Shown: in pieces, positions 1-34,642 of the stretch | Layout: each line of letters opens with the position of its first letter | Position numbering within the stretch: position 1 is the first letter of the stretch | Assembly: GCA_025774805.1 (NCBI GenBank) | Contig: JALGZR010000033.1 | Location: 1 to 34,642 of the forward strand | DNA: 34,642 bases | Source of the DNA: a bacterium | GTDB taxonomy: Bacteria; ARS69 | Direction: 5' to 3' | Notes under the pieces: model-generated | Seen by the model: the letters and a program-made list of their open reading frames with translations, nothing else | What the model was told of the DNA's origin: nothing | Database searches by the model: none | Translations under genes and position numbers: made by a program

Positions 1-1
1 A

Positions 2-397
2 GGCGGGTACGGGAAGATGATCGAGATCCGCCACAACGGAACCTACACGACCTGTTACGGGCACCTCGGGAGCTTCTCCACCGGGATTCGCAAAGGAGCG
101 CGGGTGAAGCAGGGAGACGTGATCGGAAGCGTCGGATCGACCGGGCTCTCCACCGGCCCTCATCTCGACTTCCGGGTGAAGCGAAACGGGAGGTTCTTCG
201 ACCCCCTGAAGCTCGAGGCGCCCCCCGGCCGCTCGCTCGAGGGAGACGGCCTGGCGCGTTTCGCCGCCTACCGGGAACGGGTTTGGAACCTCGCCGGAAG
301 CATCGCCCCGGGCGAGGCGGTGACGCTCTCCGACGCTTGGTCCCGGGTGTCGGCGCGACGGGCGAGCGACGGCACCGCCCCCGCGCCGCGGGGCTGA
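2..397 (+). CDS. M23 (LytM-type) metallopeptidase, C-terminal part
   Basis: The reading frame is open from the window edge, so the N-terminus is missing and about 131 residues remain. It encodes the C-terminal half of a peptidase M23/LytM domain: a GGYGKMIEIRHNG strand, the CYGHL segment, the KGARVKQGDVIGSVGSTG core and the zinc motif TGPHLDFRV. In the usual HLHFEV form the third position is His; here it is Asp, a variant found in many M23 proteins, so I do not call it inactive. These enzymes cut peptidoglycan cross-bridges in the periplasm, or act as non-catalytic activators of amidases. About 55 residues after the domain are Ala/Arg-rich without recognisable motifs. The family call is firm; catalytic status is uncertain. 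Confidence 0.88.
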   Translation, partial: GGYGKMIEIRHNGTYTTCYGHLGSFSTGIRKGARVKQGDVIGSVGSTGLSTGPHLDFRVKRNGRFFDPLKLEAPPGRSLEGDGLARFAAYRERVWNLAGSIAPGEAVTLSDAWSRVSARRASDGTAPAPRG

Positions 398-407
398 TCC
401 TCGCGAG

Positions 408-436
408 TTGACACGATTGGCCCGACTTCATAGGGT
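408..436 (+). promoter_or_regulatory. Sigma-70-type promoter, TTGACA-17-TAGGGT
   Basis: A perfect -35 hexamer TTGACA (408-413) is followed after exactly 17 bases by TAGGGT (431-436), a weak -10. It lies just after the M23 stop codon and would start a transcript near 443, ahead of the small ORF at 520. It was found by eye only. Confidence 0.45.
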
Positions 437-519
437 CGGTCGGGCCGGATCTCCTCTTTCCGTCGAGGAGCGGGGCCGGTTCGCCCGCAGTTCGAAGGGC
501 CTTCAAGCGAGACGCTCGA

Positions 520-711
520 TTGGACGATTCCTGGGTCAGGTTCTGGGAGCGGTTGATTCTCGACTGGGTGGCGGTGGCGGTGGGGGCGTTCATCCTCCAG
601 GGCCTCTGGTTCGGGGTCACCAGCTACCTCGCGAGCGTGCGTCCGGACCTCGAGCCCACCCTGGTGACCGCGTCCGCCCGTCTCACGCGAAAAAGACCCA
701 TTTGGCTTTGA
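520..711 (+). CDS. Possible small single-span membrane protein (63 aa)
   Basis: A TTG-started frame of 63 codons with one hydrophobic span (about residues 12-38, LILDWVAVAVGAFILQGLWF) and a short basic tail. Third codon positions are almost all G or C, like the real genes around it, except in the last eight codons. A TTGACA promoter sits 84-112 bases upstream. Against it, the ribosome binding site is poor (only a GCGAGA-like stretch) and the stop overlaps the -35 of the next promoter. I recognise no family. The competing longer frame on this strand (408-758) is Gly/Arg/Pro-rich and looks like a shadow. Confidence 0.4.
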   Translation: MDDSWVRFWERLILDWVAVAVGAFILQGLWFGVTSYLASVRPDLEPTLVTASARLTRKRPIWL

Positions 712-736
712 CGTTCCCAGAATCTGTTCTTAGAAT
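708..736 (+). promoter_or_regulatory. Sigma-70-type promoter, TTGACG-17-TAGAAT
   Basis: TTGACG (708-713) and TAGAAT (731-736) are separated by exactly 17 bases. Each matches the consensus hexamer well, so this is one of the best promoter matches in the window. Transcription would begin near 743, giving a leader of about 70 bases before the ATG at 811. Confidence 0.6.
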
Positions 737-810
737 GGACATTGTCCGGGGAGTGTGAAGGACCTTCTCGGAGTGTCCCAGTTTCTTGGTGGCAATCGGC
801 GGAGAATCTC

Positions 811-1098
811 ATGTTCAGGCAGCTCAGGATCCTGTTGATCGTCTCGATCGCGACAGCGTTCGCCGTCGGGAGCGTGCAAGCGGGCCCCGGTGGGGTCCTC
901 GACGGTGATCCGGACATCCCTGAAGCCATCGGCTCGGGTGAGGGCGACGATTCCGTATCGAATTGGCTGTTGCGCACACCCGCAGTCCATGATCAGGACC
1001 GCCCGATTCCGGTGGAGAAGCGACGGGTTGCGAGTTCTTGGACTTCCCGAATCTCGGTGAGGGTCGCCCTGAGGCTGGTGCGTCTGCTCGCCCGATGA
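811..1098 (+). CDS. Small secreted protein of unknown function (95 aa)
   Basis: The start chosen is ATG at 811, preceded by GGAG six bases upstream; the longer GTG-like starts in the same frame would lie in or next to the promoter. The N-terminus is a typical Sec signal peptide: basic MFRQLR, a hydrophobic core ILLIVSIATAFAV, and a likely cut after GSVQA. The mature part begins GPGGVLDGDPDIPE, is acidic and then becomes basic, ending in a second hydrophobic/basic segment (VRVALRLVRLLAR). A strong promoter lies upstream at 708-736. I do not recognise a family. The next gene starts about 120 bases later on the same strand, so co-transcription is possible. Confidence 0.6.
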   Translation: MFRQLRILLIVSIATAFAVGSVQAGPGGVLDGDPDIPEAIGSGEGDDSVSNWLLRTPAVHDQDRPIPVEKRRVASSWTSRISVRVALRLVRLLAR

Positions 1099-1220
1099 CA
1101 TCTGACTGAACCCCGTCCTTGGTGATCCACCGACCGGGCTCGATATCCCGGGTCCCTTTCGGGGGAGGAGTCTACCGGGATGCGTGAAGACCGTTCACAG
1201 CACCGTGTGGGGTGGTGGGA

Positions 1221-4200
1221 ATGAAGAGTCCTCGTGACAAGCCGCACGATGAGAGGGTCCCGTCGGGGGCGGACCCGGGTGCCTTCATGGGCGGACACGA
1301 CGGCGAAGACGTCAGCCTGCTGGAGCAACTGGCCGAGTTCAGCCAGAGCGCGGGCGAGTACGGATCCGCCATGGAGTATTGGGAGCAGATCTTCCGGATC
1401 GCGGAGAAGGCGCGCGAATCCCCTGATCTCCTTGCCGACGTCCTCTTCAAAATGGCCCGGTGCCGGAGCCAGACCGGTGATTACTCCGGGGCGCTCGAGG
1501 TCCTCGGGCAGGCGTCCCGACACCTGCAGGAGGATTCGTCCGATCTCGACCGGTGCCGGATCTTCAACGAGCAGGCGTTCGCTCTCCTCCGTCTCGGGCG
1601 TTACTCCGAAGCCGAGGAAGCGGTCCGTCAAGTCACCGAGCGCATTCTCGATCGGGACGCGTCGCGCGAGCTCGCCAAAGCACAGAAGATCTTCGGAGCG
1701 ATCGCCATGCGGCGGGGCGATTGGGAGACGGCCAGCCGCTCGCTGGAGGCCGCACTCGCCGGCTTCCGTCTCGTCGACGATCGCGAGGGGATCGCCCAGT
1801 GCCTGAACAACCTCGGGCTGATGGAGAAGAACCGGGGAAACAACGAGCGGGCGATCCTTCACCTGAAGGCGGCGCTGAAGATCGCGGAGGACCTCGGCGA
1901 CACGCTTCGCGTCGGCGTCCGCCTCACCAACCTCGGGATCCTCGAGTTCCGGGTCGGCCACTGGGAAGAGGCCCGGGAGAACTGGGAAAGGGCGTCCCGG
2001 CTCCTCGAGGGAATCGGGAACCGCTGGGATGTCGCGAGCATCTCCCTGAACCTCGGCAACTACTACCGATACAAGCGGGACTGGGACGAGGCGGCCCGCC
2101 AGTACGCCGTCGCGCGCGAGATCATCGAGGAGCTCGGCGAGGCGCGCGAGCTCGTTCTCGTGACGGAGTTCCAGGGCGACCTGGCTTTCTCAAGCGAAGC
2201 GTTCGACGAGGCGAGGCTTCTGTACCTGGAGGCGCTCTCCGGCGGCGAGGCGCTGGCCCCGCGGGGCGATCTCGTGCTCGAGACCGTGCGAAGGCTCGCG
2301 GATCTCGAGTCCGTGGTCGGCCGGCTCTCCTCAGCGCGCGAGTACGTGGCGCGCGGCATGGAGATCTCCGAGAGCATGGAGGAGGAGTACGAGCGCGGTC
2401 ATCTCGTCCGGATCGCGGCCCGGATCGAAGCGGCGGAAGGGGATGTCGGGAAGGCGGCCGAGTACTATCGCGAGTCGCTCCGTCTCCACCGGAACTGCCG
2501 CACGATGTTCGACCTGGCCGTCACTCAGCTCGAGTACGCCACGTTCTGCATCGAGAACATCATCGATCTCGAGAAGGCGGGAGGCCATCTGGAGAGGGCT
2601 CGGGCGACGTTCGAGAGAGTCGGGGCCGAGTACGAGGCGGGTCATGCCTACCTGATGACCGCAAAGCTCGAGATGGTGTGCGACCAGCCGACCGGAGAGG
2701 CTCGTCATCACCTCGAGTCGGCCATCGACTTCCTGGAGAGAGCGGGCGGTGACGACGACCAGGAGGCGCTGCAGGAGGTCCACCGGGACATCGATCGCCT
2801 CCTCGAAGAGACCTCCCTGTCGGAGCGGAACGATCTCTCCGCGCTGAACGAGTTCGCCTCGAGGGTCGCCGCGGCCTCCGACGCGCCCAGTCGGGTCCAG
2901 GAAATCGAGCGGACGCTCGTCGAGCGGCTGGATGCGCATCGCGCCGCGCTCTTCCTGGCCGATCCGGAGACCGGCACGCTCGATCTCGCGCCGGGGAGCG
3001 ACCTCGACGCCCGGGAGGCGGCCCGCCTGCTCGACTACATCCATGTCCTGAGAGGAGAGCGCGCGTTCGGTCCGAAGCCGCTCGTCTCCACCTCACCGGG
3101 ACGCGACCCCCGCTTCGCGCGCTTCGACACCGAGGATCCCCGGCGGCTCGGGTCGGTGGCGTTCATGCCGCTGTTCTCGGAGGACGATCTGCTCGGCGGG
3201 CTCTACGTGGACCTCGCCGCCAATTCGGGGTACTTCCACCAGGCGGATCTGGACTTCCTCGTGGCGTTTGCCACCACCGCGGCGATGGCCGTGCAGGAGA
3301 TGCGGCTCGATGCCGTGCGCCACGAGAACCTCCAGCTTCGTCGGAAGCTGGCGCGACGGGCCGGATTCGCGGGGATCATCACCCAGAACCGGCGGATGCT
3401 CGACATCCTGGACGTCATCGAGCGGATCAAGGACAGCCACACCACCGTCCTCATCCAGGGCGAGACGGGAACCGGCAAGGAGCTGTTCGCGCGAGCGATT
3501 CACGAGGTCTCCTCACGCGGGAACCGGGACCTGGTGACCGTCAACTGCGCCGCCCTCTCCCGTGACGTTCTCGAGAGCGAGCTGTTCGGGCACGTCCGGG
3601 GTGCCTTCACCGATGCCAAATCGGACAAGATCGGACTTCTCGAAAAGGCCGACGGCGGGACGCTCTTCCTCGACGAGATCGACAAGACGAGCGTCGTGTT
3701 CCAGGAGCGCCTGCTCCGGACCGTCGATCAGGGCGAGATCAAGCCGGTGGGCTCGAGCCAGGTGAGGAAGATCGACGTGCGTATTCTCTGCGCGTCCAAC
3801 CGGCCGCTGAAGGATCTCGTAGACCAGGGCCGGTTCCTCAAGGATCTGTACTACCGGCTGCGGGTCATCAGTCTCGAGATCCCGCCCCTACGGGAGCGGA
3901 AGGAAGACGTTCCCCTCCTCGTGGAGCACTTTCTCGAGCAGTTCACGCGCGACGGCGCGCGCCGGGTCCGCGGGATGTCTCCCGAGGCAATGAGCCTGCT
4001 CGTGGCGCACGACTGGCCGGGAAACGTACGCGACCTGCGGCACGAGGTCGAACGCGCGGTGGCCCTCGTCGACGACGATGCGCAGATCGGGCCCGAGGAC
4101 CTCTCGTCCGATCTCCAGGGGAAGCCTCCCGTGGCCGAGATCCCCCTCGGCCGCCAGAAGCTCTCCGAATACGTCGAGCAGATCGAGCGCGCCCTCGTCG

Positions 4201-4310
4201 AGCGGGCGCTCCGCGAGACCTCGGGCAATCGATCCCACGCCGCCAAGCTGCTGGGCATCAGCCGGCGAGGGTTGCTGAACAAGATCTCCCGCTACGCGAT
4301 CGATCTCTAG
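1221..4310 (+). CDS. Sigma-54-dependent activator: TPR - GAF - AAA+ - Fis HTH
   Basis: A 1029-residue enhancer-binding-type regulator. About 500 N-terminal residues are tandem TPR helices (motifs such as ALEVLGQASRHL and AIAMRRGDWETASRSLEAAL), a protein-interaction array that replaces the usual receiver domain. A GAF-like sensor follows (about 540-695). The AAA+ domain has Walker A GETGTGKE (747-754), the sigma-54-contact loop as GAFTDA (794-799, not the standard GAFTGA) and Walker B LFLDEID with D818/E819. A Fis-type helix-turn-helix (about 1003-1027, NRSHAAKLLGISRRGL) ends the protein. ATG 1221 is chosen over GTG 1212 because GGGGTGG lies five bases upstream of the ATG. It is followed by a sigma-54 promoter and a sigma factor gene, its likely target. 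Nothing in the sequence shows what the GAF domain senses. Confidence 0.92.
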   Translation: MKSPRDKPHDERVPSGADPGAFMGGHDGEDVSLLEQLAEFSQSAGEYGSAMEYWEQIFRIAEKARESPDLLADVLFKMARCRSQTGDYSGALEVLGQASRHLQEDSSDLDRCRIFNEQAFALLRLGRYSEAEEAVRQVTERILDRDASRELAKAQKIFGAIAMRRGDWETASRSLEAALAGFRLVDDREGIAQCLNNLGLMEKNRGNNERAILHLKAALKIAEDLGDTLRVGVRLTNLGILEFRVGHWEEARENWERASRLLEGIGNRWDVASISLNLGNYYRYKRDWDEAARQYAVAREIIEELGEARELVLVTEFQGDLAFSSEAFDEARLLYLEALSGGEALAPRGDLVLETVRRLADLESVVGRLSSAREYVARGMEISESMEEEYERGHLVRIAARIEAAEGDVGKAAEYYRESLRLHRNCRTMFDLAVTQLEYATFCIENIIDLEKAGGHLERARATFERVGAEYEAGHAYLMTAKLEMVCDQPTGEARHHLESAIDFLERAGGDDDQEALQEVHRDIDRLLEETSLSERNDLSALNEFASRVAAASDAPSRVQEIERTLVERLDAHRAALFLADPETGTLDLAPGSDLDAREAARLLDYIHVLRGERAFGPKPLVSTSPGRDPRFARFDTEDPRRLGSVAFMPLFSEDDLLGGLYVDLAANSGYFHQADLDFLVAFATTAAMAVQEMRLDAVRHENLQLRRKLARRAGFAGIITQNRRMLDILDVIERIKDSHTTVLIQGETGTGKELFARAIHEVSSRGNRDLVTVNCAALSRDVLESELFGHVRGAFTDAKSDKIGLLEKADGGTLFLDEIDKTSVVFQERLLRTVDQGEIKPVGSSQVRKIDVRILCASNRPLKDLVDQGRFLKDLYYRLRVISLEIPPLRERKEDVPLLVEHFLEQFTRDGARRVRGMSPEAMSLLVAHDWPGNVRDLRHEVERAVALVDDDAQIGPEDLSSDLQGKPPVAEIPLGRQKLSEYVEQIERALVERALRETSGNRSHAAKLLGISRRGLLNKISRYAIDL

Positions 4311-4378
4311 CCTGCATCTCTCACCAGGCTACCCCGCATCTCTCGGCACCCCTCCCCCCCACGAAGCAGAACCGTCGT

Positions 4379-4484
4379 GTGTGAATGCGGTGCGCACTTC
4401 TCGCCCCATTGGGTGTGAACGTCCGTATCAAGTCGAAATGTAGAGATACCAACGGGTTCTCCACTTCGAGGGAGAAGTGTGAAC
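4379..4484 (+). promoter_or_regulatory. Possible enhancer (UAS) cluster: three GTGTGAA repeats and an inverted repeat
   Basis: In the 505-base gap between the sigma-54 activator and the sigma factor, the octamer GTGTGAAY occurs three times in direct orientation (4379-4386, 4413-4420, 4477-4484). A perfect inverted repeat CACTTC-6-GAAGTG (4462-4479) overlaps the last copy. A related core, GAGAAGTG, appears once forward (4472) and once reversed (about 4395-4402). The sites lie about 140-245 bases upstream of the -24/-12 promoter, where activator sites usually sit. Their function is inferred from position and repetition. No gene or terminator was seen in the remainder of the gap (4311-4622). Confidence 0.4.
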
Positions 4485-4622
4485 ATGGTTTGCATCTTCT
4501 CTCTCCGCTTGATCTCCCATTGCGCTCCGTTTGTTGTCCTCCCTGACCCAGGCGGTCTTGGATCTCCAAAGATGACAATAGGTTAGGGAGTCTTGCCCGG
4601 CGCCGCCCAGATGAGCCCACTT

Positions 4623-4638
4623 TGGCACAATGCCTGCA
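4623..4638 (+). promoter_or_regulatory. Sigma-54 (-24/-12) promoter of the sigma factor gene
   Basis: TGGCAC-6-TGCA with the invariant GG (4624-4625) and GC (4636-4637) at the exact sigma-54 spacing, preceded by T. It differs from the TGGCACG-N4-TTGCW consensus at two positions (A for G, C for T). Transcription would start near 4649. It lies just downstream of a sigma-54 activator gene and about 180 bases upstream of the chosen start of the sigma gene. Confidence 0.7.
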
Positions 4639-4800
4639 ACGGGAACCTCGGTAACGGCGAAACGCAAGGGAGATTGGGGTTCGCCGAAAACATGCCGGTT
4701 CTCACCAGAACCTTCCCAGAGAGCGAGCCAGGTTCGCAGGGAGACCGCCATGAACCTCTGGTTTTCGGAAGACCTCGGTGAATTGAGTTGCTCAATTCTC

Positions 4801-4807
4801 GGAGGAG
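4801..4807 (+). promoter_or_regulatory. Strong Shine-Dalgarno GGAGGAG deciding the sigma factor start
   Basis: GGAGGAG ends eight bases before the GTG at 4816. A rival ATG at 4750 also has an AGGGAGA five bases upstream. However, codons between 4750 and 4815 have low G/C at third positions, unlike the body of the gene, which favours 4816. Confidence 0.55.
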
Positions 4808-4815
4808 AACTGGAC

Positions 4816-5751
4816 GTGTTGGATTCACGAGGGAACGGGCTCGAGCCCTCTCTCGACGAGACGGGTGCGCGCAGCCCGGGGCGGCGGGGCGCTGCCCCGG
4901 CGAGCTCCAAGCAGGCGCCCTCCCGCTCCCGAGACAGCCTCGGCGCCTACCTGGCCGCAATCAGTCGGACCAAGCTGCTCACGCGCGAGGAGGAGGTGGC
5001 TCTCTCCCGGGCCGCCCGCTCGGGTGACTCGAGGGCGCACGATCGACTGATCGCGGCGAACCTCCGCTTGGTCGTGTCCATCGCGCGTCGCTACCAGGGC
5101 ATGGGGCTCTCCTTCACCGATCTCATCGGAGAGGGGAACCTGGGGCTGATCAAAGCGGCCGAGTACTTCGATCCCGAGCTGGGGTTCCGATTCTCGACTT
5201 ACGCCTCGAAGTGGATCCGCCAGTCGATCACGCGATCGCTCGCGAACCACAGCCGCACCGTGCGAATCCCGGCGAACGTCATCGCGAGCCTGCGCAAGTT
5301 TCTGCAGGCGGAGCGACGCCTCGCCCAGAAGTGGACCGGGCGTCACACCCTCGAGGACGTCTCGAAGGAGATGGACCTTCCGATCGAGAAGGTGACCGAC
5401 CTCGCGCGTCTGACTCGCAGCACTCTCTCCATGGACTCGCCGGTCGGGGACGAGGCGCAGACCACGCTCTATGACCTTCTTCCCGACGGTCGGGTGGGCT
5501 CGCCTCTCGAGATCGCGGCGGCGACGCTCAACCGACGTCGCGTGACCGCCCTTCTGGAGCATCTCGACGAGCGCGAGCGCAGGATCCTGAATCTGCGCTT
5601 CGGGCTCGACGGCCAGGAGCCGCTCTCGCTCGAGGAAACCGGAAAGAAGATCGGAGTGACCCGAGAGCGGGTGCGGCAGATCGAGAAGCGATGCCTCCTC
5701 AGGTTGAGAAAGCTCGCTCGGGAGGCGGAGGAGGACGTGTCCTCCCAATAG
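4816..5751 (+). CDS. RNA polymerase sigma factor, sigma-70 family (group 2-like)
   Basis: About 311 residues from GTG 4816 (333 from ATG 4750). Region 1.2 (about 40-75, [20 protein letters not shown]), region 2 (about 76-145, [33 protein letters not shown]), region 3, and region 4 with its helix-turn-helix (about 271-305, [20 protein letters not shown]) are all present. There is no region 1.1, which fits an alternative RpoS/SigB-like primary-type factor rather than the housekeeping one. It should direct core RNA polymerase to -35/-10 promoters for a particular condition. The -24/-12 promoter at 4623 and the adjacent activator suggest it is switched on by sigma-54. The frame stays open back to 4630, but a start there would fall inside the promoter. 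Confidence 0.93.
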
Positions 5752-5775
5752 CGCTCCTGGACTCATCGACCGCCG

Positions 5776-5810
5776 AAGGCCCCTCGCACCATGGTGCGAG
5801 GGGCCTTCTT
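5776..5810 (+). terminator. Rho-independent-type terminator after the sigma factor gene
   Basis: A perfect 32-base palindrome (5776-5807) has arms AAGGCCCCTCGCACC and its complement. It starts 24 bases after the sigma stop codon and is followed by a short T-rich stretch (TTCTT). The stem is very stable; the U-tract is short. Being symmetric, it could also act on the opposite strand. The remaining 180 bases to the next gene hold no clear feature. Confidence 0.75.
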
Positions 5811-5989
5811 CGGCCTGCGACCTTCACCGGCCCTGGCGCAACCCCGGCTTCACCATTGTCGAGGCCCCGGCCGCGTGGTACCCACGGGGTGCCCCGGACC
5901 GGGAGGATCCCGTGCCCTACGCGCTCGATCCCGGCCTGCACTTCTCACCGGGCAAGACGAGCCGCTGCCGCGACAGAGGTGGGTGAGAG

Positions 5990-8221
5990 ATGCCGGCCGG
6001 AGACCTGTTCACCTCGCGAGCCTCCCCGGGCGAAACCGGGGAGCTCGTCGGAACCGTCGCCCGAGTGACGTACCGGAGCGAGAGCAGCGGCTACACGGTC
6101 CTGCGCGTGGCGCCCGAGGGGGACGAGCGCACGGTTCCCCTCGTGGGTCGGATGCCGCCGCTGTCGGTCGGAGAGAGAATCCGCGCCCGCGGCCGGTGGG
6201 TGGAGCATCCGCGGTTCGGTCTCCAACTCGAGGTCGACTTCCTGGAGCGCCTCGTGCCGCGCACGCGCGAGGCGATCGCCCGCTACCTCGGCTCGGGACT
6301 GGCTCCGGGGATCGGCGCGACACTGGCGGGCCGGATCGTCGATCACTTCGGCGAGAGCACGCTGGAGGTGATCGAACGGCGTCCCGAGGAGCTCGCCCGC
6401 GTGCGGGGCGTCTCCCCCGCCAAGGCGCAGGGACTGGCGCGGGCGGTACGCGAGAACGCCCGCCTCCGCGATCTGACCATTCTGCTCGAGGAGAACGGGC
6501 TCGGATCCCACTACGCCGCCCGGATCCACGAGCGCTACGGAAGCTCGGCCCTCACGGTGGTGCGCGAGGATCCGTACCGCCTCGCCCGTGACATCTGGGG
6601 AATCGGTTTCGTACGGGCCGACGCGCTCGCGCGTCGACTCGGCATCGAGCCGGAGGACCCGACCCGCGTGGAGGCCGGAATCGTTCACGTGCTCCGGCGT
6701 TCCGCCGACCTCGGCGACGTCCATCTTCCCGAGGAGGAGCTCGTCCGACAGACGACCGAGCTCCTCGGAATCGATCTGCTGACGGTGGAGCGGGGGGTGC
6801 GCGAGGCGGGCGAGTCCGGCCGCGTCGTGCGGGAGGAAGACCGGATCTACACCCACGGTCTCTACCTCGCGGAGTGCTCGGCGGCCCGATACCTGCTGCG
6901 TCTGCTCGAAGGCGAGGCGGGAGAGGAGGACGCCCTTCCCTTCAGCGAAGAGGAGCTGGGCCGCCAACAGCGGTCCCGGGGCATCGAGCTGTCGGCCGAT
7001 CAGGTGGGCGCGCTCGAGCGCGCCCACGAACGGCGCGTGCTCGTTCTGACCGGCGGCCCGGGAACGGGCAAGACGACGCTGACGCGCTTTCTCCTCGATC
7101 TCTTCGACGCCCATCGTCTTCGCCTCGCCCTCGCCGCCCCCACCGGGCGAGCGGCCCGGAGACTCGCGGAGGCCACCGGCCGCGCGGCGCACACGCTCCA
7201 CCGTCTCCTCGGATTCGATCCGCAGACCGCCACGTTCGGGCGCGACGAGTCGAATCCGGTGGAGGCGGACGTGATCCTGGTGGACGAGTCCTCGATGATC
7301 GACCTTCGGCTCTTCGCCGCGCTCGTTCGCGCGATCCCGCGGGGCTCGCGTCTCGTGCTCGTGGGGGACGCGAATCAGCTCCCCTCCGTGGGACCGGGAG
7401 AGGTCCTGCGTGATCTGATTCGGAGCGGGAGCGTTCCCACCGCCCGCCTCGGTCACGTCTTCCGCCAGAGCCACCGGAGCGGGATCGTCCGCAACGCGCA
7501 TCGCATTCTCGGCGGCGAGATGCCGGAGACGGTCGACCCCGGGCAGGGCGACTTCGTCTTCGTCGCGCGCGATCGGCCGCCCGACGTGGCGAGCGAGATC
7601 CGCCGCCTCGTCGCGGAGGTCCTTCCGCGGAGCGAGGGCGTGGATCCGATTCGGGACGTCCAGGTCCTCGTACCGATGTACAAGGGAGATGCGGGCGCCA
7701 ACGCGCTCAACCAAGCGCTTCAGGACGATCTCAATCCGCGGGGCCGGGAGGTCCGGGCCGGTTCGCGTCGCTTTCGCGTCGGGGATCGCGTCATCCAGCT
7801 CCGCAACGACTACTCACGAAACGTCTTCAACGGCGAGGTCGGACACGTCGACTCGGTGGCCGAGAACGGAGGCCAGATGGCCGTTCGATTCGACACCGTC
7901 GTCGAGCTTCCCGCCGCCGAATGGGATCAGATCTCGCTCGCCTACGCGATCACCGTCCACAAGTCCCAGGGCAGCGAGTACGACTGGGTCGTGTGTCCTC
8001 TCACGACGCAGCACGCGATCCTGCTCGAGCGGGCGCTCTTCTACACGGCCGTGACCCGGGCCCGGAAGGGGGTCGTTCTCGTAGGGAGCAAGCGCGCCCT
8101 CGCCCTCGCGTTGCGGACCGGCCGCTCCCGAGGGCGCCGAACGACGCTGGCCGCGCGACTCCGCGGCGAGCTGACCTCGGCCGCCGGCCGAGGTCAATCG
8201 GAGGGATTCCCCTGCCGATGA
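5990..8221 (+). CDS. recD2: RecD2-type ATP-dependent DNA helicase
   Basis: A 743-residue superfamily 1B helicase acting 5' to 3' on DNA in repair and recombination. It has the long RecD2 N-terminus, beginning with an OB-like segment (GELVGTVARVTYRSESSGYTV) and a helix-hairpin-helix region (about 100-180, VRGVSPAKAQGLARAV). Motor motifs follow: Walker A GGPGTGKT (355-362), Walker B VDESSMID, GDANQLPSVGPG, and a UvrD-C-like end with AYAITVHKSQGSEYD (about 650) and YTAVTRARKG. No recB or recC is nearby, which agrees with the stand-alone RecD2 class. ATG 5990 has a GAGGTGGGTGAGAG purine-rich site upstream. Length and motif order are normal for the family. Confidence 0.95.
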   Translation: MPAGDLFTSRASPGETGELVGTVARVTYRSESSGYTVLRVAPEGDERTVPLVGRMPPLSVGERIRARGRWVEHPRFGLQLEVDFLERLVPRTREAIARYLGSGLAPGIGATLAGRIVDHFGESTLEVIERRPEELARVRGVSPAKAQGLARAVRENARLRDLTILLEENGLGSHYAARIHERYGSSALTVVREDPYRLARDIWGIGFVRADALARRLGIEPEDPTRVEAGIVHVLRRSADLGDVHLPEEELVRQTTELLGIDLLTVERGVREAGESGRVVREEDRIYTHGLYLAECSAARYLLRLLEGEAGEEDALPFSEEELGRQQRSRGIELSADQVGALERAHERRVLVLTGGPGTGKTTLTRFLLDLFDAHRLRLALAAPTGRAARRLAEATGRAAHTLHRLLGFDPQTATFGRDESNPVEADVILVDESSMIDLRLFAALVRAIPRGSRLVLVGDANQLPSVGPGEVLRDLIRSGSVPTARLGHVFRQSHRSGIVRNAHRILGGEMPETVDPGQGDFVFVARDRPPDVASEIRRLVAEVLPRSEGVDPIRDVQVLVPMYKGDAGANALNQALQDDLNPRGREVRAGSRRFRVGDRVIQLRNDYSRNVFNGEVGHVDSVAENGGQMAVRFDTVVELPAAEWDQISLAYAITVHKSQGSEYDWVVCPLTTQHAILLERALFYTAVTRARKGVVLVGSKRALALALRTGRSRGRRTTLAARLRGELTSAAGRGQSEGFPCR
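8172..8196 (+). terminator. Terminator-like hairpin inside the recD2 3' end
   Basis: A perfect 11-base inverted repeat, TGACCTCGGCC-3-GGCCGAGGTCA, lies in the last codons of the helicase gene. No T-tract follows, so true termination is uncertain. It could also stabilise the mRNA 3' end. Confidence 0.35.
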
Positions 8222-8385
8222 CCGGGGAGGCGAGCCCCGGACCGGGGGTCCGGCCTCCCGCTCCCCTCGGCGGCCCCGTTCCGGAGGACACCCCATCTCT
8301 GCCCGCGCCCGCCTCCTTGACCGCCGAACCGGCATGATCGAGGATGGCGTCCCCTCGCTCGACCGTCCGCCGGCGGAGGTGCCCG

Positions 8386-8649
8386 GTGAAGTTGGTGCTC
8401 GGCTCCATCGTCTTTCTCGTATCCCTGTTTCTCATGCGCCAGATCCTCGTCGTCGCGGGCGTGTTGGACCCGCCGACGGCGCTTCTCTTCCTCGTGGCGT
8501 GCGTGGGAATCCCGCTGGGCGGAATGGTCTTTCTCGAGGGCGCCCTGGAGCACGAGAACCGATCGCTGCGCAAGGAGATGGCAGAGCTCCGTCGGCAGGT
8601 CCTGGCGCTCCAGGAGCGACTCTCCGGCCGCGGCGATCCTCCCGACTAG
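8386..8649 (+). CDS. Small two-span membrane protein with C-terminal coiled coil (87 aa)
   Basis: Start GTG 8386 is chosen because GGAGGT lies five bases upstream and the protein then opens directly with a membrane segment; ATG 8344 would add an Arg-rich shadow stretch. Two hydrophobic spans are seen, KLVLGSIVFLVSLFLM and TALLFLVACVGIPLGGMVFL, followed by a charged heptad-like helix (LEHENRSLRKEMAELRRQVLALQERL) suited to dimerisation. The next gene begins about 45 bases after its stop in another frame. I recognise no named family. It may be a scaffold or accessory for the DA1-like metallopeptidase downstream, but only adjacency supports that. Confidence 0.65.
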   Translation: MKLVLGSIVFLVSLFLMRQILVVAGVLDPPTALLFLVACVGIPLGGMVFLEGALEHENRSLRKEMAELRRQVLALQERLSGRGDPPD

Positions 8650-8693
8650 CCTGCGGTCGGGCCGTTCTCCTCGGTGGTGCGTTCCTCCTCGCG

Positions 8694-9671
8694 GTGAGTC
8701 TTCTGCTCGCGATTCCGCCGGTCCCCGGCGCCGGGGTCGAGCCTCCCCGGTGCTCGCTCTGTGAGGAGCCCATTCTCGGACAGTATGCCCGCTACGAGGA
8801 GCTGGGCTACGACGTCTGCGGCGCATGCCGTCAGGCCGAGCCGTGCGCCGGCTGCACGCTCCCGATGACCGGCTTTCTGGGCGGGGACGAAACGTACTGC
8901 TCGCGCTGTCTCGGAAGCGCTCCCCGCTGCGCGGCCTGCGGGCTTCCCACGCCGGCCGGCTACTGGACCGTGGCGGGAGCGGACGGGTTCTACTGCGGGA
9001 CCTGCATTCAAGACGCGCCTCGGTGCGCCTCCTGCGTGCGGCCGGTTCTCGACGGACGGATTCTCGACGAGCGCTTCTTCTGCGCGGACTGTCGCCCGGG
9101 ACTCGTGAACGACGGGGAGACCTACCACCGCGGCTACGATCGTGTTCTCGCCCTCGCCTCGGACCGGCTCGGTCTCGAGATCCGTCGGCCTCCGTCGTTG
9201 ATCGTGGAATCGGTGGCTTCCCTGCATGCGGAGGAAGGGAGGAGCTACCCGAGGGGCCGGCTCTGCGGCCTCTACCAGCGGGACGGGACGGGCCGCTCGA
9301 CCATCCGGGTTCTCACGCACCTCGGTTGGATCCGGGCGCTCTCGGTGCTCGCGCACGAGATCGCGCACGCGTGGCAGGCCGAGAACTGTCCATCGGATCA
9401 AGGGATTCGCCTGCGGGAGGGGTTCGCCGAGTGGGTGGCCTGGAAGCTCCTCGAGACGATTCCGGGAGGCGAGGGCGAGCGGGCCGTCATCGAGGCGCGC
9501 ACCGACGACTACGGAGTCGGCTTCCGTATCCTCGCAGACGTCGAGGCTCGATTCGGCACCGAGCACGCTCTCTGGTATGCGCTCCACGCGAGGTCGGGGG
9601 TCGCCGCCTCCAAGGAGGGTGCGGGGGAAGAGCGGCCCGCCGCCGGCCGTCGCCGGAGCAGGGGCGGGTGA
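8694..9671 (+). CDS. DA1-like zinc metallopeptidase with LIM-like cysteine clusters
   Basis: About 325 residues from GTG 8694. A hydrophobic N-terminus (SLLLAIPPVPGAGV) may be a signal or anchor; the upstream in-frame sequence is also hydrophobic, so the true start could lie earlier, and no good ribosome binding site was found. Next comes an array of CxxC pairs (CSLC, CGAC, CAGC, CSRC, CAAC, CGTC, CASC, CADC) resembling LIM zinc fingers. The C-terminal half carries HEIAHAW followed by REGFAEWVAWKLLE, which gives an HExxH zinc site with a downstream Glu. LIM-like fingers followed by LAHE..HAW and EG(F/I) are the arrangement of plant DA1 peptidases. The substrate is unknown. The gene converges with the gamma-lyase gene, with 16 bases between the stops. 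Confidence 0.75.
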   Translation: MSLLLAIPPVPGAGVEPPRCSLCEEPILGQYARYEELGYDVCGACRQAEPCAGCTLPMTGFLGGDETYCSRCLGSAPRCAACGLPTPAGYWTVAGADGFYCGTCIQDAPRCASCVRPVLDGRILDERFFCADCRPGLVNDGETYHRGYDRVLALASDRLGLEIRRPPSLIVESVASLHAEEGRSYPRGRLCGLYQRDGTGRSTIRVLTHLGWIRALSVLAHEIAHAWQAENCPSDQGIRLREGFAEWVAWKLLETIPGGEGERAVIEARTDDYGVGFRILADVEARFGTEHALWYALHARSGVAASKEGAGEERPAAGRRRSRGG

Positions 9672-9687
9672 GAGGTGAGGGCCGGAG

Positions 9688-10851
9688 CTACCCCAAAGCG
9701 GGTCGGGCGGCGGTGACCCGGGCGAGCGCCCCTTCGAGATCCTCCCACAGATCCTCGACGTCCTCGATTCCCACCGAGATCCGGACGAGCCCCGGAGTGA
9801 TGCCGAGTCGTTGACGGTCCGCCGCCGGAATGGATGCGTGGGTCATCTCGGCCGGCACCGAGATGAGGCTCTCGACGCCGCCGAGGCTCTCCGCGAGGGC
9901 GAAGACCCTCGTCGCCTCCAGCGTGAGGCGGGCCGCCTCCCGCGAGCCGAGATCGAACGTGATGATCCCGCCGAATCCGGACATCTGCCGCTTCGACAGC
10001 TCGTGCTGGGGATGGGAGGGAAGACCGGGGTAGATCGTGCGGCGGACGGCCGGGTGTTCGGCCAATCGCTCCGCCAGGATCCGCGCGTTGTGGTCGTGTC
10101 GCTCCATACGGACCGCGAGCGTCTTGGTCCCCCGGAGGACGAGCCAGCAGTCGAGCGGACCGGGAATCGCGCCCGCCGCGTACTGCACGAAACGGACCCG
10201 CTCTGCGAGATCATCGTCGGTCACGAGCACGATGCCTCCGATCATGTCGGAGTGCCCGTTGAGATACTTCGTCGACGAGTGGAGCACGATGTCCGCCCCG
10301 AGCTCGAGGGGGCGCTGGAAGAAGGGCGTCATGAACGTGTTGTCCACGACGAGCATCAGTCCGTGCTCCCGGCAGAGGTCGGCAGCGGCGCGGAGATCGG
10401 TGAGCTCGAGATTCGGATTCGTGGGGGTCTCGACGTAGAGCATCCTCGTCTCGGGCCGGATCACGGCCCGCACCGCGTCGAGGTCCTTCGTGGACACCGC
10501 GTCGAACGTGATCCCGTGGCGCGAGCGGATCCGGGCGAAGAGACGCATGGTTCCGCCGTAGACGTTCTCCGTCATGACGAAGTGCTCCCCCGCGTCGAGG
10601 ATACACACGACCGCGTCGATGGCCGCCATCCCCGACCCGAAGGCGATTCCGTGGCGCGCGCCCTCGAGCGTGGCGACGTTCTTCTCGTGCGCCTCGCGGG
10701 TCGGATTCTCTCCGCGCGCGTACTCGTATCCCTGGTGAACGGCGATGCTCTGTTGAACGTACGTCGAGGTCTGATAGATCGGCGTGATGATGGCGCCGGT
10801 CGAGGGATCCGGCTCCTGGCCCGCGTGGATCGCATCGGTCGAGAAGCCCAT
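9688..10851 (-). CDS. Cystathionine gamma-lyase (Cys/Met metabolism PLP enzyme)
   Basis: A 387-residue fold-type I PLP enzyme that splits cystathionine into cysteine, 2-oxobutyrate and ammonia. Motifs are IYQTSTYVQ, YEYARGENPTR, the ETPTNPNLEL segment, the PLP lysine K195 in HSSTKYLNGHSD, and SLGGVESLISVPAEMTHASIP near the end. The same family includes cystathionine gamma-synthase (MetB). I favour the lyase because the gene lies nine bases downstream of a cystathionine beta-synthase gene in one operon, the reverse transsulfuration layout. ATG 10851 has AGGGGA upstream. The family call is certain; lyase versus synthase rests on context. Confidence 0.9.
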   Translation of the reverse strand: MGFSTDAIHAGQEPDPSTGAIITPIYQTSTYVQQSIAVHQGYEYARGENPTREAHEKNVATLEGARHGIAFGSGMAAIDAVVCILDAGEHFVMTENVYGGTMRLFARIRSRHGITFDAVSTKDLDAVRAVIRPETRMLYVETPTNPNLELTDLRAAADLCREHGLMLVVDNTFMTPFFQRPLELGADIVLHSSTKYLNGHSDMIGGIVLVTDDDLAERVRFVQYAAGAIPGPLDCWLVLRGTKTLAVRMERHDHNARILAERLAEHPAVRRTIYPGLPSHPQHELSKRQMSGFGGIITFDLGSREAARLTLEATRVFALAESLGGVESLISVPAEMTHASIPAADRQRLGITPGLVRISVGIEDVEDLWEDLEGALARVTAARPALG

Positions 10852-10860
10852 GGCGTTCCC

Positions 10861-12225
10861 CTACTTTGTGTGGATGAACCGCAGGAAGTCGAAGCGGGTG
10901 AGGATGCCGTCGATGGCCCCACCGGTCCGGACCAGGACCGCCGCCCGCTTCCGGGTCAGGTGCTGCAGCGCCCGCCCCATCGGGTCCTCGCTCTCGACGA
11001 TCGGAAACGGGTCTCCCATGACCGAGGAGACCGTGCTCTCGAGTAGCGAGGCGTCCGCGAGAACGCGCCCCATGGCGTCCCGGTCCTCCAGGGAACCGAC
11101 ACAATCGTCCCCGTCGAGGACCGGAATCTGGGAGACGTCGCTCACGCGCATCTTCTCGAGCGCCGGCCCGAGCGGCTCGTCGGGGGCGGCGCGGACGAGG
11201 TCCGGAGGTCCCTCCGGCTTGCACGCGATCACCTCTCCCACGGTCATGCGGGAGGGATCGATGAAGCCGCGCTCCATCATCCACTCGTCTCCATGAAACG
11301 TGGAGAGGTACCGGTTGCCGTGGTCGGGGAGGAGCGCGACGAGACGCTTTCCCTCGCCCGCCTCCCGCGCGACTCTCAGCGCCGCGGCGACCGCGGTCCC
11401 GCAGGAACCGCCGACAAACAGACCCTCTTCCCGGCTGAGGCGGCGCGCGACCAGAAAGGACTCCCGATCCGAGATCGTGATCACGTCGTCGACGTGATCG
11501 AAGGAGAGACTGCCGGGGACCATGTCCTCCCCGATGCCCTCGATGAGGTACGGATGGGAGTCGCCGACGTCTCCGGTGCGAAAGTAGTGTTCGAGGATCG
11601 ATCCCTCGATGTCGACTCCGATGATCCGGATGTCCGCGTTCTTCTCCTTCAGGTAGCGGGCGACTCCGGTGATCGTTCCGCCGGTGCCCATGCCCGCGAA
11701 GAAGTAGTCGAGCTTTCCCCCGGTCTGCTCCCAGATCTCGGGACCGGTGGTTTCGTAGTGGGCCAGCGGGTTGACGGGATTAAAATACTGGTTCGCGAGG
11801 ATGGCGCCGGGGATCTCCTCGGTGAGCCGGCGGGAAACGGAGTAGTAGCTGCGCGAGTCATCGGGCTCGACCGCGGTTGGCGTCGTCACGACCTCGGCCC
11901 CCAGCGCTTTGAGGTAGCGGATCTTCTCCTGGGACATCTTGTCGGGCATGACGCAGATGCACCGGTACCCTTTCAGGACGCACGCGAGAGCCAGCCCCAC
12001 GCCGGTGTTTCCGCTGGTGGCCTCGACCACCGTGCCGCCCGGCTTCAGACGGCCGTCCTCCTCGGCATCCTCGATCATTCGAAGGCCGATGCGGTCCTTG
12101 ACGCTGCCCCCCGGATTGAAGGACTCGAGCTTCACGACGATCTCCGACATTCCCGGCTCGGGAATCCGGTTCAGGCGGACGAGAGGGGTGTTGCCCACGA
12201 GCTCGAGAACATTGGAGTGGATCAT
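10861..12225 (-). CDS. Cystathionine beta-synthase with C-terminal CBS pair
   Basis: A 454-residue fold-type II PLP enzyme joining serine and homocysteine to cystathionine. The catalytic core opens VLELVGNTPLVRLNRI, has the PLP lysine K43 in NPGGSVKDR, the TSGNTGVGLA phosphate-side loop and the GMGTGGTITGVARYL glycine loop. Residues from about 327 form two CBS modules (MTVGEVIACKP, VSSVMGDPFPIVES), which in relatives bind adenosyl ligands such as S-adenosylmethionine and regulate activity. There is no N-terminal haem-binding extension. It is first in a two-gene operon with the gamma-lyase. A TTGACG-17-TACCCT promoter lies upstream at 12285-12313. O-acetylserine sulfhydrylases are close relatives, but the CBS pair and the partner gene argue for this assignment. 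Confidence 0.92.
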   Translation of the reverse strand: MIHSNVLELVGNTPLVRLNRIPEPGMSEIVVKLESFNPGGSVKDRIGLRMIEDAEEDGRLKPGGTVVEATSGNTGVGLALACVLKGYRCICVMPDKMSQEKIRYLKALGAEVVTTPTAVEPDDSRSYYSVSRRLTEEIPGAILANQYFNPVNPLAHYETTGPEIWEQTGGKLDYFFAGMGTGGTITGVARYLKEKNADIRIIGVDIEGSILEHYFRTGDVGDSHPYLIEGIGEDMVPGSLSFDHVDDVITISDRESFLVARRLSREEGLFVGGSCGTAVAAALRVAREAGEGKRLVALLPDHGNRYLSTFHGDEWMMERGFIDPSRMTVGEVIACKPEGPPDLVRAAPDEPLGPALEKMRVSDVSQIPVLDGDDCVGSLEDRDAMGRVLADASLLESTVSSVMGDPFPIVESEDPMGRALQHLTRKRAAVLVRTGGAIDGILTRFDFLRFIHTK

Positions 12226-12284
12226 GACGCCACCGACTCCCGGCGAGGGCGATGGTCACGAACGGCGAACTCCCGGACCGCGCC

Positions 12285-12313
12285 AGGGTAGATAGGGGGA
12301 GGGGCCCCGTCAA
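12285..12313 (-). promoter_or_regulatory. Promoter of the transsulfuration operon, TTGACG-17-TACCCT
   Basis: Read on the minus strand, TTGACG (12313-12308) and TACCCT (12290-12285) are 17 bases apart. Transcription would begin near 12278, about 53 bases before the ATG at 12225. The -35 is strong and the -10 weak. The divergent aminotransferase gene shares this 163-base intergenic region; I saw no convincing promoter for it. Confidence 0.5.
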
Positions 12314-12388
12314 GGACGGCCCGTCTTTTGGGCTTTCCCGGCGACGTCCGCCCGGTTATCGTTCAGGGTTCGGGAGGTATTACGAGAA

Positions 12389-13462
12389 GTGCACAAGCGG
12401 CTGTTCATCCCCGGCCCCACCGAGGTCCTTCCGGAGGTTCGGGCGAAACTGACGATACCTCCCGTGGGGCACCGCTCCGCGGAGGCCACGGCTCTCGGCC
12501 GAAGTGTCGTCGGGAAGCTCCAGCGTCTGCTCCACACTGAGTCCCCCGTGTTCCTGTCGACGTCGTCCTCGTCGGGACTCATGGAGGCCTGCATCCGGAA
12601 CGGTTCCCTGAAGCGGTTCCTGGCCGCCGTGAGCGGGGCCTTCGGCGATCGCTGGTACCAGATGGCCCGCCTGAACGGGAAGCCGGCGGACGCCCTCGAG
12701 GTGGAGTGGGGAACGGCCCTCCGTCCCGGGAGACTTCGTGAAGCGCTCTCGACCGGCAGGTACGACGCCGTGCTCGTCACGCACAACGAGACCTCGACCG
12801 GAGTCATGAATCCGCTGGAGGAGATCGCGGCGGTCGTCCGGGAGGAGTTTCCCGACGTCTTCCTCTTCGTCGACGCGGTGAGCTCCCTCGCGGCGGTGGA
12901 CCTGGACTTCGACGCCCTGGGCTTGGACGCCCTTCTGGCGGGGGTGCAGAAGGCCCTGGCCGTCTCTCCCGGGATGGCGATCATGGCGGTCCGCGAGCGG
13001 GCCGTGGAGCGGGCCCGGCAGGTCGAGAATCGTGGGTTTTATTTCGATTTTGTGCGACACTACGACGCGTTTCAGAAGCGACAGGGAATCACGACTCCCT
13101 CGTTGCCCCACATGGCCGCCCTCGACCTGCAGCTCGACCGCATCCTGGAGGAGACGATGCCGGTCCGGGAGGCCCGCCACCGGGCGATGGCCGACCGGAC
13201 ACGGGATTGGGCGCGGGAGCGATTCGCGCTCTTCCCCGAGGCGGGTTACGAGTCGATCACACTGACCGCCGTGAGGAACACCCGGGGGATCGACGTCTCC
13301 GATCTGAACCGGCGCCTGGCGGAGCGCGGCGCCGTCATCAGTGACGGCTACGGCAGACTGAAGGGGGAGACGTTTCGGATCGCCCACATGGGGGAGATCC
13401 GATTGGAAGAGGTGGATGAGCTACTTGGCTGGATCGACGAGATCCTGGAACTGAGCGGATGA
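12389..13462 (+). CDS. Class V aminotransferase (phosphoserine / serine-glyoxylate type)
   Basis: A 357-residue PLP-dependent class V aminotransferase. It opens KRLFIPGPTEVLPEV, a family hallmark, followed by PPVGHRS, STSSSSGLMEA (phosphate-binding turn), D162 in LFVDAVSS and the Schiff-base lysine K188 in AGVQKALAVSPGM. It lies ten bases upstream of a D-3-phosphoglycerate dehydrogenase gene. In several lineages that lack classical SerC, enzymes of this subfamily transaminate 3-phosphohydroxypyruvate, so a role in serine synthesis is likely. Serine-glyoxylate or alanine-glyoxylate transamination remains possible. The GTG start has GGGAGG at 12371-12376, a long 12-base spacing, but the N-terminal match supports it. 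Confidence 0.88.
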   Translation: MHKRLFIPGPTEVLPEVRAKLTIPPVGHRSAEATALGRSVVGKLQRLLHTESPVFLSTSSSSGLMEACIRNGSLKRFLAAVSGAFGDRWYQMARLNGKPADALEVEWGTALRPGRLREALSTGRYDAVLVTHNETSTGVMNPLEEIAAVVREEFPDVFLFVDAVSSLAAVDLDFDALGLDALLAGVQKALAVSPGMAIMAVRERAVERARQVENRGFYFDFVRHYDAFQKRQGITTPSLPHMAALDLQLDRILEETMPVREARHRAMADRTRDWARERFALFPEAGYESITLTAVRNTRGIDVSDLNRRLAERGAVISDGYGRLKGETFRIAHMGEIRLEEVDELLGWIDEILELSG

Positions 13463-13472
13463 GAATGGCCCG

Positions 13473-14543
13473 ATGAAAAGAATCGTGATTCTGGACCCGA
13501 TTTCCGATGACGCCGTGCGCCGACTTGCGGAAGAGACCGGTTGGGCGGTGGAGAAACGACTCGGCCTCGATCCGTCCGAGTTGAGGACGAAGATCGAGGA
13601 CGCCGACGTGATCATCGTCCGGAGCGGCACGAAGGTCACGAGGGAGGTGATCGACGCCGCACGCCGGCTCAAAGTGATCGGTCGTGCCGGCATCGGCGTG
13701 GACAACATCGACATGGAGGCCGCTTCCGAACGGGGCATCCGCGTGGTCAACACCCCGGGAGCGACGACGATCTCGGTGGCGGAGATCACCATCGGCGCGA
13801 TCCTCAGCCTCGCGCGGTGGATTCACACGGGCCACGGCTCGATCATGAGGGGAGAGTGGCGACGGAGCGACTTCCTCGGCATCGAAGTCCGGGGCAAGCT
13901 GCTCGGCGTGGTCGGATTCGGCCGGATCGGTCGCGAGGTGGCGCGCATCGCTCAGGCCCTGGGAATGCGAATCCTGGCCTGCGACCCGTACCTCGACGAG
14001 AGCCACGTGCAGGGGGTGCACCTGCACACGCTCGACGACGTTCTCAAGAGGGCCGACTTTCTCTCCCTGCACATCCCGCTGGACGAGGAGAACGCGCAGC
14101 TCATGAACGCGGAGCGCCTCGAGAAGATGAAGCGCGGCGGCTTCGTGGTGAACTTCGGGCGGGGCGGACTTGTCGACGAGGACGCTCTCGCCGATCTCCT
14201 GGATCGGGGTCACCTGGCCGGTGCGGCGATCGACACCTACGCCGTCGAACCGCCGGGCAGCTCGATCGACCGGCTGCGGGCGCATCCCCGGATACTCCTC
14301 CTGCCGCACCTCGGATCGCAGACGCGGGAGGGGCAGATCCGGGTCGGGATGGAGCTCGTCGACGGCGTCGTCAAGGCCGTCAACCGGATCATGAGCCAGC
14401 GGGCGGCGGAGCTCGCGGCCCGGAAGGAGGAGGAGGCCGCCGCGGCTCTCGCGGCCGCCGAAGCGGAATCCGCCGAGCCGACGGCGGCCGGCCCCCCGGA
14501 GAGCGGCCCGACCGGGAACGAGACCACGGGCGGGGCTCCCTGA
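13473..14543 (+). CDS. D-3-phosphoglycerate dehydrogenase-like 2-hydroxyacid dehydrogenase, no ACT domain
   Basis: A 356-residue NAD-dependent D-2-hydroxyacid dehydrogenase, the first step of serine synthesis if its substrate is 3-phosphoglycerate. It has RAGIGVDNID, the nucleotide loop GFGRIG (148-153), and the catalytic trio R230 (NFGRGGLVDEDAL), E259 (DTYAVEP) and H279 (LPHLGSQT). The catalytic core ends near 310. The last 46 residues are a low-complexity Ala/Glu/Pro tail, with neither the ACT domain nor the ASB domain found in longer SerA forms, so serine feedback through ACT is not expected. The upstream aminotransferase gene supports the SerA role. The ribosome binding site is weak, and translation may be coupled to the upstream gene. 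Confidence 0.88.
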   Translation: MKRIVILDPISDDAVRRLAEETGWAVEKRLGLDPSELRTKIEDADVIIVRSGTKVTREVIDAARRLKVIGRAGIGVDNIDMEAASERGIRVVNTPGATTISVAEITIGAILSLARWIHTGHGSIMRGEWRRSDFLGIEVRGKLLGVVGFGRIGREVARIAQALGMRILACDPYLDESHVQGVHLHTLDDVLKRADFLSLHIPLDEENAQLMNAERLEKMKRGGFVVNFGRGGLVDEDALADLLDRGHLAGAAIDTYAVEPPGSSIDRLRAHPRILLLPHLGSQTREGQIRVGMELVDGVVKAVNRIMSQRAAELAARKEEEAAAALAAAEAESAEPTAAGPPESGPTGNETTGGAP

Positions 14544-14591
14544 GCCTACCGTCGGATCGCCGGGTCCGACCCGGCGGGGAGAGTCGAGTCC

Positions 14592-15146
14592 ATGCCCGTC
14601 AAGAGCGACCGGTGGATCGCCCGGATGGCCCGGGAAAAGGGAATGATCGACCCGTTCGAGGAGCGACAGGTTCGAGAGGGCGTGATTTCCTACGGCGTCT
14701 CGTCGTACGGCTACGACATCCGCGTGGCCGACGACTTCCGGATCTTCACGAACGTGAACACCGCGATCGTCGATCCGAAGGCGTTCGACCCCGGTTCCCT
14801 CGTCGAGGTGCGGAGCGAGGTCTGCATCATTCCCCCGAACAGCTTCGCCCTCGCGCGCACCGTGGAGTATTTTCGGATCCCCCGCGACATCATCACCATC
14901 TGCGTCGGCAAGAGCACCTACGCCCGATGCGGCATCATCGTCAACGTGACCCCCTTCGAGCCGGAGTGGGAGGGGTTCGCGACCCTGGAGATCTCGAACA
15001 CCACCCCGCTTCCGGCGAAGGTCTACGCGAACGAGGGAATCGCACAGGTCCTCTTTCTCGAGGCCGACGAGGAGTGCGACGTGTCCTACGCCGACAAGCG
15101 AGGGAAATACCAGGCCCAGAAGGGCGTCGTTCTGCCCCGCCTCTGA
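14592..15146 (+). CDS. dcd: dCTP deaminase
   Basis: A 184-residue homotrimer-type deaminase that converts dCTP to dUTP for thymidylate synthesis. It has [13 protein letters not shown] (about 36-48), the [23 protein letters not shown] block with S108 and R112, and the catalytic glutamate E133 in TLEISNTT, followed by the [13 protein letters not shown] strand. Length is normal. I cannot tell from sequence alone whether it also hydrolyses dUTP like the bifunctional DCD-DUT enzymes. GGGGAGAG lies upstream of ATG 14592. It sits between serine and ETF genes with short gaps, so it is probably co-transcribed without a shared pathway. Confidence 0.94.
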
Positions 15147-15219
15147 CCGGTCGCGCGGGGTTCGTGGGGCCGCCCTCGGCACGATCGGGCGGCGTGAAAG
15201 TCGAGGAGATGCAACCGAA

Positions 15220-15993
15220 ATGAAATCGATCGTTCTCATCAAACAGGTTCTCGAGGCCCCCTCGATAACGGGTGAGCCCGGGGGCGAGGGGCAGGTGGGA
15301 TCGGACTCCCAGAGAGTGACGAACGCCTACGATCACTTCGCCATCGAAGAAGGGCTACGCACCCGTGAGAAGCACGGGGGCGACGTGACGGCCGTGACCC
15401 TCGGACCGGACTCCGCCGTAGAGGTGCTTCGCGAGTCCCTCGCGATGGGGGTCAACAACGCGGTGCACCTCAAGGACCCGGCGTTCGACGATCTGGACGC
15501 CCCGGCGGTGGCCCGCGTGCTCGCCGCGGCGGTGAGAAAGATCGGAGACGTGGATCTCGTGTTCACCGGGAAGTTGACCATCGACACGAACACCGCGCTG
15601 ACCGGGCCGATGGTCGCCAGCCACCTGGGGGTGACCCTCCTCACCGAGGTCTTCAGGGTCGACGAGATCGATCTCGAGGGTCGCACGATCACGGTGGAAC
15701 GGTTGCTCGAGGGAGGACTCGAGATCGTCAAGGCAAAGCTCCCCGCGTTGATCGCGATCACCAAGGACATCAACGAGCCCCGGTACGCCTCGCTCCTCGG
15801 GATCCGGAAGGCCGCCAAGGCTCCGGTGACCGTATGGGGCGCGGCTGACCTCGACGTCGAGGCGCACTCCGCGACCCGAGTGGTCGCGAAGCACCTGCCG
15901 CCGGCACGGCCGGCCGGCGAGGTCTTTCAGGGCGAGCCGGACGAGCTGGTCGACCGGATGGTCGAGAAGCTCGCCGAAGGCAAGTTCATCTAG
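15220..15993 (+). CDS. etfB: Electron transfer flavoprotein, beta subunit
   Basis: A 257-residue EtfB. It opens with IVLIKQVLEAP, typical of the subunit, and contains VTNAYDHFAIEEGLR, the VTAVTLGPDSAVEVLRESLAMG segment, FTGKLTIDTNTALTGPMVASHLG and the LPALIAITKDINEPRYASLLG recognition region. With EtfA it forms a soluble heterodimer carrying FAD plus AMP or a second FAD, which takes electrons from acyl-CoA or other dehydrogenases. The etfA gene follows after 23 bases. No acyl-CoA dehydrogenase, ETF-quinone oxidoreductase or FixCX gene is in the window, so its partners are encoded elsewhere. GAGGAG lies about ten bases before ATG 15220. Confidence 0.95.
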   Translation: MKSIVLIKQVLEAPSITGEPGGEGQVGSDSQRVTNAYDHFAIEEGLRTREKHGGDVTAVTLGPDSAVEVLRESLAMGVNNAVHLKDPAFDDLDAPAVARVLAAAVRKIGDVDLVFTGKLTIDTNTALTGPMVASHLGVTLLTEVFRVDEIDLEGRTITVERLLEGGLEIVKAKLPALIAITKDINEPRYASLLGIRKAAKAPVTVWGAADLDVEAHSATRVVAKHLPPARPAGEVFQGEPDELVDRMVEKLAEGKFI

Positions 15994-16016
15994 CGGCGGG
16001 AGAGAGGGAACAGAGC

Positions 16017-17024
16017 ATGTCGGACACGAAGGAATTCTGGGTCGCCATCGAGCACTGGAAGGGGGAGGTCCTGCCGGTCAGCCGTGAGCTTCTCGCCCGT
16101 TCCCGGGAGCTGGCCGACGCCGCCGGCGGCCGGGTCGTGGCGCTCGCGCTCGGAGCCGACACGAAGCCCCTGGCCCCCAAGATCGCGGGACTGGGCGTCG
16201 ACGAGATGATCTCGGTCGACCACGCCGAGCTCCTGCGTTACCGCCCCCGACCGTTCGTCGAGGCGGCGGGGGGCGTGATCTCGAAGCGCCGTCCCGAGGC
16301 CGTTCTGGTCGGAGCGACCGTGAACGGCCGGGAGTTCGCGGCCGCGCTCGCGGCGCACCTCGATCTGGGAGTCGCCGCAGACTGCACCGGCATCGAATGG
16401 GAGGACGGGAAGATCGTCGGGCGCCGTCCCGTTTACGGAAACCGGCTGATCGAGAGCGTCGAGTGGTTGAAGGAGGGGCCGCGGATCGCCTCCGTCCGTC
16501 CGCGCGCGTACGCGGACCCGGGCGAGGGGGCCGGCGATCCTCCGCCGGTAACGGAGGAGCCCGCCACCCTCTCCGAGGACGCCTGCGACGCCGAAGTCGT
16601 CGGCTTCAAGAAGGAAGAGGGCGAGAGCGTGAACCTCGCGGACGCGAACGTGATCGTGGCCGGTGGGCGGGGCCTGCAGGCGGCCGAGAACTTCGCGCTG
16701 CTGTCGGAGCTCGCCGGCGAGCTCGACGGAGCGGTCGGGGCTTCGCGCGCGGTCGTCGACTCGGGATGGATCCCGTACCCCCACCAGGTCGGTCAAACGG
16801 GGAAGACGGTGCGACCCAATCTCTACATCGCGGTCGGGATCTCGGGGGCGATCCAGCACCTCGCCGGAATGAAGACCTCCGAGGTGATCTACGCCGTGAA
16901 CAAGGACCCGAACGCCCCGATCTTCAAAGTCGCGAGCTACGGCTTCGTGGGTGACGCTCTCGAGATCGTGCCGAAGCTCACGAAGAAGATCCGCGAGCGG
17001 AAGGGTGCGGCGAGTCCGGCCTAG
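16017..17024 (+). CDS. etfA: Electron transfer flavoprotein, alpha subunit
   Basis: A 335-residue EtfA. The N-terminal domain (WVAIEHWKGEVLPVSRELLARSRELAD) precedes the FAD-binding C-terminal domain with VIVAGGRGLQAAENF, ASRAVVDSGWIPYPHQVGQTGKTV, the signature PNLYIAVGISGAIQHLAGM and AVNKDPNAPIFKVASYGFVGD. These contact FAD in the known structures. It lies downstream of etfB, with a GGGAGAGAGG purine-rich site before ATG 16017. The next gene, a PHP-domain lipoprotein, probably starts inside the last 20 bases of this one. The family call is certain; the electron donor is not known. Confidence 0.95.
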   Translation: MSDTKEFWVAIEHWKGEVLPVSRELLARSRELADAAGGRVVALALGADTKPLAPKIAGLGVDEMISVDHAELLRYRPRPFVEAAGGVISKRRPEAVLVGATVNGREFAAALAAHLDLGVAADCTGIEWEDGKIVGRRPVYGNRLIESVEWLKEGPRIASVRPRAYADPGEGAGDPPPVTEEPATLSEDACDAEVVGFKKEEGESVNLADANVIVAGGRGLQAAENFALLSELAGELDGAVGASRAVVDSGWIPYPHQVGQTGKTVRPNLYIAVGISGAIQHLAGMKTSEVIYAVNKDPNAPIFKVASYGFVGDALEIVPKLTKKIRERKGAASPA

Positions 17025-19026
17025 CCTGAGCGGTCCGCTCTCCCCTCGGTTCGCGGCGACCGTCGGGATGATCGCCGCGGCGGCTCTCGTGATCGGCTGC
17101 GGGAACGACGGCGAGAGGGGACCCGAGGGACGGGAGGGCCGGGCGCGAACCGGTGCCCGGGCACCCGACACGCCCCCGGAGCTCGCGCCGCCGACCGAGA
17201 TCCCGGAGCCCGCACCCGAAGACGGCGAGGGCTTCGTCCGCCTCGACCCTCCCGATCCCGTCGTCTGCGGCAGCCTGGGAACCTGGACGATCGAGTGGAC
17301 CGCCGGACCCTCCGGCCTGTCTCCGGGCGGGGGGGTCGTTCTCCAGATCTCGCCCTTCTGGGGGTGGTCGCCGCCGCACGGCAGTGCCCCCGGAGCCCCC
17401 GGCTTCACCACCGTCTCCACCTCCGACCCCGACGCCGAGCTCCGACTGGCCGACGGGCTGGTGCCCATGACGGTGGTGGCCTCACTGGAGCGCGGCTCCA
17501 TCGAGCCGGGGGAGCGCGTGACCTTCGTATACGGCGACACGACGGCGGGGAAGGGGGGTCGGGCCCGGGCCGACATGTACGCCGAGGCCTTCGAGGAGCT
17601 GCTGATCAAGACCGACGGGAACGGCGACGGGGTCTTCGGCGCTCCTCCCGACCAGCCGACGCTCCGCATCCTTCCCGGAAGGGCGGACCGTCTCGCCGTC
17701 GCGAGCCCCTGCGTCGCGGCCCCGGGAGACACGATCGTGGTCTGTGTCCACGCGCTCGACGCCCGGGAGAACCGGACCACTCTGCCCCCCGGACGTCTTC
17801 TCCTCGTGCGGGCACCCCTCCGGGAGGACGCCGCGACCGATCCGGGGGCGCCCGACACGGTCGCGATCCTCGGGCGCGTCACGGAGAGCGACGGGGAGCG
17901 GATCCGACTTCCTCTCGAGCGGCCCGGACTGTTTCGGCTCATCGCGATCCTCGAGGGCTCTCCTCCGCTCCGGGGGGCGAACGACCTCCTGCTCGTGGAG
18001 GAGGGATCGACCTTCACCGGCGTCCTGTGGGGGGACATCCACGCGCACTCCGCCCTCTCCGACGGAACCGGACATCCCAAGGAGCTCTACGCCTACGCGC
18101 GGGACGTCGCGGGTCTCGACGTGGCCTGCGTCACCGACCACGACGCGCACGGCCTCGCGCCGCTGGCGGAGGACGGCTGGGAGATCATCCGGGCCGCGAC
18201 CCGCGCCGCCCACGAGCCCGGACGCTTCGTCGCGCTGCTCGGCTACGAGTGGACGTCGTGGACGTGGGGTCATCGCAACGTCTACTACCCGGACCTCGAG
18301 GGAGAGGTGTTCGCCTTCACCGAACCGAACAGCGACACGCCCGAGGCGCTCTGGGACCGGATCGCCCCGTACGCCGCGATGACGATTCCTCACCATCCGG
18401 GGGGGGGACCGGTGCCGATCGACTGGAGCGTGCCGTCCGACGAGGAGCGGGAGCGGGTGGTCGAGATCTGCTCCATTCACGGATCCTCGGAGGCACCGGG
18501 ACTGGAGCGGGGGATCTACCGGTCGGTACCCGGAGCCTTCGTGCGGGACGCGCTGAACCGGGGGCACCGACTCGGCATCCTCGCCTCGGGGGACACGCAC
18601 GACGGTCATCCGGGGCGGCGGACCCTCGGAGCGCCGGCCAACGGCCTCGTCGCGTTCCGCGCCCGTGAGCGCACGCGGGAGGCGATCTGGAGCGCGCTGA
18701 GAGGGCGCCGGGTGTACGGAACGTCGGGTCCCCGCATCCTTCTCCACACCGACTGGGGAGGGCACGCGCCGGGCACGGAGTTGCCGGCGGCTCCCGAAGC
18801 AGCGCTGACGGTCCGGGTCGTGGCGCCCGATCCCGTCGAGGTGATCGAGGTCGTCGGCCCCGAGGGACCGTTGGAGACCGCGTTCGGGGGCGGGCGGGCC
18901 GTGTCGTGCACGTTTCTCGCTCCTCCGATCGATCCCCGGCCCGCGTGGATCTACGTTCGCGTCGTCCTCGCCAGCGGGGAGGTCGCCTGGGACTCCCCCT
19001 ATTGGACGTCGGGGCCGGGGACGTGA
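17005..19026 (+). CDS. Lipoprotein with PHP/DUF3604-type metal-dependent hydrolase domain
   Basis: About 673 residues from GTG 17005, which overlaps the end of etfA by 20 bases and gives a full lipoprotein signal: basic MRRVRPS, hydrophobic AATVGMIAAAALVIGC, and a lipobox cysteine. A Pro/Glu-rich linker leads to a beta-rich region (about 70-335). The PHP domain follows with GDIHAHSALSDG (D344, H346, H348) and VTDHDAHG (D378-D380), then HHPGGGPVPIDW, SGDTHDGHPG and the FRARERTREAIWSALRGRRVYGTSGPR block typical of DUF3604 proteins. PHP domains bind two or three metals and usually hydrolyse phosphoesters. The protein should sit on a membrane facing the periplasm or outside. The substrate is unknown. 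Confidence 0.82.
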   Translation: MRRVRPSLSGPLSPRFAATVGMIAAAALVIGCGNDGERGPEGREGRARTGARAPDTPPELAPPTEIPEPAPEDGEGFVRLDPPDPVVCGSLGTWTIEWTAGPSGLSPGGGVVLQISPFWGWSPPHGSAPGAPGFTTVSTSDPDAELRLADGLVPMTVVASLERGSIEPGERVTFVYGDTTAGKGGRARADMYAEAFEELLIKTDGNGDGVFGAPPDQPTLRILPGRADRLAVASPCVAAPGDTIVVCVHALDARENRTTLPPGRLLLVRAPLREDAATDPGAPDTVAILGRVTESDGERIRLPLERPGLFRLIAILEGSPPLRGANDLLLVEEGSTFTGVLWGDIHAHSALSDGTGHPKELYAYARDVAGLDVACVTDHDAHGLAPLAEDGWEIIRAATRAAHEPGRFVALLGYEWTSWTWGHRNVYYPDLEGEVFAFTEPNSDTPEALWDRIAPYAAMTIPHHPGGGPVPIDWSVPSDEERERVVEICSIHGSSEAPGLERGIYRSVPGAFVRDALNRGHRLGILASGDTHDGHPGRRTLGAPANGLVAFRARERTREAIWSALRGRRVYGTSGPRILLHTDWGGHAPGTELPAAPEAALTVRVVAPDPVEVIEVVGPEGPLETAFGGGRAVSCTFLAPPIDPRPAWIYVRVVLASGEVAWDSPYWTSGPGT

Positions 19027-19676
19027 CCGGGCTCGCGGAGCTCGACACGCGGCTCTTCCTGCTCCTGAACCGGGAGTGGACCTCGTCGTTGCTCGACGTG
19101 GTGATGCCTTACCTGACAGATTTCGATCACTGGCGCGTTCCGCTCATCCTCGTACTTCTCGCCGTGCTGGCGCGGGGCAGCACCGAGACGCGATTCGGCA
19201 TCCTCTTCGCCGTCCTGGCCGTCGTCGCCGCGGATCAGATCAGTTCCGGGATCCTCAAGTCGCTGATCGAGCGCCCGCGTCCCTTCGATGCCGTGGAAGG
19301 GGCCCGCAAACTCATCGGAGCGCACGCATCCTCGTTTCCCTCCTCGCACGCGGCGAACACGTTCGCCGCCGGGACGTTTCTCGCTCTCCGGTTCCGTCGC
19401 TGGCGTCCGGCCCTGATCCTCCCTCCGCTCGTCGCCTATTCCCGCGTCTACGTGGGGGTCCACTACCCGTCGGACGTGCTGGCGGGATCGGCGCTCGGGA
19501 TCGGAGTCGGGTCTCTCTTCGCCGCGATCGAGCGCGTCTCCCGCATGCGGATCGGGCACTGGTTCCGGAGGAGGAAGGTACGGGAGCCTCCGGAGGGGGA
19601 GACGGAAGCAGGCACCGACGGCGGTGCCGGAGGTGGAGCGGCCGGCGCAGAGAATCGACGGCCGGGCGCCGGCTGA
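19023..19676 (+). CDS. PAP2-family membrane phosphatase
   Basis: About 217 residues starting at GTG 19023, which overlaps the upstream stop as GTGA. It is a multi-span membrane protein with the three PAP2 motifs: KSLIERPRPF, SFPSSHAANTFA (catalytic-type His) and SRVYVGVHYPSDVLAGSALG (nucleophile His). Such enzymes dephosphorylate undecaprenyl diphosphate, phosphatidylglycerophosphate or similar lipids at the outer face of the inner membrane. The particular substrate cannot be told. After the last span a basic tail (FRRRKVREPP) and a Gly-rich end follow. Coupling to the PHP lipoprotein gene suggests joint expression. Confidence 0.9.
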   Translation: MTGLAELDTRLFLLLNREWTSSLLDVVMPYLTDFDHWRVPLILVLLAVLARGSTETRFGILFAVLAVVAADQISSGILKSLIERPRPFDAVEGARKLIGAHASSFPSSHAANTFAAGTFLALRFRRWRPALILPPLVAYSRVYVGVHYPSDVLAGSALGIGVGSLFAAIERVSRMRIGHWFRRRKVREPPEGETEAGTDGGAGGGAAGAENRRPGAG

Positions 19677-19714
19677 CCGCGGAGCCGGAGAGCCGCGGAG
19701 CCGGTGGTCAGCCG
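19670..19714. terminator. Shared bidirectional hairpin between convergent genes
   Basis: CGGCTGACC (19670-19678) and GGTCAGCCG (19706-19714) form a perfect 9-base inverted repeat. A direct repeat of CCGCGGAGCCGG lies inside, which can extend the stem. Each arm carries the TGA stop of one flanking gene: PAP2 on plus, CstA on minus. There is no clear T-tract on either side. Confidence 0.5.
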
Positions 19715-21426
19715 CCGGGGGGAGCCCCCGCGACCGCGCGTCCTTCCGTCTCCCGGGCCCGGGCGATCCGCCCCAGCGAGACGAGTCCTTCCACCGCGAG
19801 CCAGACCGCGAGCAGCAGCAGCACGATTCCGAATCCGAACACGAACCACGCCTCTTCGCGATGGAACTGGCGAATCTTCGTGATCATGGCCACGAGCGTC
19901 ATGGTGAACATGAACGCCATGGGCAGAAGCACGGGCCGGGTCGGCCGGCGCAGCTTGGCGAGCCAGACCGTGACCGTCATCAGGGCGAGGCCGGCGAGGA
20001 GCTGGTTCGTCGTGCCGAACAGCTCCCACAGGACGATTCCCGCCGGCCGGCCACCGATCTTCAGGAGAGCGAAATACGCGATGGAGCCGACCGCGACGAG
20101 GGACGCGACGAACCGATCGGCCAGGAAGGCGAGGCCGAGCGAGCGTCCGATCTCCTCGATGTTGTAGCGGAGGAGCCGGGTCGCCGAATCGAGCGTCGTC
20201 AGCGCGAACGAGACGACCACGACCGCGGCGAATGCGACCGCCCCGGACTTCGGCAATCCGATCGCGGAGATGAACTCTCCCGATCCGGTCACGAACGCCC
20301 CGATCTTGGGCCCCAACCCCCCCGCCTGTCTCCAGCTCGCGTAGTGCTGGTGCCACTCCTCGGACGTGGCGATGCCCGCGGTGCAGGCGAGCACGGCGAG
20401 AATCGCGAGCATTCCCTCCGCGGCCATTCCGCCGTATCCGATCGGGTGCGCGTCGCAGGAGCGGTCGATCTGCTTCGCGGTCGTCCCCGACGAGACGAGG
20501 CAGTGGAAACCGGACACCGCCCCGCACGCGACGGTGATGAACAGGAAGGGGAATAGTGGGGGAAGATCCGAGGGCGCGTCGTTGAAGGCGGGGGCGACGA
20601 CCTCGGGACGGGCGACGATCAGGCCGAGGATCATGAGGAGCATCCCGGCGTAGAGCTGGAAGGAGTTCAGGTAGTCCCGCGGTTGGAGCAGCAGCCAGAC
20701 CGGGAGCACGGAGGCGACGAACGCGTACGCCAGCAGGGCGTAGATCCACGCATTCCTTCCGATTCCCTCGACCGGGTGGGCCTGGCCCCACACGAGCGCC
20801 CAGAGGGAAAGCAGCACCCCGCCGATCGTGACCCAGACGAAGGGAATCCGGGTCCGGTACATCGCGAGACCCATGAGAATCGCGACGACGAGGATTCCTG
20901 CGACGGGCAGGACCGCCTCGGGATGGGATTCGGGGCGGGGGACTCCGTCGGCCGGAGCGGTGAAGAGCGTCGCGATCACCAATGCGAAGACGCCCATCGC
21001 CAGCGACATGAGGAAGTAGATCACGAACAGGAAGAGGAGCCGGGCGCGCGGCCCCACGACGTCCTTCGCCACGTCACCGATGGACCGACCCCGGTTGCGG
21101 AGCGAGAGCACGAGGGTGGAGAAGTCGTGGACGCCCCCGATGAAGACGGTTCCGAAGACGATCCAGAGAACGGCCGGGACCCAACCCCAGATGACCGCGA
21201 TGGCCGGTCCGAGGATCGGGCCGAGCCCCGCGATCGACGCGAAGTGATGACCGAAGAGGACGGAGCGGCGGGCGGGAACGTAGTCCACGTCGTCCCGGAG
21301 CTGGTGCGAGGGCGTCGGCTCGTCGTCCCCGACCTGCAGGACGACGCGTCGCAGCCAGCCGCCGTAGACACGATACGCGGCCACGAAGGCCGCGGCGGCG
21401 AGAGCCGCCAGGAGAAGCGCGCTCAA
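19708..21426 (-). CDS. CstA-family peptide/pyruvate transporter (carbon starvation protein)
   Basis: A 572-residue polytopic membrane protein of the CstA/BtsT family, with many hydrophobic spans from the first residue. Family signatures are YGGWL, VDYVPARRSVLFGHHFASIAGLGPILGPAIA, GVHDFSTLVLSLRNRGRSIG, GAVSGFHCLVSSGTTAKQI and TLDSATRLLRYNIEE. Known members take up pyruvate or peptides in nutrient limitation. The length lies between the short CstA-like (about 550) and the E. coli CstA/BtsT (about 700) forms. The start is TTG 21426 with CGGAG nine bases upstream. A TTGACT-17-TAGCTT promoter lies at 21466-21494. No BtsSR-type two-component system is adjacent, so its control here is unknown. Confidence 0.92.
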   Translation of the reverse strand: MSALLLAALAAAAFVAAYRVYGGWLRRVVLQVGDDEPTPSHQLRDDVDYVPARRSVLFGHHFASIAGLGPILGPAIAVIWGWVPAVLWIVFGTVFIGGVHDFSTLVLSLRNRGRSIGDVAKDVVGPRARLLFLFVIYFLMSLAMGVFALVIATLFTAPADGVPRPESHPEAVLPVAGILVVAILMGLAMYRTRIPFVWVTIGGVLLSLWALVWGQAHPVEGIGRNAWIYALLAYAFVASVLPVWLLLQPRDYLNSFQLYAGMLLMILGLIVARPEVVAPAFNDAPSDLPPLFPFLFITVACGAVSGFHCLVSSGTTAKQIDRSCDAHPIGYGGMAAEGMLAILAVLACTAGIATSEEWHQHYASWRQAGGLGPKIGAFVTGSGEFISAIGLPKSGAVAFAAVVVVSFALTTLDSATRLLRYNIEEIGRSLGLAFLADRFVASLVAVGSIAYFALLKIGGRPAGIVLWELFGTTNQLLAGLALMTVTVWLAKLRRPTRPVLLPMAFMFTMTLVAMITKIRQFHREEAWFVFGFGIVLLLLAVWLAVEGLVSLGRIARARETEGRAVAGAPPGG

Positions 21427-21465
21427 GTCGTGGCTCCGTGAGGGGTGGCGGGAGGATCCACTTCG

Positions 21466-21494
21466 AAGCTAGCCGGCCGCCTCGCGGGAGTCAA
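21466..21494 (-). promoter_or_regulatory. Promoter of the cstA-like gene, TTGACT-17-TAGCTT
   Basis: On the minus strand, TTGACT (21494-21489) and TAGCTT (21471-21466) are 17 bases apart. Transcription would start near 21459, about 33 bases before the TTG start. The intergenic region is shared with the divergent cupin gene, for which I saw no convincing promoter. Confidence 0.5.
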
Positions 21495-21579
21495 CGTGCC
21501 CCGCGGGCCGGGATGGGCTAAGCTGCACCCCACCGGCCGGGGCCGACCCGGCCCCGGACGGTCGCTCCGTGAGGCATCG

Positions 21580-22032
21580 ATGCAGTCTGGGCTCCAACGG
21601 CTCCTTCACCGACCCATGATCGCCAGTCTTCCCCTGGTGGTGATCCTGGCGTGGATCGGAGTCCGCTTCGGTCCCGAGCGGGAAGGCCCTCCCGTCCCCA
21701 CGACGTACGACACCGGCGACGCCCGATCCGCGGCGGTGGAGAGCGCCTTCACGCGGGAGATCGGACGCTCGCGGGACGCCTCGGTTCACCACCTGGTCGC
21801 GACCGGCAACGTGCCCGGACACTACCACCGCTTTCACGATGAGACGGTCGTGATACTCCGCGGAGAGGGTCTCCTGACGCTGGATGCGGAGACCCGCGAG
21901 GTGCGCCCCGGCACGGTGCTCCTGCTCCCACGCGGGAGCGCTCACCGGTTCGCCGTGACCGGCGCGCCGATGGAGGCGGTGAGCGTCTTCTCACCTCCGT
22001 TGGACGACGCCGACCGGCACTTTCCGGAGTAG
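21580..22032 (+). CDS. Membrane-anchored cupin-domain protein
   Basis: About 150 residues from ATG 21580, with GAGG six bases upstream. One N-terminal membrane span (MIASLPLVVILAWIGVRFG) is followed by a single cupin barrel. Cupin motif 1 is intact (HYHRFHDETVVILRGEG: HxH, four residues, E, six residues, G), and motif 2 reads GTVLLLPRGSAHRF with PxGxxH. The metal ligands His, His, Glu, His are therefore present. The barrel would lie in the periplasm. Cupins range from sugar isomerases to dioxygenases and simple binding proteins, so no reaction is assigned. The phosphatase gene follows 26 bases later and they may be co-transcribed. Confidence 0.8.
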   Translation: MQSGLQRLLHRPMIASLPLVVILAWIGVRFGPEREGPPVPTTYDTGDARSAAVESAFTREIGRSRDASVHHLVATGNVPGHYHRFHDETVVILRGEGLLTLDAETREVRPGTVLLLPRGSAHRFAVTGAPMEAVSVFSPPLDDADRHFPE

Positions 22033-22058
22033 GTCGAAAGCTCCGGGCGGAGGAGGAC

Positions 22059-23858
22059 GTGATCCCCGAGGACGGTACGAGCTCGATCGATCGGCTCCGG
22101 GCGGAGCTGGCGGAGTCGCGCCGGCGAATCGAGGACCTGGAGACGCTCGGACGGACGGTCGACCTGCTCGATTCGTCTCTCGACGTCTCCCGCCTGACGC
22201 TTCTGGCGCTCCAGCTCTCCCTCCGGCTTCTGAGGGGCGACGGCGCCCTCCTGATCGTCCGGGACGGGGGCGAAGAGAGCGCGCACTTCCTCGCCCGCGG
22301 CCGCTCGACGATGACCCGGCTGGAGGAGAACCCGTCGCTCCTGGCTCGGGACGTGTTGCGGACGGGAGAGGGCGGCGTTCGCCGGGGGCGGGAGAGTCCC
22401 GGGGCCCGCGCGGCGGCGAAAGAGCTCGGCGACGTCCCCGCGCTGCGCATCGCCTTGCCGCTCACGCGCGGAGATCGCGTCCTGGGGGTGCTGGAGGTCG
22501 CCTACCGGGAGGAGCCGGAGGCGCGGCTGCAGGCGGAGTCCGCGTCCCTGAGTACCGTCGTGGATCACCTCGCGATCGCGCTCGACAACGCGCGGCTCCT
22601 TCGGGAAAACACGCGTCGGCTCCGCGAGCTCTCGCTTCTCTACGACATCGGAACGGAGATCAGCGCCCACCTCGACCTCGACGAGCTTCTGAGAAAGATC
22701 GTCGACTCGATTCTCGAGCTCGTCCCCGCGGACGCGATCGGGATCTTCCTCATCGATCGGGGGACCCGGGAGATCCGCAAGGAGACCCTGGGAGGGTACG
22801 AGGAGAGCCGTTTCGATGACGTGCGTCTCAAGGTGGGGAAGGGGATCCTCGGATGGGTGGCCAGCACGGGAGAGGGCATCATCATTCCCGACGTCACGAA
22901 GGACTCGCGGTACGTCGACGTCCGACCCGCGACCCGATCCGAGATGGCGGCTCCGCTGAGATACGAGGGTCGAGTGATCGGCGTGGTCAATCTCGAGCGG
23001 GACACGCTCTCCGCCTACGGTCCCGCGGATCTCGAGCTCCTGACGAACTTCGGCAATCAGGCGGCCATCTCGATCACGAACGCGCGCCTGCACGAGGTGG
23101 CGCGCGAGAAACGTCGTCTCGAGGAGCAGCTCCAGGTCGCCCGCGACATCCAGACGCGGCTCCTGCCGGGGGAGGCTCCCCGAATTCCGGGTCACGTTCT
23201 CACCGGGAGGAACGTGCCGTCGTCCGAGGTCGGAGGGGACTACTTCGACTTCGTTCCTCTTTCGGACGATCGCTGGGCGATTGTGGTCGCGGACGTCAGC
23301 GGGAACGGGATCCCCGCCGGGTTGATCATGGCCGGGTTTAGGGCGGAAGTCCGGGCCGGGCTGCGCCACGGGGACGACCCGCGTCGAGTGCTCACCGAGG
23401 TCAACCGGGTCCTGTGCGGGGAGCTCGAAGACGAGCACTTCGTGACCGCACTCCTGGGCGTGTACTCGCCCGCCTCCGGGACCCTCGTCTACTCGAACGC
23501 GGGTCACGAGCCGGGGCTCCTGATCCGGCGGGACGGCTCCCTGGAGCGTCTCCACGAGGGGGGGCTGCTGCTCGGAGTGTTCCCGAACGCGGTCTACGGC
23601 CGGGCGATGGTCCATCTGGCCCCGGGGGATCGGCTCTTGCTCTACACCGACGGGCTCTCGGATGCGGGCGACCCCTGGGGTGATCGGCTGGGGGAGGAGG
23701 GGATCCTGCGCCTCCTGAGGGCCGCTCTTCAGGCGGGAATCCCGGCCGCGGATCTTCCGGACGTCATTCTCGCGCGGGCGCAGGCGGAGGTGCCGTGCCC
23801 CGAGGACGAGGCGGACGATCGAACACTGGTCGCCCTGTACCGGGAAGCGGTGGCCTGA
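22059..23858 (+). CDS. GAF-GAF-PP2C (RsbU/SpoIIE-type) serine phosphatase
   Basis: A 599-residue soluble signalling protein starting at GTG 22059 behind GGAGGAGG. A short coiled coil (about 10-30) precedes two GAF domains (about 35-180 and 200-345; the second contains GILGWVASTGEGIIIPDV). A connecting helix (EEQLQVARDIQTRLLPG) leads to the PP2C-like SpoIIE domain (about 385-598) with EVGGDYFDF, ADVSGNGIPAGLIMAGFR and LLLYTDGLSDA, which hold the metal-binding Asp residues. Such enzymes dephosphorylate anti-sigma-factor antagonists (STAS proteins) in partner switching. No STAS protein or kinase anti-sigma factor is encoded here. A link to the sigma factor at 4816 is conceivable but not shown. 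Confidence 0.92.
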   Translation: MIPEDGTSSIDRLRAELAESRRRIEDLETLGRTVDLLDSSLDVSRLTLLALQLSLRLLRGDGALLIVRDGGEESAHFLARGRSTMTRLEENPSLLARDVLRTGEGGVRRGRESPGARAAAKELGDVPALRIALPLTRGDRVLGVLEVAYREEPEARLQAESASLSTVVDHLAIALDNARLLRENTRRLRELSLLYDIGTEISAHLDLDELLRKIVDSILELVPADAIGIFLIDRGTREIRKETLGGYEESRFDDVRLKVGKGILGWVASTGEGIIIPDVTKDSRYVDVRPATRSEMAAPLRYEGRVIGVVNLERDTLSAYGPADLELLTNFGNQAAISITNARLHEVAREKRRLEEQLQVARDIQTRLLPGEAPRIPGHVLTGRNVPSSEVGGDYFDFVPLSDDRWAIVVADVSGNGIPAGLIMAGFRAEVRAGLRHGDDPRRVLTEVNRVLCGELEDEHFVTALLGVYSPASGTLVYSNAGHEPGLLIRRDGSLERLHEGGLLLGVFPNAVYGRAMVHLAPGDRLLLYTDGLSDAGDPWGDRLGEEGILRLLRAALQAGIPAADLPDVILARAQAEVPCPEDEADDRTLVALYREAVA

Positions 23859-23958
23859 GCACCTGAGAACACGGTTTAAGGTCACAGCGATAAGTGCTTG
23901 TAATTGAAAAGGATGGCCTTTCCACCCACGACAGTCGGACGAATTGCGGCCGGGGCGG

Positions 23959-23988
23959 TTGTGAGAAGGCCGGGCGAATCGTTAGAAT
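23959..23988 (+). promoter_or_regulatory. Promoter of the secreted protease gene, TTGTGA-18-TAGAAT
   Basis: TTGTGA (23959-23964) and TAGAAT (23983-23988) are separated by 18 bases. The -10 is identical to that of the promoter at 708-736. Transcription would begin near 23995, about 75 bases before the TTG start. It lies in the 211-base gap after the phosphatase gene, in which nothing else was seen. Confidence 0.5.
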
Positions 23989-24069
23989 GGTGGGGGTGGA
24001 ACCGGTCCCCCGATCTCCCGGGCTGTTCTCTGGTTCCGGTCCTCGCGTCCGCCCCTCGGAGAAGACCCC

Positions 24070-26652
24070 TTGCCTTTGAGCCGGTGCGCCCGATTCGCAC
24101 GAATCGTCCTTCCTCTGGTCAGTCTCGTCCTCGCCGCGCCGACGCCGAGTGATGCCCTGCGGACACGGAAGCTCCCGGAGGGACCGGAGCCCTTCGAGTC
24201 GAGTCTGGTGGATCGCGCCCGGACGCTCGACTCGTCCCGGATCCACGCCGTGGTCCGGGCGCCCGGCGGCCGGGCCCCGGGATCCCGTTCGGGGGAGGTG
24301 CGCCTCCTCCGCTCGATCGACGGCGATCTCTGGCTGGCGTCCCTTCCCGTGGACCTGGTGCGGGAGCGGCGGCTCCCCCGGCGGATCACCAAGGTGTGGG
24401 ATCTCCGTTCCGGCGATCGCAGAAGCCCCGAGCTCGAGGCCGCTCTCTCCCGATCCTCGCGGGACGGGGGGGCGCCGGTCGGACTTCGGGTCAAGGCATT
24501 CCAGGATGCGTCGCTGGAGACGGTCCGGGCGGCGGTTCGAGGGGCGGGGGGTCGGATCCTCTCCGAGGCGGCTCTCCTCGGCGTGCTCGACGTGGAGATT
24601 CCGTCCTCGGCGCTCGAGCTCCTGTCCGCTCTCGACGACGTTCGGTGGATCGAGCCGATTCCGCCCCTGCCGGCCATGGCCAACGACGGCATGCGGGTGA
24701 ACGCGGCCATCGAACCGCTCCACCAGCTCGGCCTCGACGGGACGGGCGTGGTGCTCGGCATGTGGGACGACGATCGGCCGGATACGCTGCATCCGGATCT
24801 CGCCGGTCGGGTGACGCCGTTGGACGGAATGTTCCTCTCCCCGCACTCGACCCATGTGGCGGGGGTCGCGGTGGGAACCGGAGTGAACAGCGTGAACCAC
24901 GGGGGAACGCCTTTTCAGTGGCGCGGCGTCGCCCCCGCCGCGACGCTCTTCGCCTGGGACGTGGAGGATCACCTGATCGAGTCCTTCACCGCGATCAACA
25001 CCTATGGCATCGACGTGTCGACGAACTCGTGGCGCTATCCGGTCGACGACTCGAACTGCGATCTCTTCGGGGACTACGGGAGCGACGCCCCTGAGTACGA
25101 CGCGATCGTGCGGGGGATCTTCGGCAAGCCCGTCTCCATCGTGTTCGCGGCCGGCAACGAACGGGACGACGGCATCTGCGGCAAGGACACCCTGGGGGGG
25201 TACTGGACGATGCCCCCCCCCGGCACCGCGAAGAACGTGATCACGGTCGGCGCGCACTTCTCGGACATGGCGTCGGCGATGACCGGCTTCTCCAACTGGG
25301 GGCCGACGGATGACGGCCGGATGAAGCCGGACATGACCGCACCCGGGTGTCAGCTGTTCGGGGACTTCGGAATCACGTCCACGACGACGGGGGTGGTTCC
25401 GGGGGGATATTTCGCTCGATGCGGCACGAGTCAGGCGACCCCCGTGGTGAGCGGGGCCATTGCACTGCTGGTCGGGGATTGGCGGGCGCGCTTTCCCGGG
25501 GATCCGCGGCCGGCGACCGCGAAGGCGCTCCTCGGCGGCTTCGCCCACGATCGATACGAGGTCGGACCGGATTACCGTTTCGGCCTCGGGGCGATCGACG
25601 TCGAGGCGAGCGACGTCGCCCTCCGCACGGCCACCACCCTGGAGGATGCGGTAGGTCATCAGCAGTCCGACGTGTGGTCATTCTGGGTGCCTTCGGGTGC
25701 CGATACGCTGCGAGTGACGATGGTCTGGGACGATCCGCCCGGGGCCGAGCTGGCCGACACGGCGCTCGTCAACGACCTCGATCTCATGCTCTTCGCTCCG
25801 ACGGCGGGCTCCTTCCTGCCGTTCGTGCTCGATCCGGAGGACCCGGACGCGCCCGCGGTTCCCGGATACAACCGCCTGGACAACGTGGAGCAGGTCCTGG
25901 TCGCCTCCCCGGAAGCGGGCGAGTGGACCGCATGGGTCTTCGGGACGAGTGTTCCCGACGGTCCCCAGGAGTACACGATCGTCGGCTTCGACACCCGGCC
26001 CCCGGCCGATCCCGCGGCCGCGTCCGCGAGCGCGGTGAACGACAGCACCGTCGCCCTGACCTGGATCCGGGCCGGGGACGCCGATCGGGCGGGAACCCTC
26101 GTCGTGCGCTCCAAGTTGCCGATCACCTGGACCCCCACCGACGGCTCGACCTATCCGGTGGGATCCACTCCGACCCACGGGATTCGGGTCGTCGTGAGCG
26201 ACGACATCGACCACTCCGTCACCCCTTACCTCGACACCCAGGTCCGGCCCGGCCTCGTCTACCGCTACGCCTTCTTCTCCTACGACGAGATCCCGAACTA
26301 CTCTCCCGGGGTGCACGACACCGCGAACGTCGCCGCCGAGGGCGTTCCTGCCTCTCCCGTCAAGCCCGCCCCGACGACGATTCGCTTCGCCCGGAGCGGT
26401 GCGAATCCCTCCCGGGACCGGGCCACGTTCCGATTCGATCTTCCGCGGGAGGCCGTCGTCTCGCTCGACGTCTACGACGCGGCGGGGCGGCACCTGATCA
26501 CCGTGCTCCGCGGCGAGCGGACGGCGGGATCTCACCGGGCGGTCTGGGACGGTCGCGATTCGAGAGGGGCCCGGGTGGCGAGCGGGATCTACTTCGCGCG
26601 ATTCCGGGCCCCGGGCTTCCACGCGATCGAGAAGGTGACGCTTCTCCGGTGA
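24070..26652 (+). CDS. Secreted subtilisin-like (S8) serine protease with FlgD-like C-terminal domain
   Basis: An 860-residue exported protease. TTG 24070 has GGAGAAG upstream and yields a signal peptide (RCARFARIVLPLVSLVLAAPTPSDA). A propeptide-like region (about 30-220) precedes the S8 domain with D233 (GMWDDD), H259 (HSTHVAG), oxyanion N363 (FAAGNE) and S454 (CGTSQATPVVSG), so the catalytic set is complete. A P-proprotein/jelly-roll-like region with DDPPGAELADTALVNDLDLML follows, then a fibronectin-like stretch. The last 80 residues (NPSRDRATFRFDLP, VYDAAGRHLITVLRG, WDGRDSRGARVASGIYF) form the FlgD-Ig-like domain that often serves as a C-terminal sorting signal in FCB-type bacteria. It is probably surface-bound or released; its target proteins are unknown. 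Confidence 0.92.
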   Translation: MPLSRCARFARIVLPLVSLVLAAPTPSDALRTRKLPEGPEPFESSLVDRARTLDSSRIHAVVRAPGGRAPGSRSGEVRLLRSIDGDLWLASLPVDLVRERRLPRRITKVWDLRSGDRRSPELEAALSRSSRDGGAPVGLRVKAFQDASLETVRAAVRGAGGRILSEAALLGVLDVEIPSSALELLSALDDVRWIEPIPPLPAMANDGMRVNAAIEPLHQLGLDGTGVVLGMWDDDRPDTLHPDLAGRVTPLDGMFLSPHSTHVAGVAVGTGVNSVNHGGTPFQWRGVAPAATLFAWDVEDHLIESFTAINTYGIDVSTNSWRYPVDDSNCDLFGDYGSDAPEYDAIVRGIFGKPVSIVFAAGNERDDGICGKDTLGGYWTMPPPGTAKNVITVGAHFSDMASAMTGFSNWGPTDDGRMKPDMTAPGCQLFGDFGITSTTTGVVPGGYFARCGTSQATPVVSGAIALLVGDWRARFPGDPRPATAKALLGGFAHDRYEVGPDYRFGLGAIDVEASDVALRTATTLEDAVGHQQSDVWSFWVPSGADTLRVTMVWDDPPGAELADTALVNDLDLMLFAPTAGSFLPFVLDPEDPDAPAVPGYNRLDNVEQVLVASPEAGEWTAWVFGTSVPDGPQEYTIVGFDTRPPADPAAASASAVNDSTVALTWIRAGDADRAGTLVVRSKLPITWTPTDGSTYPVGSTPTHGIRVVVSDDIDHSVTPYLDTQVRPGLVYRYAFFSYDEIPNYSPGVHDTANVAAEGVPASPVKPAPTTIRFARSGANPSRDRATFRFDLPREAVVSLDVYDAAGRHLITVLRGERTAGSHRAVWDGRDSRGARVASGIYFARFRAPGFHAIEKVTLLR

Positions 26653-26804
26653 GCGCGCTCCGGGCAGGAAAGGCTACCGGCGACGTTCGGGCGCCCGCAT
26701 AATGGAGGTCACTCAGGCGGGTGGGCGCGTCGACCTCCGGGCCAACCGTCGCCGCGTGCCGCCGTCGGAACGCCGTCGGGACCACCCCGGTGCGGAGAAC
26801 GGAC

Positions 26805-27704
26805 GTGAGGGACTTCCTGGACACGCTGGGAGAGGCGCTTCGGGCGGGGAACCCCCTCGCCGTGGCGACGATCGTCTCCAGTCGGGGATCGACCCCGCGG
26901 AAGATCGGGGCGAAGATGATCGTCCGCGCGGACGGCCGAATCGACTTCACGCTCGGGGGTGGACCGTTCGAAGCCCTCGTCATCGAAGACGCGCGGACGG
27001 CGATCGCCACCGGAGAGTCGGGGATCAAGTGCTACCGGTTCCTGCCGTCGGGGGATCACGCGACCGGACAGACCTGCGGCGGTGAGGTCGAGGTGTTCAT
27101 CGACGTCCACCGCCCGCCGGCCCGCGTCGTGCTGTTCGGAGGAGGCCATGTCGCCGTCCCGGTGTCTCGGCTCGCGAAGGCGACCGGGTTCCGGGTGGCC
27201 GTCATCGACGACCGGAGGGAGTTCGCGAGCCGGGAGCGCTTCGCGGAAGTCGACGAAGTCGTTCACGCCGAGGGGGGATACGCCCGTCTCGACTTCCCGC
27301 TGGAAGAGAACGACTACGTCGTCATCGTGACGCGTTGCCACGAGACGGACGAGGCATGTCTCCGGCTCGTGCTGAACGACGACCGGGAGCCGGCCTACGT
27401 GGGAGTGATCGCGTCGCGCCGGAAGGCGAGGCTCCTGCTGAAGAACCTCCGGGAGGACGGCTACCCGCCGGATCGCCTCGAGGCGGTGCGATCTCCGATC
27501 GGGCTCGACATCGGGGCCGAGACGCCCGAGGAGATCGCGGTGTCGATTCTGGGAGAGATCCTCGCCGAGCGGGCGGGACGACGGGCGCGCCCCCTGTCGG
27601 AGGAGACCCGAGTCCCGGAGAACGTCACGGTCCGGCGCGCGCCGCGGCCGAGGCGGGCAAGAGCGACTCGATCCTCCGCCGCGCCCCCTCCGACCAGCCC
27701 TTGA
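26805..27704 (+). CDS. XdhC/CoxI-family molybdenum-enzyme maturation protein
   Basis: About 299 residues from GTG 26805, with GGAG seven bases upstream (GTG 26790 is an alternative). The N-terminal XdhC_CoxI domain shows AVATIVSSRGSTPRKIGAKM and FTLGGGPFEA. A Rossmann-like domain follows (VVLFGGGHVAVPVSRLAKATGFRVAVIDDR), then ASRRKARLLLKNL and SPIGLDIGAETPEEIAVSILGEILAERAG, the family ending. Relatives help insert the sulfurated molybdenum cofactor into xanthine dehydrogenase or CO dehydrogenase. No molybdenum hydroxylase gene is nearby. The last 35 residues are Arg/Pro/Ala-rich and run 80 bases into the convergent gene, probably an untrimmed, nonfunctional tail. Confidence 0.88.
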   Translation: MRDFLDTLGEALRAGNPLAVATIVSSRGSTPRKIGAKMIVRADGRIDFTLGGGPFEALVIEDARTAIATGESGIKCYRFLPSGDHATGQTCGGEVEVFIDVHRPPARVVLFGGGHVAVPVSRLAKATGFRVAVIDDRREFASRERFAEVDEVVHAEGGYARLDFPLEENDYVVIVTRCHETDEACLRLVLNDDREPAYVGVIASRRKARLLLKNLREDGYPPDRLEAVRSPIGLDIGAETPEEIAVSILGEILAERAGRRARPLSEETRVPENVTVRRAPRPRRARATRSSAAPPPTSP

Positions 27705-28731
27705 ACACGTCGACGACGACCCCGTCTCCATCCATCACGAAGTTCAGCGGGACGAGGATCTCCTCGCCGGTGAACAGACGGGAGAAGACCGTCTCCTCCG
27801 CGAGGAAGATGGGGTAGGTCACGCCGAGCTTGCGGATCGTGCGCGGGACCTTCTTCCGGTCCTTGCCCATGTCGAGACTGAGCCCGATCACGTCGAGACC
27901 GTTGCGCTCGAGCTCCGGGACGAGGGCTTCGAGCTCCGGCATCTCGCGCCGACAGGGAACGCACCAGGTGGCCCACAGATTGACCAGGGTGTGGCGGCCG
28001 GTACGGCGGACGGCGGCGAGCCGCGTGCTCTCCCCGCCGACCGTGAGGAGCGGGAGGTCGGGAAACCGGTCACCCGGCCGGATCGCGAGGAGAGTCTCGA
28101 GCGCCTCCTCCCCGGACACGGGATCGGGGAGATCGAACTTCCTCTCCCGGATCACGTCGTACGATCCCTCGCCCTCCCGAACCGTGATCGAGGTGCGCGC
28201 GGGGATGTCCTCGAGGCGCTCGCGCGTTCCCGACGGCCAGACGATCTCGACCCATTCGACCCGGGCGTCGTCTCCCAGGCCGAAGATCAGCCGCGGGTCG
28301 CTCTGGGAGACGAAGCCGGAGCCGCCCGCCTTGATCTTCGTGAGAACGCCCTGCGAGGTCTTGACGCGGACGACCGCGCCGTAGGCGTTCCGACCGCTCT
28401 GCGTGCCTTCCAGCGTCACGCGCAGGAATCCGTCGTCCTGCCCGACGAGGTTGCGGAAGAGGTGATGGGCCTTGCCCTGGAGCGCCGTGAGGAAGATGTC
28501 GTAGTCACCGTCGTTGTCGAAGTCGGCGTAGACGGCGCCCCGGCCGTCGGTCTCCGAATCGATTCCCGACAGGCCGGAGATGTCCAGGAATCCCTCGCCC
28601 CGGCGGTTGAGGTGGACGTTGTCGCGCTCGTGACCACTGAACGAGAACCCCTCGCCGAGAATCTTGGCGAAGTGCCGATCCTGGTACTCCCCGCTGCCCG
28701 CCTCCTCCCGCTCCTCCGAGGACGCCAGCAC
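27625..28731 (-). CDS. C-terminal part of interrupted CRTAC1-like protein: FG-GAP, ASPIC/UnbV and TlpA-type thioredoxin
   Basis: This frame is the direct continuation of the gene at 28750-30450: same strand, same phase, separated only by one TGA and six sense codons (SLFWRH). Taken alone it would start at GTG 28731, which has no ribosome binding site and no signal peptide, so independent translation is doubtful. Residues 60-95 hold the last FG-GAP/VCBS repeat (YADFDNDGDYDIFL). An ASPIC/UnbV domain follows (about 100-190, GLGDDARVEWVEIVWPSG), then a TlpA/redoxin domain (about 218-365) with NLWATWCVPCRREMPEL, active-site pair C257 and C260, and VPLNFVMDGDG. The thioredoxin part should reduce or oxidise thiols outside the cytoplasm. 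With the upstream part and a decoded TGA, the protein is 941 residues. Confidence 0.8.
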   Translation of the reverse strand: MLASSEEREEAGSGEYQDRHFAKILGEGFSFSGHERDNVHLNRRGEGFLDISGLSGIDSETDGRGAVYADFDNDGDYDIFLTALQGKAHHLFRNLVGQDDGFLRVTLEGTQSGRNAYGAVVRVKTSQGVLTKIKAGGSGFVSQSDPRLIFGLGDDARVEWVEIVWPSGTRERLEDIPARTSITVREGEGSYDVIRERKFDLPDPVSGEEALETLLAIRPGDRFPDLPLLTVGGESTRLAAVRRTGRHTLVNLWATWCVPCRREMPELEALVPELERNGLDVIGLSLDMGKDRKKVPRTIRKLGVTYPIFLAEETVFSRLFTGEEILVPLNFVMDGDGVVVDVFKGWSEGARRRIESLLPASAAARAGP

Positions 28732-28739
28732 GTGGCGCC
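28721..28739 (-). other. SECIS-like hairpin just after the in-frame TGA
   Basis: On the minus strand, GGCGCCA (28739-28733), loop CGTGC (28732-28728) and TGGCGTC (28727-28721) form a 7-pair stem, including one G-U pair. The apical loop begins 17 bases after the TGA, inside the 16-37 base window described for bacterial SECIS elements, and has a G among its first two loop bases. Hairpins of this size are common in GC-rich DNA, so the match is suggestive only. Confidence 0.4.
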
Positions 28740-28749
28740 AAAAGAGGCT

Positions 28750-28752
28750 TCA
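28750..28752 (-). other. In-frame TGA within one continuous gene: selenocysteine codon or nonsense mutation
   Basis: The codon following GKGLKDT is TGA, and the same frame then reads SLFWRHVLASSEE and continues to a proper domain ending 374 codons later. No frameshift is needed. TGA is the ordinary stop of many other genes here, so general recoding of TGA is excluded. Selenocysteine insertion, a recent nonsense mutation and a base error all fit the sequence. Confidence 0.6.
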
Positions 28753-30450
28753 GGTGTCCTTCAGCCCCTTGCCGGAGATGAAGCCGTTCGGCGTGTGCAG
28801 ATCCTCCCAGCCGTCGTTGTCGAAGTCGATGAATCCCCCCCCGAACGCCCACCCGGCCGAGAAGGGGCCGACGGAGGCCGCCACGTTCTCCCACCGGCCT
28901 CCGACGTTGCGGAAGAGCGTGTTCCCCGCCGCGATCTTCGCGAGAGTCCGGGCGTACTCGGGCGTGCCCACCCCCTCGGGAAAGACCATCTTCAGGATGC
29001 GGTTGCCGGCCGTGGAGGACATGTTCGTGACGTGGACGTCGATACCGCCGTCGTTGTCGAAGTCTCCCAGGGAGACGCCCATGCCGTTCCCCGTGTCCTG
29101 GAGCCCGTACTCTTCGGTGGCCTCCCGGAATCGCGTCCCCTCGTTCACGTAGAACGCGTTCCGCCCGAAGTCGTTCGCGACGTAGAGATCGATGCGGCCG
29201 TCCCCGGTGAGATCACCGAACTGACCGGCGTAGGTCCACCGCGGATCGGAGACCCCCCACTCGCGGGCCACCTCCCGAAACGTCCCGTCCCCACGGTTGA
29301 GAAAGAGGAGATTCGGCGTGCCGTTCGTGGCGTCGCTCCACGAGTTCGGCATGATCCGCCCGTATTCGTTGTAGGAGCACACGAAGACGTCCGGGCGTCC
29401 GTCTCCGTTCACGTCCGCGGCGAGCGCGGAGTACCCGTGGGCGGGAACGGAGACGCCGGACTCCAAGGAGACGTCCTCGAAGATCAGTTTCCCCTCGGGC
29501 ACGAGGCGGTTCTCGAAGAGCATCTGGGTTCCGATGGCGGCCAGGAACAGGTCCTCGTCTCCGTCCTCGTCGAAGTCGAGGAACAGCGGCGCGTTGGCGG
29601 TGGGGGTGATCCCGATCATCGCCTCGGCGGCCACGTTTTCGAACGTTCCGTCTCCGCGGTTGCGGTACAGGAAGTTCTCGTGGCCTCCGGTCACGAGGAG
29701 ATCGATCAGGCCGTCCCCGTCGACGTCGGAGGTGGCGACTCCGCGGGCGAGAAAGACCTGGTTCCCCGGCGTCCCCCAGGGCGGAACGGCGTGGTCGGTT
29801 CCCGCGGGAAGGGCCACTTCGACGAACAGATCGGTGGCGGCCGTCTTGGCCTGGAGGTTCTCGATCTCGAAGGCATGGAGCACCCAGTCGGCGGGACCGC
29901 GCCGGCGGGCGCGAGCCCGGCCGTTCCCCTTGATCCACTCCCGATAGCCCTTCCCGTTCCGGCCGAGCCAGAAGAACTTGATGCGGGCATCGGCCTCGAC
30001 CGGATCTCTCTCGCGGACGTCGGCCCCCTTGATCTTGATGCGGACGTCCTCGATCGACTCGAAGTGGGAGAGGTGGTCCGCCCAGGCCTCCAGGAACGCC
30101 TCCCGGTCCAGGCCGCGCCGGGGCTCGCGCACCGGACGCTTCTCGATCCAGCGGACGATCGGCTTTGCCGGCCCGTCCGCGATCGGGACGTCGGTCCCGG
30201 TGAAGTCGGGCGCGAGTCGCGTCTCCACCGCCGCCAGATCGCGCGTCTTCAGCGCGAAGGAGAACTCGTGGAGGCTGTTCGCGAAGTCCTCGACGAGATC
30301 CTCGATCCGTTCGATCGAGCTCCGGTCGAACTCCCCCTCGGAAGGAGACGCGGCGACCGGCCCGGTCCCGCCGAGCGCGGCCGCTTCCCCGAAGAAGAGT
30401 CCGAGCGCGAGTGGGGTGATCCGTCGCCGCGCCTCGGGTCGGCCGATCAC
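28750..30450 (-). CDS. Secreted CRTAC1-like FG-GAP repeat protein, N-terminal part (ends at in-frame TGA)
   Basis: A 566-residue frame before the TGA. ATG 30450 overlaps the upstream stop as ATGA and has GGAAGGG five bases upstream. A signal-like N-terminus (ITPLALGLFFGEAAALGG) precedes an NTF2/SnoaL-like segment (about 40-195, SSIERIEDLVEDFANSLHEFSFALKTRD). Next come six FG-GAP/VCBS repeats of a beta-propeller, each with a calcium-type DxDxDG loop: SDVDGDGLIDLL, LDFDEDGDEDLF, ADVNGDGRPDVF, GDLTGDGRIDLY, GDFDNDGGIDVH and IDFDNDGWEDLH. The frame stops at NGFISGKGLKDT, inside the propeller. The seventh repeat and the ASPIC/UnbV domain lie after the TGA, so this product alone would be an incomplete fold. 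The protein should be periplasmic or extracellular; its ligand is unknown. Confidence 0.85.
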   Translation of the reverse strand: MIGRPEARRRITPLALGLFFGEAAALGGTGPVAASPSEGEFDRSSIERIEDLVEDFANSLHEFSFALKTRDLAAVETRLAPDFTGTDVPIADGPAKPIVRWIEKRPVREPRRGLDREAFLEAWADHLSHFESIEDVRIKIKGADVRERDPVEADARIKFFWLGRNGKGYREWIKGNGRARARRRGPADWVLHAFEIENLQAKTAATDLFVEVALPAGTDHAVPPWGTPGNQVFLARGVATSDVDGDGLIDLLVTGGHENFLYRNRGDGTFENVAAEAMIGITPTANAPLFLDFDEDGDEDLFLAAIGTQMLFENRLVPEGKLIFEDVSLESGVSVPAHGYSALAADVNGDGRPDVFVCSYNEYGRIMPNSWSDATNGTPNLLFLNRGDGTFREVAREWGVSDPRWTYAGQFGDLTGDGRIDLYVANDFGRNAFYVNEGTRFREATEEYGLQDTGNGMGVSLGDFDNDGGIDVHVTNMSSTAGNRILKMVFPEGVGTPEYARTLAKIAAGNTLFRNVGGRWENVAASVGPFSAGWAFGGGFIDFDNDGWEDLHTPNGFISGKGLKDT

Positions 30451-31121
30451 GACCCTTCCGGCGGGGACGAAGACGGAGAGGCCTCGGCCCGGGAGGTGTC
30501 GGGGTCCTCCTGCGCGCGGGGCGGGCCCCTCTTTCCCCAGACCACGTGCGGGGGATCGGGACGTCCGTTCACGCGGGCGGGAAAGGCCACGAAGCCCTGG
30601 ATCGCCCGATTGTCACAGTCGATCAGGGTCGCGTTCGAGGACCAGGCCGAACGGGTCGCATCGACGGTGACGACTCCTCCCGGCTCGTCGGGTCGCACGA
30701 GGACCTTTCCGACGCGGATTGGACCCCCGGGACAGTCGGGGCCGCTCAAGACCTGACCGATGGAGCCGGGGAACGCGTTCGGGATCGGGAGGGTGACCCA
30801 TCCTCGATCCATGGCGACGGTGTACGCGACGAACTCGCCCCCCTCGATCGTCAGGCCGTAGTCGATTCCCCGCACGGGAGAGGGGCCTTCCATGAAGACG
30901 TGAAACTCGAGCACGTCCTGCGATTCCTGCGTCACCGTCTGCACGTTCGGGTCCTCCGCGTCGAGACTGACGCGGACCCAGGACCCCGGGGTCGGCTCTT
31001 TCGCGGACAGAGGAACCGCCGCGAGAATCCAGGCCAGGGGGAGGAGGAGACCGGCCGCTTTCCACCGCCGGCCGGCGGGAGCGCCTCGAAGGTGGGAGGG
31101 GAGATGTTGGGTTCGGCTCAT
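30447..31121 (-). CDS. Secreted protein of unknown function, first gene of the FG-GAP operon
   Basis: A 224-residue protein starting at ATG 31121 behind GGAGAGG. A Sec signal peptide is clear: basic stretch to RRWKAAG, core LLLPLAWILAAVPLSA, cut near SAKEPTPG. The mature part (about 42-190) is predicted beta-rich (SWVRVSLDAEDPNVQTV, LEFHVFMEGPSPVRGIDYGLTIEGG, VGKVLVRPDEPGGVVTVDA) with two Cys (PDCPGG, LIDCDN) that could pair, followed by a Pro/Ser/Glu tail. This resembles the small Ig- or cohesin-like exported proteins of uncultured FCB-type bacteria, but I cannot name a family. The 4-base overlap with the FG-GAP gene implies tight co-expression and perhaps a shared location. Confidence 0.75.
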   Translation of the reverse strand: MSRTQHLPSHLRGAPAGRRWKAAGLLLPLAWILAAVPLSAKEPTPGSWVRVSLDAEDPNVQTVTQESQDVLEFHVFMEGPSPVRGIDYGLTIEGGEFVAYTVAMDRGWVTLPIPNAFPGSIGQVLSGPDCPGGPIRVGKVLVRPDEPGGVVTVDATRSAWSSNATLIDCDNRAIQGFVAFPARVNGRPDPPHVVWGKRGPPRAQEDPDTSRAEASPSSSPPEGS

Positions 31122-31349
31122 TCGGACCTCTCCGTCGGGGCTGCCCCCCGACGTCCGGAAGTCGCCACGATTCCGGCGCCCTCCGGCGGCGGGGTGGACT
31201 CCCTTCGAGTGTACCCGATTCGCCCCGGAACGAACCCGCCATTCCGGGGCGGGCGGACATCGCGATTGGAACCCGTTGTCGTCTCGCGGGTTCCCCGGCT
31301 CCCCGGCCTCGGCCTCCGCGGCCGGGCGGCCGGGGGCGATCCGGAGCGG
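31122..31349 (-). other. Intergenic leader upstream of the secreted-protein operon
   Basis: These 228 bases lie between the sulfatase-family stop and the secreted protein start, both on the minus strand. A TACACT -10-like hexamer (31213-31208) is present but has no good -35. A GC-rich stretch near 31305-31340 could fold but has no T-tract. No ORF here is convincing. Confidence 0.3.
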
Positions 31350-33179
31350 TCAGTCGACGTAGCCGAGGGCACGGAGCTTCCGGACCACCTCGGGGGAGAG
31401 ATCCTCGGGAGCGATCGATCGGGCCTGTTCCAAGTAGAGGGGAGTCGCCGTCTCGGCCATCCACGCGGCCCAGAACGTCTCCACCTCCGCGATCCGCTCC
31501 GCGGTCAGCGGATGAGTCGTCCTCTCCCCCGGGTCGAGGTCCAGGCGGTGGTGCCGGCGTTCTCCCGTGTCCAGAAGCAGGATCTTCCAGTCGCGGGCCC
31601 GAACCGCGAAGTCCCGGTTGAGCTGGGACACGGTGACCCCGTCCCGGGCGGGGGGGCTCGGGTGGAACGAGCGTCCCTCCCACTCGGGGGGGAGGTCCCA
31701 GTCAAGCAGAGAGAAGAGCGTGGGAAGGACGTCCACGTTTTCGAAGACCTCCCCCACCATCCGGTGGGGGGGCATGCGGCCCGGCGCCCGGACCGCGGAG
31801 AGAACGCGCAGCGTCGCGTCGTACAGGGTCGCCCCGTGGGAGTAGTGGGGCTCGTGGTCCTTCAGGTTCTCTCCGTGATCGGTCGTGAGCACCAGGACGG
31901 ATCGGTCGAGGCGTCCGAGCTCGGCGAGTCGCCGGCGGAGCCTTCCCATCTTGGCGTCGGCGAAACGGATCTCCGCGAGGTAGGCCTCTTCGGACGGCCG
32001 CCACCCGAAACGGTTGCGTTTGAGCGTGGTGTCTCCTCCGGCCGACGGGTCCGCCCCGAAGCGGGGACCGTAGGGGTGGGGGGGGACGTAGGGGGAGTGG
32101 ACGTCCATGAGATGGACGAACCAGAACGTCGGCCGATCGCTCTCCGCGAGCCAGGCGAGGGCGGTCTCGAAGCTCGGGTCGTAGCCGATCTGGTACCGAC
32201 CTCGAATCCGGTCGATGATTTGGACCAGCGCGAGGCTGCGCCAGAGCGCGGCCCGACTCGGCTCCTCCAACCGCTCCACGACGCCGGATTCGACGTAGAC
32301 GTCGAAGCCCTGATCGAAACCGAAACGCCGGCCGAGGAAGGTGTTCGTGACGAACCCCCCGGTGCGGTACCCGCGCTCCCGGAGGACCTCCGCCAGCGTC
32401 GTGACCGACTCGTCCAGAATCGTGAAGTTCGCCCAGACCCCGTTCGAGACCGGATAGCGAGCGGTGAGGAGCGCCGCGTGAGACGCCGCCGATCCGGGAG
32501 AGGCCGCGACCGCCTCGGTGAAGAGGAGGCCCTCGGCGCAGAGGCGATCGATCTCGGGGGAGGTGCCCTCGGGAAAGCCGCCCCCCGAGAGACGATCGGG
32601 GCGAAGTGTGTCGATGGAGACGAGCACGAGGGGAGGGACGTCCGCCCCCGGCCGGCCCCGCTCGAGTCGCGTCCCCGGTAGGACGGCGGCCGCCGCGAGA
32701 AGGAGCACCGCCGCCAGCGCCGCGCCCGACCCCGGCGGGCGCGCCCCGGGCATCCGCCCCACGCATCCGCGGAGGGCCCGGCCCGCCCCCACGGCGAGGA
32801 GAACGGCGACGATCACGGCCACCCCGTCGATCACGAGGCTCACGGGGCTCAGGAAGTGGGTGCCTCGCAACAGACCCCGGTTCGCCAGGAGGCCGAGAGC
32901 CGCGGCGAATGCGGGAAACGTGACGACCGCGAACAGGACTCCGCAGGCCGGGGCGGCCCCCCGACGGCGAATCGCCGCGATCGGAAGCAGAAACAGAGCG
33001 ACGGCGAGCCCCCACGCCACGCCCAGGAGCCCGTCGACCCCGATCGCGAAGGGAATCCGGAGCGGCTCCCCGAGCGGGGAAAGGACCGCTTCCGCGACCC
33101 CGGCGATGGCCCCGAGCGCGGCGCCGAGGAGCAGGCCGAGGCTCAGCAGACTCCGCCGGGACAGGGCGGCGGGAGTCAC
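31350..33179 (-). CDS. Membrane-anchored sulfatase-family (alkaline phosphatase superfamily) hydrolase
   Basis: About 609 residues from GTG 33179, which overlaps the LarA-like stop as GTGA. The first 200 residues hold about five hydrophobic spans (SLGLLLGAALGAIAGV, LLGVAWGLAVALFLLPI, ALAAVLLLAAAAVL among them). The catalytic domain follows: VLVSIDTLRPDRLSGGG (metal Asp), then AASPGSAASHAALLTARYPVSNGV, where the nucleophile position is Ser rather than the C/S-x-P-x-R formylglycine site, FVHLMDVHSPYVPP, and the metal motif TTDHGENLKDH. This pattern fits the sulfatase-like hydrolase/transferase group whose members may be sulfatases, phosphoglycerol transferases or phosphodiesterases. No sulfatase-maturing enzyme is nearby. 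The substrate is unknown, and the active site would face the periplasm. Confidence 0.85.
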   Translation of the reverse strand: MTPAALSRRSLLSLGLLLGAALGAIAGVAEAVLSPLGEPLRIPFAIGVDGLLGVAWGLAVALFLLPIAAIRRRGAAPACGVLFAVVTFPAFAAALGLLANRGLLRGTHFLSPVSLVIDGVAVIVAVLLAVGAGRALRGCVGRMPGARPPGSGAALAAVLLLAAAAVLPGTRLERGRPGADVPPLVLVSIDTLRPDRLSGGGFPEGTSPEIDRLCAEGLLFTEAVAASPGSAASHAALLTARYPVSNGVWANFTILDESVTTLAEVLRERGYRTGGFVTNTFLGRRFGFDQGFDVYVESGVVERLEEPSRAALWRSLALVQIIDRIRGRYQIGYDPSFETALAWLAESDRPTFWFVHLMDVHSPYVPPHPYGPRFGADPSAGGDTTLKRNRFGWRPSEEAYLAEIRFADAKMGRLRRRLAELGRLDRSVLVLTTDHGENLKDHEPHYSHGATLYDATLRVLSAVRAPGRMPPHRMVGEVFENVDVLPTLFSLLDWDLPPEWEGRSFHPSPPARDGVTVSQLNRDFAVRARDWKILLLDTGERRHHRLDLDPGERTTHPLTAERIAEVETFWAAWMAETATPLYLEQARSIAPEDLSPEVVRKLRALGYVD

Positions 33180-34471
33180 GGTCCGCTCTCCTCGAGGATG
33201 CACAGGCGGTTCGCCTCGTCGAAGAACGTGATCCCGACCTCCGGGTCCTCCCGGATCCACCGCTCGACGAGCTGGGCCGGATCGGGAGCGGGGGTGAGGT
33301 GAGCCGCGCGCACCTGTTCCTCCGGAAGCCGGCTCGTCAGGTGGAGGCGCCCGATGCGCTTCAGGAGCTCCGCGAACTTGTACGCCTTGTGCTGATAGAG
33401 ACGGTACCCGGAGCGAATCCGGGTGAGCACCTCGTCGAGCGGACGCGTGAGCTCGTGGTAGAAGTTCCGCAGGGCCGACTCCCCGTCGGCGATCCCGTCG
33501 CGACACTCCGCGAGAAGGAGGATCTCGGCGCCGTCTGCCGCGGCGCTGCGGGTCAACTCGATGGCGCGCTGACTCAAGTAGAGTGTCGTGTCCATGGGAA
33601 CCCCGCCGGCCGAGACCACCATGCGCATCGTCTTCGGGACGCGGTGACTGGAGAGCCGATCGGCGACCCCGAACCCGCGCGCCACCACCTCGCGGATCGG
33701 GCCCAGCTCGGCGTGCGCGGGGATCCCGCCCGACGACACGGTCACGAGTGCGAAGCAGGGACGATCCCCCACCGCGCGGTCGAACGCCTCGATCATGTCC
33801 TCCGCCACCGGGTTCGTCCGACGCGCCGGCACGGGGTGCCAGGGATGGCGTCCGAACGTCGAGTCGGGCTCGAGCGAGAGGCTGTGGTTGCGCTCGATCG
33901 TCTCGAACGCGGCGATGCCGGGGAGGACGTTCTTCGTCGGATTCGAGTAGCCGGCGAAGTAGTGATGTCGGATGTCACCGGCGGCGAGGAGGACCTCCGC
34001 TCCGTCAAGCACGTCGGAGAGGAGGATCGGGGTCCCTCTCCGCGTCGGGCCGTGGTCCGTGAAGCGCGCGGCTCGGCCGTCGTGCACGACGACCGGCTCG
34101 AGCGGCATTCCCGCCCGGCGTGCCGCCTCCCGGGCTTCCTCGACGATCCGCCGGTTGCCGGCGGTGTCGGCCCGGTGGGATCCGGTCGCGATGGCCACGG
34201 TCAGGCGGCGCGGTCGGTCGAGACACTTCAGTCCGGTCGCGAGGATCTCTCCGTGCGGCTCCCCCCGGGTGGCGTCCGTCACGAGGAACAGGACCGATCG
34301 GTCCCGGGAGGCACGGCGCAGGGCTTCCGCTCCCGCCCGCTCGGGAAGATCTCGCAGGAGACCCTCCGCGCCGGCCGCCGCGGGGGGCCGGGGCCGGTAG
34401 ACCCCCGACACGTTTCGACCCGGAACCGTCAGAATCGTCGTGCCGTCTCCGTACCTCAGCGGAATGTCCAA
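33176..34471 (-). CDS. LarA-like nickel-pincer racemase/epimerase family protein
   Basis: A 431-residue LarA-family protein; characterised relatives racemise lactate or epimerise other 2-hydroxyacids using a nickel-pincer nucleotide. Counterparts of key LarA residues are visible at the correct spacing: D66 and R69 (VTDATRG), H99 (ATGSHR), H170 and K180 (HYFAGYSNPTK, the lysine that carries the cofactor) and H196 (ERNHS). The usual SGGRK reads SNPTK. The positions I align with LarA Gln295 and Lys298 are L299 and R302, so substrate may differ from lactate. The start is TTG 34471 with GGAGAG six bases upstream. The cofactor genes larB, larC and larE are not in the window. Confidence 0.86.
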   Translation of the reverse strand: MDIPLRYGDGTTILTVPGRNVSGVYRPRPPAAAGAEGLLRDLPERAGAEALRRASRDRSVLFLVTDATRGEPHGEILATGLKCLDRPRRLTVAIATGSHRADTAGNRRIVEEAREAARRAGMPLEPVVVHDGRAARFTDHGPTRRGTPILLSDVLDGAEVLLAAGDIRHHYFAGYSNPTKNVLPGIAAFETIERNHSLSLEPDSTFGRHPWHPVPARRTNPVAEDMIEAFDRAVGDRPCFALVTVSSGGIPAHAELGPIREVVARGFGVADRLSSHRVPKTMRMVVSAGGVPMDTTLYLSQRAIELTRSAAADGAEILLLAECRDGIADGESALRNFYHELTRPLDEVLTRIRSGYRLYQHKAYKFAELLKRIGRLHLTSRLPEEQVRAAHLTPAPDPAQLVERWIREDPEVGITFFDEANRLCILEESGP

Positions 34472-34582
34472 GTCGATCTCTCCGGTCCGTCGGGGTTTTT
34501 CGGGAGGCGCCCCTTTACAGTCTACGATCCCCCCGGGAGAATCGGACCAATTCCGGGAAGAGGCGGAACCGAGGAGGAGTCC

Positions 34583-34642
34583 GTGCCATCGAATCGCCGC
34601 CGCGCTCGCGTGGTCCGCATCGCCGCCGCCCTCGGCGGATCC
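34583..34642 (+). CDS. Start of a divergent gene, cut by the window edge
   Basis: GTG 34583 is preceded by GAGGAGG five bases upstream, a strong ribosome binding site, and opens an uninterrupted frame of 20 codons to the end of the window. The peptide begins MPSNRRRARVVRIAAALGGS, a basic N-terminus leading into a hydrophobic stretch, as in an exported protein. Nothing more can be said about its function. The 111 bases between it and the LarA-like gene hold the sequence TACGAT (near 34523), a possible -10 without a clear -35. Confidence 0.5.
   Translation, partial: MPSNRRRARVVRIAAALGGS

Follow-up and report, generated by a model that had tools for sequence, protein, structure and literature searches.

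The locus and its reading frame

The window (the whole stretch of DNA analysed, 34,642 nucleotides) carries two open reading frames on its minus strand, 28750-30450 and 27625-28731, which are in a common phase and are parted by one TGA and the codons for SLFWRH. Read through, the two frames form a single frame of 941 codons in which this TGA is the only internal stop (Table 1). The gene's own terminator is a TGA as well, therefore TGA is not globally reassigned. Upstream lies a 224-residue open reading frame (30447-31121, minus strand) with no Pfam match, the stop of which shares bases with the GTG start of the 941-codon frame (GTGA). This overlap suggests translational coupling. The other neighbors in the window are a gene of the XdhC/CoxI family (26721-27704, plus strand), a subtilase with a FlgD-like Ig domain (24070-26652, plus strand), a sulfatase (31350-33506, minus strand), and a LarA-like lactate racemase (33176-34471, minus strand). 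Gene neighbors vary among the homologous loci and include Oxidored_FMN, MacB, SecG/TIM, a PEP-utilizing enzyme, and a histidine kinase, and the operon context is uninformative.

Table 1. Features of the candidate selenoprotein gene, in window coordinates.
Feature	Position	Strand	Details
Candidate selenoprotein gene, 941 codons	27625..30450	-	GTG 30450-30448 to stop TGA 27627-27625; predicted Sec at residue 567; homologous frames at 83 other loci
In-frame TGA, predicted Sec567 codon	28750..28752 (28752-28750 on the minus strand)	-	same codon is TGA in 67/84 loci
Predicted bacterial SECIS hairpin	28721..28739	-	stem GGCGCCA/TGGCGTC, apical loop CGTGC; TGA-to-loop 17 nt; G at loop position 2
Optional lower stem, lengthens the hairpin	28713..28747	-	CCTCT/GGAGG; from the window sequence alone
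N-terminal alpha+beta domain	29839..30330	-	about residues 41-204; helices and strands in model; NTF2-like by inspection only, no Pfam match
FG-GAP/VCBS-like propeller	28513..29730	-	about residues 241-646; contains the Sec-bearing loop/helix 555-600; CRTAC1 9etn, TMt 0.74
ASPIC/UnbV domain	28186..28386	-	residues 689-755; PF07593, 3.3e-18
TlpA/ResA-like thioredoxin domain	27688..28077	-	residues 792-921; AhpC-TSA/TlpA-like match 792-914; PF00578/PF08534; WCVPC, cysteines 830 and 833; 1jfu, 1st9, 4nmu

Domain architecture

The domain order of the predicted protein is an alpha+beta domain, a CRTAC1-like propeller, an ASPIC/UnbV domain, and a TlpA/ResA-like thioredoxin domain. An AlphaFold2 model built from 37 sequences has a mean pLDDT of 86.5 and a pTM of 0.86. 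Foldseek matched the propeller and ASPIC part of this model to murine CRTAC1 (9etn, E 1.9e-29) and the C-terminal part to ResA/TlpA. Residue 567 begins a helix (566-578), and the model is least certain around the loop that bears it (pLDDT 50-65). The initial annotation described one 941-residue protein consisting of a propeller, an ASPIC/UnbV domain, and a thioredoxin domain. The read-through frame does contain FG-GAP repeats, ASPIC/UnbV, and an AhpC-TSA/TlpA-like domain, however, the first ~200 residues form a separate alpha+beta domain that is not part of the propeller. The modeled fold of this N-terminal domain suggests that it may be NTF2-like.

Recurrence of the TGA codon among homologues

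A homologue is present in three of four other genomes from the same family (G001, G002, and G004), and each features a single in-frame TGA, placed at the equivalent codon, in the contexts RDT-U-SLFWRH, KDT-U-SLFWRH, and KDL-U-SFFWRQ, respectively. The description of a single large gene split by one in-frame TGA therefore stands, the two frames being in phase and the same codon being TGA in these relatives. Scanning contigs of public genomes with the four-sequence alignment yielded 80 further loci, 84 in all. The scan relied on two DNA patterns, of which one spelled the motif with Cys, so that part of the scan did not favor TGA. The site is TGA in 63 of the 80 public contigs and, in the alignment, in 67 of the 84 loci overall, with a consensus of D-[TL]-U-S-x-F-W-R-[HQ]-V. 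The position within GKGLKDT-x-SLFWRH, for which the initial annotation had proposed an alignment of homologues, is thus recurrently TGA in relatives. Besides the group to which the window belongs, the TGA loci represent the Acidobacteriota, Gemmatimonadota, Latescibacterota, Planctomycetota, and Verrucomicrobiota, and the compared region of these loci holds no further stops. The motif TGA-AGY-NNN-TTY-TGG-CGN-CAN-GTN was found in 32 of 297 genomes of the Acidobacteriota, the phylum of locus L061; the reversed motif used as a control and the motif with TGC/TGT instead of TGA were each found in 0 of the 297. One genome, G079, carries two copies of the motif, one per clade type (SFFWRQ and SLFWRH), which suggests that they are paralogues.

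Because the same codon is TGA in three other genera of the family and in 63 of 80 public contigs, the sequence comparison indicates that chance or a sequencing error is excluded as the origin of the TGA. That the UGA is a true stop, with two separate proteins, a pseudogene, or an assembly error as its cause, is very improbable. In the downstream part an open reading frame could begin at a GTG (28731), however, the same TGA is retained in homologues that diverge down to about 31-37% identity across at least five phyla, the sequence is strongly conserved on both sides of it, and a SECIS element is present. Several of the 32 motif copies sit on contigs longer than 1 Mb, which argues against an assembly error.

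At the 17 loci lacking TGA, the site encodes Ser (eight loci), Gln (three loci), or Gly, Ala, Cys, Met, Asn, and Arg (one each). The Arg is found in a distant homologue, L066, from which the thioredoxin domain is wholly absent. An unconstrained residue at the site, such as Gly or Asp, had been named in the initial annotation as evidence against Sec. Such residues occur only in homologues that also lack the SECIS element and an intact CxxC, and from their sequences these homologues are read as secondary losses.

The SECIS hairpin

The hairpin GGCGCCA-CGUGC-UGGCGUC begins 11 nt past the TGA and consists of 7 bp and a 5-nt loop, with a folding energy of -17.1 kcal/mol. The bSECIS model calls for a stem of 4-16 bp, a loop of 3-9 nt with a G in the first two loop positions, a distance of 16-37 nt from the UGA, and an MFE <= -7.5 (PMC13188914), and the window hairpin agrees with the model in every one of these respects. 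Most Sec sequences feature a 5-nt loop 17 nt from the UGA, and the commonest loop is GGUCG. An Rfam search at the gathering threshold gave no match in the window. Folded as a single sequence, the hairpin has weak z-scores (-2.0 and -0.1), so the case for a SECIS element rests on covariation.

The SECIS stem overlaps conserved coding sequence, and for this reason the null model recoded each gene synonymously according to its own codon usage (2000 draws). Of 58 distinct Sec sequences, 50 form every one of the six scored pairs, compared with a null mean of 2.4 (sd 1.5, maximum of 10 in the 2000 draws). The covariation pairs the Arg wobble base with the first base of codon 9, as G-U, C-G, A-U, U-A, and G-C. 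Among the non-Sec homologues all six pairs form in 1 of 17, compared with 0.4 expected. This one is L098 from the Phycisphaerales, the sole Cys homologue among the 84 loci, which features TGC at the Sec site (4988-4990) and an intact SECIS-like hairpin. It is apparently the product of a recent Sec-to-Cys change and would carry the hairpin as a SECIS remnant.

Selenocysteine machinery

The genome that contains the window (a 5.1 Mb bin, 96% complete) encodes SelA (536 bits), SelB (383 bits), and a tRNA-Sec with anticodon tca. SelD had no match above the cut-off in this bin, and all four of the relatives have SelD; its absence here is probably due to a gap in the bin. The search of the genome for sel genes that the initial annotation had proposed was therefore successful for SelA, SelB, and tRNA-Sec and fell short for SelD. 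The SelD genes of G001-G005, G013, and G015 contain one in-frame TGA each, so SelD is itself probably a selenoprotein. Of 29 sampled genomes that carry the TGA gene, 26 have a SelB that scores above the cut-off, and a 27th has a contig-end fragment. SelB was not found in two TGA-bearing bins, and incompleteness of these bins is suspected. SelB is also found in 11 of 17 genomes with a non-Sec homologue, which does not separate sharply from the 26 of 29.

A reading of the UGA as a standard amino acid (Trp, Gly, or Cys) through a reassigned code or a suppressor tRNA is extremely improbable. It could draw on the homologues that have Ser, Gln, Gly, Ala, Met, Asn, Cys, or Arg at the site, however, TGA terminates this same gene and its paralogues, and both the SECIS covariation and the set of SelA, SelB, and tRNA-Sec are specific to Sec. 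The in-frame TGAs of two paralogues in the same genome (L003 and L009) were also considered as Sec codons and were rejected as ordinary terminal stops. The gene is thus predicted to encode one selenoprotein in which the UGA at residue 567 is decoded as Sec, with a probability of about 95%. The candidate selenoprotein of the initial annotation is upheld by the recurrent TGA, the covarying SECIS element after it, and the SelA, SelB, and tRNA-Sec in the genome.

Selenocysteine and the thioredoxin CxxC motif

The Sec site lacks the usual CxxU or UxxC neighbor, a concern of the initial annotation that is answered in part, as the likely partner is the CxxC motif of the fused thioredoxin domain. Among loci with a thioredoxin domain, counted by eye from the per-locus listing, 54 of 61 Sec proteins keep an intact CxxC, as does the sole Cys protein (L098), and 0 of 15 proteins with Ser, Gln, Gly, Ala, Met, or Asn at the site do so. 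These 15 proteins mostly keep a thioredoxin-like domain. An Acidobacteriota clade (L075, L079, L082, L083, L085-L089, L092, L094, L108, L117, and L120) has Ser, Gln, Gly, Ala, or Met in place of Sec and no intact CxxC, and most of its members bear C-terminal TPRs. On the tree the Sec and CxxC labels each change only about four times and give two supported independent pairs, mostly in the same direction, which is not significant alone. Cys358 of the propeller (alignment position 308) was rejected as the partner of Sec, since 39 of 67 Sec proteins have it and so do 14 of 17 non-Sec proteins, and no other propeller Cys tracks Sec in the 84-locus alignment.

There are some discrepancies in this pattern. 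Seven Verrucomicrobiota proteins (L076, L096, L100, L103, L113, L115, and L118) keep Sec and have a broken thioredoxin CxxC, so another reductant would be needed there. Two Planctomycetota proteins (L063 and L093) have Sec and no thioredoxin domain, and a Cys replaces the Arg five residues after Sec (DTUSxFWC). Judged from its position in the sequence, this Cys is a possible local resolving cysteine. These nine proteins, together with a tree-aware test that is underpowered at two pairs, favor the alternative that the protein is a selenoprotein in which Sec acts independently of the fused thioredoxin domain, in metal or substrate binding or with an external reductant, and CxxC serves a separate activity. 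This alternative is unlikely, though it deserves serious weight. It has against it the absence of an intact CxxC from all 15 Ser, Gln, Gly, Ala, Met, or Asn homologues and its retention in L098, the Cys that L063 and L093 have instead of the domain, and the want of any other propeller Cys that follows Sec. Reduction of Sec in cis by the fused thioredoxin domain is the favored reading, held with fair confidence.

Proposed mechanism

The comparative sequence data show that the downstream SECIS hairpin and the genome's SelA, SelB, and tRNA-Sec direct Sec insertion at UGA567. In the proposed mechanism the protein would be secreted or periplasmic (putative export). Sec567 would be part of a conserved loop-helix insertion (PNG-x11-U-S-x-F-W-R) of the CRTAC1-like propeller, where it is a putative redox-active nucleophile toward a substrate. 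The fused TlpA/ResA-like domain would then use its CxxC to reduce the oxidized selenium (Se-S or SeOH), in the manner of MsrA/MsrB-thioredoxin fusions. The two sampled clades probably inherited Sec from a common ancestor. One lineage of Acidobacteriota and a few other lineages would then have lost it, and with it the SECIS element and an intact CxxC. On balance, the family would be a broad group of exported selenoenzymes in which Sec lies in a CRTAC1-type propeller, outside the classic selenoprotein folds, and is recharged in cis by the thioredoxin domain.

If this is true, a fold regarded as structural or adhesive would house a new type of redox active site. A selenol placed in the FG-GAP/ASPIC propeller offers testable chemistry for that fold and poses the question of which extracytoplasmic substrate merits selenium. 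Standard gene calling would split or truncate the genes of this family at the TGA, and a large, probably exported protein family in the Acidobacteriota, Planctomycetota, and Verrucomicrobiota may be misannotated.

Comparison with known systems

A 2026 inventory lists 119 prokaryotic selenoprotein families and subfamilies, none of which is an FG-GAP, ASPIC/UnbV, CRTAC, or propeller entry (PMC13188914). The terms "FG-GAP" and "selenocysteine" occur together in no paper of the open-access collection searched. A Planctomycetes genome paper predicts selenoproteins but does not mention these domains in its main text (PMC4807772). The statement of the initial annotation that no selenoprotein of the FG-GAP/CRTAC1 family is known to have been described agrees with these sources, within which the present proteins would be an uncatalogued, new family of bacterial selenoproteins.

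The putative family shares UGA-encoded Sec with a bSECIS element with the catalogued prokaryotic selenoproteins (PMC13188914). It shares the propeller and ASPIC/UnbV fold with CRTAC1 (cartilage acidic protein 1; murine structure 9etn) and with bacterial FG-GAP/ASPIC-UnbV proteins, however, the profile alignment with CRTAC1 does not cover the Sec loop (profile positions about 480-637) and also stops short of the thioredoxin domain. A C-terminal domain with a WCxxC motif is common to the predicted protein and TlpA/ResA-type thioredoxins. In the UGC-containing TlpA selenoprotein family (PMC13188914, Table 1) and the NCBIfam WAxxUGC entry, Sec is within the thioredoxin motif, whereas here it would be 263 residues upstream, in the propeller. 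The TlpA-like domain also matches that of MsrA/MsrB-thioredoxin fusions (2h30 and 2jzr). No Msr fold was found in the window protein, yet the proposed logic is the same, an oxidoreductase that is reduced by a domain of its own.
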